Assembly (NCBI RefSeq): GCF_014202215.1
Contig: NZ_JACHGB010000003.1
Span: 372,001-436,000, forward strand
Length of the DNA stretch: 64,000 nucleotides
Direction: 5' to 3'
Origin: Quisquiliibacterium transsilvanicum
GTDB taxonomy: Bacteria > Pseudomonadota > Gammaproteobacteria > Burkholderiales > Burkholderiaceae_E
Both the position numbers and the translations under genes were made by a program. Positions 1 to 64,000 of this stretch are shown here, in pieces. The notes beneath the pieces are model-generated. The model was not told the DNA's origin. It saw nothing but the letters and a program-made list of their open reading frames with translations, and did not search any database. The first letter of the stretch is position 1. Each line of letters starts with the position of its first letter.

Positions 1-771
1 CTTGACCATCTCGCGTACCAGCAGGATGGCGTCATTGAGCCGACACACCATCATCACGATCTCGGCGCCGCTGGCCTTCGCCTTGGCCACCTCGACGGAG
101 AGGTCGCGCGCCGCCGGGTCATAGCTGATGGAGTCGACGATCTTGAAGGGCAGGTAGTTCAGCGTCGGGAAGATGGCGTCGATGGCACGCCTGTTGGCCA
201 GGCCGAACGTATCGTTCGCGTGCATCAGGATGCAGGTGCGCGGCGCGGTCTGCGTGGCCTGGAAGATGTCGCGGAACAGCCCGAGCCCGTTTCGGATCAG
301 TTCGACGGACGTCGGGAAATTGCGGAAGGTGTACTTGTAACCCTGCTCAGTGATCTGCGGCGCGGCCGCGATGTTGACCACGAAAGGAACCTTGCGCTGC
401 TCCGCCACCTGGGCGATCGCCGCGGCGGCGCCGCTCTCGAAGGGACCGACCAGCACCTGGGCGCCGTCGTTGATGAGCTTCTCGGCCCGCGCGCGCGCCT
501 GGTCCACGTTGGACTCGAAGTCCGCGTTCATCAGCTCGATGTCGACCCCGTACATCTCGCGCAGCACCTCGGGGGCGACGTCCGCGCCCCGCTGGCAGGA
601 TTGGCCGAGCTGCGCCAGGTAGCCCGACTTGGGCAGCAGCACGCCCACCTTCACCTTGCTTGTCTGCGCTCGGACGATCGCCGGCGACAGCGCGGTGCCA
701 GCGGCGACGCCGGCGACGGCCTTGCCGAAATTGCGACGCGAATCGTTCAGGCCTTCAGGGGTCTCGCTCAT
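1..771 (-). CDS. ABC transporter substrate-binding protein, branched-chain amino acid type (partial)
   Basis: The gene begins at the ATG at 771-769 and runs off the left edge of the window, so only about 257 N-terminal residues are visible. The leader has a twin-arginine motif (SRRNFGK) followed by a hydrophobic stretch and a cleavage-like AQ site, so Tat export to the periplasm is likely. The mature part opens with VKVGVLLPKSG and continues through VLVGPFESGAA, typical of Leu/Ile/Val-type periplasmic binding proteins (Peripla_BP_6). In that family the protein captures a small ligand for an ABC importer, often an aromatic or other organic acid in this lineage. No permease or ATPase gene is visible on this side. 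The ligand cannot be told from the sequence. Confidence 0.85.
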   Translation of the reverse strand, partial: MSETPEGLNDSRRNFGKAVAGVAAGTALSPAIVRAQTSKVKVGVLLPKSGYLAQLGQSCQRGADVAPEVLREMYGVDIELMNADFESNVDQARARAEKLINDGAQVLVGPFESGAAAAIAQVAEQRKVPFVVNIAAAPQITEQGYKYTFRNFPTSVELIRNGLGLFRDIFQATQTAPRTCILMHANDTFGLANRRAIDAIFPTLNYLPFKIVDSISYDPAARDLSVEVAKAKASGAEIVMMVCRLNDAILLVREMVK

Positions 772-1007
772 CGTTTCTCCAGTCCCTCTCGTTGTGTCAG
801 GCCGCTCTTCGACGCGAGCGCGCCCCAAGCGGACGACGATACCCGAAACGGCAAGGCGCAGGAACCGCGCCATCGGACCGGGCCGGCCGTCCGGCCGGCG
901 ACGGGACGATCGCGCAGCCGCCGGCCCTTTTCGCCGCCGCCGCGCCGGCCCCCTGGCCCGGGGCTCGGCTAAGATCGGCGTCATCCCTGGACCGAACCGC
1001 CACCCGA

Positions 1008-1457
1008 ATGAACACTGCCACCGACACCCCCCGCCTCTTCCGCAGGAGCCTCGCAGTGGAGGACCTCAACCGCATGCACCAGAACACCGCCTGCGAGCGC
1101 CTGGGCATCGAGATCACCGAGATCGGGCCGGACTTCCTGCGCGGACGCATGCCGGTGGACGAACGCACGAAGCAGCCGGCCGGCATCCTGCACGGCGGCG
1201 CATCGGTGGCGCTGGCCGAGACTCTGGGCAGCATGTCGGCCTGGATGTGCCTGGAGCCCGGTTTCACCGGCGTGGGCCTGGACATCAACGCCAACCACAT
1301 CCGCGCGATGCGCGAAGGCTGGGTGTACGGCGAATGCCGGCCGGTGCACGTAGGCCGCACCACCCACGTCTGGCAGATCGACATCCGCGACGGTGAGGGG
1401 CGGATGGTCTGCGCGTCGCGCATCACGATGGCGATCGTGCCGGACAAGCGGAGCTGA
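1008..1457 (+). CDS. PaaI/YdiI-type hotdog acyl-CoA thioesterase
   Basis: A 149-residue hotdog-fold protein. The segment HGGASVALAETLGS (about residues 63-76) matches the helix motif of the PaaI/EntH/YdiI thioesterases, in which an acidic residue on the central helix activates water to hydrolyse acyl-CoA. The length fits the family (about 140-150). The ATG at 1008 was chosen over an in-frame ATG at 660 because the upstream extension is arginine-rich shadow sequence and the family starts close to this point. The gene is divergent from the binding-protein gene and convergent with the lytic transglycosylase. The natural substrate (phenylacetyl-CoA-like, DHNA-CoA-like or other) cannot be decided. 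Confidence 0.85.
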   Translation: MNTATDTPRLFRRSLAVEDLNRMHQNTACERLGIEITEIGPDFLRGRMPVDERTKQPAGILHGGASVALAETLGSMSAWMCLEPGFTGVGLDINANHIRAMREGWVYGECRPVHVGRTTHVWQIDIRDGEGRMVCASRITMAIVPDKRS

Positions 1458-1522
1458 GCGGGGCTGCGCAGCGGGGCCGCCGGCGGCCGGCCGGCCGGCG
1501 CAGGCACGCTGCTGCGCGGCCT

Positions 1523-2212
1523 TCAGCCCCCGGGAACCGCGCCCGCTGCCGCCTGCACCGCGGGACGCGCCGGCGGCGGCGCCGCAGCGGCATGCTCCCA
1601 CTTCTTCCAGGCCCGCAGCACCAGGTTGGGGTACTCCGCCCGGCCCAGGCTGCCGTTGTAGCGGCCGAGCGCGCGGAACAGGTCGCCGCGCTCGATGTCG
1701 ATGTAGTGGCGCAGGATGGCGCAGCCGTAGCGCAGGTTGGTGCGCATGTCGAAGAGGGCCGAGGAATCGCCGTTGCCGATCACCCGGGTCCAGAAGGGCA
1801 TCACCTGCATGTAGCCGCGCGCGCCCACGTGAGACACCGCGTAGCGCCGGAAGTAGCTCTCGACCTCGATCAGCCCCAACACCAGGTGGGGGTCCAGCCC
1901 CGCCCGCTGGGCCTCGTAGCGCACCGACTTCAGGAATTCGACCCGCTGCTGGGGATCCGGCTTCCACTTACGCGGCAGCCGCTCGGACAGGGCCGCCAGC
2001 CAGTCGACCTTCTCCTGCACGGATACGAAGCGGGGCTCCGGCGCGGAGCGATCGTCGGCCACGGCGGCGGCCAGCGCGGAGCGCACCGAGGCCGACATGG
2101 GCTCGTACTGCTGCGGCCCCGCCTGAGCCGGCGCCCCGAGCGCCATGCACAGCGCGGCCCCCGACAGGGCGGCAAGGATGCGACGGCTGGCACGAACGGC
2201 GAAGGCAGGCAT
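1523..2212 (-). CDS. Lytic murein transglycosylase (SLT domain), exported
   Basis: A 229-residue protein with a signal peptide (arginines, then LAALSGAALCMALG, cleaved near AQA). The C-terminal half is an SLT/Goose-lysozyme-like domain. It has the catalytic glutamate in LIEVES, the following ARGYMQVMPFW block, and the RYNGSLGRAEY segment that shapes the glycan groove. Such enzymes cleave peptidoglycan glycan strands with formation of 1,6-anhydromuramic acid in the periplasm. I chose the ATG at 2212 rather than 2236 because it places the basic signal-peptide head at the N-terminus. No lipobox is visible. From memory, this gene often lies next to proS in Betaproteobacteria; here 4.7 kb of surface-protein genes lies between them. 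Confidence 0.85.
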   Translation of the reverse strand: MPAFAVRASRRILAALSGAALCMALGAPAQAGPQQYEPMSASVRSALAAAVADDRSAPEPRFVSVQEKVDWLAALSERLPRKWKPDPQQRVEFLKSVRYEAQRAGLDPHLVLGLIEVESYFRRYAVSHVGARGYMQVMPFWTRVIGNGDSSALFDMRTNLRYGCAILRHYIDIERGDLFRALGRYNGSLGRAEYPNLVLRAWKKWEHAAAAPPPARPAVQAAAGAVPGG

Positions 2213-2510
2213 GCGATGAAAGACGGCAGGCGCCACGAGAGATGGGGTCGCTCGATTCTATCGGCGCCCGATGACGGAACTTCGACCGTCCTTCCGACCC
2301 GGACGGCCTGTCGTCGGGCAGCCATCGGGACGACGCGGGCAGCCTGTCCACCAACACCGTTCGTCGGCGTCGAGCCGTCGACGTACGGCCATCGACAGGC
2401 CTGCGGCACGGTTTGCATACTGCGACCCGTGGATCGAATGGCGCGGTTCACGTCCGTTTCCGCCCCGTGACATCGTTCACACGGGCAACGCGGGCGGCAC
2501 CGCTCCTGGA

Positions 2511-2592
2511 GGTCCGAAAAGGGCAAACCCGGCGAAAGCCGGGGACGCAAAGTCACCGGTCTAAGGGACGGCAGTCCTACGACAGCGGGACC
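2511..2592 (+). promoter_or_regulatory. Cyclic-di-GMP-I (GEMM) riboswitch in the subtilase leader
   Basis: The sequence carries the conserved blocks of the c-di-GMP-I aptamer. AGGGCAAACC leads into a perfect CCCGGC-GAAA-GCCGGG tetraloop hairpin (2528-2543), then GACGCAAAG (2544-2552), then the second arm with the TCTAA/CCTAC-type tetraloop receptor. GGTCC (2511-2515) can pair with GGACC (2588-2592) to close P1. It lies 131 nt ahead of the subtilase ATG on the same strand. Downstream, 2636-2659 can form a 7-bp hairpin (CGATGGG/CCCATCG). This competes with an alternative CGAAGC/GCTTCG hairpin starting near 2658, a possible expression platform. Whether c-di-GMP turns expression on or off cannot be read from the sequence. 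Confidence 0.9.
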
Positions 2593-2723
2593 GCCGGACG
2601 TTCGGGGCGAGTAAACTTCGCGCCCCACGGCTGATCGATGGGTCGGTGCGCGCCCATCGAAGCCCCTGGTGGTTCTGCTTCGAGGACGGCCCATCTCACC
2701 GGGTCACGCAGGAGCAGATCAGA

Positions 2724-4613
2724 ATGAACCGCGACTCCAAGGTCCGCACGACTATCCAGCACACAGCCTCCTCCGAGAGCCGCGGCACACGCGTGACGCG
2801 TCGCCTGCCCCGGCGCTCCCCGATTCCCGCTGTAGTGGCTGCCATCATCGCGGCGTCTGCGCTGGCGCAACCCGCGGCAGCCCAGGAAAACGGCCGCGGA
2901 GCGCGCGGCGCTGCAGCAAGCGCGACGAGCACGGCCCAGACCGTGGCGCCGCCCGCCTTCGCGCCGGGACGCATCCTGGTCGCAGCCAAGGCCGGCGTCT
3001 CGGACGCTCAGTTCGAAGCCACTCTCGCCTCCCACGGCGGGCGCTCGCTGGGCCGGCTCCGCGGCATGCGCGCCCACATGGTCAACGTCCCTCCCGGCCA
3101 GTCCGAGGAGAAGCTGGCCGAGCGTCTTGCGCGCCATCCGCACATCGAGTTCGCCGAACTCGACCGGCTCGCGCCCCCGGGATCGACGACCAACGATCCG
3201 ATGCTCTCCAGCCAGTGGCACCTGCCCAAGATCAATGCACTTACCGCCTGGGGTGCTTCGGTAGGCGGGGGAACGATCGTCGCGATCCTGGACACCGGCA
3301 TCGACCCCTCGCACCCGGACCTCGCCGGCCAACTGGTGCCGGGCTGGAATTTCTACGGTAACAACAGCGACACCTCCGACCCCAACGGCCACGGCACCGC
3401 TGTCGCCGGCGCGGCCGCCGCAGCCGGGAACAACGCAACGGGCGTGGCGTCGGTCGCCTGGGGTGCGAAGCTGATGCCGGTGCGGATCGCGGACGCCAAC
3501 GCCTATGCCTACTGGAGCACCGTGGCCCAGGGCCTCACCTGGGCCGCGGACAACGGCGCCCGCATCGCCAACATCAGCTACGTGGGAGTGGCTGCCAGTT
3601 CCACCGTGCAGAGCGCCGCCAACTACCTACGCAGCAAAGGCGGCGTGGTCGTGGTCTGCGCGGGCAACAACGGCAAGGACGAGGGCATCGCCGCGAACGA
3701 CTCGATGATCGTGGTCTCGGCGACCAACTCGGGCGACTCGAGAACTTCCTGGTCGAGCTACGGGACCTTCGTCGACCTGGCCGCTCCCGGCGACAGCATC
3801 TATACGACGCACGTCGGCGGCAGCTACAGGGCTTGGTCCGGAACCTCCCTCGCCAGCCCAGTGGTCGCAGGCACCGCCGCGATGATCAAGGCCATGCGCC
3901 CCGACTTCACGCCGGCGCAGATAGAATCCGCGCTATACGCGGGTGCAGTGGACTTGGGAACTGCTGGCAAGGACTCGATCTACGGCTACGGCCGCGTGGA
4001 CGCCGCTGCTGCGCTCGCCGCGGCGGGCACCGTTAGCACCGACACCACCCCGCCCACCGCCGCGATCACCTCGCCCACCAGTGGAAGCGCTACCGGCACC
4101 GTCACGGTGAATGTCGACGCCCGTGACAACGCCGGCGTCGCCCGGGTGGAACTCCTCGTCAACGGCAAGTCGATCGGGTCGGACGATACGGCCCCCTACA
4201 GCTTCGGCTGGGACACGACGAAGGTCGCGGACGGTTCGGTGACGCTGTCGGCCGTGGCCTACGACGATCGCGGCAACAGCGGGCTGTCGTCGCCGGTGTC
4301 ACTGAAGGTGTCGAACGCGGTGGCCACCCTGGCCGCGCCGGACGCCACCCCGCCGACCGTGGCCATCCTGAGTCCGTCGAGCGGCCTCAAGGTGAATGGC
4401 AACGTGACGATCTCGGCAAGCGCCAACGACGCCGGCGGGGTGGCCTGGATGCAACTTGCGATCGACGGCACCGTGGTGTCGAGCACCACCACGGGGTCGC
4501 TGAACTACAAGTGGAACACGCGGAGGGAGCGCACCGGGACGCACACGATCACGCTGACGGCGAGTGACAAGGCGGGGAATACTGCTGCGACCTCGGTGAC
4601 GGTAACCAAGTAA
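2724..4613 (+). CDS. Secreted S8 subtilisin-like serine protease with C-terminal Ig-like domains
   Basis: A 629-residue protein. The N-terminus has a long basic head and a hydrophobic export segment ending near AQPAAAQE. It is followed by an inhibitor-I9-like propeptide region with FAPGRILVAAK. The S8 catalytic triad is complete: Asp190 in AILDTGID, His223 in NGHGTAVAG and Ser375 in SGTSLASP, with oxyanion Asn315 in CAGNN. Two repeats beginning TPPTAAITSP (about 440) and TPPTVAILSP (about 545) are bacterial Ig-like domains, which often serve as spacers or binding modules. The ATG at 2724 has AGGAG 9 nt upstream; an earlier ATG at 2646 lies in the riboswitch leader and lacks a ribosome site. 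It probably acts outside the cell or at the surface. Expression is likely controlled by c-di-GMP through the upstream riboswitch. Confidence 0.92.
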   Translation: MNRDSKVRTTIQHTASSESRGTRVTRRLPRRSPIPAVVAAIIAASALAQPAAAQENGRGARGAAASATSTAQTVAPPAFAPGRILVAAKAGVSDAQFEATLASHGGRSLGRLRGMRAHMVNVPPGQSEEKLAERLARHPHIEFAELDRLAPPGSTTNDPMLSSQWHLPKINALTAWGASVGGGTIVAILDTGIDPSHPDLAGQLVPGWNFYGNNSDTSDPNGHGTAVAGAAAAAGNNATGVASVAWGAKLMPVRIADANAYAYWSTVAQGLTWAADNGARIANISYVGVAASSTVQSAANYLRSKGGVVVVCAGNNGKDEGIAANDSMIVVSATNSGDSRTSWSSYGTFVDLAAPGDSIYTTHVGGSYRAWSGTSLASPVVAGTAAMIKAMRPDFTPAQIESALYAGAVDLGTAGKDSIYGYGRVDAAAALAAAGTVSTDTTPPTAAITSPTSGSATGTVTVNVDARDNAGVARVELLVNGKSIGSDDTAPYSFGWDTTKVADGSVTLSAVAYDDRGNSGLSSPVSLKVSNAVATLAAPDATPPTVAILSPSSGLKVNGNVTISASANDAGGVAWMQLAIDGTVVSSTTTGSLNYKWNTRRERTGTHTITLTASDKAGNTAATSVTVTK

Positions 4614-4650
4614 CGGGGCGCCCATGCTCCGCGGTAATTGCCGCACGATG

Positions 4651-4680
4651 AAAAAACGGCTGCCTAAGCAGCCGTTTTTT
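4651..4680. terminator. Bidirectional intrinsic terminator
   Basis: A perfect inverted repeat, AAAAAACGGCTGC and GCAGCCGTTTTTT around a CTAA loop. It has a U-run on either strand. It sits between the convergent subtilase (ends 4613) and first PEP-CTERM gene (ends 4725) and can terminate both. Confidence 0.93.
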
Positions 4681-4724
4681 CTTTCGCGCCCGCGGAGATG
4701 CAGGCGCTACGCGGGGCCGAAGCT

Positions 4725-5402
4725 TCAGGCGGACTTCGCAGCCTTGTTACGGCGACGCAGCAGGGCCATGCCCGCGAAGGCCAAGCCCATCAGTGCGATG
4801 GGAGCTGGTTCGGGGACACTGCCACCACCGCCACCACCATTGGGCGTCCGGTAACCAGCGGAGAAGAGGCTCAGGTGAGACAGGCCGGGCACCTGACCGC
4901 CATTGTTGAGGAAGGCGACCTCAAAGGTGCCAGTACCACTTGTCGGAGTGATCGGCAGCAGCACGTCATCCAGAAGATACCCTGCATAGTCCTCGGCGCC
5001 CGCTGCGATGCCGACGACGAAATCGATGATGATCGGGAGGTTCGGCAAGCCCGATACGTCCGTCCAAGTCACCGACCAGGTCCCATTCACGTTGGCCGAA
5101 ACCTGGAACGTGATCCCAGCAATCCCGGTCGGCGTTGTGGCGTCATCGGATTTGTCCAAGTACGTCAGCGGACCAGTCGAGAGGAGCGACTGCAGCGCAA
5201 TCCCCTCGTTGGTCGGGTTGTTGGGTTTGGAGCCGACGAGACCACACTGCGTCGCGTAATAGGTCGTCGGGGCAACCGTCAGCGAGACGTCGGAAGCCGA
5301 CGTGCCGTCACACACCGGAGCCGCATGCACCGCGCCGCTCGAGAGAGCCGCGCCAACGGCGAGCGCTGCCAAACCGATTTTTCCTGCGTTGAGCTTATAC
5401 AT
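4725..5402 (-). CDS. PEP-CTERM sorting domain protein (copy 1)
   Basis: A 225-residue secreted protein. It has an N-terminal signal peptide (GLAALAVGAALSSGAVHA, cleaved before APVCDG). It ends with a classic PEP-CTERM signal: VPEPAPIALMGLAFAGMALLRRR, i.e. a VPEP motif, one membrane helix and a basic tail. In this system exosortase (EpsH/XrtA) cleaves the tail and the protein is exported with exopolysaccharide. A glycine-rich hinge (six Gly) precedes VPEP. The middle domain (about 30-190) has no recognised enzyme motif. The ATG at 5402 is preferred over 5420 because GGGAG lies about 8 nt before it. A sigma-54 promoter lies about 85 nt upstream. It is a close paralogue of the gene at 5951-6637. 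No exosortase gene is in the window. Confidence 0.92.
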   Translation of the reverse strand: MYKLNAGKIGLAALAVGAALSSGAVHAAPVCDGTSASDVSLTVAPTTYYATQCGLVGSKPNNPTNEGIALQSLLSTGPLTYLDKSDDATTPTGIAGITFQVSANVNGTWSVTWTDVSGLPNLPIIIDFVVGIAAGAEDYAGYLLDDVLLPITPTSGTGTFEVAFLNNGGQVPGLSHLSLFSAGYRTPNGGGGGGSVPEPAPIALMGLAFAGMALLRRRNKAAKSA

Positions 5403-5486
5403 AGCGTGCTCCCGATTCATGACAAGACGTCAAAGCCCTCCAGCCGTTGCGCGAACTGAGGCGCCGCGGCTTGATGAACAACTGAG

Positions 5487-5503
5487 AAGCACACTTCGTG
5501 CCA
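5487..5503 (-). promoter_or_regulatory. Sigma-54 (RpoN) promoter of PEP-CTERM copy 1
   Basis: On the minus strand this reads TGGCACGAAGTGTGCTT. It matches the -24/-12 consensus TGGCAC-N5-TTGC except for one base, with GG and GC separated by exactly 10 nt. The start site should fall near 5478, giving a leader of about 75 nt. The same motif precedes the second PEP-CTERM gene. Confidence 0.8.
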
Positions 5504-5878
5504 ACCGATTGGCGCGAGAAAAAACCGCTTTCAATCAGGCACTTGAGAACGGCCCAACGACACTCTTCCCTGTACCCCTGGGCAGTATGTAAGAATAATC
5601 GACAACGGCGTCCGCCTAAACTGCTCGCAGACAACTTCGACCAGGGTCGGGAAGCCCACCGGCAGACCACGAGCGCCCAGACGCAACGTCCGCCATCAGC
5701 CCCATTGATGGAAGCACCCCCGATCCGGAAGACTTTGACGCGCCGAGACTTGAGATGCACCGGTGACCCCGAAGCCAGCACGGAGCGTAAAACGCACCGA
5801 CACTCCGCGACGACTTCAGGTCAGGCATGGTTGAGGCAGGCATCAGTTCCACCGCCAACCCGCGGTAACGGCCACTGC
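5504..5878. other. Intergenic region upstream of PEP-CTERM copy 1
   Basis: Apart from the candidate activator element at 5589-5595 nothing convincing is visible here. Open frames crossing it lack ribosome sites and have no recognisable protein character. Its base composition looks more AT-rich than that of the flanking genes. Confidence 0.5.
5589..5595. promoter_or_regulatory. Candidate upstream activator element of copy 1
   Basis: GTAAGAA, followed after 4 nt by CGA, recurs at 6817-6823 ahead of the second PEP-CTERM gene. It lies 86 and 85 bp respectively from the -24 element of each promoter. Sigma-54 promoters need an enhancer-binding protein, and PrsR-type activators are known for PEP-CTERM genes. 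The short match could still be chance or leftover duplication. Confidence 0.35.
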
Positions 5879-5907
5879 AAAAAAGAACGGCAGTTCGAGG
5901 GCTGCCG
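5879..5907 (-). terminator. Intrinsic terminator of PEP-CTERM copy 2
   Basis: On the minus strand CGGCAG and CTGCCG pair around an 8-nt loop and are followed by TTCTTTTTT. It lies about 45 nt after the stop codon of the gene ending at 5951, so each PEP-CTERM gene appears to be its own transcription unit. Confidence 0.8.
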
Positions 5908-5950
5908 CTTCTCCTGCTGCCCCGCCCTGCCGCGGACGCATTCACCAGAC

Positions 5951-6637
5951 TCAGGCGACCGTCTTAGCCCTGCTACGACGACGAAGCAAGACCATCCCGG
6001 CAAACGCCAAGCCCATCAGCGCAATAGGCGCCGGCTCCGGAACGCTGCCACCGCCGCCTCCGCCGTTGTCGGGAATCCGGTAACCAGCTGAAAACAGACT
6101 CAGATGAGACAGGTTCGGGATCTGGCCGCCGTTGTTGCGGAACGCCACCTCGAAGGTCCCCGTGCCGCTCGTCGGGTTGATCGGCAACAGCACGTCGTCG
6201 AGCAGGTAGCCCGCATAGTCAGCCGCACCCGCCGCGATGCCGACGACGAAGTCGATGATGACCGGCAGGTTCGGCAACCCGGACACGTCGGTCCAGGAGA
6301 CTTGCCACGTGTTGTTCGCTGCGTTCGCAGTAACCTCGAAGCTGATGCCCCCGATGCCCGGGTGCGGCGACCCGGCATCGTCGGACTTGTCCAGCAGCGT
6401 GAGCGCGCCGGTGCCCAGCAGGGACTGCAGTTGGGTGGCTTCGGCCGCCGGGCCGTTCGGCTTGGAGCCGACAAGGCCGCACTGCGTCGCGTAATAGGTA
6501 TTCGGCGCAATCGTCAGCGAAACGTCGGACGCTGCGGTGCCATCACAAACCGGCGCAGCCTGCACACCGCCACTGAGCACCGCCGCGCCGACCGCCAGCG
6601 CCGCCAACCCCGACCTGCCCGTCTTCCTGGAAACCAT
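5951..6637 (-). CDS. PEP-CTERM sorting domain protein (copy 2)
   Basis: A 228-residue paralogue of the neighbouring PEP-CTERM gene, aligning along the whole length. Shared blocks include AAPVCDGTAASDVSLT, YYATQCGLVGSKPN, WTDVSGLPNLP and DYAGYLLDDVLLPI. It has a signal peptide (GLAALAVGAAVLSGGVQA), a seven-glycine hinge and the sorting tail beginning VPEPAPIALMG, then an LLRRR basic end. The two copies differ mainly in the 60-110 region. The ATG at 6637 follows GGGAGAAGAAGA, whereas the more upstream ATG at 6721 lies inside the sigma-54 promoter region and is unlikely. It is expected to be secreted, cut by an exosortase, and to act in the exopolysaccharide matrix. Its molecular role is unknown. 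Confidence 0.92.
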   Translation of the reverse strand: MVSRKTGRSGLAALAVGAAVLSGGVQAAPVCDGTAASDVSLTIAPNTYYATQCGLVGSKPNGPAAEATQLQSLLGTGALTLLDKSDDAGSPHPGIGGISFEVTANAANNTWQVSWTDVSGLPNLPVIIDFVVGIAAGAADYAGYLLDDVLLPINPTSGTGTFEVAFRNNGGQIPNLSHLSLFSAGYRIPDNGGGGGGSVPEPAPIALMGLAFAGMVLLRRRSRAKTVA

Positions 6638-6715
6638 TCTTCTTCTCCCGTTCAAACAAGACGCCGCAGCACCCCGGCGACAAGCCTTGCGCGCTGCGAC
6701 GCGACGGAATCGATT

Positions 6716-6732
6716 AAGCACTATCCGTGCCA
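6716..6732 (-). promoter_or_regulatory. Sigma-54 (RpoN) promoter of PEP-CTERM copy 2
   Basis: The minus strand reads TGGCACGGATAGTGCTT, with -24 GG and -12 GC 10 nt apart. It shares TGGCACG and GTGCTT with the promoter of copy 1. Predicted transcription start is near 6706, about 70 nt ahead of the ATG. Confidence 0.8.
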
Positions 6733-6816
6733 GGCCGAAGAAGAAACGATTTCCTTAAATGAATCAATTACTTGACGAGTGATCGACAGGCGCCCCGTCA
6801 TCATCCCGCTGCGAAC

Positions 6817-6823
6817 GTAAGAA
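6817..6823. promoter_or_regulatory. Candidate upstream activator element of copy 2
   Basis: GTAAGAA with CGA 4 nt further on lies 85 bp from the -24 element. This mirrors the element and spacing found ahead of copy 1. Confidence 0.35.
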
Positions 6824-6898
6824 GCGCCGATGTGACATAGTTCCACTCGGCGCCCCTGCAACACTCCGCGGGAGCGGGCGCGACTATTCAGCGGGCAC

Positions 6899-8695
6899 TC
6901 AGCACCCCGCCAACACCCCCCGCACCGCGGCACCGGCCTCGCCAACCGCCACCGCCTCCATCTCCATCCCCCTGCGCCGCAGCACCTCCACCTGCCCTTC
7001 CTTCAGCCCCCGCTCGCCGACCGTGACCCGCACCGGCACCCCGATCAGCTCCCAGTCGGCAAACATCACCCCCGGCCGCTCGTCCCGGTCGTCCAGCAGC
7101 ACGTCGACCCCGGCCTCGAGCAGTTCGGCGTAGAGCGCATCGGCAGCCTCGCGTACCGCGGCCGACTTGGCATACCCCAGCGGGCAGATCACCACCTCGA
7201 AGGGGGCGATTCCGCGCGGCCAGACGATGCCGCGCTCGTCGTGGTTCTGCTCGATGGCGGCGCCCAGCAGGCGGGTGACACCGATGCCGTAGCAGCCCAT
7301 CTCCATGAGCTTGCTCTTGCCGTCGTCGTCGATGAAGGCGGCGTTCAGGGCGCTGGAGTACTTGGTGCCCAGGTAGAAGACGTGGCCCACCTCGATGCCG
7401 CGCTGGATGACCAGCCGGCCCTTGCCGTCCGGCGACGGATCGCCCTCGACCACGTTGCGGATGTCGGCCACCAGCAGCTGCTCGCCTCGCTCGGCCAGCG
7501 CGGGCAGGAGGTCCCGATCCCAGTTCGCGCCGGTGTAATGAAATCCGACATCGTTGGCGCCGCAGACGAAATCGCTCATGTTGGCCACGGTCCGGTCCGC
7601 CACCAGGCGCACCGGCTTCGCGGTGCCGATCGGCCCCAGGTAGCCGGGCTCGCAGCCGAAGTGTTCGGCGATCTCGGCCGCGGTGGCGAAGCGAAAACCG
7701 GCCAGGCCCTCGACCTTGCCGGCCTTCACTTCGTTGAGATCGTGGTCGCCGCGCACCAGCAGCAGCCAGATCTCGGTGGCGACGATGCGGGGCTTGCCTC
7801 CCAGGTCCTCCTTGCCATCCTTCACCGGCTCGTGGCGGTCCACCGCCAGCACGATGGACTTCACGGTGCGATCCAGCGGCAGGCCCAGCAGTTCGGCCAC
7901 GTCCTCGCAGCGCTCCTTGCCCGGCGTGGCCACTTTCTCCAGCGGCTGGGCGGCGGCGGCGCGCGACTCGATCAGCGGCAGCGCCTCGGCCAGTTCCACG
8001 TTGGCGGCATAGCCGGAGTCGGGGCACCAGGCGATGGCGTCCTCGCCGGTGTCGGCGATGACCTGGAATTCGTGGCTGGCCGAACCGCCGATGGCGCCGG
8101 TGTCGGCGGCCACCGGCCGGTAGACCAGGCCCATGCGGTCGAACACGCGGCAATAGGCGTCGAACATCGCCTGATAGCTGCGCAGCGCTGACTCGCGGTC
8201 GCGGTCGAAGGAGTAGGCGTCCTTCATCGTGAACTCGCGCCCGCGCATCACGCCGAAGCGCGGCCGGCGCTCGTCGCGGAACTTGGTCTGGATGTGATAG
8301 AAATTCTTCGGCATCTGCCGGTAGCTGCGGATCTCCTGACGGGCGATGTCGGTGATCACTTCCTCCGAGGTCGGCTGCAGGATGAAGTCGCGGCCATGGC
8401 GGTCCTTGATGCGCAGCAGCTCCGGCCCGTACTGCTCCCAACGGCCCGATTCCACCCACAGCTCGGCCGGCTGCACCACCGGCATCAGCAGCTCGATCGC
8501 GCCGGCGCGGTTCATCTCCTCGCGGATGATGTTCTCGATGCGCCGGATCACCCGCAGCCCCATCGGCATGTAGTTGTAGATCCCCCCGGCCAGCCGCTTG
8601 ATCATCCCCGCGCGGGTCATCAGCCGATGGCTGGTGATTTCGGCGTCGGAGGGCGCCTCCTTCAGCGTGGAAACGAGGAAACGCGATGCTTTCAT
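6899..8695 (-). CDS. proS: Prolyl-tRNA synthetase (bacterial type)
   Basis: A 598-residue class II aminoacyl-tRNA synthetase that charges tRNA-Pro in the cytoplasm. The N-terminus [19 protein letters not shown] is the standard start of bacterial ProS. Motif 1 ([20 protein letters not shown]), motif 2 ([17 protein letters not shown]) and motif 3 ([17 protein letters not shown]) are present. Between motifs 2 and 3 is the large YbaK-like editing insertion (about 225-400) that clears Ala-tRNA-Pro, and the anticodon-binding domain follows at the C-terminus. I used the ATG at 8695 rather than 8725. It is divergent from rppH, a pairing I remember as common in Betaproteobacteria. The length is slightly above usual because of a C-terminal extension. 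Confidence 0.97.
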
Positions 8696-8737
8696 GGGGG
8701 TCTTCTCGGGAATGGCCGGGCGCACGGATTGCGCCGA

Positions 8738-8743
8738 TATAAT
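8738..8743 (+). promoter_or_regulatory. Possible -10 element of rppH
   Basis: TATAAT lies 34 nt ahead of the rppH ATG in the 81-nt gap between the divergent proS and rppH genes. No good -35 hexamer is seen at 17 nt spacing, so the call is tentative. Confidence 0.3.
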
Positions 8744-8776
8744 CGAGCGAATTCTAAAGTATCAGGGGGTGTCGCC

Positions 8777-9394
8777 ATGCTGGACCGGGACGGCTACCGC
8801 CCCAACGTCGGCATCATCCTGGTCAACAGCAGGAACGAGGTCTTCTGGGGCAAGCGGATCAGGGAACATTCCTGGCAATTTCCGCAAGGCGGGATCAATC
8901 GCGGTGAGTCGCCGGAGCAGGCGATGTACCGCGAGTTGCACGAGGAGGTCGGGCTGCTGCCTGAGCACGTCCGGATCATCGCGCGCACGCGCGACTGGCT
9001 GCGCTATGACGTGCCCACCAACTGGGTGCGCCGCGACTGGCGCGGCCACTACCGCGGCCAGAAGCAGATCTGGTTCCTGCTGCGGATGGTCGGGCGCGAC
9101 TGCGACGTGCAGCTGCGCGCCACCGAGCACCCGGAATTCGATGCCTGGCGCTGGAACGACTACTGGATTCCGCTCGACTCGGTGATCGAGTTCAAGCGCG
9201 AGGTCTACCGGATGGCGCTCGACGAGCTCTCCCGCCATCTGTTCAAGGAGCAGCCCGAGGCGCCGCGCTACCTGCGCAGCCGCGTGCGCAGGCCGCGCCG
9301 CGAGGGCGATGCCGGCGCCGGCACGGATGCCGGCGGCGGCTCCGCCAACGCGACCGGCCCCCTGGGCGCTTCCGGCGCGCCCGCCAAGGCCTGA
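8777..9394 (+). CDS. rppH: RNA pyrophosphohydrolase (Nudix)
   Basis: A 205-residue protein that removes pyrophosphate from the 5' triphosphate end of RNA and so starts RNase E-dependent decay. The Nudix box GX5EX7REUXEEXGU is seen as [20 protein letters not shown] followed by VGLL. The N-terminal [15 protein letters not shown] and the W-FPQGG segment are diagnostic of RppH. The ATG at 8777 follows AGGGGGTG. The core ends near residue 165; the rest is an Arg-rich then Gly/Ala-rich low-complexity tail, common in this group and probably disordered. Confidence 0.95.
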
Positions 9395-9470
9395 GCCTGA
9401 CCCGCCCCTTCCGCGCCGGGCCCCGGCATTCGCCCTCCTCAAAGCAACACGACCACCGGAGGAACACACC

Positions 9471-10268
9471 ATGAGCGCCACCCCCGACGCGCGCAGCGCC
9501 TGCGACGTCAAAGTTGACCGGCACGGCCCGGTCACCGTCCTGACGCTGTCCTATCCCGAGCGCCGCAACGCGCTCGCGCTCGCGCTGCGCGCACGGCTGC
9601 TGACCGAGCTCGAGGCGGCGCTCGAGGACCCGGAGTGCCGCGTGCTGGTGCTCACCGGCGCCGGGGCGCACTTCTGCTCGGGCGGGGACATCACCAGCTT
9701 CGAGGGAGTGACGCCGGCCAAGGGACGCACGCGCATGCAGTTCGTGCACCGCATCATGCGGCTGCTGATCCGCGGCGAGAAGCCGGTGATCGCCGCCGTC
9801 GAGGGTCACGCGGCCGGCGCCGGCATGTGCCTGGCGGCCGCCTGCGACATCGTGGTCGCATCGACCGAGGCCAAGTTCTCCTGCACATTCAACCGCATCG
9901 GCCTGTTTCCCGACCTGGCCGGCATGTGGTCGATTCCCAACCGCATGGGAATGGGGCGTGCCAAGCTGTGGATCATGAGCGGTCGCGTGATGGACGCCGC
10001 CACCGCCCAGGCCCAGGGCATGGCCGAGGAACTGTGCGCGCCCGGCCGCGCGCTGGAGACCGCACTGGCGCTGGCGCAGGAAGTGGCCCAGGCCGCGCCG
10101 CTGTCCAACGGCATGGTGAAGTCGGTGCTCGCCCGCGGGCCGATGCCGCTCGAGGACCTGATGGCCGCCGAGACCGACGCCCAGGCGGTGCTGTTCGGCA
10201 CCGAGGACTTCCAGGAGGGGCGCAAGGCCTTCCTGGAGAAGCGCAAGCCGGTGTTCAAGGGGCGCTGA
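9471..10268 (+). CDS. Enoyl-CoA hydratase/isomerase family protein
   Basis: A 265-residue crotonase-fold protein. The oxyanion-hole segments HFCSGGDI and AGAGMCLAAACDIVVA are clear. The usual first catalytic Glu position (GxxPxxG region) reads GLFPDLAG, with aspartate in the region, so it may act as a hydratase, isomerase or another crotonase-type enzyme. The start at 9471 has GGAGG about 8 nt upstream. It lies 76 nt after rppH on the same strand and may be read from the same promoter, but nothing links it functionally to RNA decay. It is probably involved in acyl-CoA catabolism. Confidence 0.85.
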   Translation: MSATPDARSACDVKVDRHGPVTVLTLSYPERRNALALALRARLLTELEAALEDPECRVLVLTGAGAHFCSGGDITSFEGVTPAKGRTRMQFVHRIMRLLIRGEKPVIAAVEGHAAGAGMCLAAACDIVVASTEAKFSCTFNRIGLFPDLAGMWSIPNRMGMGRAKLWIMSGRVMDAATAQAQGMAEELCAPGRALETALALAQEVAQAAPLSNGMVKSVLARGPMPLEDLMAAETDAQAVLFGTEDFQEGRKAFLEKRKPVFKGR

Positions 10269-10530
10269 GCGGAGCGGACAGCGGCGGCGGGGGTCACTGA
10301 AATCGCCCCGCCGCCGCGGAATCGCCGCGGAGGTCGCCCCGCGAGGCATCCGATGCCCGGCGCGATCCGCCGGCAGCAGTTATACTGCGCCGCAGCGGCA
10401 TTGATCACCAGTCTGCGCGCCGCTGTCTATCAGACCTTTCGTTCATCCCTCTTCGTCTTCCCGACTGGTGTCGCCACGGCAACAAGCCGCAGCGCGACAG
10501 GTCGACGCGGTACTTCCCGTCAGGGGTCCT

Positions 10531-12099
10531 ATGTCGTTCGCATCGCTCGGCCTGTCCGAGCCCATTGTCCGCGCCGTCACCGAGCTCGGCTATACGCAAC
10601 CCACGCCCATCCAGACCCAGGCCATCCCGGTCGTGCTCTCGGGTGGCGACCTGCTTGCCGGCGCCCAGACCGGCACCGGCAAGACCGCCGGCTTCACGCT
10701 CCCCATCCTCCAACTGCTGAGCACCAATCCGCCGCTCAAGACGCCGATCGGCGCCCGCCGCACGATCCGCGCGCTGATGCTCGCCCCCACCCGGGAGCTC
10801 GCCGCGCAGATCGAGGAGAGCGTGACCCAGTACTCGCGCCACCTGAAGCTCACGTCGATGACGGTGTTCGGGGGCGTGAACATCAATCCGCAGATCCGGC
10901 ATCTGCAGGCCGGCGTCGACATTCTCGTCGCCACGCCCGGCCGCCTGCTCGACCACATCGGCCAGCGCACCGTCGACCTGTCAGGGGTCGAGATCCTCGT
11001 GCTCGACGAGGCCGACCGGATGCTCGACATGGGCTTCATCCGGGACATCCGCAAGATCCTCGCGCTGCTGCCCAGGAAGCGCCAGAACCTGCTGTTCTCG
11101 GCCACCTTCTCGGACGAGATCAAGACGCTCGCCGACGACCTGCTCAACCGCCCCGCGATGATCGAAGTGGCGCGCCGCAACGCGCCGGCCGAGCTGGTGG
11201 ACCAGAAGGTCGTGCTGGTCGACAAGAACCGCAAGCGCCAGCTGCTCTCCAAGCTCATCCAGGACAACAACTGGTTCCAGGTGCTGGTGTTCACCCGCAC
11301 CAAGCATGGCGCCAACCGCCTGGCCGAGCTGCTGAACAAGGACGGCATCAGCGCGCTGGCCATCCACGGCAACAAGAGCCAGGGCGCGCGCACGCGGGCG
11401 CTGGCCGAGTTCAAGGACGCCTCGCTGCAGGTGCTGGTGGCCACCGACATCGCGGCGCGCGGCATCGACATCAACGAGCTGCCGCACGTGGTGAACTTCG
11501 AGCTGCCCAACGTCGCCGAAGACTACGTGCACCGGATCGGCCGCACCGGCCGTGCCGGCCTGAGCGGCGAGGCACTGTCGCTGGTCTGCGTCGACGAGCA
11601 CAAATTCCTGATGGACATCGAGCGGATGCTCAAGCGCCAGCTGCCGCGCATCGAGGTCCCCGGCTTCGAGCCGGACCTGAGCGTCAAGCCGGTGCCCATT
11701 CCGATGGGCCGAGGCGCGCGCGGCCAGCAGTACGACGACGGCCTGGGCGAATCCAACCGCCCGCCGATGCCCGCGGGCGGACGCGGCGGACGCGGTGGCC
11801 AGCGCCCCTCCCAGGGCGGTCGCCCCGGCCAGGGCTCGCGCACCGGCCAGGCCGGACCGCAGGGCCACGCCGGCCCGGGCCAGGCAGGCGTCTCGCAGGG
11901 TCCCCGTGCCGGTCACGGCCAGGGACAGCGTGCACCGCATGGCCAGGCACCGCGTGCGGCGCAGGGCGCGCAAGGCCACCAGGCAGCGGCCCCCGCCCCC
12001 GCACGCTCCGGCGGCGGCGCAGGAACCGGCCCGGCGTCGGCGCCGCGCAGCGCGGGGCTGGGCTTCCGTGGCACCAACGCACCGCGCCGCGGGCGCTGA
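10531..12099 (+). CDS. rhlE: DEAD-box ATP-dependent RNA helicase, RhlE type
   Basis: A 522-residue helicase. Motifs run in order: the Q-motif region [14 protein letters not shown], Walker [21 protein letters not shown] in LDEADRM, SAT in LFSATFS, and motif [12 protein letters not shown]. The Q-motif start [19 protein letters not shown] is that of RhlE. Residues from about 400 onward form a long Gly/Arg/Gln/Pro-rich tail with GQ- and RGG-like repeats, typical of RhlE proteins and likely RNA-binding and disordered. The start at 10531 (MSFASLGL) is chosen over 10468 because AGGGG precedes it. RhlE proteins act in ribosome assembly and mRNA turnover. The 262-nt upstream gap holds no other gene. 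Confidence 0.92.
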
Positions 12100-12175
12100 G
12101 CTGAGCTGACGGGCTTGCCCGTTCGGCGCCGGCGGGCTCTGCGAACGAGCCCGGGCGGCGCTGACGGGCGGCGCC

Positions 12176-13024
12176 TCAGAGCCTGAACTTCACCACCGGG
12201 CTGCGCTGCTCTCCCAGCCCTTCGATGCCCAGCGACACCACGTCGCCGGGTTTCAGGAACTGCGGCGGCTTCATTCCGGTTCCCACGCCGGGCGGCGTGC
12301 CCGTGGTGATGATGTCGCCCGGGTTCAGCGTCATCAGCCGGCTCACGCAGGCGATCAGCGTCGCGCAGTCGAACACCATCGTCCTGGTGCTGCCTCGCTG
12401 GCGCGGCTCGCCGTTGACGTCGAGCCACATCGAGAGCCGCTGCGGGTTGGGCACCTCGTCGCGCGTCACCAGCCACGGACCGACCGGGCCGAAGGTGTCG
12501 AAGCCCTTGCCCTTGTCCCAGGTTGGGCCGTGCTCCATCTGCCACTCGCGCTCGGAGACGTCGTTCACGACGACGTAGCCGGCGACGTGGTCCAGCGCCG
12601 CCTTGCGCGTCACGTGGCGCGCGCGCGTGCCGATCACGATGCCCAGCTCCACCTCCCAGTCGGTCTTGACCGAGCCCTTGGGCAGCATGATCTCGTCGGT
12701 TGCGCCCTGCATCGACGACAGCGTCTTGTGGAAGACCACCGGCTCCTTGGGCACCGGATTGCCGGTCTCCGCCGCGTGGTCCGAGTAGTTGAGCCCGATG
12801 GCGACGAACTTGGTCGCGCCACTGAAGGGGACTCCCATCCGCGGGCGCCCCCGCACCGCGGGGAGCCGGTCCGCCTTGAGCTTCGCGAGCCGCGCCAGCC
12901 CCCTGGGCGAGAGCTGCTCCGGGCCGATGTCCGCCACCACGCCGGACAGGTCGCGCAGCACACCGTCCGCGTCCACCATGCCAGGCTTCTCCTTGCCGGG
13001 CCTGCCATACCTCACCAGCTTCAT
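12176..13024 (-). CDS. Fumarylacetoacetate hydrolase-family protein
   Basis: A 282-residue FAH-domain enzyme. Segments GLNYSDHAAETGNPVP, DWEVELGIVIG (metal-binding acidic residues), VVNDVSERE and DIITTGTPPGVGTGMKPP are those of the 2-hydroxyhepta-2,4-diene-1,7-dioate isomerase / 5-oxopent-3-ene decarboxylase / acylpyruvase group. These act on C-C bonds next to keto groups with a divalent metal in the cytoplasm. The ATG at 13024 follows GAGGGGGAG and overlaps the stop of the upstream ABC transporter by 4 nt (ATGA), so the two genes are translationally coupled. The exact substrate is not evident; pairing with an exporter gives no obvious pathway. Confidence 0.88.
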   Translation of the reverse strand: MKLVRYGRPGKEKPGMVDADGVLRDLSGVVADIGPEQLSPRGLARLAKLKADRLPAVRGRPRMGVPFSGATKFVAIGLNYSDHAAETGNPVPKEPVVFHKTLSSMQGATDEIMLPKGSVKTDWEVELGIVIGTRARHVTRKAALDHVAGYVVVNDVSEREWQMEHGPTWDKGKGFDTFGPVGPWLVTRDEVPNPQRLSMWLDVNGEPRQRGSTRTMVFDCATLIACVSRLMTLNPGDIITTGTPPGVGTGMKPPQFLKPGDVVSLGIEGLGEQRSPVVKFRL

Positions 13025-14970
13025 GCGCTCCCCCTCTCTCCGTCGAAGTTCGTGAACTGCATCCGCGCCAGCCGCGCGTAGAGCCCGCCACGCGCGCTGA
13101 GCTGCGCATGCGTGCCGGACTCGACGATACGACCCGCCTCCAGCACGACGATGCGGTCCGCGCGCACCACCGTGGCCAGCCGGTGCGCGATCACCAGCGT
13201 CGTCCTGCCCTGCATCGCCTGCTCCAGAGCGTCCTGCACCAGCCGTTCGCTCTCCGCGTCGAGCGCGCTGGTCGCCTCGTCCAGCAGCAGCAGCGGAGGG
13301 TTCTTCAGCAGCGCCCGCGCGATCGCGACGCGCTGGCGCTGGCCGCCGGACAGGCGCACCCCGCGCTCGCCCAGGTCGGTCCGGTAGCCCTGCGGCAGGC
13401 GCTCGATGAACTCGTGCGCATGCGCGGCCCGCGCCGCCTCGATCACCTCCTCGTCGCTCGCCTCGAGCCGGCCGTAGCGGATGTTCTCCATCGCGTCGGC
13501 CGAGAAGACCACGTTGTCCTGCGCGACGATGCCGATACCCAGGCGCAGCTCGGTGGGCTCGAAGCCGCGGATGTCGCGTCCGTCGAGCAGGATGCGGCCC
13601 TGCTGCGGATCGTGGAAGCGCAGCAGCAGCTGGAATAGCGTCGTCTTGCCGGAGCCCGAGGGCCCCACGATGGCCACGCTCTCGCCGGCGCGCACATGCA
13701 GGCTCACGTCGTCCAGGGCGCGCTCGCCAGGCCTGGTCGGATAACTGAAGCTGAGGTGCTCGACGTCGAGACGGGCGCCTGCGGCAGGCTGCAGCAGACG
13801 GGCGCCGGATCCGATGGACCCGGCCTGCAGGTCGACGTCGCACGTCCGGCTGGGGGGCGACAGGGCCGATGCGCCCGCTTCCGAGTCGCTGCGCGCGCCC
13901 GGAGCGCTGCGCGCACCCGGATCGCTGCTTGCCTGGGCCTCCGTCATCGGCTGCCTGCGGATGCCCGGCTGCGCGTCGAGCAGCTCGAGCAGCCGTTCGG
14001 TCGCGCCGGCGGCCCGCTGCACGTCTCCGAGCACCTCGGAGAGCGCGCCAGTTGCGCCCGCGACCAGGGCCGCGTAGAGGATGAACTGCGTGAGCAGGCC
14101 GGCGGTCATCCGCCCTTCGATCACCGCATGCGCGCCCAGCCAGAGCACGAACACGATCGCGCCGAACACCAGGGTGATCGCCAGCGCGGTCAGCATCGAG
14201 CGCGCGCGGGTGCGACGGACCGCCGCTCGGAAGGCACGCTCGGTGGCGTCGGAGAAGCGCTGCGACTCGAAGGCTTCGCGCGCGAAGGCCTGCACCGTCT
14301 GGATCGCGTTCAGCCGCTCCCCGGCGAGCGCGCTGGTGTCGGCGACGCGGTCCTGGCTGTCGCGGGATAGCCGTCGAACGCGTCTGCCCATCACCAGGAT
14401 CGGCAGCACCACCAGGGCGATGAGGCCGACGATGAGCCCGGCCAGTCTCGGACTGGTCACCAGCATCATCACCAGGCTGCCGACAAAGAGCAGCGCGTTG
14501 CGCAGGCCCATCGAGATGCTGGTGCCCACCAGGGTCTGGATCAGCGTGGTGTCGGTGGTGAGCCGCGACAGCACCTCGCCCGACTTCAGCGTCTCGAAGA
14601 AGCCGGGATCCTGCCGCAGCACATGGCGGTAGATGGCTGCGCGCAGGTCGGCAGTGACCCGCTCGCCGAGCCACGAGACGAAGTAGAAGCGCACCGCGGT
14701 GCCCAGCGCCAGGACCACCGCCACCGCGAACAGGCCGATGAACCAGCGGTTGACCTGGGCGCTGCCGGCATCCGAGAAACCGAGGTCGATCAGTTGCCGG
14801 AACGCCACCGGAACCGCCAGCGCCGCCCCCGCCGCCACCACCAGCGCAAGCGCCGCCACCGCGAGCCGGCCCTTGTATGGCGCCAGGAAGGGAAGCAGCG
14901 AACGCAGCACCGAGAGCGCGCTGCGCGAGGCGACCGCGCTTGGGCGGCCTTCCGGGGAATGATCTGGCAT
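13021..14970 (-). CDS. ABC exporter, fused transmembrane and ATPase domains (MsbA/LmrA-like)
   Basis: A 649-residue half-transporter that should work as a homodimer in the inner membrane. Residues 20-320 carry six hydrophobic segments (ABC_membrane type I exporter). The ATPase domain has Walker [10 protein letters not shown], the signature LSGGQRQR, Walker [13 protein letters not shown] and the H-loop IAHRLATV. Between the two domains sits an unusually long, Ser/Ala/Pro-rich linker of roughly 55 residues (about 345-400) that is not part of the family core. The closest families export lipids, drugs or peptides; the cargo is unknown. The ATG at 14970 has only a weak GGGG ribosome site. It lies 67 nt downstream of the RHS gene on the same strand and is coupled to the FAH-family gene. 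Confidence 0.9.
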
Positions 14971-15037
14971 GGTCCCCGCATGTTAGCTGCTGGAGCTCGT
15001 GCCAACGTGGACGTGGGCGCCGATGCTGGCTGCCGCC

Positions 15038-18000
15038 TCATGGCGCCCAGCCCACCCGGAGACCGTAGTTGTCGCGAAGCCAGCGCGCGTAGTCTTCCAT
15101 GCCCACCGTCCCGACCAGCGTCGGCGCGCCGTAGGCATCCCAGCGCGGCTCCTCGTATCTCTGAATGAAGCCACCGGTGTCCCGCCACTGCATTCCCGCA
15201 ACTGGCGCCACCCGCTGGACCAGGCTCCTGGTGATGAGCCCCATCGCATTGCGCAGGCGGAACTCGCGATCTCCCCAACCGTCGGTGTTCGAGTCGTGTA
15301 GCAGCGGCGAGGTGACCCGCGCGAACTCGCTGGTCAGCGCCGTCATGCGCACGCCTGCGTTGCGGGCCTGCGCATGCATCCAGCCAAGCGCGACGTCGGA
15401 GAGGTCGCCTTCGGCGTAGCTGCCCCCGATGTCGCTGTGCGCTCCGATGAAACCGCGCTCGATGCGTGTGCCGCCGGCAGGCGCGCCCTCGATCGACTCC
15501 ACGGGGAACAGCGTGCGGTGCTCGTTGAGCGCGACCGCATGGGCCGCGTATTCGACGCCCGCGGGCACCGACAGCCGCCAGGAAAGGTCCTGCGTGCCTC
15601 CCGATCCGAACTGCGCCACCGTATCCCACAGCCCCAGGAAGCGCAGCCGCACGCAGGTGCCGAGCCGCGCCCAAATCCCCGACGTGGCCCGGTCCGCCAC
15701 CTCGTTGGCGAAGTCGCGCGCCATCGACGCGCCCCTCGAAAAGCCGATGACATCCACGTTCAGCCAGCGCGACGCGGACGCGGGGAGCGACGCCTCCCGG
15801 GTGAGTTCGGCCAGCATGTAGTCGACCCGGGCCCGCGCGCTCTGAGCATCGGCGAGGTCGCTCCTGCCGCCGAGGATGCCGCTGCCTGGATCCTGCCGGC
15901 CCACGCCCGCCATGTACCAGACGCGGCCGTCGGCGTAGGACCTGGACAGCTTGTAGACGTTGGACCAGTCGTCCTGCCCGGGGGGAGGATCGCTGTTGCC
16001 GGTGCCGTCGAAGGCGAAGAGCAGCAGCCCGCTGGGGTCGACGCGCGTGAGCGGATCGTTGCCCGCATACGCATAGGGATTCGGGCCGCCGCGAAGTCCG
16101 AGGGGGTCGGGGCTGAGGTAACGCCCGGTGTCGGGGTCGTACCAGCGGTGGTCGTTGTAGTGCAGGCCGGTGATTTCGTCCTCGTGCTGGCCGGGGAGCC
16201 GCAGTGCGAGCGTGAAGCCGGCCTGCGCCTGCAGCCCGACGAGGCGACCGAATGGCGCATGGCGCGCGCGCCACACGGGCGCCGCGGAGGCGTCGCTGGC
16301 CAGCACCGGCGCGCCGCGGTGGTCCAGGTGCAGGAAGACCGTCCGCTCGGCGCCCTCCGCGTGTTCGATCACGGCGAGGGGCCGATCCGCGAAGTGCAGG
16401 TACTGCCGCAGCAGCCGCCCCTCCTCGTCGAGTTCCGCAAGAGGCCGCCTGCGCTCGTCGAACAGAAAGTGGCGCCAGCGACCGCCCGAGCGGGCCGCGA
16501 TGCGCTGGCCGCGATGATCGTAGCGATACTCCGCCAGGGCCCCGGCAGGCCCGGAGACCTCGGCCAGCAGCCCCATCGGCGTCCAGCGATAGCGGCGCAG
16601 GCCATCGTCGATGAGCCGCCCGGCGCGATCCCACCTCGGCGCCGCGCCGCTGGCGGAAGGGGCACCCGAAGGGGCGGCGCCAGCCCCCGCTGCTCCGGCT
16701 CCAGGTCCTGCTCCAGGTCCTGCTCCAGGTCCGGCTCCAGGTCCGACTCCGGCCTCTGCCTCTGCCTCTGCCTTGGCAAGCTGAGCCTCATCGCGGACCA
16801 CGCTCCGGTTGAACGCGCCTCCCACAAGAGCGGCACCTGCAAAGACACCGGCCGGAAGGCGATTGCCATTGCGGTCGTAGGCATAACGCCAGGCCACCTC
16901 CGCCTCCTGCCCCCGTTCCAGCGCCTGCAGCAGCCGCCCCGCGGAATCGTGGACATGGAAGGCGCGCACGTCTTCGCGCACCCACTCGAGCAGGCTGCCG
17001 GAGGCATCGAAGAAGAGACGATGATCGACCAGGTCGCACTGCGCCGCGCCGGCCCGTCCGCTACCGTGGCAGATGCGCGCCGGGCGCCCGCCGGGTCCGG
17101 TGTCGATGCGCATGCGCGCACCGTTGCCATAGTCGGCGCCGAGCAGGCCGCGAGGCCCCCACGCGGCCGCCCTCACCAGCGGCATCCGATGCGCACCGTC
17201 GACCGTGACCCGCTCCAGCGCGCGCGCCCGGCCCTCTCGGTCGTAGACCTGCAGCACCCAGCTTCCGTCCGGCAGCGACCAGGCGCTGGGCCGCCGATCC
17301 TGGTACTGATAGCGATATCGGGTGTGGTACTCGGCGATGCGCCCGGACACCAGCTTCAGACGCACCGTGCGGCGCACCAGCCGGCCCTGCCCGTCGTAGG
17401 CATAGGATTCGTCCTGCCCGGGATGACTGACACCTGCGGTCCGCCCGTCACGATGACGGAAGCGCGCGACCACCGGCGCTTCGGTGCCGCGCCGCACTGT
17501 GTGCTCGAGAAGCCGCCCGCGGACGTCCCGCCGCAGGTTCGCAACGGTGCCGTCGGCCGCGTGCTCCTCCACGAGGCGGCCTGCGTCGTCGCGCACCCAG
17601 CGCGTCACTCCGGTGTCCGCCGAGAGCATCGCGACCGCGCGGCCAAAGTCGTCCAGCCACCAGCGCGTCTCGGCGCCGTTGGGCGCCCGTACCATCCAGC
17701 GGCCGAAGCCCTCGTGCCGTGCCGCCGCCGGCAACTGCATCGGGCCGCCAGCCTCCGCTGCCACGGATGTGCCGCCTGCGCGATCGGCAGGATGCGCACG
17801 CTGGATGGGAGCGGCCCCCGAGATGCGTACGCCGCCGTCCGGCCCGGCATCGACCACCGGCGCGAACCCCGACTCCAGCACCGAGCGCAGCGCACCTGCG
17901 GGCGAATACCTCAGGCTCAGCACGTGAGCCCTGCCCGGCACGACGCTCGACCGGCGCACCAGCAGCGGACGATCGACCGCCGAATCCTCGTCCCACTGCA

Positions 18001-19567
18001 CCGACATCAGCTCAACGACGGCGCCCCCGGAACCGGCATCGGCGCCCCGCACCGCCACCAGGCGTCCGCGCGCATCGTGCAGCAGCTGCCAGCTCCGATC
18101 GCCGGCCTCGAGCCCCGTCAGCTGACCCTGGCGGTAGCGATAGGCAAGGCCGGTGGGCGGGCATTCGTCGCAACCGCTGCCCCTCGCCTCCACCACCACC
18201 CGGGTCTCGCCGTCCTCGAGCGTTCGCCACCGATAGGAGCCGAGCAGCCGGTCCTCGCGCGAGACCCGGGTTTCGCCGTCGCCGTCGCCGTCGCCGTCGC
18301 TGCCGCTGCCGCTGCCGCTGCCGACGTAATCGAACTGCAGCGCCTGCCGCTCCTGCGCCCCAGCGGCCCGCGACCAGACCACCCGGCCCTGCGCGTCGTA
18401 CCGATACGCGCTGCTGCGCCCATCCGGCAGCGTCACCCCGACTAGCCGGGCGGCGCCCTGCGCTTCGTAGCGGTAGCGGACCTCGTCGCCGCCGGGATGG
18501 CGCACCGACTCCAGGCGCCCCCGTGCGTCATAGCCGTAGCGGACCTGCGAGCCATTCGGCAGCCGCAGCACGGCCAGGCGCTGCGCGGGAGCGGCTTGCT
18601 GCCCTCCCTGCGTTCCGGCACGCGACTCGAGGGCCCCGACGCCCGCCTCGCCCCGATCCCCATAGACGAAGCGCAAGGCATTTCCCGCCGAGTCCTGCAC
18701 CGCGACCAGCCTGCCGCCCCCCTTCTCGTATTCCATTGACAGCCGGGCCGCCCCGCCGTCGGTCACCGCAAGCAGCCGTCCATCCGCCGCGAACTCCAGC
18801 CTGCGTCCGTCGCGCCAGCGCCAGATCCACGTGGCCGCCTGGGCCGTAGCCCCGGTCGCCGCGGTCGCCCGCGCCGCAGTGCCCGCCCTGTGCGGCAGCC
18901 GCTCGAGCACCCCGTCGTCGCGATGCAGCCCCTCGTGCCGAAGCGGGCCCGCGAGCGTGCGCCGACCCGCTCCGAAGCGCACCAGCCGCCCGTCCGCCTG
19001 CAGCACCTGCAGCTGCGCGCGTCCCCGGGCGTCCTGGCCGGCATGCAGGCGCGTCTCGAAACCGTGGCGCCAGCCCGGCCCCAGGGCGTCGGAGCCTGTG
19101 CCCATGCTCGAGTACATGCGCGAAAAGAGGAGCTCGGGCGGCGGCCCCGGCCGCAGCGCAGGCGCGCCCGCGCCCGCGCCGGCCGGCACGTGGACGTCCA
19201 CGGCCCGGTCCAGCTTCGCGCCGGTGACAAGGTCCACCGGATTGCCGGCCACCCGGGGAAGGCCCGGCGCAGGGGCGCTCGCCTGCTCTGCGGGCATGCA
19301 GTCCACCGCCTGCTTGCCGGCGCCAACCAGCCCCGCGAGCGCGTCGCGCACCCCGGCAGCTGCACCGAGCAGGCCACCCACCAGTGAGGCGACCAGTCCC
19401 CCGCCATGCAGGCCCGCGCCCACCCCCGCGGCGCACATGAGCACGGCGTTCGCCGCGCTGCACTGCAGCGCCAGGACCAGCGCGAACAGCGCTGTCCGCA
19501 GCGGCCTCGCAAGGCCTGCCCCGGGCCAGCCGCGGCCGGCCTGATGTGCGTTCGATTTCGTCACCAT
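15038..19567 (-). CDS. RHS-repeat protein with C-terminal DUF2235 (Tle1-like) hydrolase domain
   Basis: A 1509-residue polymorphic-toxin-like protein. The N-terminus has a Sec-like leader (LRTALFALVLALQCSAANA) and a second hydrophobic Gly-rich stretch. Then comes the RHS entry motif GNPVDLVTGAKLD, many YDxxGR-type YD repeats (about 130-1150), and the RHS core end PDPLGLRGGPNPYAYAGN...DPSGL. Immediately after it, from about residue 1182 (16024-15041), an alpha/beta-hydrolase of the DUF2235 family begins (FAFDGTGN). A catalytic triad is plausible: Ser1277 in GFSRGAS, Asp1315 in GLWDTV and His1377 in GAHSDIGGSY. In T6SS Tle1 effectors this domain cleaves phospholipids. No PAAR domain and no neighbouring immunity gene are seen. 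Two codon-level repeats lie inside the gene. Confidence 0.9.
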   Translation of the reverse strand: MVTKSNAHQAGRGWPGAGLARPLRTALFALVLALQCSAANAVLMCAAGVGAGLHGGGLVASLVGGLLGAAAGVRDALAGLVGAGKQAVDCMPAEQASAPAPGLPRVAGNPVDLVTGAKLDRAVDVHVPAGAGAGAPALRPGPPPELLFSRMYSSMGTGSDALGPGWRHGFETRLHAGQDARGRAQLQVLQADGRLVRFGAGRRTLAGPLRHEGLHRDDGVLERLPHRAGTAARATAATGATAQAATWIWRWRDGRRLEFAADGRLLAVTDGGAARLSMEYEKGGGRLVAVQDSAGNALRFVYGDRGEAGVGALESRAGTQGGQQAAPAQRLAVLRLPNGSQVRYGYDARGRLESVRHPGGDEVRYRYEAQGAARLVGVTLPDGRSSAYRYDAQGRVVWSRAAGAQERQALQFDYVGSGSGSGSDGDGDGDGETRVSREDRLLGSYRWRTLEDGETRVVVEARGSGCDECPPTGLAYRYRQGQLTGLEAGDRSWQLLHDARGRLVAVRGADAGSGGAVVELMSVQWDEDSAVDRPLLVRRSSVVPGRAHVLSLRYSPAGALRSVLESGFAPVVDAGPDGGVRISGAAPIQRAHPADRAGGTSVAAEAGGPMQLPAAARHEGFGRWMVRAPNGAETRWWLDDFGRAVAMLSADTGVTRWVRDDAGRLVEEHAADGTVANLRRDVRGRLLEHTVRRGTEAPVVARFRHRDGRTAGVSHPGQDESYAYDGQGRLVRRTVRLKLVSGRIAEYHTRYRYQYQDRRPSAWSLPDGSWVLQVYDREGRARALERVTVDGAHRMPLVRAAAWGPRGLLGADYGNGARMRIDTGPGGRPARICHGSGRAGAAQCDLVDHRLFFDASGSLLEWVREDVRAFHVHDSAGRLLQALERGQEAEVAWRYAYDRNGNRLPAGVFAGAALVGGAFNRSVVRDEAQLAKAEAEAEAGVGPGAGPGAGPGAGPGAGAAGAGAAPSGAPSASGAAPRWDRAGRLIDDGLRRYRWTPMGLLAEVSGPAGALAEYRYDHRGQRIAARSGGRWRHFLFDERRRPLAELDEEGRLLRQYLHFADRPLAVIEHAEGAERTVFLHLDHRGAPVLASDASAAPVWRARHAPFGRLVGLQAQAGFTLALRLPGQHEDEITGLHYNDHRWYDPDTGRYLSPDPLGLRGGPNPYAYAGNDPLTRVDPSGLLLFAFDGTGNSDPPPGQDDWSNVYKLSRSYADGRVWYMAGVGRQDPGSGILGGRSDLADAQSARARVDYMLAELTREASLPASASRWLNVDVIGFSRGASMARDFANEVADRATSGIWARLGTCVRLRFLGLWDTVAQFGSGGTQDLSWRLSVPAGVEYAAHAVALNEHRTLFPVESIEGAPAGGTRIERGFIGAHSDIGGSYAEGDLSDVALGWMHAQARNAGVRMTALTSEFARVTSPLLHDSNTDGWGDREFRLRNAMGLITRSLVQRVAPVAGMQWRDTGGFIQRYEEPRWDAYGAPTLVGTVGMEDYARWLRDNYGLRVGWAP
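16690..16775. repeat. 12-bp tandem repeats inside the RHS gene
   Basis: Repeats of a CTCCAGGTCCTG-like 12-mer, then shorter CTCTGC units. On the coding strand they give alternating Ala-Glu followed by repeated Gly-Pro-Gly-Ala. They lie just ahead of the last RHS core segment, keep the reading frame and look like a flexible, slippage-prone spacer. Confidence 0.8.
18274..18323. repeat. 6-bp tandem repeats inside the RHS gene
   Basis: About four copies of CGCCGT followed by about four copies of CGCTGC. On the coding strand these encode Gly-Ser repeats then Gly-Asp repeats between two YD-repeat blocks. Units of 6 bp keep the frame whatever the copy number. Confidence 0.85.
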
Positions 19568-19660
19568 CGCCCCCTCCCTGCGAAAGCAGGCTAAGGGGCG
19601 CGACCCGGGCGCACCATCCGGCAGGCGGACTACGCCTCGGCCGGAGGGTTTGCACCCGCC

Positions 19661-22052
<2,392 letters not shown>

Positions 22053-22313
22053 TTACTGCAGCGGAACGATTTCCACGGTGTGACGGCGCAGCGCGCCCTT
22101 CACAGCGAACTTCACCTGGCCGTCGACCAGCGCGTAGAGCGTGTGGTCCTTGCCGCGGCCCACGTTGACGCCCTCATGGAACTTGGTGCCGCGCTGGCGA
22201 ACGATGATCGAACCCGCTGAGACGGTTTCGCCACCGTAGGCCTTGACGCCCAGCATCTTCGGCTGGGAATCGCGACCGTTGCGCGTAGAGCCGCCGCCTT
22301 TCTTCTGTGCCAT
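22053..22313 (-). CDS. rpmA: 50S ribosomal protein L27
   Basis: An 86-residue protein starting [19 protein letters not shown], the invariant N-terminal tail of L27 that reaches the peptidyl-transferase centre, followed by the family core [24 protein letters not shown]. Full length. The ATG at 22313 has AGGAGTAGATCACC ahead. It forms an operon with rplU, 13 nt upstream. Confidence 0.98.
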
Positions 22314-22326
22314 GGTGATCTACTCC

Positions 22327-22914
22327 TTAAGCGCGCTTGCCGGCGACGAGCTCGTCGGTAAGCTTCTTGAACGCATCCCAGTCGCCAGCGGCGGCCAGCC
22401 GGGCCTGCTCGGGCCAGGTGCCCGGATCGGCCAGGCCGAAACGCGAGCCAGCGGCGTGCAGCACTTCCTTCAGGCGTTCCACCGGCGTCTGCGCCAGCTG
22501 CGCGAAGGTGACGATGCCGGCCTTGGCGAAGACCTGACGGATCTTCGGACCGATGCCTTCGATCTTCTCGAGGTCGTCGGCGGCAACGGTGCTCTCGCCC
22601 AGCGCCGACGCGATCTTGCCGATGAAGAGCTCGGTGTAGTTCTGGCGGTGGCCCTGCTGCTTGCGATAGTGCTTGCGGCGGCGCATCTTGAAGATGCGGA
22701 TTTTGTCGTGCCGACCCTGGGAAACCACCGTTGCCGAAACCGTCGCACCTGCCACGAGCGGCGTGCCGATCGCGAGCTGATCGCCCGCGCCAACCGCCAG
22801 AACCTGGTCGATCACGATTTCAGCCCCGATGTCCGCCGGCATCTGTTCTACTTTGATCTTGTCGCCGGCAGCAACTTTGTACTGCTTGCCGCCGGTTTTT
22901 ATGACCGCGTACAT
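22327..22914 (-). CDS. rplU: 50S ribosomal protein L21 with C-terminal helix-hairpin-helix extension
   Basis: A 195-residue protein. Residues 1-103 are ordinary L21 ([18 protein letters not shown] ... [21 protein letters not shown]), which binds 23S rRNA. After about residue 103 a further 90 residues follow: a linker, then [20 protein letters not shown], a helix-hairpin-helix signature, and a region with [13 protein letters not shown]. Most betaproteobacterial L21 proteins end near residue 103, so this is nearly twice the usual size. Similar tails are known from memory on some Bacteroidetes L21 proteins. There is no stop or frameshift between the two parts. The ATG at 22914 has GAGG upstream. 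The tail's job is unknown; nucleic-acid binding is the natural guess. Confidence 0.96.
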
Positions 22915-23069
22915 GGGAACCTCTGATTGATGAAAAAACCGGACGAGAACGCCCCGCAAGGAAAATAGCGGAGGCGGAAAACCCGATATGGTACGACGGC
23001 TTCGCTGCCTTCGCAACACTCAGGATAATCCTGCCGAACGCCCGCCGTCGCCTCGTGCCGCCCCGAACG

Positions 23070-23075
23070 TATAAT
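23070..23075 (+). promoter_or_regulatory. Possible -10 element of ispB
   Basis: TATAAT on the plus strand, 54 nt ahead of the ispB start, in the 214-nt divergent gap with rplU. The -35 region is poor. Confidence 0.3.
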
Positions 23076-23128
23076 CCGGCGCTGCGGTCCCAGCCGGGGC
23101 CGCCCTGAACCGTCACCCAGCGACCGCC

Positions 23129-24121
23129 GTGGTCGCGCCGCCGACAAGCGCCTTGAAGCCCGCCGAAATGTTCCCGGTGCTCGCAGCCGACCTCGCCGAG
23201 GTCGACCGCGTGATCCGCTCGCGCCTGAGCTCCGAGGTGGCGCTGGTCAGCACCGTCGCCGACTACATCATCGCGGCGGGCGGCAAGCGGATGCGCCCCG
23301 TGCTGCTGCTGCTGGTGGCCCGCGCGCTGGGCTACGACGGGCGCACGCATCACCAGCTCGCGGCGGTGGTCGAGTTCATCCACACCGCAACGCTCCTGCA
23401 TGACGACGTCGTCGACGAGTCCGACCTGAGGCGCGGGCGCCAGACCGCCAACGCCGTCTTCGGCAACGCCGCCTCGGTGCTGGTGGGCGACTTCCTCTAC
23501 TCGCGCTCCTTCCAGATGATGGTGGAGGCCGACGACATGCGCGTGATGCAGGTGCTGGCCAACGCCACCAACGTCATCGCCGAGGGCGAGGTGCTGCAGC
23601 TGATGAACTGCAACGACCCCGACGTGGACGAAGAGCGCTACCTGCAGGTCATCCGCTACAAGACCGCCAAGCTGTTCGAGGCCGCGGCCCAGGTGGGCGC
23701 CATCCTGTGCAAGGCGCCCGCCGCAGTCGAAGAAGCCGCCGCCGAGTACGGCCGCCGGCTGGGCACCGCCTTCCAGCTGATCGACGACGTGCTCGACTAC
23801 TCCGGCATTACCAACGACATCGGCAAGAACGTGGGCGACGATCTGCGCGAGGGCAAACCCACGCTGCCGCTGCTGCACGCCATGGCCCAGGGCACCGCCG
23901 CCGAGCGCGCAATGATCCGCGAGGCGATCGCACAGGGCCACACCGAGCGCTTCGACGAAATCATGGCCGCGATCCACCGCACCGGCGCGCTGGAATACAC
24001 GCGCGAGCGCGCTCGGACCGAGGCCAAGGCCGCGGCCGACGCGGTCGCTGGCCTGGCCCCTTCCGCTTACCGCGAGGCTCTGCTATACTTTTCGACTTAC
24101 TCGATCGAGCGTGACCGCTAG
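23129..24121 (+). CDS. ispB: Polyprenyl (octaprenyl) diphosphate synthase
   Basis: A 330-residue trans-prenyltransferase that lengthens farnesyl diphosphate to the C40-type chain used for ubiquinone side chains. The first Asp-rich motif is LLHDDVVDESD and the second is QLIDDVLDYSG. GGKRMRPVLLLLVARALG binds the homoallylic diphosphate. The likely start is a GTG at 23129; an internal ATG at 23168 (MFPVLAADLAEVD) is a plausible alternative because it matches where many homologues start. Divergent from rplU, as is usual in Betaproteobacteria. The gene ends 100 nt before tRNA-Pro. The chain length of the product cannot be read with certainty. Confidence 0.95.
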   Translation: MVAPPTSALKPAEMFPVLAADLAEVDRVIRSRLSSEVALVSTVADYIIAAGGKRMRPVLLLLVARALGYDGRTHHQLAAVVEFIHTATLLHDDVVDESDLRRGRQTANAVFGNAASVLVGDFLYSRSFQMMVEADDMRVMQVLANATNVIAEGEVLQLMNCNDPDVDEERYLQVIRYKTAKLFEAAAQVGAILCKAPAAVEEAAAEYGRRLGTAFQLIDDVLDYSGITNDIGKNVGDDLREGKPTLPLLHAMAQGTAAERAMIREAIAQGHTERFDEIMAAIHRTGALEYTRERARTEAKAAADAVAGLAPSAYREALLYFSTYSIERDR

Positions 24122-24221
24122 GTAGCGCTACGGACCCGGGCGTTTCCCGACGCTGGCCCGGTTCCCGACAGATCGAAGCCGTCTTCAGTGTTCACCGGGT
24201 CACCGGGCGCAACGCAGGATT

Positions 24222-24298
24222 CGGGGTGTAGCTTAGCCTGGTAGAGCGCTACGTTCGGGACGTAGAGGCCGGAGGTTCGAATCCTCTCACCCCGACCA
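24222..24298 (+). tRNA. tRNA-Pro, anticodon CGG
   Basis: A 77-nt cloverleaf. The acceptor arm CGGGGTG pairs with CACCCCG, then discriminator A and an encoded CCA end. The D arm contains the GGTAGAGC stretch. The anticodon stem CTACG/CGTAG encloses TTCGGGA, giving anticodon CGG at 24256-24258. The T arm has the GGTTCGAATCC core. It reads the proline codon CCG. It lies just after ispB. The sequence 3' of it looks like accessory or degraded DNA. Confidence 0.97.
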
Positions 24299-24467
24299 AT
24301 CAAATCAAGCACTGGTGAACATGCCCGCAGGATGGCATGACGGCCAGTGTTCGCCACCGCACAGAACGACGAGTCATGCCGGCGTAAATTGAACGCGTCG
24401 ACTTGCGCATGCGTTCGGAGGTCGACTTGTCCTCGCATCCTTCAACGCAGCCTGGGAGATTCGCATC

Positions 24468-24542
24468 ATGAACAACATCGTCTGGCTGGTCGGGGCCGTG
24501 GTCATCGTCCTCTTCATCCTCGGGTTCCTCGGCCTGCGCTGA
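24468..24542 (+). CDS. 24-residue single-span membrane peptide
   Basis: ATG at 24468 with GGGAG 10 nt upstream, then MNNIVWLVGAVVIVLFILG FLGLR and a stop. It is almost wholly one hydrophobic helix with Asn at the front and Arg at the end. Peptides of this size and pattern recur as unnamed genes in Betaproteobacteria (from memory). It is probably an inner-membrane small protein, perhaps binding a larger partner. No function is assigned. Unlike the decayed sequence around it, it has a good ribosome site and an intact frame. Confidence 0.65.
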   Translation: MNNIVWLVGAVVIVLFILGFLGLR

Positions 24543-24769
24543 GCGGCTCACGGGCGGGCCAGCGCGTCAAGCGGAGGATGGCGGCCGATCGGGGCGCGTG
24601 CCGCGCGACATCCGCTTGCCCTACAGTATTCGGTCGCCGTGCCGATGGTTGCCGTTGTGGTTGCCGCCAGGGGCACCTTGGCTCACTCCGCCGTGCAGCT
24701 TGCACCGGCTCTTTGCCAGCGCCGGGCGAAGGCAAGACGCACCGCACCAGGAGGTGCGGCTAGACCGGC

Positions 24770-25089
24770 CTAACTGGCCGCGCCTGCGGCAGCACGCCGC
24801 CAGGCCTCCTCCAGACGCCTCCGACTCACCGCGCGGACCCGCTTCAGGCAGATCACCCGGGCCATCTCGACCACACCCGCTTCCAGCACCACGCCGCTTC
24901 CCTGCAACTCTGCGGCGAGGCCCGCAAGCTCTTCGATTGCGATGTCCTCCACTGCACGGACGGCATCGGCACGGCGTTCTGGCAATCGGCCAGATTGAGC
25001 TTGGCCGCCACGGTCGCCTCGACCCTGATATCGAGCTTTGCTGCCTGCTCGGCACTTGCGTCGGTGCTGCCGGATTGCGCGTCGTCCAT
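24770..25089 (-). pseudogene. Frameshifted N-terminal remnant resembling DUF4011/DUF3320 helicase
   Basis: ATG at 25089 with CCGGAGGGGAC ahead gives MDDAQSGSTDAS, then KLDIRVEATVAAKLNLADCQ NAVP, which resembles the N-terminus of large DUF4011/DUF3320 superfamily-1 helicases (family pattern: LNFADFQNAVPVLREL). The frame is lost near 24961-24966. After a shift of one base, the matching continuation VRAVEDIAIEELAGLAAELQG appears in the other frame and runs to a stop at 24770. The remaining thousand or more residues of such a helicase are absent. This reads as the decayed stub of an accessory gene. The family assignment is from memory of the pattern and needs a profile search. Confidence 0.5.
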
Positions 25090-25578
25090 GTCCCCTCCGG
25101 GGGCAATGCAGTGCATCGCCCTTTCCTTCAATTCCCAATGTCGGCTGTGCGGCATGCCCCTGATTCCGCAGCCACTACGAATGAGCTCGATACTGTCATA
25201 GCCCACGCCGCCGCCCTACCCAGAATTCCGCGTTTCTGGGCGTGGGCCGAATCAGTTACCCCTGTTCCGAGGTTCACGAGTTCGCTGCTGGAGTGCGAAG
25301 CGGCGCTTGAGGATTCCAGTCAAGGTCGACGGGAATCTCTCCGGCGCTGAGGCCACCAACGCCCTCCACCAAGACTCCCGGCAAGCCGTCCCCCAAGCCG
25401 CTGCATCGACCCCGATCCCACGCTCGAACGCAAGCTCAGGCCGGCGCGTGCCAGGCGCACAGTGCCGACCGGACCGTGTCCGGCGCTCGCGGCCGCGGGC
25501 GTCCCGGTGTAGCTTCGGCGGATCAGAATGCCGCGTTCCCAGCAAGGTCCGCCCCATGATCGACTGCTCCAGAATCCA
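25090..25578. other. Intergenic region with no supported gene
   Basis: Short open frames exist on both strands but none has a convincing ribosome site or recognisable domain. It separates the helicase remnant from the first adenylate-forming gene and may contain that gene's promoter, which I could not pick out. Confidence 0.5.
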
Positions 25579-27051
25579 ATGAATACCCTCGACGAGATGA
25601 TCGCGCTGCATGCCCGGGCGCGCCCGCAGGCGCCCGCCGTCATCTCCGCCCGCACGTCCCTGACGTATGCCGCCCTGGACGCTCTGGTCGGCCGCGCAGC
25701 GTCGATGCTGGCCCGGGCGGGCGTGACCGCCCGCGGCAGGATCGCCCTGAGCTTCGACGACGAAGTCCTCGAGCTGGTGCTGACGCTGGCGATCGCATCA
25801 TTGGGCGGACGGCTGGTTTCGCTGGCACGCGGCGCGCCGCTGCCGGTTCGCAGCGAAACCTGCAGGGCTGCCGGCGTGAGCGTGCTGCTCTGCGACAACC
25901 CGAAGCATCGGGTTGCCGGCGTGCCCACCGGCGTCGTGAGCCTCGAACAGCTCGGACTGCAGCCGGAAAATGGAGCCGCCGTGCTGGGCCGCGGGGAGGT
26001 CGCCGCCGATTTCATCCATGTAAGCAGTTCCGGCTCGACCGGCGCGCCCAAGCGATTCCACCTGAGCCAGGAACTCCTCCTGCGCAGACTGTGGCAACGG
26101 GTGTCGTTCTTCGGACTGGGCCCGAGCGACAGGTTCCTCAGGGTCTCCTCGTTCTCCTACATCGGTTCGAAAGTGCGGCACCTGAGCGCGCTGCTCGCCG
26201 GCGCCGCCATCGTGTTCCCGGAAGACCCCTTGCATGGCGTATGGGAGACCTGTGTCGATCACCAGGTGACCTTCCTGTCGGCTGTAGTGGTGCAGGTGGA
26301 AGCGCTGCTCAGGCAGCAGCGCCAGTCGGAGACCCTGCCCCCGCTGAACCTGAGGGTGCTCGAGATCTCGGCTTCGAGCGTCAGCGACGACCTGCGCCGT
26401 CGGGCGCGGCAGGCGCTCAGCCCGAACGTCTACGTCACCTACAGCACGAACGAATCGGGGGCGATCGCGATCGCCACCCCGGACGAGGTGCGCGACCGGC
26501 CGGGCACGGTGGGCAGGCCACTGGACGGCGTCGAGGTCCGTGTCGTCGATCGCGACACCGGCGCCCCGCTGACGGGCAGGCCGGGGCTGATCTGCGTGAA
26601 GTCGGGCCACGCCATCGACGCCTACTGGAACGATGCCGTGAATACCGCCAGGTACTTCAGGAACGGATACTTCCTGCCCGGCGACCTCGGTGTGCTGGGG
26701 GAGTCCGGAGAACTGACCTGGCTCGGCCGCGCGGACGACATGATGATCATGCACGGCATCAACATCCACCCTTCGGCGATCACCGAGTGCCTGCTGCTCC
26801 ACCCGTCGGTCACCGACGCTGCCGCCTTCCCGGTCCGGCACAGCGTGCACGGTGACATTCCGGTCTGCGCGGTGTCGGTGCGCGAGAGCCCACCCGCCTC
26901 TGAAGCGACGCTGCTGAAGTACGCTGGCGCGCGACTCGGTGCTGCGGGCCCGCGCCGGATCGTCATCCTGGACGCCATCCCGCGCAACGAACTTGGCAAG
27001 GTGGACCGGATGCGGCTCATCGACATGGTGAAGACGAGGGTGGAGCGTTGA
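25579..27051 (+). CDS. Stand-alone class I adenylate-forming enzyme (acyl/aryl-CoA ligase-like)
   Basis: A 490-residue ANL-superfamily enzyme. The phosphate loop reads SSSGSTGAPKR, the A5-like segment YSTNESGAIAIA, A7 PGDLGVLG, A8 GRADDMMIMHGINIHPSAI and A10 PRNELGKVDRM with the catalytic lysine. These enzymes activate a carboxylic acid as an acyl-AMP and pass it to CoA, a carrier protein or an amine. There is no carrier-protein domain attached. It is convergent with, and related in sequence to, the adenylation half of the fusion gene that ends 7 nt away (both have PGTVGRP and GINIHP). No CoA-binding loop is clearly recognised, so CoA ligase activity is not assured. Confidence 0.85.
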   Translation: MNTLDEMIALHARARPQAPAVISARTSLTYAALDALVGRAASMLARAGVTARGRIALSFDDEVLELVLTLAIASLGGRLVSLARGAPLPVRSETCRAAGVSVLLCDNPKHRVAGVPTGVVSLEQLGLQPENGAAVLGRGEVAADFIHVSSSGSTGAPKRFHLSQELLLRRLWQRVSFFGLGPSDRFLRVSSFSYIGSKVRHLSALLAGAAIVFPEDPLHGVWETCVDHQVTFLSAVVVQVEALLRQQRQSETLPPLNLRVLEISASSVSDDLRRRARQALSPNVYVTYSTNESGAIAIATPDEVRDRPGTVGRPLDGVEVRVVDRDTGAPLTGRPGLICVKSGHAIDAYWNDAVNTARYFRNGYFLPGDLGVLGESGELTWLGRADDMMIMHGINIHPSAITECLLLHPSVTDAAAFPVRHSVHGDIPVCAVSVRESPPASEATLLKYAGARLGAAGPRRIVILDAIPRNELGKVDRMRLIDMVKTRVER

Positions 27052-27058
27052 GCGGCCG

Positions 27059-30000
27059 CTACTTCTGCAGGCGGTCAGCGCCAGTATCGGATGCGCACGC
27101 CTGACTGCGCACCGCGAGAATCGCATCGACATCCGGGCGGCACGCCAGCGCGAGCATCCGCGCCTCCAGTCCGCTTGTCTCCAGCTGGAGCGGGGCTCCG
27201 CCCGCGTCGAGCGTGACGACGGCCGAGGTCACGAAGCAACGCCGGCCCGCCGCGCGCAGCTCCGCGAACCGTGCTCTCGCCCTCGCAATCGCATCCGCCC
27301 CGTCGAAGTACTCGACCGGAATCCGTCCGTCGCCATCGACGAAGGCCTTCAGGAAACCCCCGATGTGGGCCTTCGATATCTCCCCGCCACCGAACAGGGG
27401 TGCGATGTTCACTTCGTTGACGATCGCGCCGTTGCGATGCCAGGGCACCGCGATGTCTGGCGTGATGATGTCGATTCCGGCAACGTCCAGGCCGAACAGC
27501 GCGGCCCCGCGCAGCGCGATCGCCAGGTTGTCGGGATGGACACGATCGCTGACTGCCTCGTCGACCCCGCCCCAGCGGCTTGATTCGATCCGGCGCAAGG
27601 GCACCAGCGTGCCGTCGGCCGGAATCGAGGTCGGCGCGAACCCCTCTCGTGCCATCGCCGCGAGCGCGAGATCGTCGATCGGCCGGATTTCGGTGCGTTG
27701 CCAGGGCGGCAGCGACCGCTGGCGGGCAAGCTCCGCGTCGACGAGCTCGGCGACGTTGCTGCGGCCATCGCCCCTGACCGACATCGGCAGCCGCTTCACC
27801 GCGTACAGCAGCCGCCCGCCGGCGACGAACAGGCGATGACAGACACCGGGCACCTGGCGCTCCACGATCGCGCGCCGGTTCCGGGCGAGCGCTCTGGCCT
27901 CGTCGAATGCAGCCAGCAGCGAGGCCTCGTCGGCGACGTCGACCGTCACGCCCTCGCCGCGGTCCCGGTCCGATGGCTTCACGACGAGCGGATAACCCAG
28001 TTCGCGCGCCGCGCGCAGGGCCCCCTCGCGTTCCTGCACGGCCGCGTGCACCGGGGCGGGCAAGCCCGCCATGCGCAGCAGGCCCGCCGCGACCATCTTG
28101 TCCTGGGAAAGCCGCGCGCCGATCGCCGAGTCCCGGTCGGTGATGCTCCGGTCCATCCGGCGAGCCCTGCTGCCCCATCCGAGCTGGTAGACCCCGGCCC
28201 CGAGGTGGATGTACGGAATGCCCAGCTCATGCGCCACGCGCAGGACCGGGATGGTGGAAGCGCCGGCGGGGACGAGGCGGCGCAGCTGCGCCACGACGCC
28301 CGATGAGATTGCCTGCAGCAGGGACTCGCGCGCTTCCGCGCCGAGCGGGCCGGCGCAGGCCTGGTTGCAGAACTGGAGGGCAGACTGGAGTGCGATGCGC
28401 TGGCACTCCAACGGCACGTTCTCCACCACCGGGAAAGCCAGTGCTGCAGCACAGGCGCGCGGCCGCTCGCCGGAGCACTCCAGGGAGACCACGCGAGGTG
28501 GGTCGAACACCGGCAGACGCCCCAGTTCCAGGAACAGCCGTGCGACTCGCGCGACCCGATCGGCGAATGCCGCCGCGAGCCCGGTCTCGTCCAGCGCACG
28601 CGCGTCCGCGTCGCCTGGGCCCGGCTCGATCGACAGCACCTCGGAGATCGACCGGGACAGCCGCTCGATGCCCTCGGCCCTGGGGACCGCGAAGCGCGGC
28701 CGAAGCAAGGCGAAGCGCTGCAGCATACCTTGGGGGCCGTCCGGCCGCGCGACGTCGAGGCCGACCGGCCGCGCGGCGTCGACGGCGACCGACTGCCGCG
28801 CCCCTTCGTCGTCCGCGTTCCGCATGCGAGGCGCCAGCGCCGAGCGGATCTTGACGATCAGCGCGTCGCGGACCAGCTTGCCCGTCTCCGTGCGCGGGAT
28901 CGCGTCGACCACGACGATCTGGCGCGGGCGCTGCGGCCCGAGCCGCTCGGCCGCGAAACGCGCCAGGTCCTCGCGGGGCGCCTCGCGGCCCGCCTGGAAC
29001 GCGATCACGCAGGCCGGCAAGGCCTGCCCCTCGGCAACCCGGTACGGCACACAGACGACGTCCGCGACGCCGGGGTAGCCGGACATCGCGTTCTCGACTT
29101 CGGCCGGATGGATGTTGATGCCGTTGTAGACGATCATGTCGTCGGCGCGCCCGCAGTAAATCAGCTGCCCGTCCGGCGTCAGGCGACCCAGGTCGTGGGT
29201 CGTGAACCAGCCATCGCGGAACGCCGCGGCGTTCGCTTCTCGATCGTCGATGTAGGCCTCGACCATTCCGGGGCTGCGCATCCATATCTGGCCGACCTCG
29301 CCGGCCGCGACCGGCGCGCCGTCCGGGCCCGTCAGGCGGAGGTCGACGCCCTCGCAAGGGCGGCCCACCGTCCCCGGCGTGGACGCGATGTCCGCCGGAC
29401 GGGCGATCGTGATCGGACCGCAATCGTTGGCACCCAGCCGGATGAACAGGTTCTGCGTGAGCTGCCGCATCGCCCGGCGCCTGAGCGTCTCGGTGACCGT
29501 CGCCGAACCGATGCGGAGCACGCGCAGGAAACCGAGGACGTCGCGAGCGGAGTCGGGGAGCCCGCGCAGCATGTGCTGGGCGTGGAACACGGAGGCGTGG
29601 AGAACCGAGACGCGGGCCGACCGCAGTTCGTCCACGGTCCTGTTCGACAAGGGCTCGAGGACCACGAACGCCGCCCCCAGCCAGATCGCCTCGAACAGGC
29701 GCTGGTTGCACATCGCAAAGTCCAGCGGCGACAGGCAGGCCACGCGGTCGTGCTCGGTCATGCCGATCATCCCGGCGAAGATCGACGCGCGGGCAATCAG
29801 CGCCTCGTGGCCCACCGGGATCAGCTTCTTCCTGCCGGTCGATCCGGAACCCACGATGATCTGGCAGGGCGCAGGGGGCGCGGGGTCCTCGAGCGCGCGA
29901 TCGACCGGATCGCCCGGTTCACGCAGCCCCCAGGCGCAGTCGACCAGCCCACCGCGAAACCCCGGCAAGCGGTTGGCCTGTCGGTCCACGAGAATGAAAT

Positions 30001-30304
30001 CCAGGGCGAGCCTGCGGGCGAGGTCTTCACGGTAGACCACCGGGTCGCCGGGCGGCAGGCTGACGCAGGAAGCCCCCAGCCGGCACACCGCCAGCATCGC
30101 GAGCGCGTAGCCGAGCTGGTCGACGCAGGTCAGGCCGACGCGCATACCCGGCCTGACGCCGGCGGCGTGGATCCCGGCGGCAGCGGTCCAGACCGCCGCG
30201 TCGACCTGAGCGTAGGTGTAGTCCCCGCCCCTGTGCGCGAGGGCCACTGCGGCAGGAAAGTGGCGCGCGTGCTCCGCCAGCCTGGTGGTGAAGTTTCTCG
30301 TCAT
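27059..30304 (-). CDS. Fusion of adenylate-forming domain with cyanophycin-synthetase-like ATP-grasp domain
   Basis: A 1081-residue protein. Residues 1-490 are an adenylation domain: P-loop VGSGSTGRKK (151-160), GANDCGPITIA (291-301), THDLG (369-373), GRADDMIVYNGINIHPAEVE (385-404) and A10 PRTETGKLVRD with Lys476. After a linker, about 560-715 resembles the region ahead of the ATP-grasp in cyanophycin synthetase (IPVLRVAHELGIPYIHLGAG, QLGWGSRARRMDRS). Residues 715-985 are the ATP-grasp itself, with KPSDRDRGEGV (776-786) and the metal-binding GAIVNEVNIAPLF (959-971). The Mur-ligase domain of CphA is missing and no carrier domain is seen. One protein thus holds two different ATP-dependent carboxylate activators, suggesting ribosome-independent peptide or amide synthesis. 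The product is unknown. Confidence 0.82.
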   Translation of the reverse strand: MTRNFTTRLAEHARHFPAAVALAHRGGDYTYAQVDAAVWTAAAGIHAAGVRPGMRVGLTCVDQLGYALAMLAVCRLGASCVSLPPGDPVVYREDLARRLALDFILVDRQANRLPGFRGGLVDCAWGLREPGDPVDRALEDPAPPAPCQIIVGSGSTGRKKLIPVGHEALIARASIFAGMIGMTEHDRVACLSPLDFAMCNQRLFEAIWLGAAFVVLEPLSNRTVDELRSARVSVLHASVFHAQHMLRGLPDSARDVLGFLRVLRIGSATVTETLRRRAMRQLTQNLFIRLGANDCGPITIARPADIASTPGTVGRPCEGVDLRLTGPDGAPVAAGEVGQIWMRSPGMVEAYIDDREANAAAFRDGWFTTHDLGRLTPDGQLIYCGRADDMIVYNGINIHPAEVENAMSGYPGVADVVCVPYRVAEGQALPACVIAFQAGREAPREDLARFAAERLGPQRPRQIVVVDAIPRTETGKLVRDALIVKIRSALAPRMRNADDEGARQSVAVDAARPVGLDVARPDGPQGMLQRFALLRPRFAVPRAEGIERLSRSISEVLSIEPGPGDADARALDETGLAAAFADRVARVARLFLELGRLPVFDPPRVVSLECSGERPRACAAALAFPVVENVPLECQRIALQSALQFCNQACAGPLGAEARESLLQAISSGVVAQLRRLVPAGASTIPVLRVAHELGIPYIHLGAGVYQLGWGSRARRMDRSITDRDSAIGARLSQDKMVAAGLLRMAGLPAPVHAAVQEREGALRAARELGYPLVVKPSDRDRGEGVTVDVADEASLLAAFDEARALARNRRAIVERQVPGVCHRLFVAGGRLLYAVKRLPMSVRGDGRSNVAELVDAELARQRSLPPWQRTEIRPIDDLALAAMAREGFAPTSIPADGTLVPLRRIESSRWGGVDEAVSDRVHPDNLAIALRGAALFGLDVAGIDIITPDIAVPWHRNGAIVNEVNIAPLFGGGEISKAHIGGFLKAFVDGDGRIPVEYFDGADAIARARARFAELRAAGRRCFVTSAVVTLDAGGAPLQLETSGLEARMLALACRPDVDAILAVRSQACASDTGADRLQK

Positions 30305-30436
30305 GGATGGAAAGCGCCCCGAAGCCGCGCCGAGGCACGCCCGCAGAGACGCGCGGCCCGGAAATGCGCGACAGTGCCGGGCGATTCTATGGCGTTTCGA
30401 TCCATCCCGAGGATTGCCGGGGGTCGCGGCCCGCGT

Positions 30437-31465
30437 TCAGCCCTCCTCCTCCGGCGAGCTGGCGTCGCGCTTCTTCGCCCCGAACGGATAGGCACTGCCC
30501 GTCTCGCCCGGCCGCGCCGGGATGCGCAGCGACAGCAGCATGGTCACCGCCAGCGTGGTCACTGTGAAGCCCAGCGACCAGACGATCGGGATCTTGTAGA
30601 TGTCGACCAGCAGCATCTTGGTGCCGATGAACACCAGCACCACGGCCAGCCCGTAGGGCAGCAGGTGGAAGCGCTCGTGCATCCCGGCCAGCAGGAAGTA
30701 CATCGCGCGCAGGCCCAGGATGGCGAACACGTTGGAGGTGAGCACGATGAAGGAATCGGTGGTGATCGCGAAGATCGCCGGGATCGAGTCGACCGCGAAC
30801 ACCACGTCGACGATGCCGATCAGCAGGATCACCACCAGCAGCGGCGTGGCCATTCGCACGCCGTTCACGGTCGTGAAGAAGCGCTCACCGTCGTAGCCCG
30901 GGGCGATCTTCACGCGGCGCTTGACCCACTGCAGCGCGGGGTTCGCGTCGAGGTCGGGCTCCTGGCCCGCGGCCCACCACATCTTCACGCCGGTGAAGAC
31001 CAGGAAGACGCCGAACAGGTACATCACCCAGTGGAAGCTGGCGATCAGCCAGGCGCCGACCAGGATCATCACCGCGCGCAGGATCAGCGCGCCGATGATG
31101 CCGATCATCAGCACCCGCCGCTGGAACTCCGCGGGCACCGCGAAGTAGGTGAACAGCATCAGGAACACGAAGATGTTGTCGACCGCCAGCGCCTTCTCCA
31201 CCAGGTAGCCGGTGACGAACTCGAGCGCCTTGGCGTCGGCCAGTTCGCGCGCCGCGGCGTCACCCGAGGCGCCGCCCAGGTACCACCAGAGCCAGCCGAC
31301 GAACACGAAGGAGACCGCCACCCAGACCAGCGACCACATGCCCGCTTCGCGCAGCGACACGGCCTGGGCGCCGCGGCGGTTGAGAGCGACGAAATCGACG
31401 ACGAGGGCGACCAGGACGAAGGCCGCGAAAAACGACCACAGCAGGGGCGTGCCGATGGAGAGCAT
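30437..31465 (-). CDS. alx: TerC/Alx-family integral membrane protein
   Basis: A 342-residue inner-membrane protein with about nine hydrophobic spans. Family signatures are EKALAVDNIFVFLMLF and DVVFAVDSIPAIFAIT, each with a conserved Asp in the membrane, and GLRAMYFLLAGM. In E. coli, Alx (and related MntP/TerC proteins) is linked to manganese export and alkaline stress. The length and architecture match Alx rather than the shorter TerC. It starts with MLSIGTPLLW at 31465 and is preceded by a yybP-ykoY riboswitch, supporting a manganese role. Confidence 0.93.
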   Translation of the reverse strand: MLSIGTPLLWSFFAAFVLVALVVDFVALNRRGAQAVSLREAGMWSLVWVAVSFVFVGWLWWYLGGASGDAAARELADAKALEFVTGYLVEKALAVDNIFVFLMLFTYFAVPAEFQRRVLMIGIIGALILRAVMILVGAWLIASFHWVMYLFGVFLVFTGVKMWWAAGQEPDLDANPALQWVKRRVKIAPGYDGERFFTTVNGVRMATPLLVVILLIGIVDVVFAVDSIPAIFAITTDSFIVLTSNVFAILGLRAMYFLLAGMHERFHLLPYGLAVVLVFIGTKMLLVDIYKIPIVWSLGFTVTTLAVTMLLSLRIPARPGETGSAYPFGAKKRDASSPEEEG

Positions 31466-31511
31466 CGGGGAAGACCTTTCTCACCAGCCTGGCAAGGGCA
31501 GGACGACGGGG

Positions 31512-31675
31512 TTTGTCGAAGGTCCTCGCCGGTCTGGCCGACCGGATCGCGCATGGCTGCGCGCCGGTTCACGACACCGGGCATGCGATCGAGTGCCAGA
31601 CCGACCGCTGCCGTAATGACGATGTCGCGGCGCGGAAATCCTGAAGATCCGCGCCGGCTACTCCCCGATGGAGGC
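31512..31675 (-). promoter_or_regulatory. yybP-ykoY manganese riboswitch ahead of alx
   Basis: Read on the minus strand the leader contains the hallmark GGGGAGUAG element near its 5' end (around 31661-31670). It then has the GACATCGTCATTACGG stretch, a paired middle arm, GTGTCGTGAACCGG, and the 3' block GGCGAGGACCTTCGAC. These are the conserved loops of the yybP-ykoY (Mn2+-sensing) class, the same element that controls alx in E. coli. It ends about 46 nt ahead of the alx ATG. The leader runs from about 31675, with its outer stem boundary uncertain by several bases. Confidence 0.88.
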
Positions 31676-31796
31676 GAAGCGGATTTGAGCAGCAGTCTTG
31701 ACGCCGGTCAACAAAACCCTGTGAATGGCAAGGACAATTGCGGTCCACAGGGCCCTCGCGGCGCCCTTACCAGAGACGTGCATACCGGAGCTGCCC

Positions 31797-32837
31797 ATGC
31801 CGAATCAGAACCACTTCGCAGGCACCGTCAACGACGACTGGCTCGCGCAGCACCGCGAGGACGCGCTCGAGCCCGGCCTGCCGATCGTCGATCCGCACCA
31901 TCACCTGTGGGTCACGAAAAGCGGCAGCTACCTGTTCGCGGACTTACTCGCCGACCTGGACTGCGGACACGACGTGCGCGCCACGGTCTACGCTGAGTGC
32001 GGCTCGATGTACCGGGCCGACGGCCCCGAGGAATGGCGCTCGCTGGGCGAAACCGAGTTCGTCACAGGCGTGGCGGCGATGAGCGCAAGCGGGCTGTTCG
32101 GCCGCACGCGGGCCTGCGCCGCGATGTTCGGCAACGTCGACATGCGGCTCGGCGAGCGTGCGCGGCCGATCCTGGAAGCGCACATCGCCGCCAGCGGCCA
32201 CCGCTTCCGCGGCGTCCGCTTCTCCACCGCCTGGGACGCGGACGAGCGGGTGCACCGTGTGGTGCCCGAGCAGGCGCTGCTCGCCGACCCGCGGGTGCGC
32301 CGCGGCCTGGCCTGCCTCGCGCCGCTGGGCCTGTCGCTGGACGCCTGGGTCTACCACCCGCAGCTTCCCCAGCTGGCGGCGGTCGCCGACGCCTTTCCCG
32401 AGCTGACGATCATCCTCAACCACATCGGCGCGCCGATCCTGGGCGGCCCCTACGCCGGCCGCCGCGACGAGGTGCTGGCGAGCTGGCGGGCGGGGCTGTC
32501 GGAACTCGCCAGGCGGCCCAACGTGTTTCTGAAGGTCGGCGCGATCCCGATCCGCCTGCCCGGCGCCGCCCGCAGCGAGGCCTCGGGGCCGCCCTCGTCC
32601 GAGACGGTGGCGGGCGCCTGGCAGCCCTTCGTCGAGACCTGCGTCGAGCTGTTCGGCGCGCAGCGCTGCATGTTCGAAAGCAACTTCCCGGTGCAGAAGC
32701 GCTGGTGCAGCTACGGGGTGGTGTGGAACGCCTTCAAGCGGGTTGCGGCCGGCGCCTCCGCCGACGAGAAGCGCGCGCTGTTCGCGGGCGCCGCGATCCG
32801 GGCCTACCGGCTGCCGGCAGCGCTGATCGGCGGCTGA
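31797..32837 (+). CDS. Amidohydrolase-family (amidohydro_2) lactonase/decarboxylase-like enzyme
   Basis: A 346-residue TIM-barrel metal-dependent hydrolase of the amidohydrolase 2 type. IVDPHHHLW (about residue 30) carries the two metal-binding histidines, ILNHIGAPI supplies a later histidine, and MFESNFPVQK ends the barrel. The closest named members are 2-pyrone-4,6-dicarboxylate hydrolase, L-fuconolactonase and 4-sulfomuconolactonase. ATG 31797 has GGAG 6 nt upstream; the upstream ATG at 31725 lacks one. It is followed 67 nt later by an alpha/beta hydrolase on the same strand, possibly one unit. Confidence 0.86.
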   Translation: MPNQNHFAGTVNDDWLAQHREDALEPGLPIVDPHHHLWVTKSGSYLFADLLADLDCGHDVRATVYAECGSMYRADGPEEWRSLGETEFVTGVAAMSASGLFGRTRACAAMFGNVDMRLGERARPILEAHIAASGHRFRGVRFSTAWDADERVHRVVPEQALLADPRVRRGLACLAPLGLSLDAWVYHPQLPQLAAVADAFPELTIILNHIGAPILGGPYAGRRDEVLASWRAGLSELARRPNVFLKVGAIPIRLPGAARSEASGPPSSETVAGAWQPFVETCVELFGAQRCMFESNFPVQKRWCSYGVVWNAFKRVAAGASADEKRALFAGAAIRAYRLPAALIGG

Positions 32838-32904
32838 CGAGACTGAGGCGGCTGGCGCGGCGGCTCCGTTATGATCCGCCCGCCCCGACCACGCCGCCCA
32901 CGCG

Positions 32905-33789
32905 ATGCCCCTGATCGTCTTCTCCCACGCCAACAGCTTCCCTGCGGCCACCTACGCGATGCTGTTCCGCTCGCTGCGGGCGCGCGGCTTCACGGTCAAG
33001 GCCATCGACAAGTTCGGCCACGACCCGGCCTACCCGGTGACCAGCAACTGGCCCTTCCTGGTGCAGCAGCTGGCTGACTTCGCCGCCCCGGAGATCGAGG
33101 CGCATGGCGGCCCCGCCTATCTGGTCGGACACTCGCTGGGCGGCTTCCTCAGTCTGATGTGCGCAGCGCGCCACCCCCGGCTTGGCGGCAAGGGGGCGCA
33201 GGGCGTGCTGCTGCTGGACTCGCCGATCCTCGGCGGCTGGAAGGCGCAAACGCTGGCGCTGATGAAGCGGGCCCAGGTCGTTGGCTCGGTCTCGCCGGGC
33301 CGCGTCAGCCGCAAGCGGCGCAACCAGTGGCCGGACGCCGAGGCGGTGCTGGAGCACTTCCGCCACAAGCGGCCCTTCATGCGCTGGCACCCGCAGATGC
33401 TGCTGGACTACGTCGCTCACTGCACCCGCGACGAGCCCGCTCCGGACGGCGGCACCCGGCGCATGCTGGACTTCGACCGCGACGTCGAGACCGCGATCTA
33501 CAACACCCTGCCGCACAACCTCGACCGGCTGCTGCGCCGGCACCCGCTGCAGTGCCCGGTGGGCTTCATCGGCGGCACCCGCTCGGTGGAAATGAAGCAG
33601 GTGGGCATGACGATGACCCGCCAGGTGGTCGGCCGCACCCACCCGGAGCGGATGCGCATGGTCGAGGGCTCGCACTTGTTCCCGATGGAGCGGCCACAGG
33701 AGACTGCGGCTGCGATCGAGGAGATGCTGCAGGGGCTCCGGAATGCCGGGGGCCAGGCCCCGGCACCGGTGAGGAAGACCGCCGCCTGA
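32905..33789 (+). CDS. Alpha/beta-fold hydrolase
   Basis: A 294-residue hydrolase. The nucleophile elbow is VGHSLGG (Ser about residue 75) and the oxyanion region is VFSHANSFPAATY near the N-terminus, as in epoxide-hydrolase/esterase relatives. The catalytic histidine is likely in EGSHLFPME near residue 255. No signal peptide, so cytoplasmic. It lies after the amidohydrolase gene and converges with the acyl-CoA dehydrogenase genes. Substrate unknown. Confidence 0.85.
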   Translation: MPLIVFSHANSFPAATYAMLFRSLRARGFTVKAIDKFGHDPAYPVTSNWPFLVQQLADFAAPEIEAHGGPAYLVGHSLGGFLSLMCAARHPRLGGKGAQGVLLLDSPILGGWKAQTLALMKRAQVVGSVSPGRVSRKRRNQWPDAEAVLEHFRHKRPFMRWHPQMLLDYVAHCTRDEPAPDGGTRRMLDFDRDVETAIYNTLPHNLDRLLRRHPLQCPVGFIGGTRSVEMKQVGMTMTRQVVGRTHPERMRMVEGSHLFPMERPQETAAAIEEMLQGLRNAGGQAPAPVRKTAA

Positions 33790-33855
33790 CCAGGCGGCGG
33801 CACGCGCCGGGGTCATGCGCCAGCGGCCCGCGGCCGCTGCGCCCGACGCCGACCC

Positions 33856-34983
33856 TCAACCAAACAAGAGCTCCCCCAGCCGCGCCCGGTGATGCGCGCC
33901 GTCGCCATAGACGCCGTGCAGGAACAGCGCCCGGCGCAGGAAAATCTGCGCGTCGCAGTCCCAGGTGAAGCCGAAACCGCCGTGGAACTGCACCGCGCGG
34001 TCGCCCGCCCAGGCGAAGGTCTCGCCGGACTCCAGCTTGGCCATTCTCAGCGCCACCTCGGCATCCTCACCCGCGGCCAGCAGCGTGGCCGCGTGGTACA
34101 GGTGCGAGCGCGAGCGCTCCAGGCCGATCAGGATCTCCGCGCAGGTGTGCTTGAGCGACTGGTAGCTGCCGATCTTGCGGCCGAAGGCGGTGCGCGTGTT
34201 CAGGTAGTCGACCATCAGGTCCAGCGCGCCCGCGATGCCGCCTGCGGCCTCGGCCGAGGCCAGCAGCAGTGCGGCGTCGCTCAGCGCGCGCAGCGCCGCC
34301 TGCGCGTGCGCGCCCGCGATCAGCCTTTCCTGCGGCACGCGCATGCCGTCGAGCGTCAGCGTGTACGCGCGCCGGGTCTCGTCGATCGCGGCGTCGCGCC
34401 GCAGCGCGCCCACGGGAAGTTCGCCGCGCTCGAGGACCACCAGCGCCGGCGCGCCGTCGAGCGACACGGTCGCCATCAGCAGCTCGGCGACGTCCGCGTC
34501 GCAGACCAGCGTCTTGGTGCCGGCCAGCGCCAGCGCGCCGCCCTCGCGCACCGCGCTGGCCTGGGCATGCGCCAGCGTCCAGTCGCCCTCGGGCTCCAGT
34601 ACCGCGGTCGTGGCGATCGCGCCTGCGGCCACGCGGGCCAGCCAGTCCGCCTGCTGCGCCTCGCTGCCGCCGGCCAGCGCCGCGTGCACGAAGATCTGCG
34701 TGCTGCCGAACGGGGTGGCGAACAGCCTGCGCCCCATCGGCTCGGCGATGGTGGCCGCTTCGGCAAGCGACAGCCCGCTGCCGCCGAAGCGCTCGGGCAC
34801 CGCGATGCCAGACCAGCCCAGGGCGACCATCTCGTCCCATATGGCGCGCTCGAAGCCGTGCTCGGAGGTCATCTGCGCGCGCACCGATGTGATCGGCGCC
34901 TTGTCGCGGCAGAACGCGGTGGCCGCGTCCAGCAGCATCGCCTGCTCGTCGGTGAAGACGATTCGATTGGAGAGTCCGTGCAT
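33856..34983 (-). CDS. Acyl-CoA dehydrogenase, small-subunit-like
   Basis: A 375-residue FAD-dependent acyl-CoA dehydrogenase fold. Recognisable parts are the N-terminal helical region, the beta-barrel VPERFGGSGLSLAEA, the helix segment RTAFGRKIGSYQSLKH and the flavin-binding QFHGGFGFTWD. It starts 4 nt after the stop of the next acyl-CoA dehydrogenase gene. That layout, one of about 375 and one of 396 residues, resembles heteromeric pairs such as PimC/PimD (pimeloyl-CoA dehydrogenase) and steroid side-chain enzymes. The middle domain is less conserved than usual, consistent with a partner subunit. Confidence 0.88.
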   Translation of the reverse strand: MHGLSNRIVFTDEQAMLLDAATAFCRDKAPITSVRAQMTSEHGFERAIWDEMVALGWSGIAVPERFGGSGLSLAEAATIAEPMGRRLFATPFGSTQIFVHAALAGGSEAQQADWLARVAAGAIATTAVLEPEGDWTLAHAQASAVREGGALALAGTKTLVCDADVAELLMATVSLDGAPALVVLERGELPVGALRRDAAIDETRRAYTLTLDGMRVPQERLIAGAHAQAALRALSDAALLLASAEAAGGIAGALDLMVDYLNTRTAFGRKIGSYQSLKHTCAEILIGLERSRSHLYHAATLLAAGEDAEVALRMAKLESGETFAWAGDRAVQFHGGFGFTWDCDAQIFLRRALFLHGVYGDGAHHRARLGELLFG

Positions 34984-34987
34984 GGCG

Positions 34988-36178
34988 TCAGTCCTTCGGA
35001 AGGCCGAGCACGCGCTCGCCGATGATGTTGGCCTGGATCTGGCTGGTGCCGCCGCCGATGGTCGACGAGAAGGCGTTCAGGTAGGAGCGCTGCCAGAGGC
35101 CGCCGTCCACCGCCTGGGAGTCGCCGACGAAGCGCGCGGCATTGGCGCCCTGCAGCGACAGCGAGAACTGGAAGAGCCTGCGCCGATGCTCGGTGATGCG
35201 CAGCTTGTTCGACAGCGCGATGGCATCGGGACGCTCGCTGCACAGCGCGGGGATCTCCGAGCGCGCGCCGCAGAGCAGGTCGCCCTGCTCCTCGACCGCG
35301 AAGCGCACCAGGCTGTCGCGCACGAAGGGATCCTCGAGCGCGGGGCGCCCGTTGCGGCGCGATCTTCGCGCAAGCTCCACCACGTCGTCGAGCCCCACCG
35401 CCATCTTCGCCAGGCCGCCGGCCTGGCCGCCGGAGGCGCCGCGCTCGAAGGTCAGCGTCATCATCGCGATCTTCCAGCCCTCGCCCTCGCGGCCCATCAA
35501 GGTGTCGGCGGGAACGTGCGCATCGGTGAAGAAGGTCTGCGTGAAGCCGTATTCACCGGTGAGCTTGCGGATCGGCTGGGTCTCGATGCCGGGCGTGCGC
35601 ATCGGGATCAGGAAATAGGACAGGCCGGCGTAACGCTTCTCCTTGGGATTGGTGCGCGCCAGCAGGATCATGTACTTCGCGTAGCTGCCCAGGCTGGTCC
35701 AGATCTTCGAGCCGTTGATCACATACTCGTCACCCTTGCGCTCGGCGCGCGTCTGGCTGTTCGCCAGGTCGGAGCCCTGGTCGGGCTCCGAGAAGCCCTG
35801 GCACCAGATGTCGTCGGCGCTGAGGATGCCCGGGATGAAACGCTTCTTCTGCTCCTCGGTGCCGATCGCCAGGATCAGCGGCCCCGCCCAGTTCAGGCCG
35901 ATGGTGTTCGGCACGAAGGGCACCTGCTCGCTGGCCATCTCCTCGTCGGCGATGTCCTGGTAGACCTGCGGCCGGCCGCCGCCGCCGTACTGCTTCGGCC
36001 AGGCCATGCCGAGATAGCCGGCCTCGTAGACCTTGCGCTGCCAGTCGCGCAGGTACTCGAACTGCTGGTCGGTGCCCACCTCCATGAAGGTCTCGGGCAG
36101 CAGGAAATCGGGCTGGGGAGGCCGGTTGGCGCGCAGCCAGTTCCGGACCTCGAGGCGGAATTGTTCGAGTTCGCTCAT
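34988..36178 (-). CDS. Acyl-CoA dehydrogenase, large-subunit-like
   Basis: A 396-residue acyl-CoA dehydrogenase. Conserved blocks include GCD-like CQGFSEPDQGSDLAN, GSKIWTSLGSYAKYMILLART (flavin and substrate side) and the C-terminal GGGTSQIQANIIGERVLGLP. It catalyses alpha,beta-desaturation of an acyl-CoA with FAD, passing electrons to an electron-transfer flavoprotein. ATG 36178 fits the family start MSELEQFRLEVRNWLR. It lies 13 nt after the enoyl-CoA hydratase gene and 4 nt before the small-subunit-like gene, so the three form one operon that would carry out successive beta-oxidation steps. Confidence 0.92.
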   Translation of the reverse strand: MSELEQFRLEVRNWLRANRPPQPDFLLPETFMEVGTDQQFEYLRDWQRKVYEAGYLGMAWPKQYGGGGRPQVYQDIADEEMASEQVPFVPNTIGLNWAGPLILAIGTEEQKKRFIPGILSADDIWCQGFSEPDQGSDLANSQTRAERKGDEYVINGSKIWTSLGSYAKYMILLARTNPKEKRYAGLSYFLIPMRTPGIETQPIRKLTGEYGFTQTFFTDAHVPADTLMGREGEGWKIAMMTLTFERGASGGQAGGLAKMAVGLDDVVELARRSRRNGRPALEDPFVRDSLVRFAVEEQGDLLCGARSEIPALCSERPDAIALSNKLRITEHRRRLFQFSLSLQGANAARFVGDSQAVDGGLWQRSYLNAFSSTIGGGTSQIQANIIGERVLGLPKD

Positions 36179-36191
36179 CGTGTGCCCCTGT

Positions 36192-36968
36192 TCATTCCTT
36201 GCCGACCCAGGCCGGCTTGCGCTTCTCGCGGAAGGCCGCCATGCCCTCGGCCGCCTCGGCCGACAGGAACATGCGCTTGCTCCACTCGGCCATCTCGACA
36301 AAGCCCTCCTGCGTGGAGAGCTGCGGCACCCGGCGCACCAGCTTCTTGCACTCGGCCACCGCGATCGGGCCGCCCAGGCGGATCATGTCGATCTCCTCCT
36401 GCACCGCGGCGCGCAGCGCATCCTTCTGCACGGCCCGGTGCGCCAGCCCCATCGTCACCGCCTGCGCGCCCTTGAAGCGCTCGCCGGTCAGGAACAGCTT
36501 CATCGCGTGGTGGGTGCCGAGCTTGGGCACGCAGACCACCGCGATCACCGCGGGGATCACGCCGATGCGCACTTCGGAGAAGCTGCAGTCGACGTCCTCG
36601 GCGATGACCACGATGTCGGAGGCGCCGACCAGGCCCAGGCCGCCTGCGAAGGCCGCGCCGTTGACCGCGGCGATCACCGGCTTGGGGCTGTCCAGCATCA
36701 GGTCCAGCACCTCGGGCAGGCTGGCGCTGGCCTTGCCGTCGACCGCACTTCCCGGCGGGCTCTTGAGGTCGGCGCCAGCGCAGAACGCCGGACCGTTGCC
36801 GGTCAGCACGATGCAGCGTGCCGCCGGGTCCTGCAGCGCGGCCTGCAGGTGCGCGAACAGCTCGTTGACCAGCACCGCCGACAGGGCGTTGCGGTTCTCG
36901 GGGCGGTTGAGCGTGATCCACGCCGCGCCGTCGCGGACTTCGTAGAGGGTGGCTTCGGTGTTCGACAT
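36192..36968 (-). CDS. Enoyl-CoA hydratase
   Basis: A 258-residue crotonase. The oxyanion motif PAFCAGADLK and the AAVNGAAFAGGLGLVGASDIVV block are intact, and SEVRIGVIPAVIAVV carries the usual second-site region. It hydrates the trans-2-enoyl-CoA made by the following dehydrogenases. The ATG at 36968 gives the standard family length. First gene of the operon, divergent from the CoA ligase gene. Confidence 0.9.
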   Translation of the reverse strand: MSNTEATLYEVRDGAAWITLNRPENRNALSAVLVNELFAHLQAALQDPAARCIVLTGNGPAFCAGADLKSPPGSAVDGKASASLPEVLDLMLDSPKPVIAAVNGAAFAGGLGLVGASDIVVIAEDVDCSFSEVRIGVIPAVIAVVCVPKLGTHHAMKLFLTGERFKGAQAVTMGLAHRAVQKDALRAAVQEEIDMIRLGGPIAVAECKKLVRRVPQLSTQEGFVEMAEWSKRMFLSAEAAEGMAAFREKRKPAWVGKE

Positions 36969-37238
36969 CGTTGTTCCTCGGGGCAGGTCGGTTCGCGCAA
37001 GCGCGGGCGCCGCGGCGGCGCACCGCGCCATTCTGGCCGCAAGCGTTCCGATCGGCACCTGCGCGCGTTCCACTGGTGGGCAGGGCGCAGCCAATATACG
37101 CAAGACTGCGGGCGCCCCACCTGCCTAGGATGCCCGCAGGCGCCGCCGGGGATGGCGTGTGCGCGTTCGACGCGCGCGCCCGGCCCGCGGACTTCCCGGC
37201 CCGGCAATGCCGGCCGAAACCGTCACCCGAGGACATTC

Positions 37239-38819
37239 ATGAACGGCCAGCCTGCAACGCCCACCGAGCTCGAGATCAACCTCATCGAGCGGGTCAACGT
37301 CGGCGACATCGTCACCCGCGCCGCCGACCTCTACCCGGACCGCGCCGCCTTCGTCGACGGCGACCGCCGCACCGACTACGCGACGCTGGAGCGGCAGGTG
37401 AACCGGCTCGGCAGCGCCCTGCTGAGCCTGGGACTCAAGCACCAGGACGTGGTCGGCGTGATGGCGCGCAACTGCACCGAGATGATGGTGGCCTACTTCG
37501 CCTGCGCGCGCGCCGGGCTGATCTGCGCGCCGGTGAACCTCGGGCTGCGCCCCGACGAGATCGCCTGGTGCCTCAACGACGCGAAGGCGAAAGTGCTGTT
37601 CGCCGAGCAGGCGCTGGGCGAGATGGCCACGCAGGTGCTCGCGGTGGAGATGCCCGCGCTGGAGCACCGCTTCTGGATCGGCGGCGACGGAGAGGACGGC
37701 TTCGATGCGCTGCTGGACCGCGGCAGCGAGGCGCCGCTGGAGGCGATGGTGGGCGACCGCGACATCGTGCAGCTGCTCTACACCAGCGGCACCACCGCCA
37801 ACCCGAAGGGCGTGCTCACCAGCCACCTGGCCGTGACCATGGCCGGGCTGTCGAACGCGATCGCGCATCACACCGGGCCGGGCTTGGTCACCTACGTGGC
37901 GCTGCCGCTGTTCCACTGCGCAATGCTCAATTCGATCACGATGCCGGTGATGGTGCTGGGCGGCACCGTGGTGCTGGCCAAGGGCTTCGAGCCGCACGAG
38001 GCGGCGCGGCTGTTCGACGAGCACGGCGTGCAGCTGATGGTGCTGCTGCCGATGATGTACGGGCTGCTGCTGACCGATCCCGGCCTGAAGTCGCGCACCT
38101 TCCCGTCGATGAAGCGCGCGATGTACGCGATGGCGCCGATGCCCGAGGAGCGGCTGCACCAGATCCACGCAATGTTCCCGAACGCCGACGTGGTGCTGGG
38201 CTCGGGTCAGACCGAGTTCACGCCGGCCACCTGCGTGCAGCGCCCCGAGCATCAGTGGAGCAAGTCCGCCACCTGGGGCACGGCCACCGCGATGACCCGC
38301 GTGGCGGTGATGGACGAGGAAGGCCGGCTGCTGCCGCGCGGCGAGACCGGCGAGCTGGTCTACCGCGGCCCGCAGGTGATGAGCGGCTACCTGAACCAGC
38401 CCGAGGTCAGCCGGCAGAGCCTGCGCCACGGCTGGTTCCACAGCGGCGACGTGGCGCACATCGACGAGGACGGCGCGATCTGGTTCAAGGACCGCTTCAA
38501 GGACGTGATCAAGACCGGCGGCGAGAACGTCGCCTCGATCGAGGTCGAGCGCTGCCTGATGGAACACCCCGAAGTGGCCGAGGCCGCGGTGGTGGGCGCG
38601 CCGCATCCGCGCTGGGGCGAGGCGATCACCGCGGTGGTGGTGCGCGCGCCGGGCGGCACGGTGGACGAGGCCGCGCTGCTCGAGCACTGCCGCGCGCACC
38701 TGGCCGGCTTCAAGGTGCCCAAGGGCATCGTGTTCGTCGACGCCTTCCCGCGCACCGGCACGGGCAAGATCCAGAAGCACGTGATCCGCGGGGAGCTGGA
38801 GAGGTTCTACGAGCGCTGA
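37239..38819 (+). CDS. AMP-dependent acyl-CoA synthetase
   Basis: A 526-residue CoA ligase of the long-chain/aryl type. P-loop LLYTSGTTANPKGV, A5-like VVLGSGQTEFTP, A7 HSGDVAHID, A8 KDRFKDVIKTGGENVASIE and A10 PRTGTGKIQKH are complete. ATG 37239 follows GAGGACATTC. It is divergent from the hydratase/dehydrogenase operon with a 270-bp shared promoter region, so it probably activates the acid that those enzymes then oxidise. Confidence 0.92.
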   Translation: MNGQPATPTELEINLIERVNVGDIVTRAADLYPDRAAFVDGDRRTDYATLERQVNRLGSALLSLGLKHQDVVGVMARNCTEMMVAYFACARAGLICAPVNLGLRPDEIAWCLNDAKAKVLFAEQALGEMATQVLAVEMPALEHRFWIGGDGEDGFDALLDRGSEAPLEAMVGDRDIVQLLYTSGTTANPKGVLTSHLAVTMAGLSNAIAHHTGPGLVTYVALPLFHCAMLNSITMPVMVLGGTVVLAKGFEPHEAARLFDEHGVQLMVLLPMMYGLLLTDPGLKSRTFPSMKRAMYAMAPMPEERLHQIHAMFPNADVVLGSGQTEFTPATCVQRPEHQWSKSATWGTATAMTRVAVMDEEGRLLPRGETGELVYRGPQVMSGYLNQPEVSRQSLRHGWFHSGDVAHIDEDGAIWFKDRFKDVIKTGGENVASIEVERCLMEHPEVAEAAVVGAPHPRWGEAITAVVVRAPGGTVDEAALLEHCRAHLAGFKVPKGIVFVDAFPRTGTGKIQKHVIRGELERFYER

Positions 38820-38880
38820 ACGCGCGGCGTGGAGCGCCGGAGCGCCGCCCGGGATGCCTCGAGCACCCGCAGGCGGCGCA

Positions 38881-39117
38881 TCAGCGGCCCTCGAAGCCAG
38901 CCAGGGGCTCGTCCGGCAGCGGTGCATCGAAATCCGCCGGAACGATCAGCCTGCCCTCGAGCAGCCCGAACCTGACGCGGCGTTTCGGCGGCGCGAGCCG
39001 GGTGATGCGCACCAGCGGCTTGCCGTTGCGGCTGATCGCGACGTCCTCGCCCGAAGCGGCCTTGTCGACCAGCTTGGCAAGCTGGGCCTTGGCCTCGTGG
39101 ATGTCCACGGCTTGCAT
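38881..39117 (-). CDS. Phd/YefM-type antitoxin without a partner toxin
   Basis: A 78-residue protein starting MQAVDIHEAKAQLAKLVDKA, the DNA-binding Phd/YefM fold, with ISRNGKPLVRITRLAPPKRR and a C-terminal tail that would bind a PIN-domain VapC-type toxin. The expected toxin frame would start at an overlapping ATG at the antitoxin stop (TGATG). It gives only a few residues (MRRLRVLEAS) before running into the 3' end of the CoA ligase gene, with no PIN motif. The toxin is therefore absent or lost. ATG 39117 is chosen over 39153 from the family start; its ribosome site is weak. Confidence 0.8.
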   Translation of the reverse strand: MQAVDIHEAKAQLAKLVDKAASGEDVAISRNGKPLVRITRLAPPKRRVRFGLLEGRLIVPADFDAPLPDEPLAGFEGR

Positions 39118-39257
39118 TGCTCGGGGCTCGGATCCAATCTGATGCAAGCACACTCAGCCTGACGGTGGTTCCGTGTCAAGAGAACGCGGCAGCAGGCCTC
39201 CTCGTCAGGCGCCTGCACTGAGTCCTGTCACGGAACCAGGCGGCGCCCGTCCGCAGC

Positions 39258-40463
<1,206 letters not shown>

Positions 40464-40593
40464 CGCTTTTCCTGTTTTCGAGAAGTTGGACAGGCCGGCC
40501 TCGATACACTCGACCCGACCCCCGGATGATCCCCGCTTCGCCCCTGCACCGGGAAGCCCGGACGCTCCACGACCCAGGAAAAGGAAACGAACG

Positions 40594-42252
40594 ATGTCCC
40601 ACGAAATCGTCATCCGCGGCGGCACGGTCGTCGACGGCAGCGGCCGCGAGGCCTTCCGCGGCGACGTCGCCATCGACGACGGCCGCATCACTGCCGTCGG
40701 GCGGGTCGACGGCCCGGGCCGGCGGGAGATCGACGCCGAGGGCATGACGGTGACGCCCGGCTTCGTCGACATCCACACCCATCTCGACGCGCAGATCGGC
40801 TGGGATCCGGACTGCACGCCGCTGTGCTGGCACGGCATCACCACCGCGCTGCTGGGCAACTGCGGCGTGACCTTCGCGCCCTGCAGGCCAGGCGACCGCG
40901 AGCTGCTCGCCGCGATGATGGAAACCGTGGAGGACATCCCGCGCGAGGCGATCCTCTCCGGCCTGCCCTGGGACTGGGAGGACTACGGCGGCTACCTGGA
41001 CGCGATCGAGCGCCTGAAGCCGGGCATCAACGTGGCAGGGCTGGTGGGCCACAGCGCGCTGCGCTTCTACGTGATGGGCGAGCGCGCCGTGGAGGAACAG
41101 GCAACCGACGAGGAGCGCCGGCGCATGGCCGAGCTCACCGCGCAGTCGATCGACCGCGGCGCGGTGGGCTTCTCCACCAACCGCTTCGCCGCCCACAAGC
41201 TGCCCGACGGCCGGGCGATCCCAGGCACCTTCGCCGACCCGGCCGAGCTGGTCGAGATCGCGCGCCAGGTCGGCCCGCGCAAGGCGCTGATGCAGGCGGT
41301 GGGCGCCGACTTCGACCTGCTGCGAACGCTGGCGGACGACGGCCACAGCCGCGTGCTGTTCAGCTACGGCGTGGGCCCTGACGGCGCGCTGGCGCCGCAG
41401 CGGCGGGCCGAGCTCGAGGAGCTGTGCCGCGGCCGCGAAATGACCGCGGTGGCGCAGGTGCGCAGCTCGGGGCTGCTGTTCGGCCTGCAGTCGGGGCTGC
41501 CGATCGCCAACCGCGGCCCCGCCTGGAAGCGGCTGCGCGCAATGGGGCTGGACGAGCGGCTCGCTGCGATCCGCGACGCCGGCCTGCGCGCAACGCTGGT
41601 CGAGGAGGCGAAGCAGCACGGTTTCCCGACCATCCTCGGCGCCGGGATCGAGCGCGTCTACTACATGGGCGACGGGCCCACGCCCGACTACGCCGCCGGC
41701 GACGAGCGCCAGCTGTCCGCGATGGCGGCGGCGGCCGGCGAGCACTGGTCGGAAACTTTCCTGCGCCTGTCTATCGAGACCGGCGGCCGCGCGCTGTTCA
41801 CGCTTCGCATGTTCAACCCGGACATGGAGGCGCTCGGCCACCTGATCAGCAGCGATGACTGCCTGCCGGGGCTGGGCGACGCCGGCGCGCACGTCACGCA
41901 GGTGATGGACGCGGGCTGGGCCACCTTCATCCTGTCGCACTGGGTGCGCGAGCGCGGCCTGTATTCGCTGGAGGAAGGCGTGCGGCGGATCACCTCCGCG
42001 CCGGCCCGCGTGATCGGCCTGAAGGACCGCGGCGTGCTCGCGCCCGGCATGCGCGCCGACGTCAACGTCTTCGACGCAACCCGCATCGGCGAGCGCCAGC
42101 CCGAGATCGTCCACGACTTCCCCGGCGGCGCGCCGCGCTACGTCCAGCGCTCCGTCGGCTACAGGGCAACGCTGGTCAACGGCCGGGTGAACCTGCTCGA
42201 CGGCGAGCTCACCGGCGAGCGCGCAGGACAGGTGCTGCGGCACGGGCACTGA
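40594..42252 (+). CDS. N-acyl-D-amino-acid deacylase-like amidohydrolase
   Basis: A 552-residue amidohydrolase of the D-aminoacylase group. The first metal motif is [11 protein letters not shown], with later [13 protein letters not shown] and the family C-terminus [16 protein letters not shown] plus [19 protein letters not shown]. Members hydrolyse N-acyl-D-amino acids or related amides with zinc. ATG 40594 with AAGGAAAC ahead. No signal peptide. It sits between an acyl-CoA dehydrogenase and the efflux operon with no clear pathway link. Confidence 0.87.
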
Positions 42253-42309
42253 TCCGGAGGGCGCCAGGGGGGTATCCTGTCGGCCCGACCGACCGGAGAG
42301 TCGCCAGGA

Positions 42310-43797
42310 ATGCCCTCCCCTTCAACGACGCTGGCACCGCTGCGGCGTGCCGGCGCGTGCGCCGCGCTGCTGGCGGCGCTCGCCGCATGCGCGCCGCTGG
42401 CGCCGCCGGCGGCCGAGCCCCGGCCGGGCATCCCGGCCGCCTTCCCCGGCGCCTCCGGCGGCGACTCCGCGCCGGTCGCAGCGGCAACCGCATGGCAGGA
42501 CTTCTTCACCGAGCCGGAGCTTCGCACGCTGATCTCGGGCGCGCTCGAGCACAACCGCAGCCTGCGCGCCGCGGTGCTGCGCACCGAAGAGGCCCGTGCG
42601 GCCTGGGGAATCCAGCGGGCGCAGCGCGCCCCGGGGCTCGCCCTGGCGCTGGAGGGGGCGCGCAGCCGGATTCCCGGCGACCTCAGCCCGACCGGCCAGC
42701 CCGTCGTCGGCGACCAGTTCCAGCTCGGCGTGGGCTTCACCAGCTGGGAGCTCGACTTCTGGGGGCGGATCCGCAGCCTGGAGGACGCAGCGATCGAGGG
42801 CTACCTGGCCACCGACGCTGCCCGGCGCGCAGCCACGATCGGCCTGGTCGCACAGGTTGCGCAGTCCTGGCTCGCTCTGCGCGAGACCGAGCGCAGGCTG
42901 CTGCTGGCGCAGCGCGCGCTGGACAGCCGTGCGGAATCGCTGAGGATCCACCGGCGCCGTGTCGAACTCGGCGCAAGCTCGCGGCTGGAGCTCACCCAGG
43001 TGGAGCTGCTTTTCCGTCAGGCGGCCAGCCTGCGCGCGCAACTGGAGCAGGCGCGCGCAGCGCAGGCGAATGCACTGCGCCTGCTGGCCGGCAGCGAGCC
43101 CGATCTGCCGCAGGCGACCGCGGACGGCTCGCCGCTTGCGCGCCTGCCGGAACTTCCTGCCGACCTGCCCTCCTCGCTGCTGCTCGAGCGCCCCGACCTG
43201 GTCGCGGCCGAGCACCGGCTGCGCGCCGCGGGCGCGAACATCGCCGCGGCGCGGGCGGCCTTCTTCCCGCGGATCGCGCTGACTGCCACCGCCGGCACCG
43301 CCAGCGCGGCGCTCGGCGGCCTGTTCGAGGGCAGCGGACGGGCGTGGACCTTCGCGCCCTCGGTGATGCTGCCGATCTTCGACGGCGGCAGGCTGGGCGC
43401 GGCGCTGGAGCTCGCGGCGATCCGTCGCGAACAGGCGGTGGTCGACTACGAGAATACCGTGCAGGCGGCGTTCCGCGACGTCGCCGACGCGCTTTCGGCG
43501 CGCCGCTGGCTGGGCGAACAGGCCTCGATCCTGGAGGAGACGCTGCAGCTGCAGGCCGAGCGCGCGCGGCTCGCACGGCTGCGGCACGCCAGCGGCGCGG
43601 CCAGCTACCTTGAAGTGCTGGACGCCGAGCGCGAGCTGCTCACCGTCGAGCAGCAGCTGGTGCAGGCGCAGCGCGCCCACCTCTCCGCCCAGGTTGCCCT
43701 GTACGCGGCGCTCGGCGGAGGTGCGCGGCACCTGCCGGCCGCCGACCCCGGCGCCTCGAACCGAGCCAACCCGGCTGCCCCGGAAGCAAGACGATGA
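42310..43797 (+). CDS. Efflux outer-membrane lipoprotein (NodT/OprM family)
   Basis: A 495-residue outer-membrane factor. The N-terminus is a lipoprotein leader ending in a lipobox (LAALAAC). It contains the two repeated coiled-coil/barrel halves of the OEP family; SLRAAVLRTEEARAAWGIQRA and NIAAARAAFFPRIALTATAG are typical. It forms the trimeric tunnel of a tripartite exporter. The stop overlaps the ATG of the HlyD-family gene by 4 nt, so the proteins are made together. Confidence 0.92.
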   Translation: MPSPSTTLAPLRRAGACAALLAALAACAPLAPPAAEPRPGIPAAFPGASGGDSAPVAAATAWQDFFTEPELRTLISGALEHNRSLRAAVLRTEEARAAWGIQRAQRAPGLALALEGARSRIPGDLSPTGQPVVGDQFQLGVGFTSWELDFWGRIRSLEDAAIEGYLATDAARRAATIGLVAQVAQSWLALRETERRLLLAQRALDSRAESLRIHRRRVELGASSRLELTQVELLFRQAASLRAQLEQARAAQANALRLLAGSEPDLPQATADGSPLARLPELPADLPSSLLLERPDLVAAEHRLRAAGANIAAARAAFFPRIALTATAGTASAALGGLFEGSGRAWTFAPSVMLPIFDGGRLGAALELAAIRREQAVVDYENTVQAAFRDVADALSARRWLGEQASILEETLQLQAERARLARLRHASGAASYLEVLDAERELLTVEQQLVQAQRAHLSAQVALYAALGGGARHLPAADPGASNRANPAAPEARR

Positions 43798-44861
43798 CCC
43801 CTGCACGCAAGAAGACCCTGGCCCTGCTGCTGGCGATCGCCGCCGCTGGCGCCGTCTACTACTGGCAGTCGACGCGCGGCGCCGACGACACCGAAGGCTT
43901 CGCCAGCGGCAACGGCCGGATCGAGGCGGTCGAGATCGACCTTGCCACGCGAATCCCCGGCCGCCTGGAGGAACTGCTGGTCGCCGAGGGCGAGTTCGTG
44001 CGCGCAGGCCAGCCGCTGGCGCGGATACAGACGGATTCCCTGCGGGCGCAGCGCGACGAGGCCGAGGCGCGCCGGCAGCAGTCTCTGCACGCGGTTGCGA
44101 CCGCAGAGGCCCAGGTGGCGCTGCGCGAGAGCGACCGCGAGGCCGCGCGCGCGCTGGTCGGCCAGCGCGAGAGCGAGCTCGACGCGGCGCGCCGCCGGCT
44201 GCAGCGCTCGGAGACGCTGTCGCGCGAGGGCGCAGCGTCGATCCAGGAGCTCGACGACGACCGCGCCCGGGTGCGCAGCGCGCAGGCCGCGCTGGCGGCA
44301 ACCAGGGCCCAGGCCCGCGCCGCCGACGCCGCAGTCCAGGCGGCGCGCACCCAGGTGACCGCGGCCGGCTCTGCGGTGCAGGCGGCCGAGGCCAGCCTTG
44401 CGCGTATCGACGCGGACGTCGCCGACAGCACGCTGACGGCGCCGCGCGACGGGCGGGTGCAGTTCAGGGTGGCACAGCCCGGCGAGGTCCTCGGCGCCGG
44501 AGGCAAGGTGATGAACCTGGTCGACCTGTCCGACGTGTACATGACCTTCTTCCTGCCTGAGACGCTGGCCGGACGCGTGGCGCTGGGAAGCGAGGCCAGG
44601 ATCGTGCTGGATGCCGCGCCCCAGTACGTGATCCCGGCGAAGATCTCCTTCGTCTCCAGCACCGCGCAGTTCACGCCCAAGACGGTGGAAACCGCCAGCG
44701 AGCGCGAGAAGCTGATGTTCCGCGTGCGCGCGCAGATCGACCGCGAACTGCTGCTTAAGCACCTCGAACAGGTGAAGACCGGGCTGCCGGGCGTGGCCTG
44801 GGTGCGGATCGACCCGCAGGCTGAGTGGCCCGCCCGGCTGGCGGTCGACGTGGGCCGCTGA
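43794..44861 (+). CDS. HlyD/YbhG-family periplasmic adaptor
   Basis: A 355-residue membrane-fusion protein with an N-terminal membrane anchor ([16 protein letters not shown]). It has a biotinyl-lipoyl-like half ([29 protein letters not shown]), a long Ala/Arg/Glu-rich coiled-coil hairpin (about 85-200), the second lipoyl half [10 protein letters not shown] and a beta-barrel with [14 protein letters not shown]. It links the inner-membrane ABC pump to the outer-membrane factor. The same arrangement is seen around ybhG/ybhF/ybhS/ybhR and yhiI/rbbA/yhhJ of E. coli. Confidence 0.92.
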
Positions 44862-44874
44862 GCCCGCGAACCCG

Positions 44875-47661
44875 ATGACGAGCCGCGAACATCCCGTCGC
44901 GCCGGTGGCGCGGATCTCCGGCCTGCGCCATCGGTTCCGCCGCACCGTGGCGCTCGACGGGATCACGCTCGAGCTGCCCGCGGGCCGGATCGTCGGGCTG
45001 ATCGGTCCCGACGGGGTCGGCAAGTCCACCCTGCTCGGAATCGTCGCCGGTGCACGTGCGCTGCAGGACGGCGAAGCGATGGTGCTCGATGGCGACATGC
45101 GCGACGCCGGCCACCGGCGGCGGGCCTGCCCGCGCATCGCCTACATGCCGCAGGGGCTGGGGCGCAACCTGTATCCCACGCTGTCGGTCGAGGAGAACCT
45201 TCAGTTCTTCGCGCGGCTGTTCGGCCACGGCGCCGGCGAGCGCCGGCGCAGGATCGACGCGCTCACGCGCAGCACCGGCCTGCACGACTTCCTCGCGCGG
45301 CCTGCCGGCAAGCTGTCCGGAGGCATGAAGCAGAAGCTCGGGCTGTGCTGTGCGCTGATCCACGACCCCGACCTGCTGATCCTCGACGAGCCGACCACCG
45401 GCGTGGACCCGCTGGCAAGGGCGCAGTTCTGGGAGCTGATCGCGCGCATGCGCGCGCAGCGGCCGGGGATGAGCGTGATCGTGGCCACCGCCTACATGGA
45501 CGAGGCGCAGCGCTTCGACTGGCTGGTCGCCATGGACGCGGGCCGGGTGCTTGCCACCGGCACCCCGGGAGAGCTGCTCGACCGCACCGGCAGCGCCACG
45601 CTCGAGCAGGCCTTCGTCGCACTGCTGCCCGAGGCCAGGCGCCGCGGCCATCGCCCGGTGGAGATCCCGCCGCTGCGGCTGTCCGCCGACGATGAGATCG
45701 CGATCGAGGCGCAGGACCTGACGATGCGCTTCGGCGACTTCGTCGCGGTCAGCCAGGTCAGCTTCCGCATCCGCCGCGGCGAGATCTTCGGCTTCCTCGG
45801 CTCCAACGGCTGCGGCAAGTCCACCACCATGAAGATGCTGACCGGACTGCTGCCGGCCAGCGAAGGCAGCGCACGGCTGTTCGGCAGGGAGATCGACCCG
45901 CACGACATGGCCACCCGGCGCCGCGTCGGCTACATGTCGCAGGCCTTCTCGCTTTACGGCGAGCTCAGCGTTCGCCAGAACCTGGAGCTGCATGCCCGGC
46001 TGTTCCACGTGCCAGAACCGCAGGTGCCCGGCCGCGTCGACGAGATGGTGACGCGCTTCGGGCTGCGCGAGGTGCTCGACGAACTGCCCGAGCGGCTGCC
46101 GCTGGGGGTGCGCCAGCGGCTTTCGCTGGCGGTGGCGATGGTGCACAAGCCGGAACTGCTGATCCTCGACGAGCCGACCTCCGGCGTAGACCCGGTCGCG
46201 CGCGACGAGTTCTGGCGGCTGATGGTCGAGCTCGCTCGGCGCGACCGCGTCACGATCTTCATCTCCACTCACTTCATGAACGAGGCGATGCGCTGCGACC
46301 GGATGTCGATGATGCACGCCGGCCGCGTGCTCGACAGCGACACTCCGGCCGCGCTGATCGAACGCAGGGGCAAGTCGACGCTGGAGGAGGCCTTCATCGA
46401 CTACCTGCTGGAGGCGGACGCAGGGGCGGGGAACGCAGCGGGCGCCGGGGAACCCTCTGGCGACGTGACCGTCGGCGGCGTGGCCGAAGCCCCAGCGGGC
46501 GCGGCAGCCGCCCCGCTTTCGACGATGGCGCGGATGCGCCGGCGTTTCGGGCGCGCCTACAGCTACACCTGGCGCGAAGCGCTGGAGCTGCGCCGGGACG
46601 GCGTGCGGGCCACCCTGGCGCTGCTCGGCTCGCTGCTGCTGATGTTCGTGATCGGCTTCGGCATCAGCATGGACGTCGAGGACCTGCGCTTCGCGGTGCT
46701 CGACCGCGACCAGACCTCGCTGAGCCGCGACTACGCCTACGGCCTCTCCGGCTCGCGCTACTTCACCGAGCGCCCGCCGCTGGCCGGCCACGACGACATC
46801 GACCGGCGCATGCGCAGCGGCGAGATCTCGCTGGCGCTCGAGATCCCGCACGGCTTCGCGCGCGACGTGTTGCGCGGCACCCCGGTTTCGATCGGCGCAT
46901 GGATCGACGGCGCAATGCCCGCGCGCGGGGAGACCATCGCCGGCTACGTCCAGGGCATGCACGTCCACTGGCTGTCGCAGCAGGCGCTCGAGCGCGCGGG
47001 ATCGGTGCCCGGCGCACCTGCATCGGTCGAGACCCGCTTCCGCTACAACCCGGACGTGCGCAGCCTGCCTGCCATGGTGCCCGCGGTGATCCCGCTGCTG
47101 CTGCTCATGCTGCCGGCGATGCTGACCGCGCTCTCGGTGGTGCGGGAGAAGGAGCTCGGATCGATCGTCAACCTCTACGTCACGCCGGTCCGGCGCAGCG
47201 AGTTCCTGCTAGGCAAGCAGCTTCCCTACGTCGGCCTGTCGATGGTGAACTACCTGCTGATGTGCCTGCTCGCAGTGACCGTCTTTGGGGTGCCGATCAC
47301 CGGCAGCTTCGCGACGCTGACGCTGGCAGCGCTGCTGTTCGCCTTCAGCGCAACCGGCATGGGCCTGCTCGCGTCGACGGTCACCCGCAGCCAGATTGCC
47401 GCCATGTTCATCACGATGATCGGCACGATGATCCCGGCGACCCAGTTCGCCGGCCTGATCAATCCGGTGGCTTCGCTCGAGGGCGCCGGGCGGGTCATCG
47501 GCGAGCTCTACCCGGCCAGCCACATGTTCACGATCAGCCGCGGCGTGTTCAGCAAGGCCCTGGGCTACGAGGACCTGAAGTCGTCCTTCTGGCCGCTGCT
47601 GCTGGCCGCACCGGCGATCCTGGCGGCGTCGATCGCGCTGCTTCGCAAGCAGGAGGCCTGA
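44875..47661 (+). CDS. RbbA-like fusion: two ABC ATPase domains plus ABC-2 permease
   Basis: A 928-residue protein. Domain 1 (about 10-230) has Walker [10 protein letters not shown], signature LSGGMKQK and Walker [14 protein letters not shown]. Domain 2 (about 275-500) has GSNGCGKST, but the signature reads [10 protein letters not shown], with Walker [14 protein letters not shown]. Residues about 550-928 are an ABC-2 permease with six spans; [21 protein letters not shown] is diagnostic. This architecture is that of RbbA/YhiH (about 910 residues), which has been described as a ribosome-associated ATPase. Here, next to HlyD and outer-membrane genes, export is the simplest reading. Confidence 0.93.
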
Positions 47662-47666
47662 GCGCA

Positions 47667-48821
47667 ATGGCCAACGCCAGCACCGGTTCGGGCGTCCTGC
47701 GCAGCCTGGCGAACATCTGGCGCCTGGGCGTCAAGGAGCTCTGGAGCCTGTGGCGCGACCCGGCGATGCTGGTTCTGATCGCATTCACCTTCACGGTGTC
47801 GGTGTACACCTCCGGCGCGTCGATGCCCGAGACCCTGCACATGGCGCCGATCTCGTTCGTCGACGAGGACGACTCCGCGCTGTCGGCGCGGATCGCTTCG
47901 GCCTTCCACCCGCCGCACTTCACGCATCCCGCCAGGATCGCGCTCGGGGAGGTCGACCGCGAACTCGACGCCGGCCGCACCACCTTCGCGCTGACCATCC
48001 CGCCGGGCTTCCAGGGCGACGTACTCGCGGGCAGGGCTCCGCAGGCACAACTGAACGTCGACGCGACCCGGATGAGCCAGGCCCTCGGCGGCGCCGGGGC
48101 GATCCAGCAGATCGTGATGGGTGAGGTCACCGAGTTCCTCCAGCGCCACCGGGGCAGCGCCGTGCCGCCGGTGGACCTCGCGCTGCGCGCCCGCTTCAAC
48201 CCCGCGATGGACCCGTCCTGGTTCGGCTCGCTGATGCGAATCGTCAGCGACGTCAGCATGCTGTCGATCATCCTGGCCGGCGCCGCGCTGATCCGCGAGC
48301 GGGAGCACGGCACGGTGGAGCACCTGCTGGTGATGCCGGTGACTCCGGCCGAGATCATGCTCGGCAAGGTCTGGGCGATGGTCCTGGTGGTGCTGGCCGC
48401 GACCGGGCTCTCGCTGCGCTTCGTCGTCCAGGGCGCGCTGCAGGTGCCGATCGAGGGCTCGGTGGCGCTCTTCCTCGCGGGGACGGCGCTGCACCTCTTC
48501 GCAACCACTTCGATGGGGATCTTCATGGCGACCCTCGCGCGCAGCATGCCGCAGTTCGGCCTGCTGATGATGCTGACGATGATGCCGCTGGACATGCTCT
48601 CGGGCGGAATGACGCCGCGCGAGAGCATGCCGGAGTTCGTCCAGTTCGTCATGCTGGCGGCGCCAACCACGCACTACACCGAACTCAGCCAGGCGATCCT
48701 TTTCCGCGGCGCCGGCTTCGAGACGGTCTGGAGTTCCCTCCTGTGGCTAGCCGCGATCGGAGGCCTGCTCTTCTCGTTCTCCCTGGCGCGATTCCGCAGG
48801 ACCCTCGGGAGGATGGCATGA
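47667..48821 (+). CDS. ABC-2 type permease (YhhJ-like)
   Basis: A 384-residue inner-membrane permease. One N-terminal span is followed by a large periplasmic loop (about 45-200) and five C-terminal spans; IREREHGTVEHLLVMPVTPAEIMLGK is the family signature. It should pair with the permease part of the preceding fusion protein. ATG 47667 follows AGGAGG in the end of the upstream gene. The stop overlaps the ATG of the LpxR-like gene by 4 nt. Confidence 0.93.
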   Translation: MANASTGSGVLRSLANIWRLGVKELWSLWRDPAMLVLIAFTFTVSVYTSGASMPETLHMAPISFVDEDDSALSARIASAFHPPHFTHPARIALGEVDRELDAGRTTFALTIPPGFQGDVLAGRAPQAQLNVDATRMSQALGGAGAIQQIVMGEVTEFLQRHRGSAVPPVDLALRARFNPAMDPSWFGSLMRIVSDVSMLSIILAGAALIREREHGTVEHLLVMPVTPAEIMLGKVWAMVLVVLAATGLSLRFVVQGALQVPIEGSVALFLAGTALHLFATTSMGIFMATLARSMPQFGLLMMLTMMPLDMLSGGMTPRESMPEFVQFVMLAAPTTHYTELSQAILFRGAGFETVWSSLLWLAAIGGLLFSFSLARFRRTLGRMA

Positions 48822-49906
48822 ACTGGAAGAGACTCGATCCACGGTCCGCGCACGCCGCGGTCGCCCAAGCCCTGGGCGCCGCCCTCGCGACGGCGCTGCT
48901 GGCGATCGCATCGACAGGCACCGCCCGCGCCGCCTGCGCCGCGGACGGCGCGGAAGCGATCCGCCCGGTCATCAACGTCCGCGTCGACAACGACATGTTC
49001 GGCGGCCTGGGCCAGGACCAGGGCTACAGCAACGGCTTCCAGGTCACGCTGATGTCCGCCAACCTTAAGGAATTCGGCGACCCGGAATGCCTGCCGACCC
49101 CGGTGCGCTGGGTCGACCGCTACCTGACCTGGATGCATCCGCGCGGGCTTGACCAGAAGAACGTTGTGGTCGGATTCGGGCAGGCGCTGTTCACGCCAAC
49201 CGATCGGGAGCCCACCGCGCTGCTGCCCGACGACCGGCCCTATGCGGCCGCGCTGCTGCTGTCCGTCGGCTACAACGCGCGCAGCGGCGACCGGCTGCAG
49301 ACCTCCCACCTCAGGGTCGGCATCGTCGGCCCTTCGGCGCTGGGCGAGCAGACGCAGAACGGCTGGCACAAGATCTGGGGAATCGACCAGTTTCGGGGCT
49401 GGGACAACCAGCTGCGCGACGAGCCGGTGTTCCAGCTGGTGCACGAGCGCATGCAGCGCTGGGCGCCGCCGCCAGCGGACCGGCTGAGCTGGGATGCCAT
49501 CGGGCACTGGGGCGCGAGCCTGGGCAACCTGCTCACCTACGCCAACGCCGGCATCGAGGTGCGGATGGGGAGCCGGTTGCCCGACGACTTCGGCAGCGAC
49601 CCCCTGCGCCCGGCCGGCGAGAACACCGCGCCGCTGCGCCGGACGCCGCCGGACGAGTGGAGCTGGCACGCGTTCGCCAGCGTCGACGTCCGCGCAGTGG
49701 CCCACAACATCACGCTGGACGGCAACCTCTGGAAGAACAGCCACAGCGTGCACAGGCGGACCTTCGTCGCCGACTTCGGCCGCGGGCTCGCGGTCACCTA
49801 CGGCCCCTGGAAGCTGGCGCTGGCCCACTACAACCGCACCCGCGAGTTCGACGGGCAGCGCGCGCGCCCCGCCTTCGGCAGCATCACGGTCAGCCGCCGG
49901 TTCTGA
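48818..49906 (+). CDS. LpxR-like lipid A 3'-O-deacylase (DUF2219), outer membrane
   Basis: A 362-residue protein with a signal peptide (LGAALATALLAIASTGTARA) and the DUF2219/LpxR barrel. The active-site region is VRVDNDMFGGLGQDQGYSNG, corresponding to the N-D and Y-[ST]-N-G motifs of LpxR. RPYAAALLLSVGYNA and the C-terminal aromatic end SRRF fit an outer-membrane barrel. LpxR removes the 3'-acyloxyacyl group of lipid A in a calcium-dependent way. It is translationally coupled (ATGA) to the exporter permease, suggesting that the pump and an envelope lipid change are used together. The family is also found as general uncharacterised barrels, so activity is inferred. Confidence 0.85.
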   Translation: MNWKRLDPRSAHAAVAQALGAALATALLAIASTGTARAACAADGAEAIRPVINVRVDNDMFGGLGQDQGYSNGFQVTLMSANLKEFGDPECLPTPVRWVDRYLTWMHPRGLDQKNVVVGFGQALFTPTDREPTALLPDDRPYAAALLLSVGYNARSGDRLQTSHLRVGIVGPSALGEQTQNGWHKIWGIDQFRGWDNQLRDEPVFQLVHERMQRWAPPPADRLSWDAIGHWGASLGNLLTYANAGIEVRMGSRLPDDFGSDPLRPAGENTAPLRRTPPDEWSWHAFASVDVRAVAHNITLDGNLWKNSHSVHRRTFVADFGRGLAVTYGPWKLALAHYNRTREFDGQRARPAFGSITVSRRF

Positions 49907-49966
49907 GGCGCCGGCAGGCGAAGGGCCGGTCCGCGCAGGCGCACCAGCCGAGCCCGGACGCGCCGT

Positions 49967-50626
49967 TCAGTCTCCCAGGTCGACCACCGTCGCGAGCGGA
50001 AGGTCCGGCGGCGTCTCCCAGCCCGAGAAGACGAGCGCCCGGTCGGGGTCGCCCGCGGCGGCGTGCAGCCTCTCGCGCACGAACGCGATCGACGGCCGAT
50101 CCAGCGCGCCGAAGGGATCGTCGACCAGCGTCACCGGCGCGCGCGAAGCCAACGCCGCGGCCAGCCAGAGCTTTCGCCGGGAACCCGTGGAGAGCATGAA
50201 CAGCTTCTTGCCCATGTGCTCCTGCAGCGAGAGCCCCTCGACCAGCGCATCCAGCAGGTCGAGGTCGAAGTCCGGCCACTGCGCGCGCACCGCCGCCAGC
50301 GCCTCGACCGGCGTCACCTGCTCGAAGGCCTCGGCTCCTGCGCCCGCGAGATGCACCTGCCTGCGGTAGCCGGAGGGGTCGCGATCGAGTTCGATGCCCC
50401 TGACCTCGAGCCGGCCGGCCCGCGGCCGGACCCCGCCCGACAGCAGGCGCAGCAGCGTGGTCTTGCCGCGGCCGTCGCCGCCTCGCACCAGCGAGAGCCC
50501 GGCGGGCAGCGTGAACGAGAGCTCCTCGAACAGGACGAGGCCGGTGTGCCCGAAGCTCAGCTCGCGAGCCCGCAGCACGGCCGGCTGGCGGAGCGTGTCC
50601 GCGGGAAGATCGATGACGGAATCCAT
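49967..50626 (-). CDS. Lone ABC-type ATPase with degenerate motifs
   Basis: A 219-residue ATP-binding cassette protein related to CcmA-like small ATPases. The P-loop reads GGDGRGKTT, Walker B is VTLVDDPFGALD (Asp-Asp in place of the usual Asp-Glu), and the signature reads LSTGSRRK instead of LSGGQ. No permease gene is adjacent; it converges with the LpxR-like gene. The changed signature and Walker B raise the possibility of slow or no ATP hydrolysis, or a non-transport role. Start at 50626. Confidence 0.75.
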   Translation of the reverse strand: MDSVIDLPADTLRQPAVLRARELSFGHTGLVLFEELSFTLPAGLSLVRGGDGRGKTTLLRLLSGGVRPRAGRLEVRGIELDRDPSGYRRQVHLAGAGAEAFEQVTPVEALAAVRAQWPDFDLDLLDALVEGLSLQEHMGKKLFMLSTGSRRKLWLAAALASRAPVTLVDDPFGALDRPSIAFVRERLHAAAGDPDRALVFSGWETPPDLPLATVVDLGD

Positions 50627-50798
50627 TGCGCGCCGAGCCGGTTGAGCGGCGCCGAGTGGGCGGGGCGCCTGGTCAGGGCAAGCTTACACGCTGCCCTCCC
50701 TTGACGCAGGCGCCCGCCCGCCGATACCTTCGAGAGGCGCCCGCCGGCTGCCCGAGGCGGAACGACGCCCGCGCAGCCCACCGCAAGGACGCCCTCAC

Positions 50799-52256
50799 GT
50801 GACACCCGCAGACGGGCCCCGCCCGATGCTGATCGGCGGCCAGCAGGTGCCAGGCAGCCTGGCCCCGCTGGTTTCGATCGACCCCGCCACCGGCGCGATC
50901 AACCACCTCGTCGGCAGCGCAGGCCCCGCGGAGGTCGACGCGGCGGTCGCCTGCGCGGCGGCCGCGGCCGCGCACCGCTCGTGGTCCGCGCTGCTGCCGC
51001 CGCAGCGCGCGGCGCTGCTGCATCGCATCGGCGAGCTGATGACCCGCGACGCCGCCCTGCTCGCGCGCCTGCAGCGGCTGGAGAACGGCAAGGTGCAGGC
51101 GGAGTGCGAGGCGCAGGTGCGCAGCGCCGCCGCCACCTTCCGCTACTACGCTGCGGTGTGCGAGACCCAGGGCTCGGAACTGACGCCCGCGCGCGGCGAC
51201 TACCTGTCGATGACGGTGCACGAGCCCTACGGCGTGGTGGCCGCGATCACCCCCTGGAACTCGCCGCTGACGATGGAGGCGCAGAAGGTCGCGCCCGCCC
51301 TTGCAGCGGGCAATGCGGTGCTGCTCAAGCCCTCTGAGCTCACGCCGTCCACGGCGCTCGAGCTCGGCCGCATCGCGCTCGAAGCCGGACTGCCGCCGGG
51401 CGTCCTCAACGTGCTCCCGGGCCGCGGCGCGGAAACCGGCGCCGCGCTGCTCGCCCATCCCGGCGTGCGGATGCTGTCCTTCACCGGCGGCACCGCCAGC
51501 GGCCTGCGCATCGCCGAGGCGGCCGCGCGCCGGCTGCTGCCGGTGGCGCTGGAGCTCGGCGGCAAGTCGCCGCACATCGTCTTCGAGGACGCCGACCTGG
51601 ACGCCGCGGCCGAGGCGGTCTGCGGCGGGATCTTCGAGGGCAGCGGGCAATCCTGCGTGGCCGGCTCGCGCCTGTTCGTGCAGCGCTCCGCCTGGGCGGG
51701 GGTGCTCGAGCGCGTCCTTGCCCGCGCGCGCGCGCTGCGGGTCGACCTGCCGGATGCGCCCGGCGCCCAGATGGGGCCGATCGCATCCTTCGCGCATCGG
51801 GACGGCATCGAGCGCATCGTCGACGCGGCACGCGCCGGCGGGGCGCAGGTCCTCGCCGGCGGCGGCCGGCCCGAGCAGGCACGGCTGGCGCGCGGCGCCT
51901 TCTACCTGCCCACGGTGATCGCCGGCATCGACAACCGGGCCGAGGTCGCACGCCGGGAGATCTTCGGCCCGGTGCTCTGCGCGCTGCCCTTCGACGACGA
52001 GGACGACCTGGTCGCCCAGGCCAACGACTCCAGCTACGGGCTGGCTGCGGGCATCTGGACCCGCGACTTCCCGCGCGCCTGGCGCATCGCTCGCGCGCTG
52101 CAGGCGGGCACCGTCTGGATCAACACCTACAAGCAGCTGTCCATCGCCACACCCTTCGGAGGCTTCAAGGACAGCGGACTCGGCCGCGAGAAGGGCATCA
52201 CGGGGATGCGGCTGTACCAGCAGGCCAAGGGCATCTACGTCGGCCTTGCGCGCTGA
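50799..52256 (+). CDS. NAD(P)-dependent aldehyde dehydrogenase
   Basis: A 485-residue aldehyde dehydrogenase. It has the proline-lined ITPWNSPL, the general-base Glu in LELGGKSPHIVF, the catalytic Cys in EGSGQSCVAGSR and the C-terminal PFGGFKDSGLGRE. It oxidises an aldehyde to a carboxylate with NAD(P). The start is a GTG at 50799 with AAGGA about 9 nt upstream. It lies 24 nt before a 3-hydroxyisobutyrate-dehydrogenase-like gene on the same strand and is probably co-transcribed with it. Confidence 0.9.
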   Translation: MTPADGPRPMLIGGQQVPGSLAPLVSIDPATGAINHLVGSAGPAEVDAAVACAAAAAAHRSWSALLPPQRAALLHRIGELMTRDAALLARLQRLENGKVQAECEAQVRSAAATFRYYAAVCETQGSELTPARGDYLSMTVHEPYGVVAAITPWNSPLTMEAQKVAPALAAGNAVLLKPSELTPSTALELGRIALEAGLPPGVLNVLPGRGAETGAALLAHPGVRMLSFTGGTASGLRIAEAAARRLLPVALELGGKSPHIVFEDADLDAAAEAVCGGIFEGSGQSCVAGSRLFVQRSAWAGVLERVLARARALRVDLPDAPGAQMGPIASFAHRDGIERIVDAARAGGAQVLAGGGRPEQARLARGAFYLPTVIAGIDNRAEVARREIFGPVLCALPFDDEDDLVAQANDSSYGLAAGIWTRDFPRAWRIARALQAGTVWINTYKQLSIATPFGGFKDSGLGREKGITGMRLYQQAKGIYVGLAR

Positions 52257-52280
52257 ACGCCCACTCCAGGAGGACACCGC

Positions 52281-53171
52281 ATGACTCTCGCAGACCGGCC
52301 CGCGCGCCTCGGCTTCATCGGCCTGGGCGTGATGGGCGAACCGATGTGCCGCAATCTCGCGCTGAAGTCGGGCGCCGAGGTTCGCGCCTCGGACCTGGAC
52401 CCCGCGCCGCTGGAACGCCTGCGGGCGCACGGCATCCGGTCGGCCGGCAGCGTCGCCGAGGCGGCACGCGACGCCGACGCGGTCTTCCTGTCGCTGCCCT
52501 CGGGCGCGGTCGTCCAGTCGCTTGCCGAAGCGCCCGGCGGGTTGCTGGAGAACGCCGTTCCCGGGCAGATCATCGTCGACCTGAGCACCTCCCCGGTGGA
52601 CCTCACGCGCGAGCTCGCCCGGCGCTTCGCCGAGCGCGGCGCGGTCTTCGTGGACGCGCCGGTGGCGCGCACCCGCGCGGCCGCCGAGGCCGGCACGCTG
52701 TCGGTGATGGTGGGCGCCGACGCCCCGGTCTTCGAGCGCATCCGGCCCTGGCTGGCCTGCTTCGCCAGCGACATCACGCTGTGCGGCCCCTCCGGCGGCG
52801 GCCAGATCGTCAAGCTGCTGAACAACATGGTGCTGTTCGAGACCGTGATGGCGCTGTCGGAAGCCAAGGCGATCGGCGAGCGCGCCGGCGTGGATCCGGC
52901 ACTGCTCTTCGAGACGCTCTCGAAGGGCTCGGCCGACAGCTTCGCGCTGCGCAACCACGGCATGAAGGCGATGCTGCCGGGCGACTTCCCAGAGCGCGCC
53001 TTCTCGGTCAGCTACGCGGCGAAAGACCTCGCCTACGCGCTGGCGCTGGCCGCGGACACCGGCGTGGCGGCGCGGGGCGCGCAACTGGTGCGCGCGCTGT
53101 TCGAGCAGGCCGAGGAGGCGGGCGTGGCGGACCGCTACTTTCCGGTGATCAGCACGCTGCCGGGCTCCTGA
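52281..53171 (+). CDS. 3-hydroxyisobutyrate dehydrogenase-family oxidoreductase
   Basis: A 296-residue beta-hydroxyacid dehydrogenase. Rossmann motif GFIGLGVMGEPM, catalytic Ser/Gly region DAPVARTRAAAEAGTL, the catalytic Lys in GGGQIVKLLNN and a helical dimer domain. It reduces or oxidises a small 3-hydroxy acid. GGAGG lies about 10 nt before the ATG. Together with the upstream aldehyde dehydrogenase it could convert a hydroxy acid to an acid by way of a semialdehyde; the exact substrate is not evident. Confidence 0.9.
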   Translation: MTLADRPARLGFIGLGVMGEPMCRNLALKSGAEVRASDLDPAPLERLRAHGIRSAGSVAEAARDADAVFLSLPSGAVVQSLAEAPGGLLENAVPGQIIVDLSTSPVDLTRELARRFAERGAVFVDAPVARTRAAAEAGTLSVMVGADAPVFERIRPWLACFASDITLCGPSGGGQIVKLLNNMVLFETVMALSEAKAIGERAGVDPALLFETLSKGSADSFALRNHGMKAMLPGDFPERAFSVSYAAKDLAYALALAADTGVAARGAQLVRALFEQAEEAGVADRYFPVISTLPGS

Positions 53172-53195
53172 ACCCGGCAGGCCGCCGCGCTGCGC

Positions 53196-54002
53196 TCACC
53201 CCCGCGGCGGCAGGTGCAGGCAGGCGATCCCCAGCTCGTCGCCCTCCAGCCGCGGGTAGCGCTGCAGCACCAGCGGGTCATGGCCGGGCACCACGTGCTC
53301 CGGAGAATCGGCTTCGGCCAGCAGCCGCCGGTGGCCGTCGAGCATGTCCGCCACGTTGTAGACAATGGGGAAGGGCCGGCCCTGCTCGAGGTTCTCGTAG
53401 TAGTGGCTGGCGTCGGAGGCCAGCACCACGCGCCCGCGCTGCGTGGCGACCCGCACCGACTGCAGGCCGCGCGTGTGGCCGCCGATCAGCAGCAGGTCCA
53501 CTCCCGGCGTGATCGTCGCGTCGCCGGCGTGGAAGACCACGCGGTCCGCATACACCTTGCGCACCAGCCCGACCACGTCGTCCACCGAGTAGGCGTGGCG
53601 CATCTGCGCGTGGCACATGCAGCGGCCGGTGGCGAAGTCCAGCTCGGCGTCCTGGACGTGGAAGCGCGCCTTCGGCAGCTTGTCGAGGTTGCCGGCGTGA
53701 TCGTAGTGCAGGTGGGTCAGGACCACGTCGCTGATGTCCTCCGGCGCCAGCCCGAAGACGCGCAGCGACTCGATCGGACAGCGGGTGAGCACGCGGCCGC
53801 GGCTCGCGGCGCTCTGTGCGTTGAAGCCGGTGTCGACCAGGATGTTGCGTCCGCCGCCGCGCAGCAGCCAGACGAAGAAGTCCAGCGGCATCGGGCCGTC
53901 GTGCGGATCGTGGCCGATGAAGTTGTCGCTGCGCATGCGGTGCACGCTGGCGTAGCGGATCGCGTAGACCTCGTACTGCGTCGCTGCATCGGTTCGGTTC
54001 AT
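53196..54002 (-). CDS. N-acyl-homoserine-lactonase-like metallo-beta-lactamase-fold hydrolase
   Basis: A 268-residue MBL-fold hydrolase. THLHYDHAGNLD has the HxHxDH metal motif, GHTRGLQ and PGHDP supply later ligands, and SDASHYYENL completes the site. The nearest named group is the AttM/AiiB N-acyl-homoserine lactonase type, though many members open other lactones. ATG at 54002, 52 nt after the end of tcuB on the same strand, so it may be co-transcribed with tcuA-tcuB. No luxI/luxR gene is in the window, so quorum quenching is only one option. Confidence 0.85.
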   Translation of the reverse strand: MNRTDAATQYEVYAIRYASVHRMRSDNFIGHDPHDGPMPLDFFVWLLRGGGRNILVDTGFNAQSAASRGRVLTRCPIESLRVFGLAPEDISDVVLTHLHYDHAGNLDKLPKARFHVQDAELDFATGRCMCHAQMRHAYSVDDVVGLVRKVYADRVVFHAGDATITPGVDLLLIGGHTRGLQSVRVATQRGRVVLASDASHYYENLEQGRPFPIVYNVADMLDGHRRLLAEADSPEHVVPGHDPLVLQRYPRLEGDELGIACLHLPPRG

Positions 54003-54054
54003 GCCTTCTCCTCGCCTTCGTGGGGTTGGTTCGCGCGCCCGAGCCGGCGCCGAT

Positions 54055-55176
54055 TCAATCGTCGCCCAGGCCCAGCCGGTTCGGCTGGCGCCGCTCGATG
54101 GACCACTTCAGCAGGGCCGCGCCGCGGTAGACCCCGTGGGCGAACTTGCCATAGGGCAGCGTGAGGAACAGCGCCATCACCACGCCCAGGTGGATTGCCA
54201 GCAGCAGCGGCAGCGCCGCGGTCTGCCGGGCCAGCATCAGCAGCAGGCCGGTGAGCGCCGCCAGGAACAGCAGCGCGATGAAGCCGCGGTCCATGCCGCG
54301 CTGCGCCGGCTCGCCCTGCATCGGGTCGCGGCGCAGGTTCAGCCGCCACAGCCCGGCGGTGCCGGCCAGCAGTGACAGGCCTCCCGCCGTGCCCAGCAGC
54401 TTGGGCAGGCTGGCGAACCCGTAGGGTGCCGTCCAGCCGAAGCCGTAGTGGTAGAGGGTGCCCGCGCTGGTCGCCGCGAAGCACAGCATGAAGCCGTAGA
54501 AGGTGAAGTGATGCCAGCGCCGCCGCGCCAGCGTGAACGCATCGTCCTCCTCGTTGCAGCCGTCGCCGTGGCCGCCGTCGAGGTACTTCAGCCGAAGCGC
54601 GTCGCCGGCGGCCTCTCGTACCGCGTCCGCGCCGGGCCGCCCCGGCGGCGCCTCCCTCCAGAAGCGGCGCACGCCGATGCCCAGCGCCAGCACCGCGAAC
54701 AGGAACACCGGGGCGAACATCCCCACCATCAGCCCGTGGGGGAAGACGGCATAGAAGTCGCCCGCCGGCCGCGCGCTCCAGAGCGCCCCCTCCCGCAGCA
54801 GCGCCAGCACCAGGAACAGCGCGAGCCCCGCGGCCAGCGCCACCGACAGCACGAGTCCGTTGCGCGCATAGAGCCTGCCGAGCGCGGCCGGCCAGGCGTG
54901 GTCGGTGTAGGTGCGCACCCGCACCCTGGCCATCGTCCGCGGGACGTTGATCGCGAACTCGTGCGGCGGCGCGTACTGGCAGGCATGCAGGCAGGCGCCG
55001 CAGTTGTGGCACAGGCTGGCCAGGAAGTGGACGTCGGCCCTGCCGAATTCGAGCCGCCGCGTCATTGCCGGGAATACCGCGCAGAAGCCCTCGCAGTAGC
55101 GGCAGGCGTTGCAGACCTGGAGGACCCGCGCGGCCTCCGCCTCGTCGGGGCCGGGCGCGTGCAGGTCAGGCAGCAT
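54055..55176 (-). CDS. tcuB: Tricarballylate utilization protein TcuB
   Basis: A 373-residue iron-sulfur/membrane protein. The N-terminal part has two cysteine clusters ([15 protein letters not shown] and [16 protein letters not shown]) for two [4Fe-4S] centres. The C-terminal two thirds has about six membrane spans with histidines ([11 protein letters not shown]) that may bind haem. TcuB takes electrons from the flavin of TcuA and passes them to the quinone pool. ATG 55176 with GGAGG upstream; it overlaps the end of tcuA by 11 nt. Length matches the family (about 380). Confidence 0.92.
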
Positions 55177-56632
55177 CGGAAGCCTCCGTGTCCGCAGGCG
55201 TCGCACGCCCCGGTGGCGTCGCGGTCGTCCGTCGCGCGGCGGGCCCGCGCTGAGCGCGTGAGGCGGCCGCTGCGCGCTCCCCCGCGATCCGCCCGAACGC
55301 GGTGCCGATCGCCATGCCCACGCCCGCCGTGTAGCCCTGGCCGAGCACGTTGCCGGCCATCATCTCGCCCGCGGCGAAGAGGTTGGCGCTGGGCTCGCCG
55401 CCGAAGTGCACCGCCGCCCGCTCGTCGACCCTGAGGCCGAGGTAAGTGAAGGTCACGCCAGGACGCAGCGCGTAGCCGTGGAAGGGCGGCGTGTCGATCG
55501 GCAGCGCCCAGTGGCTCTTGGGCGGCGCCAGCCCCTCGGTGCGGCAGTCGTCCAGCCGGGTGTGGTCGAAGCTTCCCGGGCGGCAGGCCGCGTTGTACTC
55601 GCCGATCGTCCGCACGAAGGCCGCCTCGTCCAGTCCCAGTGCCCGCGCCAGCTCCGCGATGGAGCCGGCCCGCACACCCGGAAACACTGGCGGCATGAAG
55701 CGCCCGAGCGCCTTGGCGTCGATGACCGACCAGGCGATCTGCCCGGGCTGCTGCGCCACCAGCCGGCCCCAGATCGCGTAGCGCTTGGGCCAGAAATCCT
55801 CGCCCTCGTCGTGGAAGCGCGCGGCCTCCCGGTTGACGACGACGCCCAGCGAGACGCAGTCGATCCGGGTGCAGATGCCGCCGTCGTAGAGCGGCGCGCG
55901 CGCGTCGATCGCCACCATGTGCGCCTGCGTCGGGTCGCCCACCGAGTCCGCGCCGGCGTCGAGCATGAAGCGCAGCACCGTGCCCCGGTTGTAGCGGGTG
56001 CCGCGGATCAGGAAGTTCTCCGCGGGCCACTCGCCGCGCTCGTTGCGGCCCCAGGCCTCGCGCAGCCAGTCCAGGTCGGACTCGAAGCCCCCCGCGGCCA
56101 GCACGCAGGCGCGCGCCTCGATGCGCTCGCCGCCGACGAAGGAGGCCTCGAAGCGGCCGTCGCGCAGCGCCAGCCGGTCGACCGGCGCGTCGTAGCGGAC
56201 CGCCACGCCCATCCGCTGCGCGCTGCGGTGATAGGCGTTGACCAGCGCCTTGCCGCCGCCCATGAAAAAGGCGTTGGTGCGCGCGGTGTGCAGCGCGCCA
56301 GAGAGCGAAGGCTGGAAGCGCACCCCGTGCCCGCGCATCCAGTCGCGGCAGGTCGACGAAGCGCGGATCGCGATGCGCGCCAGCCGCTCGTCGGTCAGCC
56401 CGCCGGTCACGGTCAGCAGGTCCTGCCAGTACTCCTCCTCCGGATAGGCGTCGACCAGCACGTCCTGCGGCGCATCGTGCATGCAGCGGATGTTGCGCGT
56501 GTGCGCCGAGTTGCCGCCCCGCCATTCGCGCGGCGCGGCCTCGAGCAGCAGGACGCTCGCCCCCGCCTCGCGCGCGCTCAGTGCGGCGCACAGCGCGGCG
56601 TTGCCTCCTCCGACCACCAGCACGTCCAGCAC
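55166..56632 (-). CDS. tcuA: FAD-dependent tricarballylate dehydrogenase TcuA
   Basis: A 488-residue flavoprotein of the fumarate-reductase/succinate-dehydrogenase fold. FAD motif [19 protein letters not shown], then [14 protein letters not shown], the substrate-site [16 protein letters not shown] and the C-terminal [22 protein letters not shown]. It oxidises tricarballylate to cis-aconitate. The start is a GTG at 56632 with AAGGAGC 9 nt upstream, which places the FAD motif at the very N-terminus as in homologues; a longer in-frame ATG at 56743 lies outside this pattern. First gene of tcuA-tcuB-lactonase. No TcuR/TcuC gene is in the window. Confidence 0.9.
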
Positions 56633-56739
56633 GTCTCGTCGCTCCTTGCCAGCGGTCGACTCTAGGCCGGTAGTGGATCCTGCGCCAGTGCGCAGGCACG
56701 CGCCGGTTCCGGCTTTCGTCATGCAGGCCCGATGCACCC

Positions 56740-57312
56740 TCACCGGGGCATCGGATTAGCCTGATCGCCCTGCCCCTGCGACCGGCCTCGGGACGCCTCC
56801 AGGTGATCGACGGTGAAGGCGAAGTCCTCCGCGAGACCTCGCTGGACCTGGCCCGCGAACAGCCGCGCCACCTCCCGTCCGACGACCGGGAGGCCGCATC
56901 CCGCCTGGAACTCGAGCGTCAATCGACTGCTGGCCGGCGAGCGCTCGACGAGTCGACCGACGCCCGTGGCAAACACCGGCAGCGCTGCCATCCGGATGTC
57001 CAGCCAGGCATCGACCCGCGCGACGTCGACCCGCTGCCAGCGCGAACGATGCCGCATCGTCTGCCAGCGGCCCGCGACCACCCCGGCCCATCGCGGCAAC
57101 CCCTCGGCCGCGACCGGTGCACTGCGCTCGAGTTCGACCTCGATGCGTGTCTCGTCAGCATCGAAGCGCAGGATCCGCAGTGCCCTCGAACCGAGCGCGC
57201 GGTACTTGTGCTCGACGTAGTCGCGCGTGCCCAGGACTGCCCAGAGCTGGCCGATCCCTGCGGGATACGACTGGGTCACCCGGAAGCGGTCGTCGGCAGG
57301 CGCCTCGGACAT
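56740..57312 (-). CDS. DUF2505 protein (SRPBCC-like fold)
   Basis: A 190-residue protein matching the pattern of DUF2505: VTQSYPAGIGQLWAVLGTRD near the start, then a beta-rich core with DVARVDAWLDI, and GREVARLFAGQVQRGLAEDF near the end. The family is expected to have a START/SRPBCC cavity for a lipid-like ligand, but no reaction is known. ATG 57312 has CCAGGAGGGTCGAC directly ahead. It lies 107 nt upstream of tcuA on the same strand and diverges from the epoxide-hydrolase-like gene. Confidence 0.75.
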   Translation of the reverse strand: MSEAPADDRFRVTQSYPAGIGQLWAVLGTRDYVEHKYRALGSRALRILRFDADETRIEVELERSAPVAAEGLPRWAGVVAGRWQTMRHRSRWQRVDVARVDAWLDIRMAALPVFATGVGRLVERSPASSRLTLEFQAGCGLPVVGREVARLFAGQVQRGLAEDFAFTVDHLEASRGRSQGQGDQANPMPR

Positions 57313-57410
57313 GTCGACCCTCCTGGTGCGTTTCACGCCGGATCCGCGCGAGAATAGCGCGGGCCGTACACCTGCGCGATGATTTGGCCCGATTTCGACG
57401 GAGACATCGC

Positions 57411-57782
57411 ATGAACGACAACGAGCGAATCATCATGGACTTCATCGCGGCGTGGTCGCGGCTGGACGCCGACGAGATCGTGTCCTACTTCGCAGACGAC
57501 GGGGTGTACCACAACATGCCCAGCAGGCCGGTGCAGGGCCGCGAGCAGATTCGCGCCTTCGTCGCCGGCTTCCTGAAGCCATGGACCAGCACGCAATTGG
57601 ACATGCTGAACATCATCTCCCGCGGCGACCTGGTCATCGCCGAGCGCTTGGATCGCACCACCGCCGGTGAGCGGAAGCTGGACCTGCCCTGCTGCGGCGT
57701 CTTCGAGATGACCGACGGCAAGACCAAGGCCTGGCGTGACTACTTCGACATGCCGACGTACACCCGGGCGATGACGGGCTGA
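57411..57782 (+). CDS. Limonene-1,2-epoxide-hydrolase-like protein
   Basis: A 123-residue cone-shaped NTF2-like protein. Arg79 and Asp81 in ERLDR and Asp113 in WRDYFDM match the Arg-Asp-Asp layout of the limonene-1,2-epoxide hydrolase family, supporting hydration of an epoxide. NTF2-like proteins also include SnoaL-type cyclases and ketosteroid isomerases, so the reaction is not certain. ATG 57411 with GGAG about 8 nt ahead. It is followed 10 nt later by the TetR gene. Confidence 0.78.
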   Translation: MNDNERIIMDFIAAWSRLDADEIVSYFADDGVYHNMPSRPVQGREQIRAFVAGFLKPWTSTQLDMLNIISRGDLVIAERLDRTTAGERKLDLPCCGVFEMTDGKTKAWRDYFDMPTYTRAMTG

Positions 57783-57792
57783 CGGGGAAGCC

Positions 57793-58455
57793 ATGCCGAA
57801 GAAAAAGCTGGCGGTAGTCGAGGAACTCGCCGATCTACGGAGACGGCAGAACCAGGACACGGCGGAGTTGAAGCGCACCCGCATCTTGGACGCGGCAAGC
57901 ACGCTCTTCCATGAGTTCGGCTACCGCGGGACCAGCGTCGACGCGATCGCCGAGCGGCTCGGCGTGACCAAGCCATTTGTCTACGCACATTTCAAGGGAA
58001 AGGCGGAGATTCTGGCCGGCGTCTGCGGCCGAACCACTGCCTTCGCCGCTTCCGCAGCCGAGGCCCACGCCGACCAGCCCGGACCGGTGCGCGCGCGGCT
58101 GGCCGCGATGGTCTGGGAACTGACGATCCGGATCATCGAAGGCCGCATCTATCTCGCTGTCTACTTCCGGGAAGAGATGCACCTGCCAGCCGACGCGTAC
58201 CGATCCCTGTCGAGCAACCGTCGTCGGTTCGACCGGGCGCTGTCGCGGCTGCTCAAGCAGGGAGTCGAGTCGGGTGAGTTCGACATCCCGCACGTGTCGG
58301 TGGTCACCCAAGCGATCACGGGCATGACCACTTGGCTATTCAACTGGTATCGCGCCGACGGCCCGCTTTCTCCGGAGCAGATGGCCGATGAGATGGCACG
58401 CCTGGTGTTGTCGATGGTGACTAAGCGCCCGCCGAGGGAGCTCGCTTCGGGCTGA
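57793..58455 (+). CDS. TetR/AcrR-family transcriptional regulator
   Basis: A 220-residue repressor-type protein. The helix-turn-helix is in RILDAASTLFHEFGYRGTSV with DAIAERLGVTKPFVYAHFKGK; the rest is a ligand-binding helical domain with a Trp-rich end (TTWLFNWYRADG). It sits ahead of a binding-protein gene whose promoter contains a perfect 14-bp palindrome, the likely operator. Many such regulators in CoA-linked catabolic clusters respond to an acyl-CoA; the ligand is unknown. Confidence 0.9.
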   Translation: MPKKKLAVVEELADLRRRQNQDTAELKRTRILDAASTLFHEFGYRGTSVDAIAERLGVTKPFVYAHFKGKAEILAGVCGRTTAFAASAAEAHADQPGPVRARLAAMVWELTIRIIEGRIYLAVYFREEMHLPADAYRSLSSNRRRFDRALSRLLKQGVESGEFDIPHVSVVTQAITGMTTWLFNWYRADGPLSPEQMADEMARLVLSMVTKRPPRELASG

Positions 58456-58563
58456 CGAAGCTGCGCGGGGACTGCCAGACCCCGACCGGAGCACCTCCAT
58501 CCTCATGGCATGCCCGAGCCGCAGGAGGGTATCCCGCCGCACCACGGTGTGCTGCTGCACGTC

Positions 58564-58592
58564 TTGACACAAAATATACTGATCAGTATGGT
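58564..58592 (+). promoter_or_regulatory. Sigma-70 promoter of the binding-protein operon
   Basis: A perfect -35 TTGACA (58564-58569), then 17 bp, then a weak -10 TATGGT (58587-58592). The spacer carries the palindromic operator, so a bound repressor would block polymerase. Confidence 0.65.
58576..58589. promoter_or_regulatory. Palindromic operator O1 (TetR type)
   Basis: ATACTGATCAGTAT is a perfect 14-bp inverted repeat lying between and over the -35 and -10 elements, immediately after the TetR gene. It is the best candidate binding site for that regulator. Confidence 0.7.
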
Positions 58593-58596
58593 CAAC

Positions 58597-58612
58597 GTAC
58601 TAATTCGTATAC
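58597..58612. promoter_or_regulatory. Second, imperfect operator O2
   Basis: GTACTAATTCGTATAC contains TACT-AATTC-GTAT. It resembles the core of O1 (TACT-GATCA-GTAT) at 10 of 13 positions and lies 21 bp, about two helical turns, downstream. This suggests two TetR dimers on one face. Confidence 0.45.
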
Positions 58613-58626
58613 AAGAGGAGACAGAC

Positions 58627-59838
58627 ATGCGACAACTCCGCTCGCTCGCGCTAGCTGCGAGCCTGCTCGGCGTCTTGCCTGCCGCGGCCACGGCACAGAT
58701 GTCGGACGGCGTGGTCCGAATCGGCATCCTCAACGACATGAACGGCCCCTATGCCGACCTCGCCGGGCCGGGATCCGTGCTCGCGGCCCAGATGGCGGCG
58801 GAAGAATTCGGCAATCGGGTGGCTGGCGTCCCGGTCGAGATCGTTTCCGCAAATCACCAGAACAAGCCCGACGTCGGTGCCGAGATTACGCGGCGTTGGG
58901 TCGACCAAGACAAGGTCGACGCGATCGCCGACGTCCCCACCTCGTCCGTCGCGCTGGCCGTCCAGAACATCGTCCGCGACAAGCAGAAGGTATTCCTCAT
59001 CTCCGGCGCCGCTGCTGCCTCTCTATCGGGGAAGGATTGTTCCCCGTTCAGCATCCAAACATCTGACGATACGAACGCACTTTCCATAGGAACCACGCGC
59101 GCCGTTGTCAAGAGCGGCGCCGATTCCTGGTTCTTCCTGACGGCGGACTACGTGTTCGGCCACGCGATGGAAGCCGAGAGCACGAAGGTCATCAAGGCCC
59201 ACGGCGGCACCGTGCTGGGCGGCGTGCGACATCCGCAGAACACTGCTGACTTTGCGTCCTACCTGCTTCGCGCCAAGGGGTCCGGCGCAAAAGCCATCGG
59301 TCTGGCCAACGCCGGCAACGACACCATCACGTCGATCAAGCAGGCGGTGGAGTTCGGCCTGACCCAAAGCGGACAGCGGCTTGTCGGCCTGATCCTCTTC
59401 ATCTCGGACATCCACGCCCTCGGCCTCCAGAATGCCCACGGCCTGATGCTCACCGAGGGCTTCTACTGGGACATGGACCCGGTGGCACGGGAGTGGTCGC
59501 AGCGCTTCCACAAGCGATTCGGCAAGATGCCGACACGCCAACAGGCCACCACCTATGCAACGGTAGTCCATTACCTGCGGGCCATCGATCACGCGAAAAC
59601 CGATGACTCGAGGACGGTCGTTGCGCGCATGAAGGCCGCCCCCATGAAGTACTTCGGCCACGAAGGCAGAATCCGCGAGGACGGTCGCTTCGTTCACGAC
59701 CTTAAGCTCTACGAGGTCAAGCATCCGTCCGAATCGAAGTACCCCTGGGATTACTACAAGACCGTCACGACGATCCCGGGTGAAGAGGCCTTCGCTTCGA
59801 TGGCCGATGGCGGTTGCCCACTCGTCGCCAAGCGATAG
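58627..59838 (+). CDS. Periplasmic ABC-type substrate-binding protein
   Basis: A 403-residue binding protein with a Sec leader (LRSLALAASLLGVLPAAATA, cut before QMSDG). The core VVRIGILNDMNGPYADLAGPG and DAIADVPTSSVALAVQN is that of Leu/Ile/Val-family proteins, and GFYWDMDPVAREWSQRF is typical of aromatic/organic-acid subtypes. ATG 58627 with AGAGGAG ahead. No permease or ATPase gene follows; the next genes are a carboxyltransferase and a CoA ligase. It may use transporter parts encoded elsewhere to import the compound activated by the ligase. Confidence 0.9.
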   Translation: MRQLRSLALAASLLGVLPAAATAQMSDGVVRIGILNDMNGPYADLAGPGSVLAAQMAAEEFGNRVAGVPVEIVSANHQNKPDVGAEITRRWVDQDKVDAIADVPTSSVALAVQNIVRDKQKVFLISGAAAASLSGKDCSPFSIQTSDDTNALSIGTTRAVVKSGADSWFFLTADYVFGHAMEAESTKVIKAHGGTVLGGVRHPQNTADFASYLLRAKGSGAKAIGLANAGNDTITSIKQAVEFGLTQSGQRLVGLILFISDIHALGLQNAHGLMLTEGFYWDMDPVAREWSQRFHKRFGKMPTRQQATTYATVVHYLRAIDHAKTDDSRTVVARMKAAPMKYFGHEGRIREDGRFVHDLKLYEVKHPSESKYPWDYYKTVTTIPGEEAFASMADGGCPLVAKR

Positions 59839-59850
59839 GAATCGAACCGG

Positions 59851-61392
59851 ATGGATCTGTCGGAAGGAATTGCCAAGCTCGAGCAGCGCCGCGCGCGCGC
59901 GCTCGAGATGGGCGGCGAGAAACGGCTTGAGAGGCAGCGCGAGCTCGGCAAGCTCAACGTGCGCGAACGCGTCGCGATGCTGTTGGACGACGGCTCGTTC
60001 GAAGAGTATGGGCAGCTGACCTCGCACGTTTCTGTGCACGCACAGCAGACCGACGAGGTGACTCCGGCCGACGGCGTCGTGAGCGGCTTCGGCAAGATCG
60101 CCGGCCGATTTGCCGCGGTCATCGCCGAGGACTTCACTGTGAAGGGAGGCTCGCACGGCGTCGTGAACGCGCGCAAGAAGCTCCACATGGTGCAGATGGC
60201 TCGCCGGGAGCGCGTGCCCATGGTCTGGCTGCTGGACGGCGCCGGCGCACGGGGCCAGGAACTGATGAACGACGGGCTGCCCGACGTCACCCATTTCCTG
60301 GAGATTGCCCGGCTATCTGGAATCTCGCCCCAGGTGTCGGTGGTACTGGGGCCATGCGCCGGGGACGCTGCGCTGGTGGGGGCTGCGACGGAGTTCATCG
60401 TGATGCGAGCGGGCACCGGCATGATGGCCGCCGGCGGTCCGCCAGTGGTCAAGGCAGCCACCGGGCAGGAGGTGAGCAAGGAGGAGCTCGGCGGCGCCGA
60501 GATCCACGCGAAGGTTTCGGGGATCGTCGACCGTGTCGCCCAGACCGATGAAGAGGCGCTGGAACTCACGCGCCGGTTCTTGTCCTACCTTCCCACGAAC
60601 GCCTGGGCCTACCCGCCGGCCACGGAGCCTCGGGATCCGGCGCCGGTGAACCTAGAGGCCGTTCTGCCGTCGAGGCCAAGGGCGCCCTTCGACGTGCAGA
60701 AGGTGATCCTGGGCCTGGTCGACGCCGACAGCTTCTTCGAGATCAAACCGGACTATGCCCGCATGCTCGTCACAGGGCTGGCGCGCATCGATGGGCACCC
60801 CGTCGGGGTGATCGCGAACCAGCCGATGGTGTTCGCAGGGGCAATCACAGCCGCGGCAGCACGCAAGGCCCGACGCTTCATCGACCTGTGCTCCGCGTAT
60901 CACATCCCGCTCGTTTTCCTGCAGGACGTACCCGGCGTGATGACCGGCCCGGCCGCCGAGAAGGAAGGCACCCTCCGTGAGGGATTGGCTGTCGTATATG
61001 CCCTCGCCTGGGCGGATGTCCCGAAAGTGACCGTCGTACTGCGCAAGGCATTCGGCTTCGGTGCATGCGCGATGGGCGGCTGGGGCGGTGAGCAAAGCCT
61101 AGTCGTGGCGTGGCCGACCGCGGACTTCGCTTCACTGCCGGTATCCGGCGGAGTCGCCGCCGCCTTCAAGGAGGAGATCGCTAGCTCCCCCGACCCGGCG
61201 GCCAGGCAGCGCGAGATCGAAGCGAGCTTCAAGGATGGCACAGATCCGTTCAATGCGGCGGCACGTTTCACGGTCCACGACGTCATCGCACCCAACGAAA
61301 CCCGGGCGCGCATCCGTCGCGCCCTAGAGCTCGCCCGCAGTCGGCGCACGCAGCAGCCCTCACCGACCATGCGCCACGGCGTCATGCCCTGA
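59851..61392 (+). CDS. Acyl-CoA carboxylase carboxyltransferase (beta) subunit
   Basis: A 513-residue biotin-dependent carboxyltransferase with two crotonase-like halves. The acyl-CoA pocket is DGAGARGQELMNDG, the GGPPVVKAATGQEVSKEELGG block is diagnostic, and the second half carries VFLQDVPGVMTGPAAEKEG. It transfers CO2 from biotin to propionyl-CoA, methylcrotonyl-CoA, geranyl-CoA or a relative. The partner alpha subunit (biotin carboxylase plus carrier) is not in this window. It lies 12 nt after the binding-protein gene and 62 nt before the CoA ligase. Substrate unknown. Confidence 0.92.
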   Translation: MDLSEGIAKLEQRRARALEMGGEKRLERQRELGKLNVRERVAMLLDDGSFEEYGQLTSHVSVHAQQTDEVTPADGVVSGFGKIAGRFAAVIAEDFTVKGGSHGVVNARKKLHMVQMARRERVPMVWLLDGAGARGQELMNDGLPDVTHFLEIARLSGISPQVSVVLGPCAGDAALVGAATEFIVMRAGTGMMAAGGPPVVKAATGQEVSKEELGGAEIHAKVSGIVDRVAQTDEEALELTRRFLSYLPTNAWAYPPATEPRDPAPVNLEAVLPSRPRAPFDVQKVILGLVDADSFFEIKPDYARMLVTGLARIDGHPVGVIANQPMVFAGAITAAAARKARRFIDLCSAYHIPLVFLQDVPGVMTGPAAEKEGTLREGLAVVYALAWADVPKVTVVLRKAFGFGACAMGGWGGEQSLVVAWPTADFASLPVSGGVAAAFKEEIASSPDPAARQREIEASFKDGTDPFNAAARFTVHDVIAPNETRARIRRALELARSRRTQQPSPTMRHGVMP

Positions 61393-61454
61393 AGCACTCG
61401 TCGGAAGTGGAACCCGACTCCGCAAGCCAGGCGCACCCGATGGAGTACTGCCCC

Positions 61455-63077
61455 ATGAGCAATGACCGGAACTCCAGCGTCCCAGCTGACGACGAATGCG
61501 TGCTCCGCCCGGTCCTCGAAAAGTGGTCGCGGGTGCAACCCGACAAGATTTTCGTCAGCGAAGGCGCCGGGCGCGAGCTCACGTATCGCCAGCTGCGCGA
61601 CATGAGCGCACGCACCGCCGCGGCCCTGCATGCGCTCGGGGTTCGGCAGGGCCAGAATGTCGTCGTCTGGCTGCCCAATGGCATCGATTGCCTGAGGGTC
61701 TGGTTCGGCATCAACTGGCTCGGCGCGACCTATGTTCCCATCAACACCGCCTACCGCGGAAGACTCCTGGAGCACGTGCTGGACAACGCGGGCGCCGACC
61801 TCATCGTCGTCCACGCCGAGCTGCTGCCACGGTTGTGCGAGGTGAATACTGCGACGCTGCGCAAGGCGATCGTGGTCGGCGGCGACGGCCTGCCGGTGTC
61901 CGGTATTCCCGCGGCGCTGGAGCTGCATGCGCAGGCTGCCCTCGACGCCCCCGAATCGACCTTGCCAGCGCACCTGCCTGAAGTCCATCCGTGGGACACG
62001 CAGTCGATCGTCTACACGTCGGGAACCACAGGTGCATCGAAGGGCGTGATGTCCTCGTACGCGCATCTCCATGCCATGGCGGGGCGCGAGGGCTTCCACA
62101 TGCTCGCGGAAGACGACCGCTACATGTGCAACCTTCCCCTGTTCCACGTCGGGGGCACGATCCCGGTGATGGGGATGCTCGCGCGCGGCGCCTCGATCTC
62201 GCTCGTGTCCGCCTTCTCGACCGAGGAATTCTGGCCAGTGGTACGCGACACGCAAACCACGGTCGTCCTGCTGCTTGGTGTCATGGCCGGGTTCATCACA
62301 AAGCGCCCGCCCGGTCCGGAGGATCGGGATCATCCATTACGCAAAGTGATCATCGTTCCGCTTGCCGAGGACGCGCCTGCCTTTTCCAGGCGCTTCGGCG
62401 TCGAGGTCTACACGCTCTACAACATGACGGAGATCTCCACGCCCCTGGTCTCGGGACTCAACCCCGACAAGACCGGATCCTGCGGGCAGCCGCGCTCCGG
62501 GGTCGAGCTGCGGGTCGTCGACGAGAACGATTGCGAAGTGCCGCAGGGCAGCGTCGGCGAGTTGATCGTGCGCACTGACCGCCCCTGGGCCCTGAACCAC
62601 GGGTACTACAAGAACCCCGAGGCAACGGCGAAGGCCTGGCGCAACGGATGGTTCCACACTGGCGACGCATTCCGCGTAGACGCCGACGGCACGTACTTCT
62701 TCGTGGACAGGATGAAGGATGCAATCCGCCGCCGCGGAGAAAACATCTCCTCGTTCGAGGTGGAGGCCGAGGTCGCAGCGTTTCCAGCCGTGTCCGAAGT
62801 GGCCGTGTACGCGGTGCCGAGCGAGATCGCCGAGGACGAGGTCATGTGCGCCGTTGCGACGGTGCCAGGCAAGGAACTGGATCCCGCGGAGCTGATCACC
62901 TTCCTCGTGCCACGGCTGGCGCATTTCATGATCCCAAGGTACGTGAGAATCGTCGAGTCGCTGCCGAAGACCCCGACGCAGAAGGTGCAGAAGCACCTGC
63001 TTCGCAACGAAGGCATCACCGCGGACACCTGGGATCGCGAGAAAGCCGGCGTGACGGTACGGCGGCAACGGATTTAG
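61455..63077 (+). CDS. AMP-dependent CoA ligase (CaiC/fatty-acid type)
   Basis: A 540-residue acyl-CoA synthetase. P-loop VYTSGTTGASKGVM, A5-like YTLYNMTEIST, A7 HTGDAFRVDADG, A8 VDRMKDAIRRRGENISSFEVE and A10 PKTPTQKVQKH with the catalytic Lys. The A8 RRRGENIS form is typical of crotonobetaine/carnitine-CoA-ligase-like proteins. Three in-frame ATGs are possible (61407, 61440, 61455); I chose 61455 because TGGAG lies 9 nt before it. Last gene of the TetR-controlled cluster. It should make the CoA ester that the carboxyltransferase or other enzymes use. Confidence 0.9.
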   Translation: MSNDRNSSVPADDECVLRPVLEKWSRVQPDKIFVSEGAGRELTYRQLRDMSARTAAALHALGVRQGQNVVVWLPNGIDCLRVWFGINWLGATYVPINTAYRGRLLEHVLDNAGADLIVVHAELLPRLCEVNTATLRKAIVVGGDGLPVSGIPAALELHAQAALDAPESTLPAHLPEVHPWDTQSIVYTSGTTGASKGVMSSYAHLHAMAGREGFHMLAEDDRYMCNLPLFHVGGTIPVMGMLARGASISLVSAFSTEEFWPVVRDTQTTVVLLLGVMAGFITKRPPGPEDRDHPLRKVIIVPLAEDAPAFSRRFGVEVYTLYNMTEISTPLVSGLNPDKTGSCGQPRSGVELRVVDENDCEVPQGSVGELIVRTDRPWALNHGYYKNPEATAKAWRNGWFHTGDAFRVDADGTYFFVDRMKDAIRRRGENISSFEVEAEVAAFPAVSEVAVYAVPSEIAEDEVMCAVATVPGKELDPAELITFLVPRLAHFMIPRYVRIVESLPKTPTQKVQKHLLRNEGITADTWDREKAGVTVRRQRI

Positions 63078-63154
63078 AGCAGCGGCCCGAAACGGGCACC
63101 GATTCAGTTCCAGCACCTCCCAGGCCCTCAATGCTCGAGGGCCCCGTCGGGCCC

Positions 63155-64000
63155 TCACCCGTTCGCCTGCCCCGGCCTCAGCAGGTCGTCCAGCACGCGC
63201 TCCAGGTCGCGCAGCGACCGGCAGGGCCGCGCAAGGTCGCAGTGCACCGCGTAGCGCAGCATCTCGGAGTCGCCATAGCCCCAGACGCCGCGCGACTCGG
63301 GGTTCAGCCAGATCAGCCGGCGCGCCCGGCGGTGCACCGCCTCGAGCAGGTCGACCCGGGCATCGCCGTTGTTGTTGCGCGCATCGCCCAGCACCAGCAC
63401 CGTGGTCTTGCGGTCGATGCTGGCGAGCAGGCGCTGCTCGACGTCCTCGAGCATCCGGCCGTAGTCGCTGCCGCTGCCGCCGACGCTGCGGATCACCTCG
63501 TCGACCGCGCGCTCGACCGGCATCGCCTCGAAGAGCTCGCTGACCTCGACGAGATCGGAGATGAAGGCGAAGCTGCGCAGGCCGGAGAGCAGCTCCTGCA
63601 GGCTGTAGACGAAGAGCAGCAGGAAGCGCGCGTAGGAGCTGACCGAGCCGCTGACGTCGCAGATCACGATCACCCGGGGCCGGTCGACCACCTCGGTGCG
63701 CCAGACCGGCTGGAACAGCACCCCGCCGTAGGCGGCGTTGTGGCGCATGGTGCGACGGACGTCCAGGGTGCCGCGGCGCTTGCGCCGGGTGCGGCGCGCA
63801 TGACGGGCCGCGAGCTTGCGCGCGATCTTCCGGACGATCTCGCGCACCCTGGGCAGGTCGCGCCGCTCGATCGCGGACAGCGGCTTGGTGCGCAGGAACT
63901 CCTCGTGCATCGCGCGGGTCGGCGCGGCGGCGTACAGCGCCAGCTGCCGGTCGACGAAGGCGCGCACCTCGTCGAACAGCCGCTCGCGGGCGCGCCGCAG
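63155..64000 (-). CDS. CoxE-like VWA-domain protein (partial)
   Basis: About 281 C-terminal residues; the frame is open to the right edge, so the start is outside the window. The VWA domain has the MIDAS motif DVSGSVSS, then GGSGSDYGRML and LVLGDARNNNGDAR. The upstream part is Arg-rich (ARHARRTRRKRRG), as in CoxE. CoxE-like proteins work with MoxR/CoxD AAA+ ATPases in cofactor insertion, for example carbon monoxide dehydrogenase maturation. The partner gene is presumably beyond the window edge. Convergent with the CoA ligase gene. A GC-rich hairpin without a T-run lies just past the stop. Confidence 0.85.
   Translation of the reverse strand: MRRARERLFDEVRAFVDRQLALYAAAPTRAMHEEFLRTKPLSAIERRDLPRVREIVRKIARKLAARHARRTRRKRRGTLDVRRTMRHNAAYGGVLFQPVWRTEVVDRPRVIVICDVSGSVSSYARFLLLFVYSLQELLSGLRSFAFISDLVEVSELFEAMPVERAVDEVIRSVGGSGSDYGRMLEDVEQRLLASIDRKTTVLVLGDARNNNGDARVDLLEAVHRRARRLIWLNPESRGVWGYGDSEMLRYAVHCDLARPCRSLRDLERVLDDLLRPGQANG

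Follow-up and report, generated by a model that had tools for sequence, protein, structure and literature searches.

What is made by a protein that joins an adenylate-forming domain to part of a cyanophycin synthetase (CphA), and does a related adenylate-forming enzyme encoded next to it take part? This question is raised by a locus in the window, a stretch of 64,000 nucleotides from Quisquiliibacterium transsilvanicum. Its features, in window coordinates, are as follows.

25579-27051, plus strand: P0002, stand-alone AL enzyme of 490 aa, of the same AL clade (Pfam, sequence comparison).
27052-27058, no strand: gap of 7 bases between the two stop codons (ORF coordinates).
27059-30304, minus strand: P0001, AL-ATP-grasp fusion of 1081 aa (ATG start, domain matches).
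28859-30304, minus strand: AL domain of P0001 (AMP-binding plus AMP-binding_C), residues 1-482 (Pfam, alignment).
28670-28858, minus strand: linker of P0001, residues 483-545 (structure model, low confidence around 492-528).
27335-28669, minus strand: CphA-type N-terminal part and ATP-grasp domain of P0001, residues 546-990 (profile and structure-library matches).
27062-27328, minus strand: Mur-ligase remnant of P0001 lacking the P-loop, residues 993-1081 (alignment, modelled strands and helices).

Both reading frames were confirmed where the first-pass annotation had placed them, with P0001 and P0002 convergent and 7 bases apart; an in-frame ATG at 25528 is an alternative start that would lengthen P0002 to 507 aa. 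In its own genome the P0001 frame is open with no inner stop. ORF length alone is no evidence at this locus, because an antisense ORF of 1088 aa is also present (28730-31996, plus strand), and the support for P0001 and P0002 as genes comes from their domain matches and from codon-position GC (0.74/0.52/0.88 for P0001). GC content across 19-37 kb of the window is 0.64-0.74 with no break at either gene, so a genomic island or recent transfer has no compositional support. When the P0001 protein was searched against a plasmid collection, 2871 records matched and none covered 80% of the query; among the 20 matches listed, similarity was confined to the AL half. No manganese riboswitch was found before the TerC gene at the gathering threshold (22000-36000), the sole match in that range being a tRNA.

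Pfam assigns P0001 residues 10-351 to AMP-binding (2.2e-38) and 402-476 to AMP-binding_C, and gives two weak ATP-grasp-type matches from residue 735 on. Two NCBIfam cyanophycin synthetase models match below their cut-offs (229 bits against 877, spanning residues 626-969, and 201 bits against 850), and among solved structures the C-terminal half is closest to cyanophycin synthetases (7wac, 5.2e-45), with CphA1 scoring 157.6 bits and CphA2 (8fxh) 126 bits. The assignment of an adenylation domain followed by a CphA-like N-terminal and ATP-grasp part is thus upheld. P0002 contains AMP-binding and AMP-binding_C only, and neither protein has the carrier (PP-binding) domain that marks an NRPS among Pfam families at E ≤ 0.001, in agreement with the earlier claim that no carrier protein is present. 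The structure model of P0001 (mean pLDDT 75.7, pTM 0.45) is adequate for folds and inadequate for domain contacts; in a Foldseek search it retrieved AL structures on top and CphA1 at rank 47. The top Foldseek matches of the AL model include MenE, aryl-acid adenylating enzymes and McbA.

The first-pass annotation had also described P0001 as lacking the Mur-ligase domain. This holds for the P-loop, as P0001 has GADAIAR at the position of CphA GTNGKTT, but not for the domain as a whole: hhalign places residues 993-1081 in register on the opening part of the CphA Mur domain (probability 88.6, pairwise E 2.7e-6), leaving a decayed remnant of about 90 residues. Among the 89 rows of the clade, GKT or GKS follows the GRIP motif in 1.

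Residues were surveyed in the same 89 clade proteins using the numbering of TeCphA1 and the roles in ATP-grasp catalysis and aspartate recognition assigned in the available text of PMC9427784. The CphA1 residues for ATP, Mg and the acyl-phosphate are nearly always present: K220 is kept in 88/89 (1 gap), K261 in 89/89, R309 in 86/89, D431 in 89/89 and E450 in 88/89 (1 gap), and the P0001 equivalents of these five are K736, K776, R824, D945 and E964. R323 is likewise kept in all 89. N394, however, is replaced in 88/89 (S or T in 87, N in 1) and R458 in 89/89 (G in 77); P0001 has S908 at N394, R838 (kept) at R323, G972 at R458 and R910 in the space beside S396. Because the aspartate-holding residues N394 and R458 are replaced, members of the clade should not be cyanophycin synthetases, and separate full cyanophycin-synthetase-type genes occur in the same genome (L013). 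The clade is not alone in lacking R458 and H267: most of the weaker homologues used as an outgroup do so too (R458 kept in 2/11, H267 in 0/11). Relative to CphA1, P0001 therefore retains the homologous N-terminal and ATP-grasp part with its ATP, Mg and acyl-phosphate residues, but lacks the Mur P-loop, has replaced aspartate-holding residues and carries a fused AL domain.

Both AL domains score above the Pfam cut-offs and have intact motifs, including an A10-type lysine. In P0001, SGSTG (which we take to be the A3 motif), D371, R386 and the C-terminal Lys476 are all present, and the Lys476 column holds K in 32 of 34 AL sequences with a gap in 2. A candidate A4-type Asp, presumably matching the motif of amino-acid adenylating domains, is found in 23/34, among them P0001 and not P0002. 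P0001 and P0002 share 32% identity over their AL domains, which bears out the proposed kinship of the two enzymes, and each reaches up to 39% identity with AL halves of fusions from other genomes.

Relatives were collected as 84 loci (250-bit line for inclusion, flanks up to 10 kb), which are mutually related, so that counts over them are not independent. The AL-ATP-grasp fusion is present in 17 of the 84, including the named isolates Malikia granosa, Malikia spinosa and Roseicyclus mahoneyensis. Only one of these 17, the window locus, also has a further stand-alone AL gene of the same clade in its fetched flanks, and the nearest relative of the P0001 ATP-grasp half is unfused; the convergent pair is thus not a conserved unit. 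A single origin of the fusion is not supported, since the tree needs 8 state changes, at least 6 of them forced by starred branches. The tree was built by a quick method and has a single measure of branch support, so fusion and fission are indistinguishable on it, also for the window protein and its unfused nearest relative.

At least one kind of enzyme partner lies near the ligase in 50/84 loci: an AL enzyme in 23, a peptide beta-hydroxylase or 2OG oxygenase in 18, an ornithine-cyclodeaminase-type (OCD) enzyme in 5 and BKACE in 6, counts that are partly circular because the partner models derive from clusters beside these very ligases. Two partner kinds occur together in 2 of the 84 loci, and the combination of hydroxylase and AL is rare (2/84). 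HExxH genes are found within the flanks of up to 10 kb in 12/84 loci, never more than 644 bp from the ligase gene, and 4 of 4 tested proteins matched TIGR04267 (77-113 bits, cut-off 40); such genes also occur with no clade ligase nearby (L153, L154). The name of TIGR04267 refers to peptide beta-hydroxylases; those that have been characterised act on ribosomal peptides according to the accessible part of PMC12636437. The RiPP clusters of these aKG-HExxH hydroxylases have short precursor peptides. Among new loci, a partner was present in 5/5 high-scoring ones (over 440 bits, a line set after the scores were known; G804, at 248 bits, and G493, split into 205 + 120 bits, fall under the 250-bit line yet are among the five), and the models used found no enzyme partner in the lower-scoring G687, G474 and G934 (0/3).

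A surface-protein gene lies close by in 24/84 loci. A secreted-type ORF is within 500 bp of the ligase in 11/83 loci. Genes drawn at random from the loci themselves give a mean of 2.0 such loci and never more than 8 in 5000 draws, so that secreted-type genes are nearer to the ligase than by chance within these loci. Pfam searches of 10 of the 11 neighbours, one through a near-identical relative (L068 for L066), gave autotransporter, RTX, TPS or outer-membrane families, except at L107. The giant proteins L107:1-9699 and L095:3-2948 have no Pfam match; their composition, together with type I secretion genes near L107 detected by our own models, suggests that they may be surface proteins. In the new high-scoring loci a secreted-type ORF lies within 1.1 kb in 2/5. 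The reading of an L062 neighbour as a sulfotransferase was dropped, the protein having no Pfam match. The peptide hydroxylase and surface-protein context of the relatives was absent from the first-pass annotation. At the window locus no hydroxylase, OCD, BKACE or surface-protein gene is in reach, and 29/84 loci, including that of the nearest relative (L024), lack enzyme partners and surface neighbours alike.

From the architecture, the kept and lost residues, and the partner genes and surface neighbours of the relatives, all of which are read from sequence, we infer the following reaction. The AL domain of P0001 would activate an acid as acyl-adenylate, and the ATP-grasp domain would turn a carboxylate into an acyl-phosphate and couple an amine. 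No carrier protein would be needed, and the Mur reaction of cyanophycin synthetase should not be possible. Domains and residues thus agree with carrier-free amide formation, which had been put forward as the likely chemistry. The clade may have retained the activation of a (peptide-like) carboxylate while altering the aspartate-selecting pocket, and the partners (AL, hydroxylase or 2OG oxygenase, OCD-type, BKACE-GNAT) may prepare or supply the ligase substrate. The best explanation, which we give somewhat less than an even chance, is that P0001 is a two-site carrier-free amide ligase of a CphA-derived clade whose product probably serves to decorate secreted surface proteins or the glycans on them, a role that P0001 at the window locus may share with its relatives. 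More tentatively, and with some doubt, we propose amide-linked decoration of autotransporters, RTX/S-layer-like and two-partner-secretion proteins and type IV pilus loci by a Mur-dead CphA ligase whose interchangeable partners (acyl-activating, peptide-hydroxylating or amine-making) would determine the chemistry; P0001 would be the single-chain version, carrying its own acyl activator.

No named pathway with this layout had been recognised, yet dapdiamide, E-64 and cystargolide combine the same enzyme types, an adenylate-forming enzyme and an ATP-grasp ligase, which in P0001 are fused. As far as the available text of PMC12568646 goes, amide assembly uses DdaG and DdaF for dapdiamide and Cp1D and Cp1B for E-64. 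The two ATP-dependent amide bonds of dapdiamide, one through an adenylate and one through an acyl-phosphate, need no carrier-bound step; unlike P0001, DdaG and DdaF are separate proteins, and the likeness is one of enzyme type. The E-64 set of an Fe(II)/aKG oxygenase, the ATP-grasp Cp1B and the amide bond synthetase Cp1D resembles the wider partner set, but that pathway is fungal and its oxygenase acts on fumarate. Cystargolide is built by two adenylate-forming enzymes (CysC, CysF) and one ATP-grasp enzyme (CysD), the same set as at the window locus; these enzymes are separate, the likeness is again by type, the product is a beta-lactone small molecule, and the accessible part of PMC11427300 reports no surface-protein context. 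Profile and structure libraries and the surveyed part of the open-licence subset of PubMed Central yielded no close homologue whose product is known, and the CphA-derived ligase clade is apparently undescribed.

These pathways make it possible, if somewhat doubtful, that the product is instead a free pseudo-peptide (acid-amino acid-amine), with hydroxylases, OCD and BKACE making the building blocks and surface genes adjoining for another reason (uptake, export or common regulation, for example). Besides the published enzyme logic (PMC12568646 and PMC11427300, in their available parts), the OCD and BKACE-GNAT partners, which seem to suit small-molecule chemistry better than protein modification, and the resemblance of the AL model to MenE, aryl-acid adenylating enzymes and McbA point this way. 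Against it, TIGR04267 hydroxylases, where characterised in the available text of PMC12636437, use ribosomal peptides, and surface proteins of several unrelated kinds are found next to the ligase repeatedly and more often than in the internal control.

We consider it improbable that P0002 and the AL half of P0001 serve housekeeping or catabolism as acyl-CoA ligases and that the adjoining ligase remnant shares no function with them. The 70 AL-like matches in the whole genome at E ≤ 0.001 and the unconserved convergent pair would fit this, but both AL domains are equally close to fusion AL halves, motifs are intact in both domains and the fusion recurs in 17/84 loci. Very improbable is an ordinary divergent cyanophycin or poly-amino-acid synthetase of CphA2 type, joined by chance to an acyl-CoA ligase. 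In CphA2 the Mur half is inactive or reduced and one ATP-grasp site remains; we know of no AL fusion in it. CphA ancestry, a single remaining active site and detectable homology to 8fxh agree with such an origin. However, CphA1 outscores CphA2, full synthetase-type genes exist elsewhere in the genome and the fusion recurs across loci; synthesis of cyanophycin or of a CphA2-like polymer was rejected on the replaced N394 (88/89) and R458 (89/89) and on the score of 229 bits against 877.

If the product does decorate surface proteins, an enzyme for a storage polymer would have been adapted on several occasions to dress them, giving an amide-based surface modification outside known glycosylation or lipidation. 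Should the proposed chemistry alone hold, the clade would supply carrier-free amide ligases, some of them single-chain with an acid activator, whose substrate choice differs from that of cyanophycin synthetase. Either way the loci, which include Malikia, Vogesella and Roseicyclus, provide a set of genes that can be tested in strains amenable to culture. In the genome from which the window comes, paralogues of the ligase do have a surface or partner gene nearby: L009 has an RTX protein 141 bp away, and L011 a hydroxylase 1 bp away.

The two convergent genes singled out by the first-pass annotation were present as it described, with 7 bases between their ends:

27059-30304, minus strand: P0001, a fusion of an adenylate-forming (AL) enzyme and an ATP-grasp ligase, 1081 aa
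25579-27051, plus strand: P0002, a stand-alone AL enzyme with two AL domains only (Pfam), 490 aa

In P0001, the Pfam domains AMP-binding and AMP-binding_C reach residue 476, and the AL parts of the two proteins are 32% identical. The remainder of P0001 is a relative of cyanophycin synthetase (NCBIfam, 229 bits against a cut-off of 877), and its C-terminal half matches PDB 7wac (E-value: 5.2e-45). P0001 had also been said to lack the Mur-ligase domain. The P-loop has indeed been lost, with GTNGKTT of the Mur domain replaced by GADAIAR, but the domain is not fully absent: when aligned to the cyanophycin-synthetase-type proteins of the same genome, the C-terminal 89 residues (993-1081) are in register with it and form a worn Mur start. 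Using hhalign, a profile of 23 C-termini from related ligases matched four CphA Mur domains (probability 88.6, pairwise E-value: 2.7e-6), columns 1-93 pairing with 1-92. An AlphaFold model of P0001 places strands and helices in residues 993-1081 (mean pLDDT 75.7, pTM 0.45).

P0001 has a TerC/Alx-family gene upstream of it (30437-31465, also minus strand; NCBIfam, 393 bits), and an antisense ORF of 1088 aa (28730-31996, plus strand) crosses P0001; as this ORF illustrates, length by itself is no evidence for a gene in such GC-rich DNA. A tRNA-Pro gene (24222-24298) is followed by approximately 1.3 kb (24299-25578) without a convincing gene. No Rfam riboswitch was found at the gathering threshold in window positions 22000-36000.

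Among 74 genomes of the family, four gave a match at E ≤ 1e-60, every one in the genus of the window. The ATP-grasp half was matched at E ≤ 1e-50 in 35 of 399 genomes of the order. Seven of the order genomes are set apart at E ≤ 1e-80, the next best match (6.4e-55) involving ORFs of cyanophycin-synthetase length. Eighty loci came from a single scan of named genomes; by title they are from Betaproteobacteria, other Pseudomonadota and Campylobacterota, among others. After seven loci repeating already included stretches were left out, 87 sources were kept, and 89 ATP-grasp proteins of the CphA-derived clade scored >250 bits, at 84 loci. Seventeen are AL-ATP-grasp fusions (1067-1433 aa), three of them from the named isolates Malikia granosa P1, Malikia spinosa 83 and Roseicyclus mahoneyensis DSM 16097. 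A quick tree requires eight switches between fused and single forms (at least six by starred branches), and the closest relative of P0001 in it is unfused (L024, 74% identical).

Residue numbers and roles were taken from TeCphA1, as given in excerpts of PMC9427784. K261, R323 and D431 are conserved in all 89 clade proteins, K220 and E450 in 88 each (one gap in both cases) and R309 in 86 (histidine in three). The aspartate-holding residues differ: at N394 the clade has S (76 proteins), T (11), A (one) and N (one), and R458 is retained in none and is G in 77. H267 is R in 84, and at S396 at least 86 proteins carry A, E, Q or a different residue. Among 11 weaker homologues, N394 is present in 10 (one gap), R458 in two and H267 in none; because these homologues mostly lack R458 and all lack H267, only the N394 change is specific to the clade. 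The AL motifs are intact, with the C-terminal lysine in 32 of 34 AL sequences and a gap in two. A clade ligase may still activate a carboxylate, perhaps on a peptide-like chain as CphA1 does, and would couple this to some amine that is not aspartate. That these enzymes are probably carrier-free amide ligases, not cyanophycin synthetases, is well supported at the level of sequence.

All-against-all comparison picked out recurrent neighbours, which were then identified with Pfam or NCBIfam. They include the TIGR04267 aKG-HExxH-type peptide beta-hydroxylase (HExxH; 4/4 tested neighbours above cut-off), 2OG-Fe(II) oxygenases (2OG), ornithine-cyclodeaminase family proteins (OCD) and BKACE fused to GNAT. 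HExxH genes occur at 12 of the 84 loci (each ≤644 bp from the ligase) and 2OG, BKACE and OCD genes at six each (BKACE always ≤310 bp away, OCD ≤46 bp in five), while an AL domain is fused or ≤2.5 kb away at 23. At least one enzyme partner is present at 50 loci, but as the partner models were built from the same 84 loci, these counts are descriptive. Two partner kinds, AL and hydroxylase, coincide at only two loci against 4.9 expected by chance, both with two ATP-grasp genes. As an independent check, TIGR04267 was found in 12 of the 399 order genomes (11 above cut-off), including three of the seven clade genomes; in each of these three it adjoins the ligase, and it was absent from the other four.

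Eight further loci were taken from a class sample of 369 genomes and a phylum sample of 398. With a high/low division set after the scores were seen, five had profile scores >440 bits and all five had a partner:

G620: 2OG oxygenase and autotransporter
G704: OCD and a secreted-type ORF of 2258 aa
G804: HExxH
G493: HExxH, with the ligase as two ORFs
G1122: AL fusion

A secreted-type ORF lay within 1.1 kb at two of these five. No enzyme partner was seen at the three lower-scoring loci, one of which (G934) has ABC and HlyD-type matches farther along.

Secreted-type ORFs (≥400 aa, rich in G/N/S/T and poor in K/R/C/P) lie ≤500 bp from the ligase at 11 of 83 loci, the window omitted. Random genes drawn from these loci gave a mean of 2.0 and a maximum of 8, and 11 was reached in 0 of 5000 draws; within 2.5 kb there were 17 loci (random mean 5.6, maximum 12). 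Some of the ORFs in the control are doubtful, and near-duplicate loci, L082/L083 for example, are counted twice. Pfam assigned the neighbours as follows:

Autotransporter: L112, L115, L118, L144, L148, L068
RTX: L009, L064, L082, L083, L084, L120
TPS: L097
FadL-type outer membrane protein: L127
DUF4214: L137
GLUG: L096

The secreted-type neighbours at L107 and L095 had no Pfam match. FimT-like and PilY1 genes lie 2.4-3.0 kb from four fusions (Pfam names from L089), and a SapC gene adjoins another (L110). A surface-type neighbour is present at 24 of the 84 loci overall, and 29 have neither this nor a partner.

Besides the fusion, the genome of the window carries an unfused ATP-grasp and AL pair with a 4-base overlap on C7, where there are also two cyanophycin-synthetase-type genes, a lone ATP-grasp gene on C5 and a further, more distant one on C4. 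The C7 pair is preceded at 141 bp by a gene for a 2611-aa RTX-repeat protein (Pfam HemolysinCabind); downstream are a glycosyltransferase-like gene (NCBIfam matches below cut-off) and genes that Pfam assigns to an ABC transporter, an HlyD-type protein and an outer membrane efflux protein. The C5 gene ends 1 bp from a gene that scores 112.9 bits on TIGR04267 (cut-off 40).

A role at the cell surface is supported by gene context in relatives and not at the window locus, which has no surface, hydroxylase, OCD or BKACE neighbour. The main rival is small-molecule assembly, which has much of its evidence in common with the surface reading. The use of an adenylate-forming enzyme together with an ATP-grasp ligase to assemble amides without a carrier is described for dapdiamides and E-64 (in parts of PMC12568646) and for cystargolide and belactosin (in parts of PMC11427300). 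HExxH enzymes hydroxylate ribosomal peptides, according to sections of PMC12636437. The portion of PMC4431377 consulted covers a different ATP-grasp group, and within part of the open-licence literature no publication was found tying the CphA-derived clade to surface proteins or to AL fusions.

Three tandem AL genes of the AL clade of P0001 and P0002 occur in another genome of the window's genus (L026:14081-18722), in which no clade ATP-grasp was found at E ≤ 1e-60. Distant CphA-like ATP-grasp, phosphodiesterase-like and glycosyltransferase-like genes (named by eye) lie together at L012:9291-14346 and L063:12156-17174, and the phosphodiesterase-like cluster is also present at L132. A second, more divergent ATP-grasp (~100-220 bits) adjoins the clade ATP-grasp at L164:12785-14761, L122, L101 and L104, and at L161:8592-10414 an HExxH gene adjoins a clade ATP-grasp that is present as two ORFs. 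At L153 (G298) and L154 (G171), by contrast, the HExxH gene has no clade ATP-grasp in its vicinity; one of the two lies among glycan-type genes and the other beside PilY1-/minor-pilin-like genes (by eye). Sulfate-activation-like genes (cysD/cysN/cysQ type, by eye) lie near the ATP-grasp at L088, L094, L096 and L148. Pfam identified a glycosyltransferase family 25 gene directly 3' of a clade ATP-grasp (L140:2161-2973) and a sulfotransferase gene near another (L076:13961-14623).
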